From positions 1 through 40,378 of IMG/VR virus record IMGVR_UViG_3300049459_000320: DNA of 40,378 nucleotides. The stretch is one strand, 5' to 3'. Below the pieces are notes generated by a model, which was not told the origin of the DNA, searched no databases, and saw nothing but the letters and a program-made list of their open reading frames with translations. Position numbers and translations under genes: made by a program. The DNA comes from a virus. This document shows positions 1 to 40,378 of the stretch, in pieces (positions within the stretch are counted from its first letter, which is position 1; each line of letters begins with the position of its first letter).

Positions 1-423
1 CTACGCGGCTTGACCGAGCTTACCGCCACCTATGCCAGTAGGCGTTATCAACTCCTGCTGCAACAAGTAGTAATAGAACTGGATGGCCTTCTTGGCCGTG
101 TCCGCTACCGCCTCACCACTAGGTGCTGCTTGCATCATCCCTACGAACGCGGCGATCAGAGCATCCTCGTTAATCAACGGTGTCTTGGTCGATTGTGAGG
201 CAGGGCTAGCCTCAATGATGAAATGTTCGCCTGTAACCAGCCAGTGCACATCTATGCCGGCTCTGGCGATCATTGTGAGCGCTTCAGTACCTGGAACTGA
301 ATGGCCTCCCTCGTACTTCTGCAGGGAAGATTTGGGTATCCCGGTCTTTGAACAGAAGGCATCTTGGGTGAAATTCAGCGCTTTTCTTGCACTGGCAAGG
401 CGCGAACCAACTGTAGCGTCCAT
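1..423 (-). CDS. CI/Cro-type phage repressor, HTH
   Basis: A 140-residue protein with an N-terminal helix-turn-helix of the XRE/CI class at about residues 5-60 (segments RLASARKALNFTQDAF and TGIPKSSLQKYEGG). A short C-terminal part follows with no visible LexA-type peptidase residues. It reads leftward, away from the operator region and opposite to Ner, as the c repressor does in Mu-like phages, so the inferred role is to keep the early transposition operon off in the lysogen. The ATG at 423 is preceded on the minus strand by a purine-rich AAAGGG at suitable spacing. The stop codon is the first three bases of the window, so the gene is complete but the left phage end lies outside. An unrelated XRE regulator is less likely given the divergent ner. 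Confidence 0.85.
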   Translation of the reverse strand: MDATVGSRLASARKALNFTQDAFCSKTGIPKSSLQKYEGGHSVPGTEALTMIARAGIDVHWLVTGEHFIIEASPASQSTKTPLINEDALIAAFVGMMQAAPSGEAVADTAKKAIQFYYYLLQQELITPTGIGGGKLGQAA

Positions 424-451
424 CGTTCACCCTTTCCCTGCCGAAGTCTGA

Positions 452-481
452 ACTATAAGTGTGAAGACTGCGCTCAGTTCA
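452..481 (-). promoter_or_regulatory. Candidate repressor promoter
   Basis: On the minus strand a TATAGT box (complement of 452-457) lies 18 bp from a weak TGAACT (complement of 476-481), about 30 bp upstream of the repressor ATG. The -35 match is poor, so this is a tentative call. Confidence 0.3.
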
Positions 482-521
482 CGCTTGCGATAACTCATTG
501 ATTTCATTGAAAAACCCATCT

Positions 522-603
522 AAACATCCAAATATGGATGCACACCGAGGTATGAACATGCAAAAAGCTTCCGTATATGGATGGACAAACATCCAAATAT
601 GGA
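522..603. promoter_or_regulatory. Early operator region with repeated boxes
   Basis: The 17-bp sequence AAACATCCAAATATGGA occurs twice, at 522-538 and 587-603, 65 bp apart in the same orientation. The first copy is the core of a perfect palindrome, CATCCA-AATA-TGGATG (525-540). A further half-site TATGGATG lies at 576-583. The repeats sit between the divergent repressor and ner, where CI and Ner bind in Mu. A weak rightward promoter, TTGAAA (507-512) with AAATAT 17 bp downstream (530-535), would be covered by the first box. Which protein binds which box cannot be told from the sequence. Confidence 0.65.
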
Positions 604-645
604 AGTATCATTCATGTGTCGTAACCCCCTCACGGAGTACAAACC

Positions 646-996
646 ATGAATGCTGCAACGTTAAAAAAAGCCGATCTTGAAGATTGGCATCCTGCTGACA
701 TCAAGGCCGCGCTAGCCAAGCGAGGCTTCACCCTTTCCCGCATAGCCTTTGAAAATAACCTGAGCGATTCCACCAGCCTTTCGGCATGTCTCAATCGACC
801 AATGCCAGCGAATGAAAAACGTATCGCAGCAGTACTCGACATACACCCTAGCAAAATCTGGCCTAGCCGCTACGAAGCCGATGGTACGCCTAAGCTGCGC
901 GGAATTCACGCCATCCGCTGCACTGCAGAAATGCGTGCGCAGAAGAATAGCAGTTCGCCTTCGAAGTCCTCTCGCAAAGCGATGACTGCGGCATGA
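646..996 (+). CDS. ner: Ner-like DNA-binding regulator
   Basis: A 116-residue protein of the Ner/Nlp (SfsB-like) family. The hallmark WHPADIKAALAKRG start, a central helix-turn-helix (LSRIAFENNLSDSTSLSACL) and the terminal IWPSRY motif are all present. In Mu, Ner is the early-operon negative regulator that turns down both the early and the repressor promoters. Here it is the first rightward gene after the operators, with a GGAG ribosome site at 634-637. It has a longer, Ser/Lys-rich C-terminal tail than Mu Ner (75 residues). The family assignment is firm; the exact regulatory circuit is inferred from Mu. Confidence 0.9.
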   Translation: MNAATLKKADLEDWHPADIKAALAKRGFTLSRIAFENNLSDSTSLSACLNRPMPANEKRIAAVLDIHPSKIWPSRYEADGTPKLRGIHAIRCTAEMRAQKNSSSPSKSSRKAMTAA

Positions 997-1011
997 GTAA
1001 ACTCGCAACCC

Positions 1012-1311
1012 CTACTGACGTTTGCCAGTTGGCGCAGCAGCGCCGCGCCGAGCTGGCCTTGGCCCGACGTCAGGAATGCATTCAGAAATCAGGTCCAGGT
1101 GCACACCAGCATCCGGAAGCCCTCGGCTGTCACATTCATCAGCTGCGCGATGCAGATGATGTCTTAGACGGCTGGTTTGAAGGGCTCCAGATTCAATCAA
1201 GGCCGTTGATAGAGCAATAAAGGCCGATTCTATCGCATAGGCCTCATTGATGACCTTCATTTCTTCGAGCAATTCATCAACTTTCTGTTTAGAGGTTGGG
1301 TTGGATGCCAC
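1012..1311 (-). CDS. Small leftward phage protein, unknown function
   Basis: A 99-residue product opposite to the early operon. A GTG start (1309-1311) is preceded on the minus strand by AGGAAG seven bases upstream, a good ribosome site. The first 75 residues look like a real, mostly helical acidic protein (for example VDELLEEMKVINEAYAIE); the last 20 are Arg/Pro/Ala-rich. I do not recognise a family. A competing plus-strand frame at 993-1220 overlaps the ner stop (ATGA) but has low-complexity content. Because this gene points toward ner, it could be transcribed in the lysogen or act as antisense to early mRNA; both are inference. Confidence 0.55.
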   Translation of the reverse strand: MASNPTSKQKVDELLEEMKVINEAYAIESAFIALSTALIESGALQTSRLRHHLHRAADECDSRGLPDAGVHLDLISECIPDVGPRPARRGAAAPTGKRQ

Positions 1312-1413
1312 GGATGTTCTTCCTGAGTTGTTTTAAAGAGCCTCCATTGTTGTTCAAAAGCTTACGGCACACCACAAGTTTGATTGGAAGCAGCGTTTTA
1401 AGGAATATCCAAA

Positions 1414-1899
1414 ATGAGTACAGCAAAACCTAGGCACGTAAAACGTAGGGCTAACAGCATCAGCGATGCGGTGCAGCTCTCCCTTGACTTTGCCCTCCGC
1501 AAGCACAATCGCGGCACAAAACGCATCGCGGAATTAATGGGCGTGAAGATAGATACGCTCTACAAGTGGTTTTCGCGCGATGGCATGCCCATCAATATGC
1601 TCGGGGCGTTTGAGAACGCCTGTGGAACGATGTACGTCACAGAGTACCTGTGCGCCCAAGCGCACCTTCTAGCCGTCGAAATGCCGACAGGCCGAAAATT
1701 GACGCAAACAACTGTCTTGGAGCTGCAAAAGAGCTTCACGGACACTACCGGCCTCTTAATCGGTTTCCACAGCACTGGTCAAGATGGCGCGGAAACAGCA
1801 CTCGCCCTCACAGGGCTTATGGGAGAGATCGGTTGGCATCGTGCGAACGTAGAACGTTGCACCCAGCCTGACCTTCCGCTTTTCGGAGCTGATGAATGA
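1414..1899 (+). CDS. HTH early regulatory protein
   Basis: A 161-residue protein with a probable helix-turn-helix at about residues 35-55 (RIAELMGVKIDTLYKWF), after a basic N-terminus (KPRHVKRRANS). The rest is helical with no recognised domain. It starts after a good AAGGA ribosome site and its stop overlaps the transposase start in an ATGA, so the two are probably translationally coupled. Its place immediately before gene A is that of a small DNA-binding protein in BcepMu/B3-type early regions. A CII-like role is possible but not shown. Confidence 0.7.
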   Translation: MSTAKPRHVKRRANSISDAVQLSLDFALRKHNRGTKRIAELMGVKIDTLYKWFSRDGMPINMLGAFENACGTMYVTEYLCAQAHLLAVEMPTGRKLTQTTVLELQKSFTDTTGLLIGFHSTGQDGAETALALTGLMGEIGWHRANVERCTQPDLPLFGADE

Positions 1900-3965
1900 A
1901 TCACGCAGCACTAATCGACATAGCAACGGCTGTGGGTATCAGTTATCGCGGCGCTGCCCTGCGCGCAGTACGCGAATCATGGCCATTTCAGGAAGTAACA
2001 GGGTTGGGCGGCAAAAAGCGTCTATATCCGTTGGCTGAACTGCCGAAAGAAGTTGTGAACGCATTGCATATTAAAAAAATGCAGTCACCGGACTCGGAAA
2101 CGCCAACGTCCTTGGTCAGTGCCTTTACTGAACGCACTACCGCTGCAACCTCCTCATCGAAAGAACTCAATCGTCATCAGCTGGACGTCGAGCGCGCTCG
2201 GGACCGCATTTTCCAGTTTGTGGAAGGCTATTCAGGTGGTGTCAAAGCTGCAATTACTTGGTTGAACGATGAGCGTGCCTGCGGCCGTCTTGAAGGTCCA
2301 ATGCTCTGGGCGTATCAGCACGCCTGGGATAAGCCTAGGGCTTTAAATCGGTTGTCCGCTAAGACCTATTACAACTGGGTCAGCGAAAAGCGCGAGCGCG
2401 GCCGCGCCGCGCCGAAGAAGGTACAGGCGGACATGTCCGTCAAGCCCTGGCATGCCCTGGCGGTGGCGCTCAAGCAGCGGCCACAGGGATCGCTGCTGGT
2501 CTGGATCGCGGAAGAAATTGCCAGACAGTGGAACCCGGCCTGGGGAGATCATCCACCGAGCAAGCGCGCCGTGGGCTACTTCTTCTCAGAGAAATTCAGC
2601 GCCCTAGACCAGCTCAAGGGCCGCCATACCGGATCCGCGCTGCGCGTGCACATGGCCTATACACCGCGCACCAACATGGGTATGCGTCCCTGGGACGAGC
2701 TGCACGCCGACGGCTGGAATACTCACTTCACGGCGCCGCATCCTGTTACCGGCGAATTTGTCACCTACGAGGTCTGGCATGCCCACGACGTGGCCACCCG
2801 ATTTGTGCCGCCGTTCAGCATTGGCTTGACTGAAAACTTTGAGGTGATCGCTAAGTGCTTCGAGAACATCATCCGTTGTGGCGGCGTGCCGGCCATCGTA
2901 CAGACCGACAGCACCGCCATAGTGAAGAAAAGCGAGCGCCTGAAAACGAATTCGGCTACTTCGCTGGCCGACCGGGCCGGCTTCACCATCGTACACCCGC
3001 AAGAGGTGGGGAACTCGCAGGCCAATGGCATAGCCGAGAACTTCAACACCTATCTAGACCGCTGTAGCCGCGAACTGGCGACGTACCAAGCCAAAAGCAT
3101 GGACGGCCTGACGTTAAAGCGCGTTAAAAAGCTGACGGGGAAAATGGTTGCGGCGGCGGCCAATGGCGAAATGACGGAGCGCTCCAGGTTGAAACTGGAG
3201 GCAGAGCGCATGGGCAAGGGCAAAGTCTTCGACAGCCACGCCGAGGCGGTCGCCTGGTTAGAGGACAAGCGCCTGAAGTTCAATGACAAGCCGCACAGCA
3301 GTCTGCCGAAGACCCGCGACCATGCGACCGGCCGCATGCGTCATCAAAGCCCGAACGAGGCCATGGCTGCTCATCGCGCCGCTGGCTGGGAAGCGATCAT
3401 GCTCGACGAAACCCACCTGGTCGATATGTTCTGGCACCACGTTCAGAAGAAGGTGATCCGCCAGAGGGTCCGCCCCTACGGGAGGATGGTCTTCGGGGAC
3501 GCGGAGCTCGCCAAGTACGAAGGAAAGCTGGTGGTCGTGGCATACGACGAGAACGACCATAGCAAGGTCTGGATCAAGACCAACGACGGCGCGATTATCT
3601 GCGAGGCGAAGCAAGTGGAAGAAAGCGCCTACCGCACCCAGACCGCAGCCGAAGCGGCGAAAGAGAAACGAGCGCTGGAGAACATCAAGAGGCTGGACAA
3701 AAAAGTCGAGGCGATCCGCGCCCGTGTTCCTGGTCTTGTCATCGAAAACGAGGGTGCTCTCTACGACGAGCCGCGCCAGTTGAACGTCTCCGACTTCGTC
3801 GATGTCGAGTCCCGGCCGGTGCAAGAGAAGGTACTGACGATGGCGGACTTCCTTCCGACGCCGGCGCCGAACCAAGAACGCTCCCTCACCAGGGAGGAAA
3901 CGAATCGCTGGCTGTATGGCGATGCAGTAGATGGCGACGATGAGCAAAAGAGTGCCACCGCCTAG
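1896..3965 (+). CDS. A: MuA-family DDE transposase
   Basis: A 689-residue protein (Mu A is 663) that would bind the phage ends, nick them and join them to target DNA for integration and replicative transposition. The N-terminus (about residues 1-75) matches the MuA-type winged-helix DNA-binding domain. The retroviral-integrase-like core holds the catalytic triad as D272 (ELHADGW), D338 (VQTDSTA) and E381 (NGIAENFN), spaced much as in MuA. A Mu-type C-terminal beta-barrel follows at about 510-580. The charged C-terminus would contact MuB. The start overlaps the previous stop (ATGA). All three acidic residues are present, so the enzyme looks intact. Confidence 0.95.
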   Translation: MNHAALIDIATAVGISYRGAALRAVRESWPFQEVTGLGGKKRLYPLAELPKEVVNALHIKKMQSPDSETPTSLVSAFTERTTAATSSSKELNRHQLDVERARDRIFQFVEGYSGGVKAAITWLNDERACGRLEGPMLWAYQHAWDKPRALNRLSAKTYYNWVSEKRERGRAAPKKVQADMSVKPWHALAVALKQRPQGSLLVWIAEEIARQWNPAWGDHPPSKRAVGYFFSEKFSALDQLKGRHTGSALRVHMAYTPRTNMGMRPWDELHADGWNTHFTAPHPVTGEFVTYEVWHAHDVATRFVPPFSIGLTENFEVIAKCFENIIRCGGVPAIVQTDSTAIVKKSERLKTNSATSLADRAGFTIVHPQEVGNSQANGIAENFNTYLDRCSRELATYQAKSMDGLTLKRVKKLTGKMVAAAANGEMTERSRLKLEAERMGKGKVFDSHAEAVAWLEDKRLKFNDKPHSSLPKTRDHATGRMRHQSPNEAMAAHRAAGWEAIMLDETHLVDMFWHHVQKKVIRQRVRPYGRMVFGDAELAKYEGKLVVVAYDENDHSKVWIKTNDGAIICEAKQVEESAYRTQTAAEAAKEKRALENIKRLDKKVEAIRARVPGLVIENEGALYDEPRQLNVSDFVDVESRPVQEKVLTMADFLPTPAPNQERSLTREETNRWLYGDAVDGDDEQKSATA

Positions 3966-4022
3966 TTACAGCTAGACGGTGGCGGTACTACCAAACCACT
4001 TTTACAACGCAGAGGATCATAC

Positions 4023-4754
4023 ATGAAACATCAATACGTCAAAACCAGCAACCACCAACGCTTCCACGCCGGCATCGCCGCCGTCGAGAATCGCGGCAGC
4101 CCTGAGGCGTGCATCTGCCTGCTGACAGGCGGCCCAGGTACCGGAAAAAGCACGACCGTCGATCACTGGGCATCCGACCGCGATGCGATTTATCTGGAGG
4201 GCATGCCTGGCATGAGCCTGTCATTCCTGCGCGACTACCTGCTGGATCAGACAGGTGTGCCGACCAGCACGAAGTTCAAGGAATACAAGTCGCTCGTCGA
4301 CCACTTCAAGCGGACTAGCCAGCCGATCATTCTGGATGAGGCTCAGCACGGTCTGCCGAACAAGGCAGAGTGCATTGAATACCTCCGACGCATCGCCGAG
4401 CAGGCCAACGTCATCCTGGTGCTGGTGGTACACACGAGCGAACGCTACCGCTTTGCGGAAGACCGCCTGGCGCACATCGCCACCCGCATTTCTGACACAC
4501 CCGTGCTGGCGCCCGCCTCTTTGGAGGATTGCGGCACCTACCTGAACGATCTCTGCGAGGTGAAGGTGGATTCAGCGGTGGTTAAGCAGGTATTCGACCA
4601 ATCGCGCGGCCGGTACCGCCTCATGGCCAACGCAGGTCGTACGTTGGAACTCATCGGCAACAAGCTGAACAAGGCAGCCCTGACCGGCGTTGACGTGAAG
4701 GGCATCAGCCTTTGCGAGGACGCGATGAAGGCGCTGAAGAAGGAGCGCCGCTAA
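4023..4754 (+). CDS. B: MuB-like AAA+ target-DNA activator
   Basis: A 243-residue AAA+ ATPase with Walker A GPGTGKST (residues 37-44) and Walker B PIILDEAQ (D105, E106). MuB coats target DNA as ATP-bound filaments, delivers it to MuA and gives target immunity. This protein is shorter than Mu B (312) and lacks an obvious N-terminal HTH appendage, so it resembles TniB/IstB-type helpers in size. It follows gene A after 57 bp, and its TAA overlaps the next ATG. Confidence 0.92.
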   Translation: MKHQYVKTSNHQRFHAGIAAVENRGSPEACICLLTGGPGTGKSTTVDHWASDRDAIYLEGMPGMSLSFLRDYLLDQTGVPTSTKFKEYKSLVDHFKRTSQPIILDEAQHGLPNKAECIEYLRRIAEQANVILVLVVHTSERYRFAEDRLAHIATRISDTPVLAPASLEDCGTYLNDLCEVKVDSAVVKQVFDQSRGRYRLMANAGRTLELIGNKLNKAALTGVDVKGISLCEDAMKALKKERR

Positions 4755-5146
4755 TGTCCCGCATCAATGAAAAGGATGAAAGATCGGTCCCCATCGTCCG
4801 CCGCCGAACTAAAACGATTGGGCTGCGCCAGAGGGCATGGTGGGTGATGCGTAAGCGTCGCTCCTTCACTCTGAACGATCTTTTGGACGTGGTCGCCACA
4901 GGCAATGAGGGCGATGCGAAGAGCAACTTGGGAAAGTATTTGCTAGCACTCAAACGAGCGGGCGTGCTGAGTGTCGATGCTGCGAAGGTGGCCGGCGGCG
5001 CTCTGACAAATCCTGGTTATCTGCGTTACCACCTTGAGGTTGATAACGGCCGCCAGGCCCCGGTATGGCGCGCATCTATTGGCGAAGTCTACGACCCAAA
5101 TAAAGGTGTCAGCTATCCGATGGACAAGGGGGCGGCGGATGCGTGA
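4754..5146 (+). CDS. Conserved early phage protein
   Basis: A 130-residue protein starting at the ATG that overlaps the B stop (TAATG). An upstream in-frame ATG inside B at 4712 is unlikely. The N-terminal two thirds (RQRAWWVMRKRRSFTLNDLLDVV, then a helical LGKYLLALKRAGVLS) has the pattern of a winged-helix fold. The C-terminus is a short tail containing VWRASIGEVYDPN. Proteins of this type follow gene B in BcepMu-like phages. Function unknown; DNA binding is inferred from the fold-like pattern only. Confidence 0.75.
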   Translation: MSRINEKDERSVPIVRRRTKTIGLRQRAWWVMRKRRSFTLNDLLDVVATGNEGDAKSNLGKYLLALKRAGVLSVDAAKVAGGALTNPGYLRYHLEVDNGRQAPVWRASIGEVYDPNKGVSYPMDKGAADA

Positions 5147-5465
5147 CGCGCGAGTAGTGGAAATGGCGGAAGCGGCAGTGAAAACGGCCGGAAGCATAGC
5201 AGCGGCAGCAGCGGCGATGGGGATGTCCCGGCCGTACTTGTCTCGCTACCTGAATGACGACCTCATAGGTTTGGACGGCATTGAGACAGCGATCAAGAAA
5301 TTCTGTGACCGGCGCGAATGCCCGCATACCAAGATCGAAATTACACCTGATGTTTGCCGCCGGAAGGCGCTGGCGCCGACGCCGTTCGGCGGCACCGCGC
5401 GTCTGGCGCAATGGAATGCCTGTCAAGTTTGTACCAATAAACCATCCGAGGAGAAAGCGAAATGA
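5139..5465 (+). CDS. Small HTH protein with C-terminal cysteines
   Basis: A 108-residue product from ATG 5139, which overlaps the preceding stop region by eight bases. A longer frame from 5034 lacks support. It has an Ala-rich helix and a helix-turn-helix (AAAAAMGMSRPYLSRYLND), then cysteine pairs (CPHTK, CRRK, CQVC) that could form a small metal or structural site. The pattern fits a short XRE-like regulator found early in Mu-like phages. Its target is unknown. Confidence 0.7.
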   Translation: MRDARVVEMAEAAVKTAGSIAAAAAAMGMSRPYLSRYLNDDLIGLDGIETAIKKFCDRRECPHTKIEITPDVCRRKALAPTPFGGTARLAQWNACQVCTNKPSEEKAK

Positions 5466-6064
5466 AACGACTGATATCCGCAGTAGCAGCCCTGGTAACG
5501 AAAGCACGCCGCGCCGTTGTCCTGCGCCAGTTGGCGGCGGTGGACAACCGTCAGCGGAAAGTCGTCGACGAGATCCTGCGCGTCGGTGTCGAACGCATGC
5601 AGGCCCAGGAGGAGTATGCCAAGCACAGCACGGTCAACGCGGCCCGCAAGCGTCGATTGCTGGAAAAGCTGGAGAAGCTGGACGCCTTGGATTCCGTGAC
5701 TCCCCCACCGCCAGCCGCGAGCGAAGCGGCACCTGTGTCGCCGCAGCCGATGCCGGTGCCGGTGGTCGCTACCCCATGCCCGCCAGTTCGCACCAGTGGT
5801 ACTGCTACAGAGGCAGAGCTGCGCATGGCCGCTGACCTGGCAACGTGTTGTCACGCTGTCCTGGAAACCGATCCGCTGGATTGGCCGCTGCCCTGCGACA
5901 TCGAAGTCGGCGGCGGGACTATCCGTCGGGGCGTGTCGCTCCGCACACTGGCGGCTCGCGTGAGAGTGCTGCACGCCATGGCTGTACAGACCTTCCCAGC
6001 CGCCGCCAATCTCACCATCGATCCGGCCAGCGCCAATGCCGAACTGAACAAGCCCCTCGTTTAA
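5462..6064 (+). CDS. Early phage protein, helical with Pro-rich linker
   Basis: A 200-residue protein whose ATG overlaps the previous stop. Residues 1-75 form a basic amphipathic helix/coiled-coil region, about 80-112 is a Pro/Ala/Val linker (SPQPMPVPVVATP), and the C-terminal 85 residues form a compact domain. There are no catalytic motifs I recognise and no signal peptide. Placement in the early operon suggests a replication or host-takeover accessory, but nothing in the sequence shows it. Confidence 0.65.
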   Translation: MKRLISAVAALVTKARRAVVLRQLAAVDNRQRKVVDEILRVGVERMQAQEEYAKHSTVNAARKRRLLEKLEKLDALDSVTPPPPAASEAAPVSPQPMPVPVVATPCPPVRTSGTATEAELRMAADLATCCHAVLETDPLDWPLPCDIEVGGGTIRRGVSLRTLAARVRVLHAMAVQTFPAAANLTIDPASANAELNKPLV

Positions 6065-6083
6065 CTCAACACCGAAAGAAAAT

Positions 6084-6707
6084 ATGAAAACTATTTCCGT
6101 ATCCACCGTACCGGCGGGCTACCGCGCCGACTCCAAGGGGCACCTAGTTCCCGAATCCATGATCCGTCCCATCGATCTGGAGCGCGATGCCCTGGTCCAG
6201 GGCATCGTCAACAAAGCGCGCACCGTCAAGGACGAGCTGGTGAAGCTGCGCACCACTTTCTTCGCCGATATCGCCGCTTTCGTGCAGCTCAGCGCCGAGC
6301 TGCACGACAGCAAGATCGGCGGCGATAAGGGTAACGTTACGCTGACCTCCTTCGACGGTCGCTACAAGGTGCTGCGCGCCATCCAGGAGACACTGGTGTT
6401 CGATGAACGGCTGCTGGCCGCCAAGGCGCTGATTGAATCGTGCCTGCAGCGCTGGAGCCAGGGTGCGCAACCGGAAGTGCAGGTGCTGATCAACGACGCG
6501 TTCCAGGTCGATCAGGCCGGCAACATCAACACCGGCCGCGTGCTGGGCCTGCGCCGCCTGCCGATCAAGGACGACGAGTGGCAGCGCGCCATGACCGCCA
6601 TCGGCGAGGCGCTGCAGGTCACCGGCAGTAAGAGCTATGTCCGCATCTATGAGCGTGATGTCAACGGCGAATACAAAGCGATCACCCTCGACCTGGCGGG
6701 GGCATAA
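6084..6707 (+). CDS. DUF3164 family phage protein
   Basis: A 207-residue protein matching DUF3164, a family common in Mu-like phages between gene B and gemA. The signature start (VPAGYRADSKGHLVPESMI) is followed by IRPIDLERDALV, and the central KGNVTLTSFDGRYKV and terminal SYVRIYERDVNGEYKAI are typical. The biochemical role is not established. It is co-directional with its neighbours and separated from the upstream gene by 19 bp. Confidence 0.85.
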   Translation: MKTISVSTVPAGYRADSKGHLVPESMIRPIDLERDALVQGIVNKARTVKDELVKLRTTFFADIAAFVQLSAELHDSKIGGDKGNVTLTSFDGRYKVLRAIQETLVFDERLLAAKALIESCLQRWSQGAQPEVQVLINDAFQVDQAGNINTGRVLGLRRLPIKDDEWQRAMTAIGEALQVTGSKSYVRIYERDVNGEYKAITLDLAGA

Positions 6708-6708
6708 C

Positions 6709-7296
6709 ATGGCGATCACGAAAGCACAGTGGAAGGAAATTGCGGAACAACTGAGCCACCCATATGGGCGCGTTGAATTGAAGTGTGGTGATCGGTCGGT
6801 GGTCCTCCGCGTCGAGCGGACCAAGGCTTTGAAGTACAGCATCATCACTTACGTGGATGGCGAGTGGCGCGGCGAGTGGCTCCGTGAGGAATCGGAGATT
6901 GGGAAACTCTTTCTCTATCGCCGCGAGCGCTATGCCCATTCGCTTAAGGCGCGGGAAGCGTACATTAAAGCCATGGGTGGAAAACGCTGCTCTAAGGCAC
7001 ACCGCGAAATTGCGGAAGTGAAGTATGCGTTCCACGATATCGCATGGCCATCCGCCACGCCACTACGCCGTCACTATACAAAAAAGCATCCGGATGCTGA
7101 GCTGATCCGCCTCGGCCATCCGTCTGACGGACTCTCCTCCAACGTGAACGTTGAGAACGCACTGGGCTCATCGATAAGTAGCGATGGCATTGATGAGCCC
7201 AGGCACAAACCCTACTGCGCCAGCAGTGAGCCCGCAGCGGGATGTGCTTGTCAGCATTTGGTTAGCGCCTCAGTGCAGCCAGGATATCCGACTTAA
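6709..7296 (+). CDS. Conserved hypothetical early phage protein
   Basis: A 195-residue protein starting at ATG 6709, two bases after the DUF3164 stop; an earlier in-frame start at 6637 lies inside that gene. Residues 1-110 (ITKAQWKEIAEQLSHPYGRV, LREESEIGKLFLYRRERY) look like a conserved basic domain. From about residue 140 the sequence becomes low-complexity and contains a DNA inverted repeat (7163-7172 with 7192-7201, 10-bp arms), and the end overlaps the leftward zinc-ribbon gene. The tail may therefore be an extension acquired after loss of an earlier stop. Function unknown. Confidence 0.65.
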   Translation: MAITKAQWKEIAEQLSHPYGRVELKCGDRSVVLRVERTKALKYSIITYVDGEWRGEWLREESEIGKLFLYRRERYAHSLKAREAYIKAMGGKRCSKAHREIAEVKYAFHDIAWPSATPLRRHYTKKHPDAELIRLGHPSDGLSSNVNVENALGSSISSDGIDEPRHKPYCASSEPAAGCACQHLVSASVQPGYPT

Positions 7297-7447
7297 TCGC
7301 AATCGGATCAATCTGAACGCCGAGGGATTTGTTGCAGTGCGGGCAGTTGATGGAGATGCACTTCCAGCTGATACCTGGTGCAGCACCATCGTGCCCATCG
7401 ATCTTAAAGCGCGTAACGGTACCTTCGCAATATGGGCAAATAGTCAT
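7262..7447 (-). CDS. Small leftward zinc-ribbon protein
   Basis: A 61-residue product on the minus strand. The start at 7447 is chosen because AAAGGA lies six bases upstream on that strand; a longer frame from 7582 would begin with an unsupported hydrophobic stretch. It has a CPYC pair near the N-terminus and C-x4-C-x2-C (CISINCPHC) in the second half, so it is probably a metal-binding ribbon. It converges with and overlaps the end of the upstream gene by 35 bp, and is divergent from the 7563 gene across a region with a palindrome. A small lysogenic or regulatory protein is possible. Confidence 0.65.
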   Translation of the reverse strand: MTICPYCEGTVTRFKIDGHDGAAPGISWKCISINCPHCNKSLGVQIDPIAIKSDILAALRR

Positions 7448-7461
7448 AGCGATTCCTTTCA

Positions 7462-7491
7462 TTAAATTGCTGTTAGGGAATAGCAATTTAA
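7462..7491. promoter_or_regulatory. 30-bp near-perfect palindrome, putative operator
   Basis: Arms TTAAATTGCTGTT (7462-7474) and AATAGCAATTTAA (7479-7491) pair over 13 bp with one mismatch and a 4-base centre. It sits between the leftward zinc-ribbon gene and the rightward 7563 gene and is AT-rich in a GC-rich genome. The motif GATGTC is then repeated three times at 7505, 7521 and 7534. The absence of a T-run argues for an operator rather than a terminator. Confidence 0.5.
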
Positions 7492-7562
7492 CACGTTCGT
7501 AACTGATGTCTAGAGTGTCAGATGTCAGCGGTTGATGTCCAAAACATATTAGGAGTAATACG

Positions 7563-8057
7563 ATGATCCTCAAAAAATTCAACGGTCCGAAATCCCTGGA
7601 TGTGATCCGCGCCCAGTGCGCGTCCCAAGACCTAATACTTGAAGCAAAGAGATATGAAGATGACGGCAGTGACTACGTTACCGTTTACTCGCCGAAGGCG
7701 CCCGATGCACGCGTGTTATTTTCAACTGTGACAGGCTACTTCTTCGGCGTGACTGACCGCAGCCTTGAATTTAGCTCCGACGACCAGCTTGACGGTGTTT
7801 CGTGGTTCGACGCGCTGCTGGACTTTTTCCTGGAGCCGCTGCTGGACGAAAAAATCAAGGAACTCGGCCTCGATATACCGCTTGATGTCGGGGCCTTCCG
7901 TGATCTGGTTAATGCGGTGGCGGGCGTCGAGTCGCCGGCCGATAACGCCGCGCCGCTCAACCTGGGCGAGCTGGCCTTTGAGGCAGCTACTCCCACGGGC
8001 GTCCACGCGGTGCCGTACGACGGCTACACGACCAAACTGCATAAGGGCATATCATGA
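7563..8057 (+). CDS. Hypothetical early phage protein, acidic
   Basis: A 164-residue acidic protein with a good AGGAG site eleven bases upstream of its ATG. The N-terminal half looks alpha/beta (KSLDVIRAQCASQDLILEAK, SDYVTVYSPKAPDARVLFS), followed by the helical segment WFDALLDFFLEPLLDEKIKE. No known catalytic motif or membrane segment. It is the first rightward gene after the palindromic spacer and its stop overlaps the gemA start (ATGA), so it probably opens a gemA-mor subtranscript. Confidence 0.65.
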   Translation: MILKKFNGPKSLDVIRAQCASQDLILEAKRYEDDGSDYVTVYSPKAPDARVLFSTVTGYFFGVTDRSLEFSSDDQLDGVSWFDALLDFFLEPLLDEKIKELGLDIPLDVGAFRDLVNAVAGVESPADNAAPLNLGELAFEAATPTGVHAVPYDGYTTKLHKGIS

Positions 8058-8539
8058 AAGCCCTGGGAACTGCCGAGGATATCCGGCGCCGCGAGATGGC
8101 CACGATCCACGTGGCCAAGAAGGAGCTGCAGCTCGACGAAGACGCCTATCGCGATCTGATGCTCACCGTCACCGGTAAAACCAGTTCGGCCCAGCTGGAC
8201 TGGCAAGGCCGCAAGAAGCTGCTCGATCACTTCAAGAAGCTGGGCTTCAGGGTCAAGGGCAGCAAGAACGACAGGCCGGCGCCGAAGGTCGGCGGCGACC
8301 GCCAGGCGCAGATGGGTAAGATCGGCGCGCTGCTGGCCGATGCGGGCCGTCCTTGGGCCTACGCGGACGGTGTGGCCAAGCGGCTGTTCGCCTCAAGCAC
8401 CAAGGTGGAACGCATCGAGTTCTGCGACGGCGCGCACCTGGCCAAGGTGATCGCCGCCATGTCCATCGACGCCACGCGCCGCAGCGAACGCACTGCGCCG
8501 GCCAAACCATCCACACAGGAGAGTGATCATGGAACCTGA
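8054..8539 (+). CDS. gemA: GemA-like regulatory protein (gp16/DUF1018)
   Basis: A 161-residue member of the Mu gp16/GemA family (DUF1018). It contains IHVAKKELQLDEDAYRDLM, TGKTSSAQLDWQGRKKLLDHF and KIGALLADAGRPWAYADGVAKR, all typical of the family. In Mu, GemA modulates host gene expression and DNA relaxation during the lytic cycle. ATG 8054 overlaps the previous stop and the gene overlaps mor by 11 bp. The C-terminal 20 residues are low-complexity. Confidence 0.88.
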   Translation: MKALGTAEDIRRREMATIHVAKKELQLDEDAYRDLMLTVTGKTSSAQLDWQGRKKLLDHFKKLGFRVKGSKNDRPAPKVGGDRQAQMGKIGALLADAGRPWAYADGVAKRLFASSTKVERIEFCDGAHLAKVIAAMSIDATRRSERTAPAKPSTQESDHGT

Positions 8540-8966
8540 TGTTTCCCACTTGCCGGACAGCGCCCAACGCCTGGTCGCGTTGATCGGCTTACCAGCGACG
8601 GTGGTGCTGGTGGAGAAGCACGGCGGCAAAGAGGTGAGGCTGTATGTACGCGGCGACAGCGTCAAGCGCCTGGGCGAGGTAATCGGGCAGCAAGCAGCCG
8701 AGCGCTTGCATGACTACTTCGGCAGGGAGCCGTTTGATGTCCCTCGCTGCACGGCGGCGTTAAAAGGTCTGCGCAATACGAAGATCCATGCGACATACGA
8801 TCAGATGACCGCGACAGCGGGTTTATCAGGTCGCACTGCCGTCCATACCATCGTCGAACAGTTCGGCCTCACCGAACGCCAGGTCTGGCGCATTCTCAAG
8901 ATGTCGAGTGCGCCCCGCCAGGCTAAACAAAAACCGGTCGACACTCGCCAGCTCAGTCTGATCTAA
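8529..8966 (+). CDS. mor: Mor-family late transcription activator
   Basis: A 145-residue Mor/C-family activator. ATG 8529 is chosen over the in-frame GTG at 8523 because AGGAGAG lies just upstream. The N-terminal dimerisation region includes GLPATVVLVEKHGGKEVRLYV; the C-terminal helix-turn-helix is VHTIVEQFGLTERQVWRIL. In Mu, Mor turns on the middle promoter for C, and C turns on the late genes. Only one Mor/C-type gene is visible here, so it probably activates the late operon directly, as proposed for BcepMu-like phages. It ends 127 bp before the holin. Confidence 0.88.
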   Translation: MEPDVSHLPDSAQRLVALIGLPATVVLVEKHGGKEVRLYVRGDSVKRLGEVIGQQAAERLHDYFGREPFDVPRCTAALKGLRNTKIHATYDQMTATAGLSGRTAVHTIVEQFGLTERQVWRILKMSSAPRQAKQKPVDTRQLSLI

Positions 8967-8979
8967 TACCCTCCCACCC

Positions 8980-9007
8980 TGACAGCGCGGCGCCGCCGCT
9001 GCTGTCA
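8980..9007. promoter_or_regulatory. Hairpin/dyad after mor, possible Mor target
   Basis: TGACAGC (8980-8986) and GCTGTCA (9001-9007) are perfect inverted repeats around a GC-rich centre that can pair further with one bulge. No T-run follows, so it is either a Rho-dependent or weak early terminator, or a dyad operator for the late activator. It lies 13 bp after the mor stop and about 87 bp before the holin. Confidence 0.45.
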
Positions 9008-9055
9008 CATGTCCCCCTGTAGTCTCCTCGCGCGCATGCGTACTCTGGTAACTCT

Positions 9056-9078
9056 CGCTTCATCCGAAGCGGGGTTTT
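9056..9078 (+). terminator. Hairpin with short T-run before lysis genes
   Basis: CGCTTC (9056-9061), loop ATCC, GAAGCG (9066-9071), then GGGTTTT. This is a short intrinsic-terminator shape 16 bp before the holin ATG. It would end early transcripts, or attenuate late ones if the late promoter lies upstream of it. Confidence 0.5.
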
Positions 9079-9093
9079 CCAAAGAGGCCCGCG

Positions 9094-9468
9094 ATGAAGC
9101 GCTTTTGCAACTTAGGTCAGGTAGTCCGGGCGGCAGGTGCCGTCCCGGCGTTCCTGGCATCCTTGCCGGCGCGTGCCGGCACAATCGCCACCCGCATCAA
9201 GAACCTGCGCATGCTGGGCTGGTTCCTCATCAATACCATCATGGTCGGCACGGTCTACCTGGTGGCTCCGCAGCAGATCGGCGTGCTGGTGTTTAAGGCG
9301 TGCCAAGTCACCATGTGCGGATGGATCGGCTATTGGTTCGACCGTGGCATCGCGCCGAACACGCGGCCAGCCAACCAGGCGTTGACGGCGCAGGAGCGAG
9401 CTGCGGCTAGCATCCGGCGCGCCGTCATCATCGCTGCGGCCATGATAGCCGGCGCCCTGGGAGCCTGA
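9094..9468 (+). CDS. Putative holin
   Basis: A 124-residue membrane protein at the head of the lysis cassette. Hydrophobic segments are visible at about residues 40-60 (MLGWFLINTIMVGTVYLVAP), 63-80 (GVLVFKACQVTMCGWIGYW) and 108-124 (AVIIAAAMIAGALGA), with a basic N-terminus, the pattern of small two- or three-segment phage holins. The role is inferred from topology and from the endolysin gene that follows after two bases. The C-terminal segment is short. Confidence 0.75.
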   Translation: MKRFCNLGQVVRAAGAVPAFLASLPARAGTIATRIKNLRMLGWFLINTIMVGTVYLVAPQQIGVLVFKACQVTMCGWIGYWFDRGIAPNTRPANQALTAQERAAASIRRAVIIAAAMIAGALGA

Positions 9469-9470
9469 TC

Positions 9471-10088
9471 GTGCGCGCACAGGCCATCATCGCCATCGCC
9501 CTGACCTTGCTGTCCGGCTGCGTCGTCCCGGCGCAAGCAGGCGACACCATTCCCAGGGAGTGCCTGAAGTATCGACGCGACCTGGTGCGCAACGCCCGCG
9601 AGGTATTCGGCATGGATGCGCCGGTGGCCACGCTGGCGGCGCAGATGCGTCAGGAGTCGGGCTGCAGGGCCAACGCCAAGTCGCCCTATGCCGATGGCCT
9701 GACCCAGTTCACACCGGCCACCGCCACCTGGATCGCCGGCCTGTTCCCCGAGCTGGCCAGCGCCGACGCCATGAATCCCGCCTGGGCACTGCGTGCGCAG
9801 GCCCACTACATGTATCGCCTGGTTGGCCGCGCAAACGGTGAAACCGCCTGCGACAGCATGTGGTTCGGGCTCTGGGGCTACAACGGCGGCGAAGGCTGGG
9901 TACAACGCGACAAGCGCCTGGCGGCGGCGGCCGGCGCAAATCCTCGCCGCCACGTCGACGTCGAACCGTTTAACGCCGGCCGCGCTCCCGCGATGTTCCG
10001 CGAGAACCGAGGCTACCCGGTCGCCATCATCGGCCGCTGGCAACCGCTGTTTGTTGCCGCCGGCTGGGGCGCGGGGAGCTGCCTGTGA
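9471..10088 (+). CDS. Secreted lytic transglycosylase endolysin
   Basis: A 205-residue protein with GTG start. The N-terminus is a signal sequence with a lipobox-like LLSGC at residues 14-18 and an alternative AQA cleavage site at 21-23. It could therefore be exported and tethered, or act as a SAR-like endolysin. The SLT-type lysozyme-like fold shows the probable catalytic glutamate E62 in QMRQESGC and the family segment SPYADGLTQFTPATATW. It would cleave peptidoglycan at lysis. The stop overlaps the Rz GTG. Confidence 0.85.
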   Translation: MRAQAIIAIALTLLSGCVVPAQAGDTIPRECLKYRRDLVRNAREVFGMDAPVATLAAQMRQESGCRANAKSPYADGLTQFTPATATWIAGLFPELASADAMNPAWALRAQAHYMYRLVGRANGETACDSMWFGLWGYNGGEGWVQRDKRLAAAAGANPRRHVDVEPFNAGRAPAMFRENRGYPVAIIGRWQPLFVAAGWGAGSCL

Positions 10089-10582
10089 CGCGCTATACGC
10101 CTGTCGTCGAGTGTCTGGTGTTCCTGGCACTGCTCTTCGCCTCCTACAAGTTCGGCGTCCACAACGCCGAGATGGCGTGCGAGGCCGCCAAGATCAAGCC
10201 GCTGCAGCAATCCATCGCGGTCCACAACGCGAAGGCCGCTCGCGGCCTGCAGGTGGAAAAGCAAACCGTGGTCGACGTCGCCCAAACCGACGCCGTCTTC
10301 GACCAAATTGACATGGAAGTAAAAAAATATGAACAAAGCCATCCCGCCGCTGCTGGTTGCGGCCTTGATGCTGACGGGCTGCGCCTCTGGCGCGCCGCCA
10401 ATGCCGGCACCGAACCTGACGACGCCGGCCAGTCTGACGCAAGCGTGTCCCAAGGAACTGCCCCAGCCGGCCAGCGGCAAGGAGCCGGACCTGCTGGCCA
10501 ACCACACGCTGGCGGCACGGATTTACCACAAGTGCCGCAAGACGTTCCTCGGCCTGGTCAAGTGGCAGGAGGTGACCGATGA
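10085..10582 (+). CDS. Rz: Rz-like inner-membrane spanin
   Basis: A 165-residue protein with a GTG start overlapping the endolysin stop. One N-terminal membrane anchor (about residues 8-22, VECLVFLALLFASYKFG) is followed by a periplasmic helix to about residue 85. The C-terminal half is Gly/Ala/Pro/Gln-rich because it is read in the alternative frame over Rz1. With the embedded lipoprotein it forms the spanin pair that fuses the inner and outer membranes in the last lysis step. Similarity is by architecture, as usual for spanins. Confidence 0.75.
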   Translation: MTRYTPVVECLVFLALLFASYKFGVHNAEMACEAAKIKPLQQSIAVHNAKAARGLQVEKQTVVDVAQTDAVFDQIDMEVKKYEQSHPAAAGCGLDADGLRLWRAANAGTEPDDAGQSDASVSQGTAPAGQRQGAGPAGQPHAGGTDLPQVPQDVPRPGQVAGGDR

Positions 10583-10595
10583 CACAGCTGATTGA
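10329..10595 (+). CDS. Rz1: Rz1-like outer-membrane spanin lipoprotein
   Basis: An 88-residue lipoprotein encoded in another frame inside Rz. Signal peptide MNKAIPPLLVAALML leads to the lipobox LTGC with C18 as the lipidated cysteine, then a Pro-rich mature part (PPMPAPNLTTP) and a C-terminal KWQEVTDD. It starts inside Rz and ends 13 bases beyond the Rz stop, overlapping the TraR-like gene. The embedded arrangement is the classical spanin layout. Confidence 0.85.
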   Translation: MNKAIPPLLVAALMLTGCASGAPPMPAPNLTTPASLTQACPKELPQPASGKEPDLLANHTLAARIYHKCRKTFLGLVKWQEVTDDTAD

Positions 10596-10824
10596 CAAGG
10601 GTAGCGAGGCTGGGGAGTACTTCCTCTCGGACTCGCTCGATGCCCAACGTATCCGCGCCGCTCAGGGTCTTGATCCGAACGGCGTTTCCGCGCACGACTG
10701 CGCGGTGTGCCTGGAACCGATCTCGCGCGCTCGCCGCGCGGCGGTACCAGGCGTCCAAACCTGCATCGAATGCCAGATCGAGATCGAGCACGCGGAGCAC
10801 GTGGCGAACGGCGGCCACCGATGA
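10579..10824 (+). CDS. TraR/DksA-type zinc-finger protein
   Basis: An 81-residue protein with a C4 zinc finger: C41-x2-C44 and C62-x2-C65 (CAVC ... CIEC), with the typical ARRAAVPGVQTC between the pairs. TraR/DksA proteins bind the RNA polymerase secondary channel and alter promoter output; phage copies are common after lysis genes. ATG 10579 overlaps the Rz stop (ATGA) while Rz1 is still open, and the gene's own stop overlaps the next ATG. Confidence 0.85.
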   Translation: MTQLIDKGSEAGEYFLSDSLDAQRIRAAQGLDPNGVSAHDCAVCLEPISRARRAAVPGVQTCIECQIEIEHAEHVANGGHR

Positions 10825-11171
10825 ACAACGTCGAGCTTCCAATATGGCAGGCCATCGCGCTGTTGATCGCCTTCTTTGGCGCGGTCATGGTCTGGGGGAA
10901 GTTGCTGTTCTCCCAGTTTGAAAAGCGTCTGGCCGAACGCTTCAAAGCCCACGACGACACGCTGGTCCGCTTCATGGCGGATCAAGGCACTGCGGCAAAG
11001 CAGGTGCAGGAACTCGAGCGGAGTTTCCTGCTGTTCCGGGGCGACATGCCGAACCAGTATGTCCGTCGCGACGATTTTATCCGCAACCAAACCGTGATCG
11101 AAGCGAAGCTGGATTCCATATCCCAGCGCGTCGAGAACATTCAATTGAGAGGCCAAGCAACCCATGGTTGA
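10821..11171 (+). CDS. gp25-like membrane coiled-coil protein (DUF2730-type)
   Basis: A 116-residue protein from ATG 10821 (ATGA overlap); a longer frame from 10707 is a shadow of the zinc-finger gene. It has an N-terminal membrane helix (about residues 7-28, WQAIALLIAFFGAVMVWGKL) and then a long amphipathic coiled coil (QVQELERSFLLFRGD, IEAKLDSISQRVENI). Position and architecture match Mu gp25 (DUF2730 type), just before the terminase genes. Function not established. Confidence 0.7.
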   Translation: MNNVELPIWQAIALLIAFFGAVMVWGKLLFSQFEKRLAERFKAHDDTLVRFMADQGTAAKQVQELERSFLLFRGDMPNQYVRRDDFIRNQTVIEAKLDSISQRVENIQLRGQATHG

Positions 11172-11472
11172 CCACGAAAAAATCCGCCGCGAGTCGCTTC
11201 GCTGGTATCTGCTGCTGACGCTGCACAACGCTTCGCCCGTCGGCTGCTATGAAGAAGTTCTGCACCAGACGCTGATCGCGATCTATCCCGACACCACCCT
11301 GGTCGAGATCCGCAAGGAGCTGACGTACCTGGAGCACCGTGTCCTGGTCGGCATCAAGCGCGAGGCCGCTGGCCGCTGGTATGCCGACCTGGCGCGCTAC
11401 GGCACTGACCTGGTGGAGTACACCATCGACTGCGAACCAGGCATCGCCCGTCCAGTCAAGAACTGGGGCTGA
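11164..11472 (+). CDS. Mu gp26-like protein
   Basis: A 102-residue protein with a winged-helix-like pattern (RESLRWYLLLTLHNASPVG, TTLVEIRKELTYLEHRVLVG, then GRWYADLARYGTDLVEYT). This is the form of the small Mu gp26 family preceding gp27. Start ATG 11164 overlaps the upstream gene by 8 bp. It may act with the terminase small subunit, but this is inferred only from the fixed gene order. Confidence 0.75.
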   Translation: MVDHEKIRRESLRWYLLLTLHNASPVGCYEEVLHQTLIAIYPDTTLVEIRKELTYLEHRVLVGIKREAAGRWYADLARYGTDLVEYTIDCEPGIARPVKNWG

Positions 11473-11474
11473 CA

Positions 11475-12014
11475 GTGGCTCCCCGTTCCAAAGTCGAGCA
11501 ATTACCGGTCGAGCTGAAACAATGGCTCGACGAGAAGCTTGTGGCCAGCGCCTTCGCTGGCTACGACGCGCTGGAGGCTGAACTCAACGAGCGCCTGCAG
11601 GCGGCCGGCGCCGACTTCCGCGTCGGAAAGTCCAGCATCCACCGCTATGGCAGCAGCTTTGAGGACAAGCTCAAGAGCCTCAAGCTGGTAAGCGAACAGG
11701 CACGCGCCATGATCGGCGGCGCGCCGGATGAGGAAGACGCCGTCAGCCAGGCGTTAATCCGCATGACCCAGGAGAAGCTGTTTAACGTCGTGCTGGACCT
11801 GAACGTCGATCCCACGAAACTCAACCTGGCGAGCGTCACCCGCGCCATCGCAGACCTGTCGCGCGCGTCGATCAGCAACAAGAAGTACGCCACCGAGGTC
11901 AAGAGCCGGGCTGAAGCCGCCGCCGCATCCGTCGTATCCGTGGCCAGGAAGGCCGGCCTGACTCCCGAGGCGGTGCAGAACATCCGCCGCGAAATCCTGG
12001 GGATCCCTGGATGA
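11475..12014 (+). CDS. gp27-like terminase small subunit (DUF3486)
   Basis: A 179-residue member of DUF3486, the Mu gp27 family regarded as the small terminase subunit that recognises packaging DNA. Typical features are the helical N-terminus (VEQLPVELKQWLDEKLVA), the segment VGKSSIHRYGSSFEDKLKS and the terminal GLTPEAVQNIRREILGI. The GTG start follows the previous stop by two bases, and the last bases overlap the large subunit start. Confidence 0.88.
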   Translation: MAPRSKVEQLPVELKQWLDEKLVASAFAGYDALEAELNERLQAAGADFRVGKSSIHRYGSSFEDKLKSLKLVSEQARAMIGGAPDEEDAVSQALIRMTQEKLFNVVLDLNVDPTKLNLASVTRAIADLSRASISNKKYATEVKSRAEAAAASVVSVARKAGLTPEAVQNIRREILGIPG

Positions 12015-13558
12015 CGACTCAAGCGCTGGCCGTTCACAAGACCGAGGCACCTACTGTCCTGCTGCCATATCAGCAGGCATGGGTTGCCGACCAGTCGCAG
12101 GTCAAGATTTGTGAGAAGAGCCGCCGGGTCGGCATCTCCTGGGCCGAAGCATGCGACGCGGCATTGACAGGCTCCTCCAGTCGCGAAGCCGGCGGCGACG
12201 ATACCTGGTACATCGGCTACAACCAGGACATGGCCAAGGAATTCATCCTGGATGCGGCGATGTGGGCCAAGCATTATCAACTCGCCGCCAGTGCCATGGA
12301 GGAATCCGTCTTCATCGACCAGGGCGACGATGGGGATAAGCACATCCTGACCTTCGGCATCACCTTTGCCTCCGGCTTCCGCGTCACCGCTCTGTCAAGC
12401 CGGCCGTCCAACCTGCGCGGCAAACAGGGGCGCGTGGTGATCGACGAAGCAGCCTTTCACAACGATCTTGCCGGCCTCATCAAGGCAGCTATGGCGCTCC
12501 TGATGTGGGGAGGCCGCGTCAGAATCATTTCAACACACGACGGGGATACCAATGCATTTAATGAAGTGGTGCAGGACTGCCGCGCCGGCAAATTGCCCTA
12601 TGCGGTCCATCGGATCGAATTCAACGCGGCGGTGGAACAGGGCTTATACCGCCGGATCTGCCTGTCAACATCGAAGGCCTGGACGCCGGAAGGCGAAGCG
12701 GCGTGGTGCGCGGGCATACGGGCGTTTTACTCAGCGAATGCAGCGGAAGAGCTTGACGTCATCCCCGGAACCGGCGCCGGCTCCTATCTACCACGTGTAG
12801 TCATCGAGTCGTGCATGCAGCCTGGCATACCGGTCGTGCGCCTCAAGCTTGACGATGGCTTCACTCTCCTGCCGCAGCATATCCGCGAGGCCGAGACTCG
12901 CGACTGGTGCGATGAGCACCTGGCACCGCTGCTGGCCAAGCTCGATCCGAACCTCGACCACTACTTCGGCGAGGACTTCGCCAGGACGGGCGACTTGACC
13001 GACATCTGGCCGCTGGTTGAAACCCGCGACCTGCGCCTCGTGACGCCTTTCCTGCTCGAGCTGCGCAATGTGCCGTTTGAACAGCAAAAGCAAATCCTGT
13101 TCTACCTGGTCGACCGTCTACCGCGATTCCGCGCTGGCGCGATGGACGCGCGCGGCAATGGCCAGTACCTGGCCGAGGTGGCGATGCAGCGCTATGGCGC
13201 CCAACGCATCGCCCAGGTGATGCTGTCGGTCGCCTGGTACCGCGAGAACATGCCGCCGCTTAAAGCAGCCTTTGAGGACCGGTCGCTGGTCATTCCCAAG
13301 GACGCCGACGTGCTGGGCGATCTGCGGTCCCTCAAGATCGTCCAGGGCGTGGCCAAGGTGCCTGACAACGGTCACACCCAGGGAAGCGACGGCCTGATGC
13401 GTCACGGCGACTCGGCCATCGCGCTGGCCATGGCGAAGTATGCGGTGGATCAGATGACGTTCTCTGGTGCCTGCGAAGGCTTTGAATCCATCCCCAAGCG
13501 AGGCCAGTCCAACGGCTCCGACGACTACAACGAATCCAGCTCACGGAGCATGATATGA
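12011..13558 (+). CDS. Mu gp28-like terminase large subunit
   Basis: A 515-residue packaging ATPase/nuclease. The divergent Walker A is KSRRVGISWA (about residues 36-45) and Walker B is RVVIDEAAFH (D145, E146), the form seen in FluMu/Mu gp28 proteins, with the coupling motif ISTHDGD downstream. The C-terminal half (GEDFARTGDLTDIWPLVE onward) fits an RNase H-like nuclease for headful cutting. Overlaps of 4 bp on both sides indicate a coupled operon. Confidence 0.93.
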   Translation: MTTQALAVHKTEAPTVLLPYQQAWVADQSQVKICEKSRRVGISWAEACDAALTGSSSREAGGDDTWYIGYNQDMAKEFILDAAMWAKHYQLAASAMEESVFIDQGDDGDKHILTFGITFASGFRVTALSSRPSNLRGKQGRVVIDEAAFHNDLAGLIKAAMALLMWGGRVRIISTHDGDTNAFNEVVQDCRAGKLPYAVHRIEFNAAVEQGLYRRICLSTSKAWTPEGEAAWCAGIRAFYSANAAEELDVIPGTGAGSYLPRVVIESCMQPGIPVVRLKLDDGFTLLPQHIREAETRDWCDEHLAPLLAKLDPNLDHYFGEDFARTGDLTDIWPLVETRDLRLVTPFLLELRNVPFEQQKQILFYLVDRLPRFRAGAMDARGNGQYLAEVAMQRYGAQRIAQVMLSVAWYRENMPPLKAAFEDRSLVIPKDADVLGDLRSLKIVQGVAKVPDNGHTQGSDGLMRHGDSAIALAMAKYAVDQMTFSGACEGFESIPKRGQSNGSDDYNESSSRSMI

Positions 13559-15138
13559 GTACCCTGGTTGACCAAAACGGCAAACCGTTCAAGAGCGACG
13601 CGATGGACGAGCCGCAAACGTCCCGCATCGCCACGCTACAGAATCAATACCTGGCGCCGATGCTGGGCGGCCTGACTCCGGCGCGTCTGGCCAACATCAT
13701 GCGGGAGGCTGACAACGGCAATTTGATCGACCAGCATCGCCTGTTCGCCGACATGGAGGAGCGAGACGGCCACTTGCGCGCCGAGATGGACAAGCGCAAG
13801 AACTCGGTCGCCGGCTTGCCCTGGTCCATCGTTCCGCCGCGTAACCCGAGCGCTGCGGAGAAGAAAGCAGCCGAGTGGGTCACCGAGGTGCTCACCGACG
13901 CAGCCGGCCCGCTGGAGGAGCTGATCGTGTCGTTGATGGACGCCATCGGTCACGGCTACGCCCCCGTCGAGCTGGAGTGGCACCAGGAGGGCAAGTTCCG
14001 CCTTCCGCAGTACCATCCACGGCCGCAGGAGTGGTTCACCCTGGACGAGACCCGGACCGACCTGCGGCTGCGCGACGGGCAGGTCCACGGCGCGCCGCTT
14101 ACCCCGTTCGGCTGGATCATGCACACGCAGAAGGATGCCAAGAGCGGCTACGGTGGCCGTTTGGGCCTGTACCGTACGCTGGTCTGGCCGTTCCTGTACA
14201 AGGCATATGCCCTGGGCGACTTCGCGGAATACCTGGAGACCTACGGCCTGCCGATCATCATCGGCAAATATTTCTCCGGTGCGTCCGGCGCCGAAAAGGC
14301 CAGCCTGATGCGCGCCGTCACCGCACTGGGACATGACGCCCGCGCGATCATGCCTGCGGAGATGACCGTCGAGATCCAGGACGTCGCCGCGAAAGGCGGC
14401 AGCGAAGCCCACATGGCGATGATGAACTGGGCCGACAAGTCGGAGAGCAAGTCGATCCTGGGCCAGACGCTGTCCGCCGACACCGGCGCCAAGGGCGGCG
14501 GCAGCTTCGCCCTGGGCAAAGTCCACAACGAGGTTCGGCACGACATCTGCATCGCTGACGCACGTCAGATCGCATCGACGCTCACCCGCGACCTGATTTA
14601 TCCGATCATCGCCGTTAATCTCCCTGGTATTGATGGCCTGGCACGCTGCCCGCGCTTCCACATTAACACCAGCACACCCGAAGACCTAGCCGCCTACGCC
14701 GACGCCTTGCCCAAGCTGATCGCCGTCGGGTTCAAAGTGCCGCGCGCCTGGGCGCAGGACAAGGTTCATATCCCGGAGCCGCAGGAAGGCGAAGACGTGC
14801 TGGCAGTGCAGCAGGCCGCCACAGTGCCAGCACCTGCCGCCAAGACCGACGATACGGCCGCGCTGAGCGCCGTGGTGCCGGCCCAGACATCGGCGCCGGC
14901 TGCCGCCAGCTTGGCCGTCACTGTGGACCAGCTGGGCCGCGCTACTGCCCCAGCTTGGGCCGATCAGGTCGCGCAGCTCTCCGCTCTGGTCGATGCCGCG
15001 CCTGACCTGGTCGCGCTGGAGGCGTCCCTGGTGGCGGCGTTCGGTGGCGCGCCCCAGGACGAGCTGGTCAGGTTGATGCAGGCCGGCTACGCGCTGGCCA
15101 CCCTGTCCGGCATGGCCGACGTCGCCGGAGGCAACTGA
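13555..15138 (+). CDS. Portal protein, Mu gp29-like (DUF935)
   Basis: A 527-residue DUF935 portal. Recognisable segments are DMEERDGHLRAEMDKRKNSV near residues 65-85, YAPVELEWHQEGKFRLPQYH and TYGLPIIIGKY. As a dodecamer it forms the DNA entry vertex and the docking site for terminase. The C-terminal 130 residues are Ala/Val/Gln-rich and probably extend into the head or neck. It overlaps its neighbours by four bases upstream and one base downstream. Confidence 0.93.
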   Translation: MSTLVDQNGKPFKSDAMDEPQTSRIATLQNQYLAPMLGGLTPARLANIMREADNGNLIDQHRLFADMEERDGHLRAEMDKRKNSVAGLPWSIVPPRNPSAAEKKAAEWVTEVLTDAAGPLEELIVSLMDAIGHGYAPVELEWHQEGKFRLPQYHPRPQEWFTLDETRTDLRLRDGQVHGAPLTPFGWIMHTQKDAKSGYGGRLGLYRTLVWPFLYKAYALGDFAEYLETYGLPIIIGKYFSGASGAEKASLMRAVTALGHDARAIMPAEMTVEIQDVAAKGGSEAHMAMMNWADKSESKSILGQTLSADTGAKGGGSFALGKVHNEVRHDICIADARQIASTLTRDLIYPIIAVNLPGIDGLARCPRFHINTSTPEDLAAYADALPKLIAVGFKVPRAWAQDKVHIPEPQEGEDVLAVQQAATVPAPAAKTDDTAALSAVVPAQTSAPAAASLAVTVDQLGRATAPAWADQVAQLSALVDAAPDLVALEASLVAAFGGAPQDELVRLMQAGYALATLSGMADVAGGN

Positions 15139-16382
15139 TGCCGCTTCAGGCGACTTTCGGCGGCCCATTCGCCAACCAGGTCGAGTTCTTCAGGGACAAG
15201 CTGAACCTGCCGACCAGCCGCTGGGACGACGTGCGCCAGGCGGCGCACGACCGGGCCTTCGTCGTCGCTGGCGCCGCAGCGGCCGACCTGGTGCAGGATC
15301 TGCGCACCGCCGTCGCCAGGGCCATTTCCGAGGGGACCGGCATCGAGGCGTTCCGCAAGGACTTCGACGCCCTGGTGAAGAAACATGGCTGGACCGGTTG
15401 GACCGGCGAAGGTTCGGCCGCCGGCCAGGCTTGGCGCACCAGGATCATCTACACCACCAACATGGCCACTAGCTACGCCGCCGGCCGCTGGGCGCAGTTG
15501 AAATCGCCCGAGATGCTGGCCACCCGGCCGTACTGGAAGTACGTCCACAACGACAGCGTGGAACATCCCCGACCTCTTCACAAGTCCTGGGACGGCTTGG
15601 TGCTCCCCCATGACCACCCATTCTGGGACACGCATTTCTGTCCTAACGGCTGGGGCTGTCAGTGCCGCATCGTCGCCGTCGACGCCAAGGAGTACGCCAA
15701 GGCCCAAGCGGAAGGCCGCGCGGAACCGCCTGTAGGCTGGGACACCATCGACCCAAAAACCGGCGCGCCGCCAGGCATCGATAAGGGCTGGGCCTACGCA
15801 CCAGGTGCAAACACCAAGCGACCGTTAAAAGAGTTCGTCGACGAAAAGCTGATCAATCTGTCCTCTCCGGTCGGGGCCGAAATGTACAAGGCGATGGCGC
15901 CGGTCCTGCGGGAGGAGCGTCAGGTCGCCTTCAAATCGTTTGTCGACGAGGTCACGGCAGATCCGGTCAAGCGTGGCCGGATCGCGACGGTCGGCGCCAT
16001 CGACCCGGCGACGCTGACCTGGCTCAGGACCACCCACGGCATCGAGCCGGCCGGCGCCGAGATCGCCGTCGAGGACGGCCTCCTGGTGGGCAAGAAGGCC
16101 GCGCGGCACCAGCTGGCCGGCGACGCCATGAGCGCGAACGAATGGGCCAGCCTGCCGGCGGCGCTCGAGCACCCGGAGCAAGTCCTGTACGACACCCGCA
16201 CCGGCAAGCTGATTTACGTCTTGGGATCCGCTGACGGCCGTCTGGAGAAGCTGGCGGTGGAGTTTGACTATGTACTTAAGCGTGGCCAGGGAATGACAAA
16301 CATGGTCGTCTCCGGCTTCAAGGTGCCGGCGGTGGCCATCGAGGCGGAAATCAAGGGGGGATTTTTTGTAGCAGTGAAGTGA
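15138..16382 (+). CDS. F: Head morphogenesis protein, Mu gp30/F-like
   Basis: A 414-residue protein with the SPP1 gp7/Mu F head-morphogenesis domain. Diagnostic parts are RIIYTTNMATSYAAGRWAQL and HPFWDTHFCPNGWGCQCR, a Cys/His-rich block at about residues 155-180. The product is a minor head protein needed early in assembly. The C-terminal 120 residues form a separate domain (VLYDTRTGKLIYVLGS), as in many phage F-like fusions. A structured 104-bp spacer follows instead of the usual overlap. Confidence 0.9.
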   Translation: MPLQATFGGPFANQVEFFRDKLNLPTSRWDDVRQAAHDRAFVVAGAAAADLVQDLRTAVARAISEGTGIEAFRKDFDALVKKHGWTGWTGEGSAAGQAWRTRIIYTTNMATSYAAGRWAQLKSPEMLATRPYWKYVHNDSVEHPRPLHKSWDGLVLPHDHPFWDTHFCPNGWGCQCRIVAVDAKEYAKAQAEGRAEPPVGWDTIDPKTGAPPGIDKGWAYAPGANTKRPLKEFVDEKLINLSSPVGAEMYKAMAPVLREERQVAFKSFVDEVTADPVKRGRIATVGAIDPATLTWLRTTHGIEPAGAEIAVEDGLLVGKKAARHQLAGDAMSANEWASLPAALEHPEQVLYDTRTGKLIYVLGSADGRLEKLAVEFDYVLKRGQGMTNMVVSGFKVPAVAIEAEIKGGFFVAVK

Positions 16383-16468
16383 CCAGGTGGGAGGGCGGAC
16401 TTCCTCCATCCACTTGGCGATTAACCCGTGCGCGTGGACTCCTTGCCACGCCTCACCTGATCACCTGG
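16383..16468 (+). ncRNA. Structured spacer, possible cis-acting RNA
   Basis: The spacer between the F-like gene and G can fold as a branched structure. CCAGGTG (16383-16389) pairs with CACCTGG (16462-16468) and encloses GGAGG/CCTCC and GCGTGG/CCACGC hairpins. Both neighbouring genes are otherwise tightly packed. There is no T-run, so it is not an obvious terminator; an RNA processing or translational-control element is possible. Proposed from pairing by eye only. Confidence 0.4.
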
Positions 16469-16486
16469 AAAGTATAGCTCAAAAAT

Positions 16487-17008
16487 ATGGCAACCACCGT
16501 TGAACTGACCGCCCCAGGTGAAGTGCTGGCCAGCCTGACCAGCAAACTCGGCAACCTGCAGCCGTTCCTGACCGGTTTTGGCGAAGACATGATGGAGCGT
16601 ACAAAGCGCCGCTTCACGACCGCCACAGCGCCGGACGGCAGCCGTTGGGCTCCCAATACGCGGGTGACCATCATGCGTTACCTGAACAGCAGGGGCGCGT
16701 TTTCCGGTAAGACTGGGAAGATATCCGCCAAGGGCCAGTCGCTGGCCATCTCCAAGTTGCCCCTGCAGGGCGCGACCCGCGACCTGGCGCGCCAGTTCTT
16801 CTCCGAAGCCTCCGACGACACCCTAACCATGGGCAACAGCATGGTCTACGCCGCCATGCAGCACTACGGCGGCAAGCGGTCGACCTTTCCCTCCCTATGG
16901 GGCGACATCCCCGCTCGGCCGTATATGCCGCTCACTGCGGCTGGCGACCTGGCCCCGACCGAGGCGGATCTGCTGACCAGCCAGCTGAGTGACTACCTAC
17001 TCGGCTGA
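16487..17008 (+). CDS. G: Virion morphogenesis protein G-like (Mu gp31)
   Basis: A 173-residue member of the phage virion morphogenesis (Mu gpG/gp31) family, with RTKRRFTTATAPDGSRWAPN, the GKTG/GKISAKGQSL motif and MQHYGGKRSTFPSLWGDIPARPYMPL near the end. It acts in head completion and tail joining in Mu. In Mu the protease gene follows; here 2.8 kb of other DNA intervenes. Confidence 0.88.
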   Translation: MATTVELTAPGEVLASLTSKLGNLQPFLTGFGEDMMERTKRRFTTATAPDGSRWAPNTRVTIMRYLNSRGAFSGKTGKISAKGQSLAISKLPLQGATRDLARQFFSEASDDTLTMGNSMVYAAMQHYGGKRSTFPSLWGDIPARPYMPLTAAGDLAPTEADLLTSQLSDYLLG

Positions 17009-17039
17009 GCCACGACCAATTCCTATCGAAAGGACTTAT

Positions 17040-19547
17040 ATGACCAACAAGACAGTAACCCTACCCAATAGACAGCAACTGCCCGGCATGGCGCTCCTGG
17101 ATTCCCAGGGCTTTGTGCTGACACCAGGTTGCGTCACCGACTCCACCGGCAAGTACGCCTTCGATCTGGCGTCCCTGGCGCGGGCGTATACATATGACGG
17201 CGCCAGTAACGTGGCCACCGTCACCTACGGCCCGGACCGCAACGGCCGCAGTGTCCGTGTCACGAAGGTATGGGCCAATGGCTTACTGCAGACCGAATCC
17301 GCTCCCGTTCTGTTCGGTACGGCGGCGGCCGGTCTGGCGTTGTCCGGCGCCGCCGCCGCCGTCGTCGGCACGGCATCAGGCAACATCACGGTCAGTGTTA
17401 CGCCCGCCGGCTCCTACTTCTCGCCATTTACCTTCACTCCAAGCGATAGCGGTGCCGGCGGCACATTCGTGCCTCCGAGCGTAGAGCTGTCGTTTGGATC
17501 AGAGACGGCCACCTTTAAGTACACCCCCGTCAGCGAAGGCGTCAAGCACCTGACTGGTACGGTGGACCAAGGCGGGTTGCCGGCGCCGGCAATATTTGAC
17601 CTGACTGCCAGCGCCCAGGGCAAGGCCGCTGCCCCGGCCCAGGTCGTCGCGACCGCCAGCGGTACCAGCGTGACACTGACGTGGCCGCTTGTGCCGGCAG
17701 CGAACAACGGCGGCACCCCGGTGCGAAATTACCTGGTAAAGCTTTCGGATGGTTCAGCGCAGCTCGTCCCACCCAATGCCGTGAACTGGACGTTCAGGGA
17801 TGTTAAAGCCGGCGTAGCGGTCACCGGCATCGTAGCAGCGGTAACGGATACCGGCGTCGGGACAGCCGCGAAATCGACGGCAGTTACGCCTGGGGACGGT
17901 CCTGTTGGGCCTATCGCTCCCCCGCGTGTACCGGTCTCAGTGCGGACCAGGTTGAATATGACCAGCGGCGCCCATGCAGTGAACCTGGAGCATGTATGCC
18001 ACCGGGTTCGGCAGAAGTCCAACGCGGTCGGAACCAACGTCGTGGCTGAGTTTGTTAACGGATATGTGGTATCCACTGGCGCCAGCGGCTTGCCTGACCT
18101 GGAGCGCGGTGTCGGCAATGCAGTCCAGTATATGTGGTCGTTTGTTACGGGGTTTAACGGGGCAAATGCCTTGAACTTGGCGGCACTCGGCGGCATCGTC
18201 CGGCGGCTGAAGTTCCTCGGCATGCTCAATGATCCTGCCTTTGTCGCTGCCGGCGGCGCCGTCAGCGCCGATGGCTATACGATCACGGTTCCAGATGGTT
18301 TCAAGTACCGCAACGACCCGATTACGGACTGGAACATCGTTAAGGGCGAGGTGTATTACTCCCTGGGCGACTTGTACTGCGCTGCCGGCCTGCGCACGCC
18401 GCGCAATGTCACTTCGCATAGCGTGGCCGTCGGGGACGCATTCTGGAACAGTGCCACCGGCATCGTGTCGGGCCGCCAGTTGGTTGCATCGGCGGACTGG
18501 AGCGGAACCACCGCCGCGTCGATCAACCCTTACGGTGCGCTGGCCGGACCACTGTCGGTTTGGGCCGATGGTGTACCAGGTACGGTGGTCTTTGGCGTTG
18601 CCGGCGATTCGATCATCGCGGAAGTTACCGGATCGGCCGCTCTTGCCCTTACCCCGTACGACTTGGGCGACGACGACGGATGCCAGAACTTCGCCAAGCG
18701 CGCGCTCAACGCGCTGGGCTTGCCTTTCGTCTGCGTCGCGGTCTCGGGCTCCAACGTTCGCGACCTCCGGGACTTCCAACCAGGTGCGCTACGCGGCTAC
18801 TACCTCCAGTGGTGCGATGTGATCATTACCAATGCGCTCAACAACGACCGGGCGACCGGCCGCGCGTATAACTCCGCTAGCGGTTTGGGTACGCTGTACG
18901 CCTTCGACAACGACTGGCTGCGCTCCAAGGGCAAGCCAGGTTGCAAGATCATCCGTGTGACCTCGCCACCGGCAACCTTCTCGACAGTGGTGATCACTTC
19001 GTTAACCTCCGTCGGCACGAAAGCGACGGCGATCAGCCCTACGGGAACCATGACCGAGGGGCAGATCGTCACCATTGCCGGCGCGGCGAACTTGGTCGGG
19101 TACAACGTGGTGAACGCTGCGGTGCATATCATCGATGGCAATAGTTTCAGCTTCGATATCCCTGACCTGGGCGGCGTCGCGGCGACGACGACCACGGCGC
19201 TCACCTGGTCGGATGGCTGGGCGACCCTGGCCAACCAAACGTTCAAGAACGGCGACGCGACATGGCCATCAGGCGGGCCGTCGAGCTTGGTGGGCGGCCA
19301 GTACGAGCTGCGCGACAAGATCATGCGCCAAGGCACCTATGTAAACCAGCCGTATGGCGGCCCAGGCGAGTGTGACGCCGGCTACGACTATTGCTCAGTG
19401 ATATGGGATGGCGCGGGCCGCTACAAGGTCAATGGCACTCGCTACTATTTGAGCGATGATGGCACCCACCAGAAGATTGTCGGCGAGCTGGCGGCGGCGG
19501 TCGACTTCCAGCAGAAACTGTCGGCGATCCTGGAACAGTGGCATTAA
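17040..19547 (+). CDS. Ig/FnIII and SGNH-hydrolase surface protein
   Basis: An 835-residue protein. Start 17040 is chosen for its GAAAGGA site; a GTG at 16989 in frame overlaps G. Order: N-terminal beta-rich segment (1-90), Ig-like part (about 95-185), fibronectin-III-like domain (about 190-275), then an SGNH/GDSL hydrolase fold. Catalytic blocks are visible: GDS with S524, VSGSN (block II), TNALNNDR (block III) and DDGTH giving D807 and H810. A small beta insert (about 650-725) splits the hydrolase. Such enzymes deacetylate or de-esterify glycans, so surface-polysaccharide modification by the virion is a reasonable inference. There is no signal peptide. It lies between G and the protease, where Mu has no gene, so it looks like an added module; capsid decoration or tail-fibre function are both possible. 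Confidence 0.8.
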   Translation: MTNKTVTLPNRQQLPGMALLDSQGFVLTPGCVTDSTGKYAFDLASLARAYTYDGASNVATVTYGPDRNGRSVRVTKVWANGLLQTESAPVLFGTAAAGLALSGAAAAVVGTASGNITVSVTPAGSYFSPFTFTPSDSGAGGTFVPPSVELSFGSETATFKYTPVSEGVKHLTGTVDQGGLPAPAIFDLTASAQGKAAAPAQVVATASGTSVTLTWPLVPAANNGGTPVRNYLVKLSDGSAQLVPPNAVNWTFRDVKAGVAVTGIVAAVTDTGVGTAAKSTAVTPGDGPVGPIAPPRVPVSVRTRLNMTSGAHAVNLEHVCHRVRQKSNAVGTNVVAEFVNGYVVSTGASGLPDLERGVGNAVQYMWSFVTGFNGANALNLAALGGIVRRLKFLGMLNDPAFVAAGGAVSADGYTITVPDGFKYRNDPITDWNIVKGEVYYSLGDLYCAAGLRTPRNVTSHSVAVGDAFWNSATGIVSGRQLVASADWSGTTAASINPYGALAGPLSVWADGVPGTVVFGVAGDSIIAEVTGSAALALTPYDLGDDDGCQNFAKRALNALGLPFVCVAVSGSNVRDLRDFQPGALRGYYLQWCDVIITNALNNDRATGRAYNSASGLGTLYAFDNDWLRSKGKPGCKIIRVTSPPATFSTVVITSLTSVGTKATAISPTGTMTEGQIVTIAGAANLVGYNVVNAAVHIIDGNSFSFDIPDLGGVAATTTTALTWSDGWATLANQTFKNGDATWPSGGPSSLVGGQYELRDKIMRQGTYVNQPYGGPGECDAGYDYCSVIWDGAGRYKVNGTRYYLSDDGTHQKIVGELAAAVDFQQKLSAILEQWH

Positions 19548-19559
19548 TTAGTTAGCCAG

Positions 19560-19591
19560 GTGAATACGCCGCCCGCCGGCGGCGTATTCAC
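19560..19591. terminator. Strong hairpin after the SGNH gene
   Basis: Arms GTGAATACGCCGCC (19560-19573) and GGCGGCGTATTCAC (19578-19591) pair perfectly over 14 bp with a 4-base CGCC loop. No T-run follows directly; an A8 run occurs at 19603-19610. It probably limits transcription or protects the 3' end of the inserted gene's mRNA. The rest of 19548-19834 holds no gene; GTGCCG (19611-19616) is matched by CGGCAC further on, giving weak additional pairing. Confidence 0.6.
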
Positions 19592-19834
19592 CCCCGACCG
19601 ACAAAAAAAAGTGCCGTTCGGAACAAATGCGTAGAAGCCAGTTTTAGACATTAAAATCACCCCACCCGGCACATCGCCATACCCGAATCGCGAAAGCGGC
19701 TATTAACGGGGCTTTAACGGCCTTGTCGGGGATTCCAGTTAGAAAGATAGGCTGCACAATCCAGCCCAAGGCGGCAAATCACTGCTGACCTCTGCCAGTC
19801 TTACTTCCTCGCGCGCGCCTGACATCATGGCCGC

Positions 19835-20962
19835 ATGTCAAAAGCCGCCCCACAAAACCAAACTCACGTCGCCGCCCTGGTGGGCATCGCTGCGTGCACC
19901 GCCATTGTGGTGGGCAGCACAAAGATCCAGCTCACACCGGCCGGCATTTTCCGTGGCATCGACGGCCGGCCAGCGAATGCGCCGTACTGGTATATCGACG
20001 GTGCGCTGGCTGAACCCTTGATTGCGGCCGCCAGCGCCCGCGCCAACGACTACGTCCTGGACTACGACCACCAGACCCTGCGCGCCGAGAAGAACGGTCA
20101 GCCGGCGCCGGCCGCTGGCTGGTTCAAAAAGCTGGAGTGGATCGAGGGCGAAGGTCTGTTTGGCGTCGACGTCGAGTGGACTGCAGCCGCCCAGGCGGCC
20201 ATCGACGCCAAGGAGTACCGCTACATCTCCCCGGTCATCGCCTACGACAAGGCCGGCAACGTCACAGGCCTCTTGATGGCGGCCATCACCAACTACGCAG
20301 CGATTGACGGCATGGACGAGATCATGCTCGCCGCCGCCAGCGCCCAGTACAACCTTTCCCACACCGCTGCACTTTCCCAGGAGTTACCCAACATGGAAGC
20401 ATTGCTCGAACAACTTCGCTGGATGCTGAATTTACCGGTGGCCAGCACCCCCGAAGACATCCTCACCAACCTGACCAAGCTGGCCGACATGATCAAGTCC
20501 GACCAGGGCGATGTCGCCGCTGCGAGCTGCGACCTGGTAGGCATGTTCACCGCCCAGCGCAGCATGATCGCCAGTCTGAGCGCCGCTCCAGCTACCCCGG
20601 ACCCGGCCAAATTCATCGCCATCGGCACGCTCACCGAGCTGCAGACCAAGTACGCGGCGCTGTCTGCCGAGCTGAACACCACTCGCCTGGACGAGCTCAT
20701 TACCGGTGCGCTGAAGGAGAACCGCCTGCTGCCATCGATGGAGTCCTGGGCGCGCGATTTCGGCACCAAGGATATCGCCGCGCTGTCGGGGTACCTGAAG
20801 AATGCACCGGTCATGCCGGCGCTGGCCGGCCTGCAGAGCAATACCGTGGATACGGGGGCCGGCGTGGCTGGTTTGACTGAAAGCCAGGCTGCGCTGTGCG
20901 CAGCCATGGGCGTCAGCACGGAGGACTTCCTGAAGACCCTGAAAGCCGAGACGCCGGCCTAA
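19835..20962 (+). CDS. I: Prohead protease/scaffold, Mu I-like (gp32)
   Basis: A 375-residue Mu-like I protein. The N-terminal serine-protease-type domain (about 1-180) has characteristic segments: GIFRGIDGRPANAPYWYIDG, NDYVLDYDHQTLRAEKNGQP and YRYISPVIAYDKAGNVTGLL. The C-terminal half is the helical scaffold (Mu Z) part. The protease matures the prohead and removes scaffold. The ATG has no strong ribosome site and follows a 287-bp spacer, unlike the coupled genes around it, which suggests that an upstream insertion disturbed the original arrangement. Confidence 0.9.
   Translation: MSKAAPQNQTHVAALVGIAACTAIVVGSTKIQLTPAGIFRGIDGRPANAPYWYIDGALAEPLIAAASARANDYVLDYDHQTLRAEKNGQPAPAAGWFKKLEWIEGEGLFGVDVEWTAAAQAAIDAKEYRYISPVIAYDKAGNVTGLLMAAITNYAAIDGMDEIMLAAASAQYNLSHTAALSQELPNMEALLEQLRWMLNLPVASTPEDILTNLTKLADMIKSDQGDVAAASCDLVGMFTAQRSMIASLSAAPATPDPAKFIAIGTLTELQTKYAALSAELNTTRLDELITGALKENRLLPSMESWARDFGTKDIAALSGYLKNAPVMPALAGLQSNTVDTGAGVAGLTESQAALCAAMGVSTEDFLKTLKAETPA
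20393..20962 (+). CDS. Z: Internal start: scaffold protein, Z-like
   Basis: Within the I frame, ATG 20393 (residue 187) is preceded by AGGAG (20379-20383) at nine-base spacing, better than the site of the full-length gene. Translation from here gives a 189-residue helical protein (EALLEQLRWMLNLP onward). Mu makes its scaffold Z by the same nested-gene arrangement. Sequence supports the start; production is inferred. Confidence 0.65.
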   Translation: MEALLEQLRWMLNLPVASTPEDILTNLTKLADMIKSDQGDVAAASCDLVGMFTAQRSMIASLSAAPATPDPAKFIAIGTLTELQTKYAALSAELNTTRLDELITGALKENRLLPSMESWARDFGTKDIAALSGYLKNAPVMPALAGLQSNTVDTGAGVAGLTESQAALCAAMGVSTEDFLKTLKAETPA

Positions 20963-21007
20963 CAGCCTGCGACTTCCCATCCCTCTATATAGAAGCGGAG
21001 AAATCCT

Positions 21008-21406
21008 ATGTTGACTGCAGGACGTAATACCCAGTACCGGGGCCGTGACCTCATCGTCATTCCAGTTGCGGCCGCAACCAAGATCTACGGCGGCAGCATC
21101 GTGTGCATCAACGCCGCCGGCTTCGCGGTCGGCGGCGCCACCGCCACCACGCTGACCTATGTCGGCCGTGCGGAAGATCAGGCCGACAACACGGTCGGCG
21201 TGGACGGTGCCAAAACGGTGACGGTGCGCCGCCAGAAGGCGTTTAAGTGGGGCAACCTGGTCGCCGACCTGATTACCCAGGCAGACCTGTACAAGACCGC
21301 CTACGTCGTCGACGACGAGACAGTGGCCAAGACCAACGGCGGCAATACGCGCTCCGCCGCCAGCCGCATTGTGGGCATCGACTCGGACGGCGTCTGGATC
21401 GAATAA
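21008..21406 (+). CDS. Capsid cement/decoration-like protein (DUF2190-like)
   Basis: A 132-residue beta-rich protein between protease and capsid genes. Features are AATKIYGGSIVCINAAGFAV, TYVGRAEDQADNTVGVDG and KTVTVRRQKAFKWGN, the pattern of DUF2190-type capsid cement proteins. It would stabilise the expanded head by binding the capsid surface. Family match is by pattern and position, not certain. AGCGGAG upstream of the ATG is a good ribosome site. Confidence 0.7.
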   Translation: MLTAGRNTQYRGRDLIVIPVAAATKIYGGSIVCINAAGFAVGGATATTLTYVGRAEDQADNTVGVDGAKTVTVRRQKAFKWGNLVADLITQADLYKTAYVVDDETVAKTNGGNTRSAASRIVGIDSDGVWIE

Positions 21407-21447
21407 GCGCCGTAGATATTTCCATTACAACAACACAGGAACTTCAT

Positions 21448-22494
21448 ATGAAACGCATTCTTATTATTGGCAGTGCCGTGATCGCCGGCTTGGCAGCGGT
21501 GGCGGGGGCATGGGCAGCGCCCGTTCCCGAACTCCATGACGTCGCACCAGGTAGCTTCCTGGCCGCCGGCATGCTGGTGAACAAGGAAAACCTCTCCGCG
21601 CTGTTTATCAGCCTGAAGACGAGCTTCAACAATGCGTTCGCCGCCGCCCCTACCGTCTGGAAGCGGATCGCCATGCTGGTGCCATCGACCTCCGGCCAGA
21701 ATGACTACGCCTGGCTGAGCAAGTTTCCTCGCATGCGCCGCTGGATCGGCGAGAAGAACATCAAGAACCTGGCGGGCGCCAAGTACACCATCGTCAACGA
21801 CGACTGGGAAGCCACGGTCGCAGTGAATCGCAACGATATCGAAGACGACAACCTGGGTATCTATGGCCCGCAGGCGCAGATGGCCGGCGAGTCCGCCGCC
21901 CAGCTGCCCGACGAAATCGTCATCGAGCTGGCAAATGGCGCTTTCACAAACAAATGCTTTGATGGCAAGCCATTTTGCGCCTCCAACCATCCAAGCACGG
22001 ACGCGGCCGGGAAGAAAATTGCGTCTTCCAACATGTTCGGTGTACCGCTGTCGGCGGCAAACGCGGTGGCGGCGGCGGCAAGCTACGGCGCAGCGCGTAT
22101 CGCAATGCGCAAACAATTGGACGACGAAGGCCGTCCGTTGAACATCACACCGGACGTGCTGCTCGTTCCGGTTGCCCTGGGGGACATTGCCCGCGCGCTG
22201 ATGAACAACGACCTGCTGGGCGACAAAGACCAAAACCCGTACAAAGGCACCGCCGAGGTGATCGAAGACGCACGCCTGACGTCCGACACTGCCTGGTTCC
22301 TGCTCGACACGACCAAACCGGTCAAGCCATTTATCTACCAGGAGCGTAAGAAACCTGGCCTGGTACAGCAAACCGATCCGCAAGCCGAAGGCGTGTTCAA
22401 GCTGAAGGAATTCCTGTTCGGTGCCGAAGCCCGCGCGGCCGGCGGCTATGGCTTCTGGCAACTGGCCTTCGGCTCGACCGGCGCAGGCGCCTGA
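21448..22494 (+). CDS. T: Major capsid protein, Mu T-like, with leader
   Basis: A 348-residue Mu gpT-like major head subunit. From residue 42 it matches the usual start (MLVNKENLSALFISLKTSF) and core (AMLVPSTSGQNDYAWLSKFP, DDWEATVAVNRNDIEDDNLG, NHPSTDAAGKK). Residues 1-41 are extra: KR, a 17-residue hydrophobic stretch and an AWA-AP signal-peptidase-like site. ATG 21448 has AGGA at 21437-21440; the alternative ATG 21571 has no ribosome site. The leader may be a cleaved or retained head propeptide rather than a true export signal. Capsid identity is firm, the leader's role is unknown. Confidence 0.9.
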   Translation: MKRILIIGSAVIAGLAAVAGAWAAPVPELHDVAPGSFLAAGMLVNKENLSALFISLKTSFNNAFAAAPTVWKRIAMLVPSTSGQNDYAWLSKFPRMRRWIGEKNIKNLAGAKYTIVNDDWEATVAVNRNDIEDDNLGIYGPQAQMAGESAAQLPDEIVIELANGAFTNKCFDGKPFCASNHPSTDAAGKKIASSNMFGVPLSAANAVAAAASYGAARIAMRKQLDDEGRPLNITPDVLLVPVALGDIARALMNNDLLGDKDQNPYKGTAEVIEDARLTSDTAWFLLDTTKPVKPFIYQERKKPGLVQQTDPQAEGVFKLKEFLFGAEARAAGGYGFWQLAFGSTGAGA

Positions 22495-22507
22495 TCTTGA
22501 CCCGCTA

Positions 22508-22535
22508 GCCGCCCCGCCTCACCAGAAGGGGTGGC
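22508..22535 (+). ncRNA. Hairpin downstream of gpT, mu-gpT-DE-like position
   Basis: GCCGCCCC (22508-22515) pairs with GGGGTGGC (22528-22535), eight pairs including one G-U, around a 12-base loop. It lies 13 bp after the gpT stop and about 40 bp before the gp36-like gene. A conserved RNA motif named mu-gpT-DE has been described downstream of gpT in Mu-like phages. I can match position and stem, not the covariance model. Confidence 0.4.
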
Positions 22536-22575
22536 TCACTGACTTCCAATCACCACAGAACCTGGAGCACATGCA

Positions 22576-22974
22576 ATGACCTACGCGACTCGCGACGACC
22601 TGGAGCAGATCAACGGCCCCGAGGAAGTGGCGCAGCGGGAATCCATGCTGCCGGAGAACGCCGTCACCGGCATCCTGGAGAAGGCCGACGAGCTGATCGA
22701 CGGCTACCTGGCTGCCCGTTACAGTCTGCCGCTGAGCGTTACGCCGGCCAACCTGCCGCAGATCGCGGCGCAGATCGCCCGTTACAACCTGCTGGGAGAG
22801 GCGGCGACGGAACGCGCGCGGGCCGACTTCAAGGACGCCATCGCCTGGTTGACAGCCGTCCAGGCCGGCCGTGTGGTGCTGCAGGCGGCCGTGCCTGCGC
22901 CTGGCACCGAACCGGCCCTGGCGGTGATGACCTGCTCCAGTCCGGCAGTGTTCAAGCGCGGCGGCCGACCATGA
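22576..22974 (+). CDS. Mu gp36-like head-tail protein (DUF1320)
   Basis: A 132-residue DUF1320 protein: MTYATRDDLEQINGPEEVAQ start, then ILEKADELIDGYLAARYSLPL and IAAQIARYNLLGE. This is the family of Mu gp36, a connector-type protein between head and tail. GGAG lies upstream of the ATG, and the stop overlaps gp37 by four bases. The last 25 residues are variable. Confidence 0.9.
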   Translation: MTYATRDDLEQINGPEEVAQRESMLPENAVTGILEKADELIDGYLAARYSLPLSVTPANLPQIAAQIARYNLLGEAATERARADFKDAIAWLTAVQAGRVVLQAAVPAPGTEPALAVMTCSSPAVFKRGGRP

Positions 22975-23396
22975 TCCAGTCGATCATCGACCGCATCAAG
23001 GCAGGCGTGCCGGAATTGAAGCTGGTTGGCGGCTCAGTGCAATTCACGACCAACGCCGAAATGCGTCAACCAGCGGCTGTGCCGGCGTGCTTCGTCCTGA
23101 CCAACGCCGAAACGCCAGGTGCGCCGGCAGCGGCTAACTTGCTGATCCAGCGGGTCCAACTGGAGGTCGGCATCGTCCTGGTGGTGCGCAACGTATCCGA
23201 CGTGACCGGTCACGCCGCAGCAATGGACACCGAGCAGCTCCGCAAGAAGGTCAAGGATCTGCTCTATGGCTGGGTTCCCGAAGGCACCCAGGAACCGCTG
23301 TCGCGCGGCCCCGGCAACCTGCTTGCCTACCGCGAAGGACACGTCTGGTGGCAGGACATCTATTCAACCTCTTATATAGACAAGGCAAAACAATGA
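22971..23396 (+). CDS. Mu gp37-like tail completion protein (DUF1834)
   Basis: A 141-residue protein with the pattern of the Mu gp37 family (DUF1834): IQSIIDRIKAGVPELKLVGG at the N-terminus, a central beta-rich part (QRVQLEVGIVLVVRNVSD) and a C-terminal REGHVWWQDIYSTSYI. It probably functions in the tail terminator or neck, as gene order implies. ATGA-type overlaps with both neighbours. Confidence 0.82.
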   Translation: MIQSIIDRIKAGVPELKLVGGSVQFTTNAEMRQPAAVPACFVLTNAETPGAPAAANLLIQRVQLEVGIVLVVRNVSDVTGHAAAMDTEQLRKKVKDLLYGWVPEGTQEPLSRGPGNLLAYREGHVWWQDIYSTSYIDKAKQ

Positions 23397-23620
23397 CGAC
23401 CAATTCCCAAGACAAGCCCGCCCGCGCCAAGAAGGCGCCGCCGACTGACTGCCCGCACTGGGGCAAGGGCGGCAGCTACCTGCGCGACCCTGCTACCGGC
23501 CTGCGCACGCCGGCAGGCCAGGACGGTCAGGCAGCCGAGAAGTCCGCGCCGGTGAAGTTGCCGGCATCCGCTTCCCAACCTGTGGCCGCCAAGTCCACGA
23601 ACACCGATAAGGGTATCTAA
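23393..23620 (+). CDS. Small phage protein, unknown
   Basis: A 75-residue, Lys/Ala/Pro-rich protein. ATG 23393 overlaps the gp37-like stop; an upstream in-frame start at 23348 lies inside that gene. The only ordered-looking part is the centre (CPHWGKGGSYLRDPATGLRTP); both ends are low complexity. It occupies the place of Mu gp38, also a very small protein, but the sequences do not clearly match. Confidence 0.6.
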   Translation: MTTNSQDKPARAKKAPPTDCPHWGKGGSYLRDPATGLRTPAGQDGQAAEKSAPVKLPASASQPVAAKSTNTDKGI

Positions 23621-23621
23621 C

Positions 23622-24578
23622 ATGCCTAGCAATAACCTCCTGCAGACACCTCGGCAATTTGCGACCAAGGCAATCTGCATCAAACTGGAATCGGCCGGCT
23701 ACGGCGTTGACGCCAATCCATCCGGCCTGGTTGACTGGATCGAAGCGCGCAACGTCAGCCTGACGCCGATGGACGTCGACAAGGTCGACCGCAACATCGA
23801 TCTGCCGTACCTGGGCAGCGCCGGCAGCGTGATCGTCGGCATGTGGGCGAAGCTGTCGTTCGATGTCGCCCTGGTCGGCTCCGGCACTGCCGGCGTTAAA
23901 CCGAAGTGGTCGCCGCTGATGATGGGCGTCGGTTTTGCCGAAACCGTGACTGCGACCACCTCGGTCGAATACAGCCTGGTGAGCCGCAACTTCTCCAGCC
24001 TGACGGGTTACATCAACATCGACGGCACACTGCATAAGCTGCTGGGCATGCGCGGCGAGATGAAGGGCAAGATGGACGCCAAGGGAACGCCCATGCTGTC
24101 GTTCGCATTTGACTCGCTCTTCCTGGCGCCTGTTGTCGGCGCTATGCCAACAGTCAACCGCAGTGGATGGGAAATCGAAGAAGGCGTCAATGCCGCCAAC
24201 ACCGGCCCTGCCAGCATCAACGGCGTCGATCTGGCGTGGTCGAGCCTGGAATGGTCCCTGGGTAACAAGGTCGGCCGCATCAATCTTCCCGGCCCGCAGG
24301 TCGAAGTGAACATCGGCGGGCGCAGTGCGACAGGCAGCATCACTGTGCTGGCTCCTCCCTTGACTGAATTCGACCCATTCGCCATGGCTGCGTCGGGTGC
24401 GATGTACCCAGTGACCATTGAGCACGGCAAGACGGACGGCAAGATCGTTCAGGTCGACATGAACGTGAAGCTGGGCGCCCCCGAATACACCGAAGTCGAG
24501 GGCATCGTCGCCTACAAGCTCCCACTGGAGATCGTCCCGAACGTGGGCAACGACGACATCGCTTTCACCATGCTGTAA
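23622..24578 (+). CDS. Major tail tube protein (siphovirus type)
   Basis: A 318-residue beta-rich protein placed where long non-contractile tails encode the tail tube. N-terminus TPRQFATKAICIKLESAGYG, central GMRGEMKGKMDAKGTPMLSFAF and the terminal TEVEGIVAYKLPLEIVPN resemble tail tube proteins of B3/D3112-like phages. The absence of a sheath gene upstream supports a siphoviral tail. No enzyme motif. The identity rests on length, fold-like pattern and position before the chaperone and tape measure genes. Confidence 0.78.
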   Translation: MPSNNLLQTPRQFATKAICIKLESAGYGVDANPSGLVDWIEARNVSLTPMDVDKVDRNIDLPYLGSAGSVIVGMWAKLSFDVALVGSGTAGVKPKWSPLMMGVGFAETVTATTSVEYSLVSRNFSSLTGYINIDGTLHKLLGMRGEMKGKMDAKGTPMLSFAFDSLFLAPVVGAMPTVNRSGWEIEEGVNAANTGPASINGVDLAWSSLEWSLGNKVGRINLPGPQVEVNIGGRSATGSITVLAPPLTEFDPFAMAASGAMYPVTIEHGKTDGKIVQVDMNVKLGAPEYTEVEGIVAYKLPLEIVPNVGNDDIAFTML

Positions 24579-24622
24579 GAACCTGCAGTTCCCAACCACC
24601 AACAACAGAAAGAGAACATCAA

Positions 24623-25003
24623 ATGATCATTGTGTCCGACACCGCTACCTTCGCCGCACCAGTCACCGTATTTATCCCTGGCGAAGATGGCCAACTGGCA
24701 GACCAAACCGCGACCTTCACCTTCAAGTACTACACCCGCGAGGAATTCGTGGAGTTGAACGCCAAGCTGCAGAGCGGCGAACTGAAGGACGATGCCTTCT
24801 TGCGTCAAATCACCACCGGCTGGGGCGCCGATATCGTCGACAAAAAACAAAAGTCGATTCCGTTCAATGATGCCAATTTCGCCAAAGTCCTGAGCGTGCA
24901 CGGTCTGAGCAAAGCGATGATCGAATCCTACTTCAAGCACGTGAACGCGGCATCGGCAAAAAACTTGAAGGCGCTGCTGTCGCCTGCTCCGGCGGCCGAG
25001 TAA
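24623..25003 (+). CDS. Tail assembly chaperone, G-type
   Basis: A 126-residue protein between tail tube and tape measure genes, the invariant place of the lambda G-type tail assembly chaperone. It has a beta-rich start (AAPVTVFIPGEDGQL) and a helical second half (REEFVELNAKLQSGELKDD, FAKVLSVHGLSKAMIESYF). The 3' end carries a slippery A-AAA-AAC at 24958-24964, which would make a longer G-T-like fusion with the next frame. It keeps the tape measure soluble during tail assembly. Confidence 0.75.
   Translation: MIIVSDTATFAAPVTVFIPGEDGQLADQTATFTFKYYTREEFVELNAKLQSGELKDDAFLRQITTGWGADIVDKKQKSIPFNDANFAKVLSVHGLSKAMIESYFKHVNAASAKNLKALLSPAPAAE
24958..24964 (+). other. Probable -1 ribosomal frameshift site
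   Basis: The heptamer A-AAA-AAC is in the correct phase of the chaperone gene (codons GCA-AAA-AAC at residues 112-114). The -1 frame is open from 24871 through the stop at 25320, so slippage gives a fusion of about 232 residues. Same location and logic as lambda G/GT. Confidence 0.7.
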
Positions 25004-25020
25004 GTCAGGGCAAGGACGAG

Positions 25021-25320
25021 GTGGCCGACGACCTTGCGGTGTTCGGCCACCATGACGCAGCAGCGCGATACAAGAGTCGGCCGGTAGAAGTGTTTGAAAT
25101 CTGGCCGCAACACGCAAGAACCGTTGACGTCTTCCTGGCCTGCAGGTGGAGCATCTTGACGGGAATGGCCGGGATTTACTACGAAAGCCTGGACCGCAGT
25201 TCAATCAAGGATTCCCTGGAACTGATGTGCGTCGACCGGACCTTATGGCCCGACATCTTCAGCGGCTTACGCATCATGGAACTTGCCGCGAAGCCGGTAC
25301 TCAATAAAAGGAACTCGTAG
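25021..25320 (+). CDS. T-domain of tail assembly chaperone (-1 frame)
   Basis: A 99-residue frame after a GTG at 25021, beginning 18 bases past the upstream stop. The frame is open back to 24871, so the natural product is probably the C-terminal extension made by -1 frameshift from the preceding gene, not an independent protein. The sequence (DVFLACRWSILTGMAGIYYES, LELMCVDRTLWPDIFSGLRI) resembles the DUF1799-type tail chaperone family. Its stop overlaps the tape measure GTG. Independent initiation at 25021 is possible but has only a weak ribosome site. Confidence 0.65.
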   Translation: MADDLAVFGHHDAAARYKSRPVEVFEIWPQHARTVDVFLACRWSILTGMAGIYYESLDRSSIKDSLELMCVDRTLWPDIFSGLRIMELAAKPVLNKRNS

Positions 25321-28300
25321 TGTCTCAACCCATTCAGCTTGGCCTCAGGATCGTCGTGGACAGTGGCAGTTCCGTCGATAACGTCGGGGCCGTGACGACA
25401 GGCGTCGCTCAGTTAGGCGCCCAAGCTGAAGTAACCGGCCGTGCATTGGCGACGGCCATGACCTCGGTCACACCCGCAGTATCCAACGTCGCCCAGTCGA
25501 TCTCCGCACTTGGCGAGACCGAGGCGCAGGCCTCCGAGCGGATCCGCGCCATGGTCGCCGAGTCGGCACGCCAGGCGAGCGCATTTGCCGAATCAACCAG
25601 GAGCGCCGACCAGGCGTCCACTGCCATCCGTCGCACCAGCGAAGAGGCAGGAAACTACGCCGCTATGATGGCGCGCGTCAACGCCTCGATGACCCACGTA
25701 CCGACGCCGGCAGCGGCTGCGCCATCGTCCGACGAGGCACTGAAGTACGTCGCAAGCCTGCAGCGACAATTTGACCAGGTCGGAAAAAACGCCGCAGAGA
25801 TCGCCCAGTATGAGTCCAAGATGCGCGGCGCCAATGCCGCGACCCAGGCGCATGCCTATGCGATTGTCTCGGACACTGAAGCGCTGCGCGAACAGGTAGC
25901 TGCAGAGCAGCGTGCCGGCCAGGCGGCTGACGCCTTCCTGGCGAAGCTGAAGGCGCAAACTGAAGCCCTCGGTCTGAACCGTACCCAGCTCCTCGAGCAG
26001 AAGGCGGCCCAGCTCGGTGTGTCCGACGCGGCGGCGCCGATGATCGCACGCCTGCAGCAGGCCGGCCAGGAGAGTCACACCGCTGGTGGCCACATGCAAG
26101 GCTTCAGCTTCCAGACGGCGGGCGCCAAGCGCGAACTGCTGGTGCTGGCGCATGAACTGAGCCAGGGCAATTTCAAGCAGTTTGGCGGCTCCATGATGGT
26201 GCTGGGCGAGCAGACCGGCGCGGCCGGACTGCTGTTCAGTGCTACCGGCCTTGCCATCGCGGGCGTGCTGGCCGGCGTCGGCCTGCTCAGCTATGCCGCG
26301 ATCAAGGGCTCCCTCGACCAGAAGCACATGAATGACGCCCTGGTGATGACCGGCGACTATGCAGGCGTGACCAGCGACAAGCTCAATGACCTGGCGCACA
26401 ACGCGGTCGCGGCCGGCGGCAGCATCGGTGAGGCCAAGAAGGTGGTCACCGAGCTGGCCGGCGCCGGCAAGTTCACCGGTGACCAGATCGGCTACATCAC
26501 CCAGGCTACAGTCGCCTGGGAACATGCCACCGGGAAGTCCGTACAGTCCACCATCAAGGAATTTGAATCGTTGGCGGTGCAGACGAACGGCAGCAGCGCG
26601 CGCGCCACCGAAGCCATCTCCAGGGCGACGTTAAAGCTGGACGACACCTACCACTTCCTCTCCGAGTCGGTGTACGAGCAGATCCGCGCCCTGGAGAAGG
26701 AAGGCGACGCGAAGGCCGCTTCGGCGCTGGCGACCGAAACCTTCGCCAAGGTGACGCATGAGCGTGCCGAGGAGATCATCGCAAACGCCGGAGGCATTGC
26801 GCGGGCCTGGACCACGGTCAAGGAAGTGATCGGCGGCGTCGCCGATGCGATGGGCGACGTCGGCAAGCGCGAAACGCCGGCATTGAATGTCAAGAAGTAC
26901 AGCCGACAGCTTGAAGTTTTTGACGAGGGTGTGGCTGGCAGCAACGAGCGCCTTGGACGGCCAGCCGACGAGCTGAGTACCGGCCTGGCTGCGGCACGTC
27001 TGAAGATCGTCATGAACCTGACCGGCGCCGTGGAAGCGCTGAACAAGGCCGACGCGGAAGCCGCCGCTCAAGGCGCACGCGATAAGGTCCAGTCCGAAGG
27101 CGCGCACGCCGCGTCGCGCGTGCTGATGGACGATCAGAAACTGGAGAAAAAAGGCTGGTCCGAACTTGACCTGGCGATCCGGGCCTATGGCGAGGATCTG
27201 GCCAAGATCCAGGCCGCCAACCCCGACAGCGCCATGTTGTCCCAGGAGGCCGTCGATGCCCACATGGCGGCCTTGCGCAAGGCACATACCAAACAGGAGA
27301 AGGCGACACCTGGCACGGATGACCGGAAGGCTGCGCTTGATGGCAAGCTGCGCGCGATTCAGGACGAGGTGAACGCGGATAAGTCAAAGTATCAGCAACT
27401 GGACAGCTTGGCGCAGCTCTACTACCGTGGCGCCGTATTCAGCGACGGCGAGTTCTACGCCGCGCGGCTGGCCAACCTGGGCCAGTCCGAGACCGCCGAG
27501 CTGGGCGGGTACGACAAACAGCTCGCCGCTCTGCGCGGTTTTAACGCCAAGACAGCAGTCGAGCGCCAGGACAACCTCAACAAGATCGCGCAGGCCGAGG
27601 CGGCACGCTCACGCGCCGAGCAGCAGTATTCTGACAAGCGTCAGCTATTGACGGTCGAGGAAGAGCTGCGGCAGAAGGCGGTCGTCACCGCCAGCGATGA
27701 AGCGATGAACAAGTCGATCTCCGATCTCGACTTGGAGACGAAGAAGCAGCAGGATGCCAATCTCGGTCGGGAGACTTCCCGAGCCAGCGTCGAGCGTGAA
27801 ACGATTGCTCGCCTGGATTCCGCCATCTCCTACCAGAAGCTCTTCATGGCCGAGCAGCAGGCCAATGGTGTCAAGGACGACGAGATCGCCCAGGGGCAGC
27901 GCGTGCTCAAGTTTCTGGAGGATCAGCGTGGCGCTCACGAACGGCTGTCCCAGGAGCTGGCCAAGGGCGATGCGCTCAAGTTCGACAACAAGGCATGGAA
28001 GGACGCGGAAGACAGCACCAAATCGTTCGCGAAGTCCATGGCCGACTCGTTCGGCAGCGTTGGCGACTCGATTGGAAAGATGTCCACCGCGCTGTTCGAC
28101 TTCCAAAAGGTGCAGCACGATATCGCCGCCGAGCTTGAGCGCAACAAGGGAACCGCGAACGGCGACAAGGACAAAGTCTACGCGGCGGAGACTGCGGCCA
28201 GCCGCAAGAACGCCCAGGCACAGATCAAGCAGTACGGCGATATGGCCGCCGCTGCCTCCGGATTCTTCAACAAGAACACCGCCGGCTACAAGGTTCTCCA

Positions 28301-30956
28301 CGGCGTCGAGCAAGGCTTCCGCGCGTTCCAGCTCGCCATGAGCCTGCAAACGATGGTTCAACAGTTGACGGCGACCACCACGACTACCGCCGCCACCGTT
28401 ACCGGCGAAGCGGCGAAAGCCGCCGCAGTCACGACGGGTGCGGCCGTCCAGGTGGCCGCGAACCAGACTGTCGGGATGTCCGCGGCCACCGCCGGTGTCG
28501 CAAATCAAGCTGCGGGTGATCCATATTCGGCATTCGTACGTATTGCCGCGATGGCGGCCCTCATGGCCGGCCTGGGGTTCGCTGTCGGCGGTGGTGGCGG
28601 TAGTGGCCCTGACGTTGCCAAGGCACGCCAGGAGGCCGCCGGCACCGGCTCCGTCCTTGGCGACAGCAAGGCCAAGTCCGACTCGATTGCGAAGTCGCTC
28701 GACCTGATCGCCCAGAACTCCGACCTGGAACTGAACCACACGGCCGGCATGCTGGTGGCACTACGCAATATCGAATCTTCAATATCGGGGCTCGGCAACC
28801 TGCTGGTGCGCGGTGGGAAACTCACGGGTGATGTGGCCGCCGACACGCTGGGCTCGGCGGAGACGACGTTCAACAACATCCTGGGCAATCAATCCTTGGG
28901 CGAGAAATTGTCGGGGGGATTGCTGGGGAAAGTTGTCAACGGCATCTTCGGTGGCCGAACAACGGTGACCGATACCGGTCTCACAATCGACGCAGCATCG
29001 CTCGGCAGCATTCTATCGAGTGGGGTCAAGTCCAGCCAATATACCGACACCCACACCGACGGCGGCATTTTTCACAGCGATAAGAACAGCACCGCATTAA
29101 CCGCGCTCGGCGCGGAGGTTGACGCGCAGTTTGCAAAGGTGTTTGCGAACATGGGCGCGGGCGTCGGCGAAGCGGCAAAGATTCTATTGGTGGACGGCGT
29201 CGACTTCACGGACAAGTTGAACTCGTTCGTGATCGATATCGGCAAGGTTTCCTTCAAGGACTTGAGCGGCGATGAGATCCAGAAGGAGTTGGAGACTGTC
29301 TTTTCCAAGGTGGGCGATGACCTGGCCAAGCAGGCCATCCCCGGCCTGCTGGCGTTCCAGAACGTCGGAGAGGGGGCATTCGAGACGCTGACCCGACTAG
29401 CCAATGACTATGCCAGCGTGGACGCAATATTGTCCGGCATGGGCAAGACTTTCAGCGTAGTTGGTCTGGACAGCATCGCTGCACGGGAGCGCTTGATCGA
29501 CATGGCCGGCGGGATCGACAAACTTGCGGACCAGGCCAATTCGTTCGGGGAGAACTTCCTGTCGGATGCCGAACGCCTGGCGCCGGTGGAGGCCTACGTC
29601 AAGGAGCAACTGGCCGCTCTCGGCCTGGCCGGCATCAACAGCCGCGAAGCGTTCAAGAACACGGTCATGGGGATTGATGAGGCCACCGAGGGCGGTGCCA
29701 AGCTGTTCACATCCCTGATGGCCCTGCAGGGCGCGTTCGCCCAGGTCTATCCAGAGGTGGAAAAGGTCGAGATGACCATCAAGGAGATTGCTGAAGCGCG
29801 CGCGGACCAGGACACCGCGATCTATGAGTTGACGCACACCGCAGTGGAAAACCTTGCTCGTGAGCGCATGAAGGAAATGGCGGCCATGGATGCGTCGCTG
29901 CTGCCCATGCAAAAGCTGCTGTATGCGCTGCAGGATCAACAGACGGCTGTCACCGATCTTGCCGACAAGGTTGACGATGCGCGCAGCGTGTTAAAAAAAT
30001 CCTACGATGCCGAGGCGACGCAGCTCAAGTCCCTGATCAAACTGAAAGAGTCCGAGGCGGCGTCCACGCTCAAGCAGATGAATGCATTGAAGCTCGGCAC
30101 GTTGTCGACGCTGTCGCCTGAACAAAAGCTCGCCGAGGCGCGCCAACAGTTCGACAAGGCATCGGGCGAAGACAAAGACAGCGCCGCCAGCGCCTACCTG
30201 GAAGCCCTCAAAAGCTACTACGGCAGCTCGGAGGGCTATGTCCAGGGCTATGCGCACGTGCAGGCCCAGTTGGCGATCCAGGCGGCATCCGCCAGCAGCG
30301 CCGCGAGCATGGCAAGCCGCCAGCTCGACGCCCTCAACGACCAGGTCGCCGGCCAGATCGAGATCAACGACAGCGTGTTGAGCGTCAAGGACGCCATCGA
30401 CAAACTGAGCGAATTGCTGGCGAAAGAAGATCATGGTTCGCTCGCTGATGATGCGCCGAAGGCGGACATCATCGAGGGTTTGTACACGACCCTCCTGAAC
30501 CGGCACTCGGACGCCGAAGGGTATGTCTTCTACCAGAAGCAGCTTGCTGCGGGGACGTCGCTGGCGGCCATCATCGATGGCTTCCTCAACTCGCCTGAAT
30601 ATGCCAAGGTCCATGGCTCGCATGCAAATGGGCTGAGCAACGTTCCGTTCAACGGCTACATCGCGGAGCTGCACCAGGACGAGGCTGTTCTGACGGCCGA
30701 AGAAAACGCCATCTGGAAGGCGCTCAATGCGTCGAGCGGCGGCAGAGCGCAATCTACGGGCAGCGACTCCGTCAAGGTCATGGCGGATGCATTGAAGGCG
30801 CAAGCGGCCGCAGTAGAGAACCAGAACGTGCTGCTCGACAAACTGCTGACCGCTGTCATTGACGGGAACGACGAGCTGCTCGAGGACAACAGCAAGAATA
30901 GCCGCGCCTTGACGCAATCGCTGTCTGTGCTGATCAGTAAGGCGCTGACACGATGA
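25320..30956 (+). CDS. Tail tape measure protein with DUF4214
   Basis: An 1878-residue tape measure. The GTG start overlaps the previous stop, with AAGGA upstream. Long coiled-coil regions run through most of it. A TMP_2-like part at about 270-420 includes a hydrophobic stretch (GLLFSATGLAIAGVLAGVGL, about 301-328) and KEFESLAVQTNGSS. A second hydrophobic Ala/Gly-rich segment is near 1070-1105. At about 1716-1766 a DUF4214-type module (TLLNRHSDAEGYVFYQKQLA, FLNSPEY) precedes the usual tape-measure tail ELHQDEAVLTAEENAIWKAL. Protein length sets tail length; at about 1.5 angstrom per residue it implies a tail near 280 nm if fully used. Confidence 0.92.
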   Translation: MSQPIQLGLRIVVDSGSSVDNVGAVTTGVAQLGAQAEVTGRALATAMTSVTPAVSNVAQSISALGETEAQASERIRAMVAESARQASAFAESTRSADQASTAIRRTSEEAGNYAAMMARVNASMTHVPTPAAAAPSSDEALKYVASLQRQFDQVGKNAAEIAQYESKMRGANAATQAHAYAIVSDTEALREQVAAEQRAGQAADAFLAKLKAQTEALGLNRTQLLEQKAAQLGVSDAAAPMIARLQQAGQESHTAGGHMQGFSFQTAGAKRELLVLAHELSQGNFKQFGGSMMVLGEQTGAAGLLFSATGLAIAGVLAGVGLLSYAAIKGSLDQKHMNDALVMTGDYAGVTSDKLNDLAHNAVAAGGSIGEAKKVVTELAGAGKFTGDQIGYITQATVAWEHATGKSVQSTIKEFESLAVQTNGSSARATEAISRATLKLDDTYHFLSESVYEQIRALEKEGDAKAASALATETFAKVTHERAEEIIANAGGIARAWTTVKEVIGGVADAMGDVGKRETPALNVKKYSRQLEVFDEGVAGSNERLGRPADELSTGLAAARLKIVMNLTGAVEALNKADAEAAAQGARDKVQSEGAHAASRVLMDDQKLEKKGWSELDLAIRAYGEDLAKIQAANPDSAMLSQEAVDAHMAALRKAHTKQEKATPGTDDRKAALDGKLRAIQDEVNADKSKYQQLDSLAQLYYRGAVFSDGEFYAARLANLGQSETAELGGYDKQLAALRGFNAKTAVERQDNLNKIAQAEAARSRAEQQYSDKRQLLTVEEELRQKAVVTASDEAMNKSISDLDLETKKQQDANLGRETSRASVERETIARLDSAISYQKLFMAEQQANGVKDDEIAQGQRVLKFLEDQRGAHERLSQELAKGDALKFDNKAWKDAEDSTKSFAKSMADSFGSVGDSIGKMSTALFDFQKVQHDIAAELERNKGTANGDKDKVYAAETAASRKNAQAQIKQYGDMAAAASGFFNKNTAGYKVLHGVEQGFRAFQLAMSLQTMVQQLTATTTTTAATVTGEAAKAAAVTTGAAVQVAANQTVGMSAATAGVANQAAGDPYSAFVRIAAMAALMAGLGFAVGGGGGSGPDVAKARQEAAGTGSVLGDSKAKSDSIAKSLDLIAQNSDLELNHTAGMLVALRNIESSISGLGNLLVRGGKLTGDVAADTLGSAETTFNNILGNQSLGEKLSGGLLGKVVNGIFGGRTTVTDTGLTIDAASLGSILSSGVKSSQYTDTHTDGGIFHSDKNSTALTALGAEVDAQFAKVFANMGAGVGEAAKILLVDGVDFTDKLNSFVIDIGKVSFKDLSGDEIQKELETVFSKVGDDLAKQAIPGLLAFQNVGEGAFETLTRLANDYASVDAILSGMGKTFSVVGLDSIAARERLIDMAGGIDKLADQANSFGENFLSDAERLAPVEAYVKEQLAALGLAGINSREAFKNTVMGIDEATEGGAKLFTSLMALQGAFAQVYPEVEKVEMTIKEIAEARADQDTAIYELTHTAVENLARERMKEMAAMDASLLPMQKLLYALQDQQTAVTDLADKVDDARSVLKKSYDAEATQLKSLIKLKESEAASTLKQMNALKLGTLSTLSPEQKLAEARQQFDKASGEDKDSAASAYLEALKSYYGSSEGYVQGYAHVQAQLAIQAASASSAASMASRQLDALNDQVAGQIEINDSVLSVKDAIDKLSELLAKEDHGSLADDAPKADIIEGLYTTLLNRHSDAEGYVFYQKQLAAGTSLAAIIDGFLNSPEYAKVHGSHANGLSNVPFNGYIAELHQDEAVLTAEENAIWKALNASSGGRAQSTGSDSVKVMADALKAQAAAVENQNVLLDKLLTAVIDGNDELLEDNSKNSRALTQSLSVLISKALTR

Positions 30957-32554
30957 ACGATCCTATCGTCCTCGTCGAGATTGGCTATTTCAACCCAGGC
31001 GTCGGCCCTGGCGTTCTTCGTTTTTGCGACGGCGTGGCGTACCGCACCCGCCCGACCGAGACACCCGCGAATGCGCTCTATCGCCCATTTCTGAGCGATC
31101 CAGGCTGGTACCGCTTCGACATCTTCAGCGCGCCTGGCCAGTACGGCCACGTCACCCCTGGGGAAGTAAAACTCAACGATCAGAGCGGCCAGTTGGCAAA
31201 ACAACTGCTCGGCCTGGTGTTTGGCGGCTACTCCATCGTGATTCGCATTGGCGAGCGTGGCGCACCGTATCCAGGCGGCTACGTGACGGTTCTCAACGGC
31301 ACCACCGCAACCGAGCCGGCGTTTGACAGCAACGAGATTACCTTTCGACCTGGCGATCTCTCGGCAGCCCAGGAGAAGCCGCTGCAGCAGGTCAAATACG
31401 CCGGCACCAATGTCCTCCCGAACGGTTTGGAGGGCGTCGACGATCTGACCGGCACGGTGAAGACCTTGGTTCTAGCGCTGGCATCGAATATGACACCTAT
31501 CCTGGTCAATACCGCCAAGGTCATCTATCAGATATCGGCACCCATCGGAACCAAAGCGATCACCGTGACCCAGGGCCGAGATAAAGGCGTCGTAGTAACG
31601 GCCGCCGCCACCGCCTATGCGACCTTGGCCGACATGATCAGTACCGCGCCGGCCGCCGGCACCTACCGGGTGTATTCGTCGGTGACTGAGGGCTGTTTTG
31701 TGCGTCTGGGCATGCAGCCAACCGGGACGTTCACCGTCGACGCCGCATACGGGAACGCGGCTGATCGAACGCATGCGCAGGTTTGGCAGCGCCTACTGAT
31801 GTTCGCAGGCGTGCCGGCGGTCGCCATTTCCGCAGACGATGTGAGCGCCCTCGATTTGGCGCTTCCGGCCGAAATTGAGTATGCAATCTTCGACGAGACG
31901 AATGCGAACAGCGCGTTGACCGAGGTGGCCAATAGTGCCGGCGCCGCCTGGTTCGGCGACCAGAACGGCGTATATCGGCTGCAGCAGTGGCAAGTACCTG
32001 CAGGTGTTCCCGTCGCCACGCTTACCGAACTGCGGACCGACACCATGGCCATCACCGATACCGTCGGTGGCGGCGCCGTGGCGCCTGCATACCGCATTAC
32101 GCTGAGTTTCGGCAAGAACTGGACCACCATGTCGGACTCCAGCCTGGGCGGCGACAAGGCCAGTGCGACCGACCCTGTTCGCGCTCCTGCAGGCCGGACC
32201 GGACTCTCCGCGCGCGCCTGGCTTGCCAAAGAATATCGAACGGTTGAGAGCGTAGATAACACCGTCAAGGCGGTCTATCCGAACGCGGTGGATCTGAAGC
32301 TCACTTCGCTGATATCGAACCCGGCCGCAGCCCAGTCGTATTGCGACCAGCAGATGGCGCTCTACAAGGTCGCCCGGCATGTCGTATCGCTGTCGCAATG
32401 GCTCTCTCCCGCACAGATCGACGTTGTGCGTGCCGGCGCCGTGGTGCGCGTGTTCAATTCGGACTATGGCTACGAGACCGGCCGGCTGATGCGCATCGCC
32501 GGCGGCATGGTGGACCGCATGACCAAAAAAACTGATTTAACCTGCTGGGGCTGA
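30953..32554 (+). CDS. Tail tip/hub-like structural protein
   Basis: A 533-residue protein whose ATG overlaps the tape measure stop (ATGA). The N-terminus (IVLVEIGYFNPGVGPGVLRF) and the beta-rich part GEVKLNDQSGQLAKQLLGLVFGG resemble hub domains of long-tail tips. The middle shows AQVWQRLLMFAGVPAVAIS and GDQNGVYRLQQWQVP, as in phage hub proteins. No enzymatic motif. Position directly after the tape measure supports a distal tail role; a precise family is not recognised. Confidence 0.65.
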   Translation: MNDPIVLVEIGYFNPGVGPGVLRFCDGVAYRTRPTETPANALYRPFLSDPGWYRFDIFSAPGQYGHVTPGEVKLNDQSGQLAKQLLGLVFGGYSIVIRIGERGAPYPGGYVTVLNGTTATEPAFDSNEITFRPGDLSAAQEKPLQQVKYAGTNVLPNGLEGVDDLTGTVKTLVLALASNMTPILVNTAKVIYQISAPIGTKAITVTQGRDKGVVVTAAATAYATLADMISTAPAAGTYRVYSSVTEGCFVRLGMQPTGTFTVDAAYGNAADRTHAQVWQRLLMFAGVPAVAISADDVSALDLALPAEIEYAIFDETNANSALTEVANSAGAAWFGDQNGVYRLQQWQVPAGVPVATLTELRTDTMAITDTVGGGAVAPAYRITLSFGKNWTTMSDSSLGGDKASATDPVRAPAGRTGLSARAWLAKEYRTVESVDNTVKAVYPNAVDLKLTSLISNPAAAQSYCDQQMALYKVARHVVSLSQWLSPAQIDVVRAGAVVRVFNSDYGYETGRLMRIAGGMVDRMTKKTDLTCWG

Positions 32555-32555
32555 T

Positions 32556-33425
32556 ATGGCAAACATCGCATTTTGCACACCGAACTGGACGCTGCCCACG
32601 AAGGTTTTTGTACCGGAGATCGTCGCACCTGGTTGGATCGATCTGGCCAATCTGCAGGGCGACGTCCTGTCCGAGATGGCGCGCTATCCAGGCATCGATC
32701 CGGCATCGACGGTGCTGCTGCTGGACCTCAAAACGGTGCGGGCCGCGCGCGTGTTCGCCATCCCGACCAGCAACGCCAAGCCAGGCGACACCGCGCGGAT
32801 CCGCTTCTACACCGACGCCGCTCGCACCGATCTGGTGCTCGATACCGGGGATATCGAATTCTTCGGCGAGGTCTACCCCTGGGGTTCGCTCCAATGGGGT
32901 CGCCAGGAATGGCTGGACGGCCGCATGACCACCGAACAGGTGTCCAATGCGGTGGCTTCCTGGCGGTACTGGTCGAAGGAGGAAGTGCTCGGACGGTATA
33001 TCGAGGTCAAGTTCAATTTTTCCGGCAACCAGGATGGTTATGTCGATGTCGGGCAGATCGTCGTCTCACCGGCGTTCTCGCCGGCTTACAACCTGTCGTT
33101 CGGCTGCACGCCGCCATTCTTCCGCGATCCGTCCACGAAGAAGCGCTCCAAGGGCGGCGTCCAGTTCGTCGACAAGGCGCGTCCGTATCTGTACACCAAG
33201 ATGCAGCTGGACTGGCTCAGCGAGAACGAGGCCTACGGCAATTTTTTTGAAATGGTGCGCGAATACGGCGTCTCCAAACCGTTTTACTTTATCTACGACC
33301 CGGACGCTTCCGCAGCGCTGGTTGCAAAGCAGAGCTTCATGGCGGTGGCCGAAACGATCAGCGATCCGGTGCATCCAAGCTTCGGCGTCTTCTCCATTGC
33401 AATCGAACTATCGCAGACTTTTTAA
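32556..33425 (+). CDS. Tail tip protein
   Basis: A 289-residue protein starting two bases after the hub-like gene. It has aromatic-rich beta segments (VYPWGSLQWGRQEWLDGR, SWRYWSKEEVLGRYIEVKF, RPYLYTKMQLDWLSENEAYG) typical of structural adhesin-platform proteins, and SKPFYFIYDPDASAALVA toward the C-terminus. It probably lies between the tube and the fibres. I do not recognise a named family. Confidence 0.6.
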   Translation: MANIAFCTPNWTLPTKVFVPEIVAPGWIDLANLQGDVLSEMARYPGIDPASTVLLLDLKTVRAARVFAIPTSNAKPGDTARIRFYTDAARTDLVLDTGDIEFFGEVYPWGSLQWGRQEWLDGRMTTEQVSNAVASWRYWSKEEVLGRYIEVKFNFSGNQDGYVDVGQIVVSPAFSPAYNLSFGCTPPFFRDPSTKKRSKGGVQFVDKARPYLYTKMQLDWLSENEAYGNFFEMVREYGVSKPFYFIYDPDASAALVAKQSFMAVAETISDPVHPSFGVFSIAIELSQTF

Positions 33426-33434
33426 GGACATTTC

Positions 33435-34274
33435 ATGGCATTCACTTTTACCCTTAACGGCCACGAATACACCAGTGACCCGAACGTTGCCGTGGAAGAT
33501 GGCTACCGCTTCGATGGCTACGGCTATATGAAGGCGCTCCCTAATCTTGTGGTCGACCTGGTTGCAGTCATGACCAACTATTTGACGCTCACCAATGCGG
33601 CCAAGGACGCGGCCCAGGCGTCTGCGCTGACGGCCGTCAATGCCCCCGGCACCGCCGCGACCTCGACGACGTCAATGATCGTTGGCTACGGCATGAAGGC
33701 GTTGGTCCTTCAGCCTGGAAAGCTCTTCAAGAACGGCATGAGCGTGGACATGGTCAGCCTGGGCGCGCCGACGGCCATCTGGATGCATGGCAAGCTCGAC
33801 ACCTATGACATCGCCACTGGCAATACGTCGGTCAAGGTGACAGCACTTTCCGGTCTCGCATCGACTGCGGCTGACTGGAGCGTGTTTAACTGCGCACCAG
33901 GAGGAGCGACACTCGACTACAACCGCTATACCGGAAGCCAGTTTTATGCCGCCGGCATCTTCGAAGGCTATGTGGATATGGGGGCGAGCAATACCGTCGA
34001 TCTGTCAGTAGGCACGCTGTTCAAGAAGGTGGTCACAGCGCCCTGGACCCTCGTTATCATCGGCGTGCCTGATGGCGCGGCGGCCAGCTTTACGCTGAAG
34101 CTGATCAACGGTGGCCAATCGACAACCACGCTGCCTGCCGGCAGCCAGTTCTCCAACGGAGTGGCGCCGTTGCTCTCGTTTGTGGGTACAGACCGGCTGC
34201 ACTTCGTTCGTGAACCTGGCGGTACCTGGGAGGTATATTTGGTCGGTTCCAACGTCAAGCTGGCAGGCACCTGA
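33435..34274 (+). CDS. Tail fibre-like protein
   Basis: A 279-residue protein with an AAGGA site before ATG 33435. The N-terminus (MAFTFTLNGHEYTSDPNVA) probably anchors to the tip. A helical stretch (TNYLTLTNAAKDAAQASAL) follows, then a Gly/Thr/Ser-rich beta region to the end, ending in VYLVGSNVKLAGT. This is the composition of trimeric fibre or tip proteins, but no family is certain. Confidence 0.55.
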   Translation: MAFTFTLNGHEYTSDPNVAVEDGYRFDGYGYMKALPNLVVDLVAVMTNYLTLTNAAKDAAQASALTAVNAPGTAATSTTSMIVGYGMKALVLQPGKLFKNGMSVDMVSLGAPTAIWMHGKLDTYDIATGNTSVKVTALSGLASTAADWSVFNCAPGGATLDYNRYTGSQFYAAGIFEGYVDMGASNTVDLSVGTLFKKVVTAPWTLVIIGVPDGAAASFTLKLINGGQSTTTLPAGSQFSNGVAPLLSFVGTDRLHFVREPGGTWEVYLVGSNVKLAGT

Positions 34275-34275
34275 T

Positions 34276-35580
34276 ATGACGCACCGTACTCTTCTCGGCG
34301 CAGCGGCCACCGCTCTGCAATTCAGCATCCTCGATTACTCCGGCCCGCCTTGCGTTCCTCCTGCAAACTATGGTGCAGGCAGGTTTGTCTGGTACGCCGC
34401 AATCGCCGGTTTTGGCTACCGTGGAGCGAACAGCGGGGCTGACGCCTCGTACACCTTGTTCAACTTTAACGCTCAAAAAAATGAGTATGAGCCAGTCAGT
34501 GCGCTCCCGCGAAATGCACCAGATGGCTATGATTATGGCGCGATTGCGGGCGGTTGGATGGCAATGGTGGACGCTACAACCCTTGAGATTTTTGGTCGTA
34601 GCGTTACGGCTGGTGCATGTGATCGCGCGCAGATCACGATTGCGGCTGACCCGGGTATTTCAATGACCTATTCAGGCCATACACTTGCGGCCTATACGGA
34701 AGGGGCGGCAAACGTTACAAATGTGCGCAGCAAGCCATGCGGTTTCAATAGCGCCTCGATTTACGGGTTCTGGCTAGGGCCGGTCAGCGGAGTCTATTCG
34801 GCCACCAACGGATACATTCAAAAGGTGCCCTCAGTCGGGGCTGCTTTGAGAAACGCCACCGCGCTGCGTAGCTCGCTGCCGACGACGAATAGCCAAGGGC
34901 AGTTTGTGAAGTCTATCGCCTTGCTGGGTGGCGCCACGCCAAATGGCTATGTCGTCGCCGACGTTTCGGACAACGTCCAAAGCGCGGGCGTCGGCACTTC
35001 CCGGTACCAGCTGGTCAATTGCAACGCGACGCCGGTGGCCGTCGGCACAGCCGTGACGTTCGCTGGCGAGGTGGCGCTCGGGAACACGGACAGGATGCTT
35101 CCCCTCAGCGCCACGCAGGTCGTCGTCTTTGACCGTGAACTGTCGCCGGCTATGGCCATCGGCCCCCGCGCCTCGCTGCTCAACACCAATTCGGCCACAG
35201 TGCCTACCACGCTGACAAAAGGCGCCGAGTTGATCTTTCCACCGCCGTCGGGCTATACGCTGGCTCAAATCTCTTACGCGATAGTGCTCCCTGGGGAGAA
35301 CGCGGCAAACAATTTTTTCGTCGCGGGGAAAACGATTGTGTGGGTGCGTTGGTATCTGGTCGCCGGTACTGTCGTGACACGTCCGATGCTGCTCACGTCA
35401 ACCGGAGCGAGCAACCTGACCGTTAGTCAGCTCGGCGCTGATTTGCGCGGCAAGAATATCAACACGGTCGTTGGCGGCGTGACGGAAGGTCCGATTGTTT
35501 CCGCTCCGGGCGGCAAGGCGGTCGTGTTTGCACGACGCGGGCGCGACATGCAGTACGAACAATTCACCTATCAACTCTGA
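34276..35580 (+). CDS. Putative receptor-binding/tail fibre protein
   Basis: A 434-residue beta-rich protein; ATG 34276 follows the previous stop directly, and an upstream in-frame start at 34111 is inside the neighbour. Local base composition is more AT-rich than the genes before it, as often in host-range genes. Repeated short beta motifs (FVWYAAIAGFGYRGANSG, GYDYGAIAGGWMAMVD, GPIVSAPGGKAVVFA) suggest a propeller-like or beta-solenoid fibre. Host recognition is inferred from position before the fibre-assembly-like gene. Confidence 0.55.
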   Translation: MTHRTLLGAAATALQFSILDYSGPPCVPPANYGAGRFVWYAAIAGFGYRGANSGADASYTLFNFNAQKNEYEPVSALPRNAPDGYDYGAIAGGWMAMVDATTLEIFGRSVTAGACDRAQITIAADPGISMTYSGHTLAAYTEGAANVTNVRSKPCGFNSASIYGFWLGPVSGVYSATNGYIQKVPSVGAALRNATALRSSLPTTNSQGQFVKSIALLGGATPNGYVVADVSDNVQSAGVGTSRYQLVNCNATPVAVGTAVTFAGEVALGNTDRMLPLSATQVVVFDRELSPAMAIGPRASLLNTNSATVPTTLTKGAELIFPPPSGYTLAQISYAIVLPGENAANNFFVAGKTIVWVRWYLVAGTVVTRPMLLTSTGASNLTVSQLGADLRGKNINTVVGGVTEGPIVSAPGGKAVVFARRGRDMQYEQFTYQL

Positions 35581-35587
35581 GGCCACT

Positions 35588-36145
35588 ATGCCATACATCA
35601 ATCTCTCCGCACCAACGGAGGTGCTCAGCCTGGCTGCCGTGATGGCACGCTTTCCATGCAATATGTTCCCTTCGGACTCCGCCTATATCGACTTTGCTTC
35701 GCTGGGCTTCGCGGCTGTGGTCGACGGCGTTCGACCTGAAATCGATGAGATGACGCAACAGCTCCAGCTCGGCCCTATCGAATGTCAGGATGGCGTATGG
35801 ACTCAGACCTACGCAGTGCAAGCACTGCCACAGGAGCAGATCGACCTGGCGCGCCAACAGCAGCGGCTGCGCGAGTATCAGCAGGGCAAGGCGGTCGTCG
35901 AACTGCACCTCAACCAGGCGGCCCAGGAGCGCGACTACGACACCATCCATGCTGCTGTGATCCGCGCTGCCTATCCAGGACCATATCAGCAGGAAGGCAT
36001 CGCTTACGGTGTCTGGATGGACGCATGCTGGCAAAACTTCTTTGCGCTGACGGCCGCTGCCGAGGCGGCTGGCCAGGTATTCCCAAGCGATGATGAGATT
36101 CTGGCGGCGATGGATGAATTGAATTTGCCGTCGTCAGGCGAATAA
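35588..36145 (+). CDS. Tail fibre assembly-like protein
   Basis: A 185-residue protein; ATG 35588 is chosen over an upstream in-frame start inside the neighbour. The N-terminal half (AAVMARFPCNMFPSDSAYID, PIECQDGVWTQTYAVQALP) and the helical REYQQGKAVVELHLNQAAQE match the general layout of tail fibre assembly or tail-fibre-associated proteins, which carry such a QALP-E-x-IDLARQ linker. The C-terminal segment ends in EILAAMDELNLP. It closes the late operon. Confidence 0.65.
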   Translation: MPYINLSAPTEVLSLAAVMARFPCNMFPSDSAYIDFASLGFAAVVDGVRPEIDEMTQQLQLGPIECQDGVWTQTYAVQALPQEQIDLARQQQRLREYQQGKAVVELHLNQAAQERDYDTIHAAVIRAAYPGPYQQEGIAYGVWMDACWQNFFALTAAAEAAGQVFPSDDEILAAMDELNLPSSGE

Positions 36146-36153
36146 AACAGGGC

Positions 36154-36187
36154 GCCTGCCGGCACCGCGCTAACGGCGCCGGCAGGC
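36154..36187 (+). terminator. End of late operon, strong hairpin
   Basis: GCCTGCCGGC (36154-36163) pairs with GCCGGCAGGC (36178-36187), 10 bp of near-pure GC with a 14-base loop, starting 9 bp after the last tail gene. No T-run follows, but the position suits transcription termination. Confidence 0.6.
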
Positions 36188-36284
36188 CTCAATCCACTGG
36201 GTAAGGCAGTGAACCAAGCCAGGGCTCTGTACCTTCCGGAAGGCGGCAGAAGTCTAGCACAATAGATAATAAAAAGGTTTACTA

Positions 36285-37073
36285 ATGGCAACACCAATAA
36301 TTCCCTGGATCGGCGGCAAGCGACGCCTGGCTGATCGCCTAATCCCGCAGTTCCCGCCTCATACCTGCTACGTCGAGGTGTTTGCCGGTGGCGCCGCGTT
36401 GTTCTTTATGCGGCCGCCGGCAAAGGTCGAGGTGCTCAATGACATCAACGGCGACCTGGTGTGTTTGTACCGCGTTGTTCAGCACCATCTGGAGGAATTC
36501 GTCCGCCAGTTCAAGTGGGCACTGTCCAGCCGCCAAGTCTTCAAATGGATGCAGGAGACGCGGCCGGAAACGCTCACCGATATCCAGCGCGCCGCGCGCT
36601 TCTTTTACCTGCAGCAGCAAGCGTATGGCGCCAAGGTGGAAGGCCAAACGTGGGGAACTGCGACCACGGCGCCACCAATCAACCTGCTGCGCATCGAGGA
36701 GAATTTATCAGCAGCGCACCTGCGGTTGGCCAACGCTTTTGTGGAGAAGCTGGAATGGTTCGATTGCATCCAGCGCTATGACCGCGAGCACACATTGTTC
36801 TACTTGGACCCGCCATACTGGGAGACGGAGGGCTACGGTGTTGACTTTGAGTTTGCCCAGTACGAGCGGATGGCTGACATGATGTCCACGATGAAGGGAA
36901 AGGCCATTCTCAGCCTGAACGACCATCCTGATATCCGTCGGGTGTTCGCCCGCTTCCAGATGGACTCTACCGACATCCAGTATACCGTTGGCGGTGGTGG
37001 TAAGGGCGTCGATAGGAAGGAGTTAATCATCTACAGTTGGGACAGGGCGGCCGATCCGGTAGGACTATTCTGA
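36285..37073 (+). CDS. DNA adenine methyltransferase (D12/Dam class)
   Basis: A 262-residue N6-adenine methyltransferase. Motif I variant IPWIGGKRRL (5-14), AdoMet-binding VEVFAGGAALFF (30-41) and the catalytic DPPY at residues 175-178 are all present, as is SLNDHPDIRR in the later motif. It probably methylates phage DNA to protect it from host restriction. Location at the right end matches that of Mu mom, though the enzyme is unrelated to Mom. Own AAGG ribosome site, separate from the late operon. Target sequence cannot be read from the protein. Confidence 0.93.
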   Translation: MATPIIPWIGGKRRLADRLIPQFPPHTCYVEVFAGGAALFFMRPPAKVEVLNDINGDLVCLYRVVQHHLEEFVRQFKWALSSRQVFKWMQETRPETLTDIQRAARFFYLQQQAYGAKVEGQTWGTATTAPPINLLRIEENLSAAHLRLANAFVEKLEWFDCIQRYDREHTLFYLDPPYWETEGYGVDFEFAQYERMADMMSTMKGKAILSLNDHPDIRRVFARFQMDSTDIQYTVGGGGKGVDRKELIIYSWDRAADPVGLF

Positions 37074-37137
37074 CGATCTGAAGCATTCAGCGGCGTGGCG
37101 CCGACAGTGAGAAAACGAAGCGTCCGGCCGCTGTTGA

Positions 37138-37165
37138 ACTGTACTAGCTCAGACTTGATCTGACA
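37138..37165. repeat. Inverted repeat, left copy, with adjacent dyad
   Basis: This 28-bp stretch is an inverted match to 39933-39960 at 25 of 28 positions. It ends with ATCTGACA (37158-37165), followed by CAAAC and the mirror TGTCAGAT (37171-37178). The TG...CA termini and 5-bp centre are what a transposable-phage right end abutting another end with a target duplication would give. Alternatively it is a relic IS end. Confidence 0.5.
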
Positions 37166-37244
37166 CAAACTGTCAGATGAGTTAAAGTTCTGAGGGCCGC
37201 TACCGGCCAAAAACGGTCAGTCGAAAAATTTCATTACATGGCAA

Positions 37245-37934
37245 ATGCTGCGATATCTATTTAGACGATTTTCTTCGAAGCCGGTCACTCCAGAATCTGC
37301 GAGCCATCGGACCTCTGACTTTCTTGTTCGCCTGTTCGAGGAGCACGGTATCGCGTGTACGACTCAAAACGATTGGGTCGTTCCAAATTCTAAACTTCCG
37401 GCCTTAAGAGCGACGTGGTTTCCAGGTTCATCAAGCGGGCGTTTAGATGTACAAGCGTTTATCAGAGAGGGCGTGACGATTGAGGAGTGCTTTGCAGGCA
37501 TCGGCGAAGGTGAAGTTGGTCTGAACGATGCCCTGACGAACTTCACAGTTAACTCCTTCCATGTCCTACTTGCTGCACTTTGGAATCAGAACGATGAAAC
37601 CCAAGTAACCATGGAAGATTGGAGCATTGGCGGGAGGCGATATACCGCATTTATTGGAAACTTCGGGACTCGTGGCTCAGAAGGGGTTACAGCGGAAATA
37701 CCGACTGACTTATTTGCTCAACTAGAGAAAGTCATTAAACTTGACTCTCTAATGGGCGACCTGCATTGGTTTCGATTCTTCTTCTGCAACGTCGCTGGAC
37801 AACGTACATTTGAATCATTAAAGGACAATGAGACTTGGGAGGCAGGAACCCGCTGTCTTGAAAGCGTTCAATGGGTGGACAGTATTGGCTACTACAGCGT
37901 CCGATTGTTTGTGGTTCTCCGCGCAGTTAGCTGA
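37245..37934 (+). CDS. DUF6348-like protein
   Basis: A 229-residue soluble protein, AT-richer in codons than the phage genes. GEGEVGLNDALTNFTVNSFHV, followed by LLAALW, resembles the DUF6348 family; AGIGEGEVG and the aromatic-rich LHWFRFFFCNVAGQ are other landmarks. No catalytic motif known. It is the first gene of the repeat-bounded block and stands alone, with spacers of over 60 bp. Family match from memory of the pattern only. Confidence 0.6.
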   Translation: MLRYLFRRFSSKPVTPESASHRTSDFLVRLFEEHGIACTTQNDWVVPNSKLPALRATWFPGSSSGRLDVQAFIREGVTIEECFAGIGEGEVGLNDALTNFTVNSFHVLLAALWNQNDETQVTMEDWSIGGRRYTAFIGNFGTRGSEGVTAEIPTDLFAQLEKVIKLDSLMGDLHWFRFFFCNVAGQRTFESLKDNETWEAGTRCLESVQWVDSIGYYSVRLFVVLRAVS

Positions 37935-38000
37935 ATTGTCGTGATTCGGCCAACAGCGGACGGCCCTGAAAGGCTATTTCTCTCTAAGGAATCTTGTTAA

Positions 38001-38336
38001 TTGAACGCGCATAGGTATTTTGCTCTAATGATCCTTGTCGCTTTGCCCGTATTGGCAGAGGAGCCATTGTGTTCGGCGGAGTACCAACGAGGTCAACGAG
38101 AAATGGGAGCATGGGCTGAAATGGCAGGAGTAGTGGAGGGCGTTATTTACGCCCACTCGTTGACTCTGTCTTATCCCCAATTTTGTTTCACAGGAACGCC
38201 TAAAGAACGAGTGCGGGCTATCGCGACTGCTTTCAGTAGTGAGGCTTATAAGCAGAATCCTGTTCTCTTGGACGACGTGCCGACCAAGGAGCAGGCTCAA
38301 GAGTTCTTGGTTCGTTTTTTTCCGTGCAAGCGATAA
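38001..38336 (+). CDS. Secreted Rap1a/Tai-like protein
   Basis: A 111-residue protein with a Sec signal (RYFALMILVALPVLA) and three conserved-looking cysteines in the mature part. The pattern C-x(n)-VEGVIYAH, FCFTGTPKERVRAIAT and the terminal FLVRFFPC resembles the Rap1a/Tai family, which includes T6SS amidase immunity proteins. TTG start, with TAAGGA ten bases upstream. No cognate toxin is visible nearby, so immunity function is open; many family members are orphan. Confidence 0.55.
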   Translation: MNAHRYFALMILVALPVLAEEPLCSAEYQRGQREMGAWAEMAGVVEGVIYAHSLTLSYPQFCFTGTPKERVRAIATAFSSEAYKQNPVLLDDVPTKEQAQEFLVRFFPCKR

Positions 38337-38403
38337 TTGCCAAGCCTGCATGCGGCTAGCAGCAGCCGGTGAACAGTAACGCCCCTTTCTTTGGAAAACA
38401 GAT

Positions 38404-39030
38404 ATGCAAACTTGGCAAACTCTACTTCTGGCATTTGGCGGTAATGCGGCGCTGCTTGCTGTTCTTGGTTTTCTTGCAAAATCAATTCTTGAGAAGATAA
38501 TCGCTAGGGATATCAAACGATTTGAATCAGATCTCAAAGCCAAATCCGACGCCGCAATTGAGCAGTTGAAGAACGAGCTGCAACTCAAGACTATCGAACA
38601 CCAAGTTCGTTTCTCTCGTCTCCATGAAAAACGCGCAGAAGTTATTGCTGAACTGAATGGGCACCTTGCCGAGGTACTTTGGGAGGCGGAGAGCTTCCTT
38701 TCACCAATGCAGTGGGCTGGTGAGCCACCGCAAGACGAAAAACATAGAACTGCAATGAATAAACTTGCAGAATTCTTTCGATATTTCGACAAGCATCGAA
38801 TCTATCTGCCCGACGATACTTGCGCCTCGCTTGAGGGGCTTGTACTTATGGTTCGATCCCACGTATTAAAATTTGGGAGTTATTTGAGATTTCATGACTC
38901 TAGCCTCAATGAAAGCACTCGTGAGCAAAAGGATAATGCATGGGGCGAAGGTTGGGATGCGATTAAGACCCAGGTCCCCTTGGCGCGCAAGGCTTTAGAA
39001 GGTGAGTTTCGGCTTCTATTAGGCGCCTGA
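38404..39030 (+). CDS. Membrane-anchored coiled-coil protein
   Basis: A 208-residue protein with one N-terminal membrane helix (about residues 7-28, LLLAFGGNAALLAVLGFLAK), then a long coiled coil (LKAKSDAAIEQLKNELQLKT, about 40-75) and a helical C-terminal domain (AMNKLAEFFRYFDKHRIYLP). Similar uncharacterised proteins are common in bacterial accessory regions. There is a 9-bp gap to the next gene, suggesting co-transcription with the DUF4145 protein. Confidence 0.65.
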   Translation: MQTWQTLLLAFGGNAALLAVLGFLAKSILEKIIARDIKRFESDLKAKSDAAIEQLKNELQLKTIEHQVRFSRLHEKRAEVIAELNGHLAEVLWEAESFLSPMQWAGEPPQDEKHRTAMNKLAEFFRYFDKHRIYLPDDTCASLEGLVLMVRSHVLKFGSYLRFHDSSLNESTREQKDNAWGEGWDAIKTQVPLARKALEGEFRLLLGA

Positions 39031-39039
39031 GTAATCCTT

Positions 39040-39813
39040 ATGAAACGAGAACTTTACAAGAATACATATTTCAATGAGGGGCAAATCCCAAGATGGAACT
39101 GCCCAACATGCTCGACAGGATTGCTGCATCTACAAGAAAAACTGTTTGTGAGGGACGACGCTGCCACACGCAGGGAGATTAACGAAGACCATTTCGACCG
39201 TGAATCGATCAGCAGAGTTTTTACGGGTGCATTGTCCTGCGCGAACTGCGGGGAGACAGTCGTATTCTCTGGATCCGGTGGAATGGATCGCGAACCGAAT
39301 AATGATTGGGACTTCGAGTGGGTCAATTATTATGTTCCGCACTTTTTCTATCCTGCTCTCAAAATCATAGACATCCCCTGCAGTAATTCGGTATCAGACG
39401 ATATGGCGCAAGCAGTCGCAGCTTCGTTCTTAGTGTTTTGGGGCAATCTTGACGCCTGCGCTAATCGACTGAGAACCGCGATAGAACTGCTCCTCGACGG
39501 AATGGGCGTCGACAGGAAAGTCAAGCAAACCGCTGCGAAGGAACTAACCCTTCATCAGCGCCTCGAGCGGATCGATAGCGCCAAATATCCCAATGTGCAG
39601 CGAATGATGCAGGCAATAAAGCTGGTCGGTAATGATGGTTCACACGAACTTGGCAAAGTTTCACGCAAGGATGTGCTTGATTGCTATGAAATTTTGGAGC
39701 ACGTCCTTGAACTGGTGTACCCGCCGCCAAGTAAGACTGAATACATTTCTCAGTTAGCGCAAAAACTGATAGAAAAAAACCTCTCTGTTGGAAAGATGAA
39801 AGATAGGGGTTAA
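39040..39813 (+). CDS. DUF4145-domain protein with zinc ribbon
   Basis: A 257-residue protein. Two cysteine pairs in the first third (WNCPTC, LSCANC) form a probable zinc ribbon. The helical DUF4145 part follows at about 120-235 (CANRLRTAIELLLDGMGV, IKLVGNDGSHELGKVSRKDV, DCYEILEHVLELVY). DUF4145 domains occur alone and fused in restriction and defence proteins. It is 9 bp after the membrane coiled-coil gene, so the two likely work together. No nuclease residues are visible in this copy. Confidence 0.75.
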   Translation: MKRELYKNTYFNEGQIPRWNCPTCSTGLLHLQEKLFVRDDAATRREINEDHFDRESISRVFTGALSCANCGETVVFSGSGGMDREPNNDWDFEWVNYYVPHFFYPALKIIDIPCSNSVSDDMAQAVAASFLVFWGNLDACANRLRTAIELLLDGMGVDRKVKQTAAKELTLHQRLERIDSAKYPNVQRMMQAIKLVGNDGSHELGKVSRKDVLDCYEILEHVLELVYPPPSKTEYISQLAQKLIEKNLSVGKMKDRG

Positions 39814-39932
39814 GCGCTCTGCAGCACTTAAATCGTATTTATGGTGTGAGAAAAAACTTTCGAGCAATCGACGCGACAAATTCGAATGTCTGCAACGGGG
39901 CGGATGCTGCCGGCCTTCAGTGGGACGTCGTA

Positions 39933-39998
39933 TGCCAGGTCAAGTATGAGCTAGTACAGTTAAGGTTTGTGCCAAAAGTCGCGTAAATCAGTGCCAAA
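39933..39998. repeat. Inverted repeat, right copy, plus 22-bp spaced boxes
   Basis: 39933-39960 pairs with the left copy at 37138-37165 (25/28). Just after it, GTGCCAAA occurs at 39969-39976 and 39991-39998, exactly 22 bp apart. Terminal TG and spaced direct repeats are features of MuA/TnsB/IstA-type transposon ends. No transposase gene is attached on the right, so it may be a remnant end. Confidence 0.45.
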
Positions 39999-40042
39999 CC
40001 GCGCGGCGCGCTACAGTTATTCATCCTGGTGCTCGGGGATGA

Positions 40043-40378
40043 TCAGCGTTGCGGGACAACGATCACGGTGTCGCCGGTTTTGCCTTTGGCGCCGGTGTCG
40101 CCTTTGGCGCCGTCATAGCCGGCGGCGCCAGTCTCGCCCTTGGCGCCTTCGCTACCTGCGGTACCCTGGGCGCCGTCATATCCCGGGGCGCCGGTCTGGC
40201 CGGTAGCGCCGGTGGCACCGGGAGCGGCTTCGGCTCCCTTGGCGCCCGTGGCGCCGGTAGCGCCAGGCGCACCGGCAGGGCCGGCGACGACTTGCACCAC
40301 TGGCGGCGGCGTTTCGCGTTGGCAGGCAGTCAAGGCGAAGGTGGAGGTGAGGGCGAGCAAAATCAGTGCGTGTTTCAT
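40043..40378 (-). CDS. Collagen-like repeat lipoprotein
   Basis: A 111-residue lipoprotein: signal peptide, lipobox ALTAC with C19, a short Pro-rich neck, then 24 Gly-X-Y triplets (residues 33-104) rich in GAT, GAK and GYD with one interruption (AAP), and a short tail TVIVVPQR. It would form a short triple-helical stalk on the outer membrane. Likely a chromosomal gene next to the integration or accessory region. Its start is the last three bases of the window, so upstream signals are not visible. Confidence 0.8.

Follow-up and report, generated by a model that had tools for sequence, protein, structure and literature searches.

What does a Mu-like phage gain from a gene of 835 codons placed in the middle of its head operon, and where would the product of that gene act? 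The gene lies in the window, by which we mean the whole stretch of DNA analysed (40,378 nucleotides, positions 1 to 40,378 of the IMG/VR virus record IMGVR_UViG_3300049459_000320). A preliminary description of this DNA had proposed a surface protein with an SGNH hydrolase domain, carried by a self-contained insertion. Here we ask what the gene encodes, how it is placed among its relatives, and whether its product is better understood as part of the head or neck, as part of the tail, or as a protein made for the host cell.

Results

An accessory gene in a known variable interval

The 835-codon reading frame at 17040-19547 (+ strand, ATG start) is real, homologues of its product were found, and its placement between gene G and the head protease, as first described, is confirmed by the ORF coordinates and by the Pfam and PHROG matches of the flanking genes. 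The left edge of this slot is G, the tail completion or Neck1 gene (16487-17008, +; Pfam Phage_tail_S, 2.7e-13; phrog_26, 1.3e-22), and the right edge is the Mu I-like head maturation protease (19835-20962, +; Pfam Mu-like_Pro, 4.6e-98), within a Mu-type head operon that runs TerL, portal, F, G, the 835-codon gene, protease, small virion protein and major head protein, with a tape-measure gene of 1878 codons further downstream. Separately, the gpT frame carries an in-frame extension (window 21448-21571), starting MKRILIIGSAVIAGLAAVAGAWA ahead of the usual head-protein start, which resembles a signal or membrane peptide. The 835-codon gene begins 31 bp past the G stop codon, behind a ribosome-binding site (GAAAGGA, 17028-17034, +), and its GC content of 62.4% does not deviate from the 61.6-66.1% of TerL, portal, F, G and protease; no sigma-70-like promoter site was found for it, and its product has no signal-like N-terminus. 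With no promoter-like site, a start this close behind G and the composition of its neighbours, the gene does not look like a classical self-expressed moron, the class to which it had been likened.

Profiles for G and the protease located 124 G-to-protease intervals, a set that includes the window and excludes the Mu-like contig L212 discussed below. Their lengths are 320 bp or less in 79 cases (about 70-320 bp), 321-600 bp in 9 and more than 600 bp in 36, the slot of the window being the longest of the 124 at 2.8 kb. Many of the 36 long slots hold diverse cargo ORFs, encoding an anti-CRISPR, a Dam-type methylase, a ParA-like ATPase or proteins without family; the slot of JBD5 is annotated with AcrE1, AcrF3 and a winged-helix protein, while that of H70 contains accessory ORFs and that of a Citrobacter plasmid prophage a holin. 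In Pseudomonas Mu-like phages (Casadabanvirus) a variable region termed RGP G carries anti-CRISPR genes (PMC4378225), and from the JBD5 and H70 records we infer that RGP G is this same G-protease interval. The earlier statement that Mu-type order has no gene here therefore holds for the 79 short slots and fails for the 36 longer ones, many of them with cargo, and the slot is not novel, being an already known plasticity hot spot. What stands is the accessory nature of the insertion: the place of the 835-codon gene is empty or otherwise filled in relatives, and instead of a homologue in every related operon we find mostly empty slots and others with unrelated cargo. The window phage has a Dam-type methylase of its own at 36285-37073, with 71-75% DNA and 66-69% protein identity to the slot methylase of three relatives (L095, L008 and L092); the cargo that fills the slot of those relatives occupies another place in the window phage, near its right end.

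The hairpin, the spacer and a conserved element ahead of the protease

Directly 3' of the insert lies a hairpin with a 15-bp perfect stem (19559-19592, +; -32.9 kcal/mol, z -6), which is followed by no T-run and does not score as an intrinsic terminator, and which we rejected as a canonical terminator on account of the absent T-run. The spacer between the gene and the protease (19548-19834) measures 287 bp, the same size as the entire empty slot in relatives, and holds a conserved element; as its sequence is conserved in relatives, it was rejected as part of the insert. The strong hairpin and the spacer length noted in the preliminary description are thus correct, and the spacer is ordinary among relatives.

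About 145 bp immediately 5' of the protease are conserved among relatives, and the promoter/operator-like element delimited there in the window (19693-19834, +) is 75% identical to its counterpart in L095. This element contains an imperfect inverted repeat, TGCTGACCTCTGCCA (19783-19797, +), common to the window and six close relatives, the repeat TGCTGAC-N-G(T/C)CA occurring in these 7 of the 124 slots against an expectation of 0.006 per slot. Coliphage Mu has a late promoter ahead of gene I, so this conserved element with its inverted repeat is likely to act on the protease block as a promoter or operator. The insert would then appear to separate two units of transcription.

A divergent SGNH hydrolase domain

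Direct homologue searches with the whole 835-residue protein gave no match in phages, plasmids, IMG/VR or GTDB genomes. The first distant homologues came from a tblastn search within a single bacterial family, the one that includes a Janthinobacterium relative, represented by about 390 genomes; these were drawn from a larger group, and the homologue set was then extended in IMG/VR. A class-wide profile search of 369 genomes, run without a positive control, was empty, and a PDB sequence search with the protein returned spurious matches only. No GDSL or SGNH model in Pfam, NCBIfam or PHROGs scored above cut-off on the protein, a result that is not decisive for SGNH membership because divergent members are often missed.

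The SGNH domain spans residues 505-835 (18552-19544, +). Ser524, the predicted catalytic serine (codon 18609-18611, +), lies in VAGDSII, with the GDS of block I, and Asp807 and His810 lie in SDDGTH, the DxxH of block V (codons 19458-19469, +), at the positions first reported for them. An alignment of five homologues shows no variation at Ser524, at the oxyanion-hole positions Gly570 (block II) and Asn602 (block III) or at the pair Thr809-His810, whereas position 807 is occupied by Asp or, in one homologue, by Glu. A profile of the domain aligned with phage GDSL proteins, which themselves match Pfam Lipase_GDSL_2 or Lipase_GDSL, across blocks I, II and III at an hhalign probability of 97.2% (E 3e-11), and an unrelated profile used as a negative control reached 0.05%. 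Alignment with homologues also delimits a private insertion in the domain (residues about 643-715, window about 18966-19184, +); an SGNH protein from a Rhizobium phage (L205, 2966-4738) has a similar insertion, and the closer homologues lack it.

The model of the full-length protein, built on a five-row alignment, had a pLDDT of 39 and was kept out of the fold search. To look for the flavodoxin-like alpha/beta/alpha fold of the SGNH superfamily we used the compact domain of a homologue rather than the 835-residue protein itself (pTM 0.60, pLDDT 54). Foldseek placed rhamnogalacturonan acetylesterase (3c1u and 1deo) at ranks 1 and 4 among the PDB matches of this homologue domain (E 0.02-0.03, short of the usual confidence), all of which have E > 0.001 and include unrelated folds at top ranks between the acetylesterases, and in a viral structure library a mycobacteriophage SGNH esterase came first (E 5e-4). 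Taken together, motifs, profile and homologue model support the assignment of the C-terminal 330 residues to a divergent SGNH hydrolase. The preliminary description had placed Ser524, Asp807 and His810 in SGNH blocks and had recommended a profile or fold comparison; its proposal is borne out by position, by conservation in distant homologues and by the match to GDSL proteins, with SGNH esterases among the matches of the homologue model.

Homologues of the SGNH half are encoded between portal and scaffold genes (L181), after a coat gene (L182), beside HNH and terminase genes (L180 and L188) and next to lysis genes (L187). A weakly similar SGNH protein of a Rhizobium phage is annotated directly ahead of a prohead core gene.

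A modular N-terminal half with a two-gene counterpart

Ahead of the SGNH domain, the protein comprises an N-terminal module (residues 1-92; 17040-17315, +), which exists as a separate protein of 80-102 residues in other phages, a beta-rich, possibly Ig-like part (residues 93-195; 17316-17624, +), an FN3-like domain (residues 198-279; 17631-17876, +) and a conserved beta-rich region visible in homologue alignments (residues 295-504; 17922-18551, +). The modular layout proposed at the outset is thereby upheld, while its labels fare less well: the Pfam fn3 match is sub-threshold (E 0.0028; 18.3 bits against a cut-off of 25), and no library contains an Ig model that matches the protein, the Ig label having no support beyond the beta-rich stretch of a low-confidence structure model.

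A search with the N-terminal module led to L212 (IMG/VR contig 3300047472_000153), a Mu-like phage whose G and protease are 54% and 58% identical to those of the window phage and whose slot measures about 3.5 kb. The first slot gene begins about 28 bp after G and encodes a 306-residue adaptor, 54% identical to residues 1-285 of the 835-residue protein (blastp, E 4e-85), a stretch that includes the beta-rich part. The second encodes a separate protein of 581 residues, with Lipase_GDSL_2 at residues 401-564 (E 3.7e-8) and an N-terminus of tail-fibre type (phrog_8469, 3.7e-17), and is followed by a gene for a 185-residue protein. Then come a hairpin with a T-run, at the place equivalent to that of the window hairpin, and the conserved element ahead of the protease. 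Beyond the motif, the SGNH sequence of L212 has no detectable relation to that of the 835-residue protein. With adaptor and SGNH enzyme as two genes in L212, the window gene would thus be a fused form of that pair, bearing a different SGNH sequence. A search for homologues at the same place, also advised in the preliminary description, is in this way answered by an adaptor homologue and a separate SGNH gene in the same slot.

The N-terminal module in other phages

The N-terminal module, about 90 residues long, was found in nine contigs, both Mu-like ones (the window and L212) included, and in all nine its gene lies among or close to those for head, neck, coat or terminase proteins; among these nine it was not met inside a tail-fibre operon. 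It follows the portal and precedes the head protease in L207-L209, stands ahead of a fused protease-coat gene in L210, ahead of a gene for Neck1 or for a minor tail protein, with TerL next, in L211 and L170/L183, and after a coat gene in L213. The last contig also encodes, two genes after the module and the major head gene, a protein with an M14 carboxypeptidase-like domain and Kelch repeats (1200-4091).

For the stand-alone module, an ATGA overlap with the gene that follows was seen in all six of the cases L170 and L207-L211. The six coupled partner proteins share an N-terminal motif (about FRQLLAKxGhPR) that recurs in 1 of 2094 background ORFs, a count to be read as descriptive, the motif having been derived from the same six proteins. 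Their bodies include an FAD oxidoreductase, an alpha/beta hydrolase, an SGNH protein and others without family. L207-L209 have portals that are 88-89% identical, yet they encode unrelated enzymes directly behind the module, namely the FAD oxidoreductase (L207, 7306-9426), the alpha/beta hydrolase (L208, 7303-8829) and the SGNH protein (L209, 2233-3624), the last of which matches a tail family. As a tentative and rather speculative model of this pattern, the module may be an unrecognised, portable mount for exchangeable enzymes on phage particles, in which a base of about 90 residues, its gene placed with those for head and packaging in phages that are otherwise unrelated, would be paired with an ATGA-overlapping partner made of a shared N-terminal peptide and an exchangeable body, the 835-residue protein representing the fused form.

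Discussion

Judging from sequence, we consider it probable that the 835-residue protein is a late, virion-associated fusion of an adaptor and an active esterase, with a lean towards the head or neck; this estimate applies to a virion-borne active esterase with that lean, and the competing tail-fibre explanation shares the enzyme and differs in its location. The gene would be late accessory cargo, with a ribosome-binding site of its own for translation from the late transcript ending with G; this transcript may stop at the 19559-19592 hairpin, and the conserved pre-protease element would restart expression, or control it, for the block behind. Through its adaptor half (N-terminal module, beta-rich part and FN3-like part) the protein is predicted to attach to the particle, and through its esterase half to strip acyl groups, most probably acetyl, off capsule, LPS or exopolysaccharide, a deacylation that may help the particle to bind to, or pass through, the surface glycan. 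The promoter role, virion attachment, activity and substrate are what we infer. Counting against this reading are the SGNH homologue next to lysis genes, the intracellular proteins among the slot cargo of relatives, the lack of a library match to SGNH for the protein itself, the low pLDDT of the full-length model, the mediocre homologue model and an L212 enzyme with no detectable relation beyond the motif.

It is gene neighbourhood that leans towards the head or neck, and, given the tail-fibre-like N-terminus of the L212 SGNH protein, we do not take the head-operon position as proof that the product is in the head. That N-terminus, together with the tail location of known virion SGNH enzymes, makes the tail a serious rival: the protein could be a tail fibre that binds the receptor, or an enzyme of the tail tip, encoded in the head operon by chance and joining the tail as other SGNH fibres do. 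Virion SGNH enzymes are known as tail fibres or spikes in those parts of the literature drawn on here (PMC13123978; PMC11654681), and the match of the L209 SGNH protein to a tail family points the same way; the nine-of-nine association of the N-terminal module with head, neck, coat or terminase genes, with none met in a tail-fibre operon, and an 835-residue protein devoid of a tail-fibre N-terminus argue against it, and we regard a tail location as the less probable, at perhaps a modest fraction of the likelihood. A greater departure would be an enzyme of lysogenic conversion or superinfection, made inside the cell to alter the host surface and forming no part of the particle, as might be expected of a slot that is a hot spot for non-structural cargo (anti-CRISPRs, Dam methylases, ParA-like proteins). 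We think this improbable for a protein that has neither a signal peptide-like N-terminus nor a promoter-like site, starts 31 bp behind G and shares its adaptor modules with proteins encoded among the virion genes of many phages. Those modules, shared with virion neighbourhoods, and the lack of resemblance between the protein and other slot cargo also led us to reject an anti-defence role. An SGNH fold kept for glycan binding, without cleavage, would fit the divergence of the domain, its 70-residue insertion and the block V Asp replaced by Glu in one homologue; with the four block residues and DxxH intact here, and Ser, Gly, Asn and His invariant across the family, it too has little likelihood.

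Neither the slot nor the enzyme class is new, and virion esterases are an idea already known; in the literature searched we found no description of the fused adaptor or of the recurring N-terminal module. If an adaptor-esterase is indeed carried by the particle, Mu-like phages use the anti-CRISPR slot of their Pseudomonas relatives for particle-exterior enzymes, in a pairing of base and enzyme near head or neck, and the module may serve as a marker for further virion enzymes missed by family libraries. The RGP G locus of Casadabanvirus (PMC4378225) has the same G (Neck1)-protease interval with variable accessory genes, but its ORFs are short, anti-CRISPRs and a DNA-binding protein among their products, where the window has one modular protein of 835 residues; the window phage is related to Burkholderiales prophages, whereas RGP G belongs to Pseudomonas phages. 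L212 shares the slot and the order of an adaptor followed by an SGNH-family gene, and differs in having two genes plus a third, with an unrelated SGNH sequence behind a tail-fibre N-terminus. SGNH tail fibres and deacetylases (G7C gp63.1; Klebsiella prophage receptor-binding enzymes, PMC13123978) are likewise large, modular phage proteins with an SGNH domain, for proposed de-O-acetylation of a host surface glycan; the 835-residue protein differs from them in its N-terminal half and its head-operon position, and no sequence relation between it and a characterised one was detected in these searches. Were the protein on the tail, the finding would be the less unusual one of an SGNH fibre that has been relocated. 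Among decoration proteins, Hoc (T4), pb10 (T5) and gp17 (N4) (PMC7602432) are like it in its possible Ig-like domains, accessory nature and putative role in host or glycan adhesion, but as described have no enzyme domain, while the 835-residue protein has an SGNH domain and a putative binding to the capsid. A review of Ig-type capsid decoration proteins mentions no hydrolase or esterase, describing proteins that bind and do not cut (PMC7602432), and against that background a capsid- or neck-mounted enzyme would be a genuine addition.
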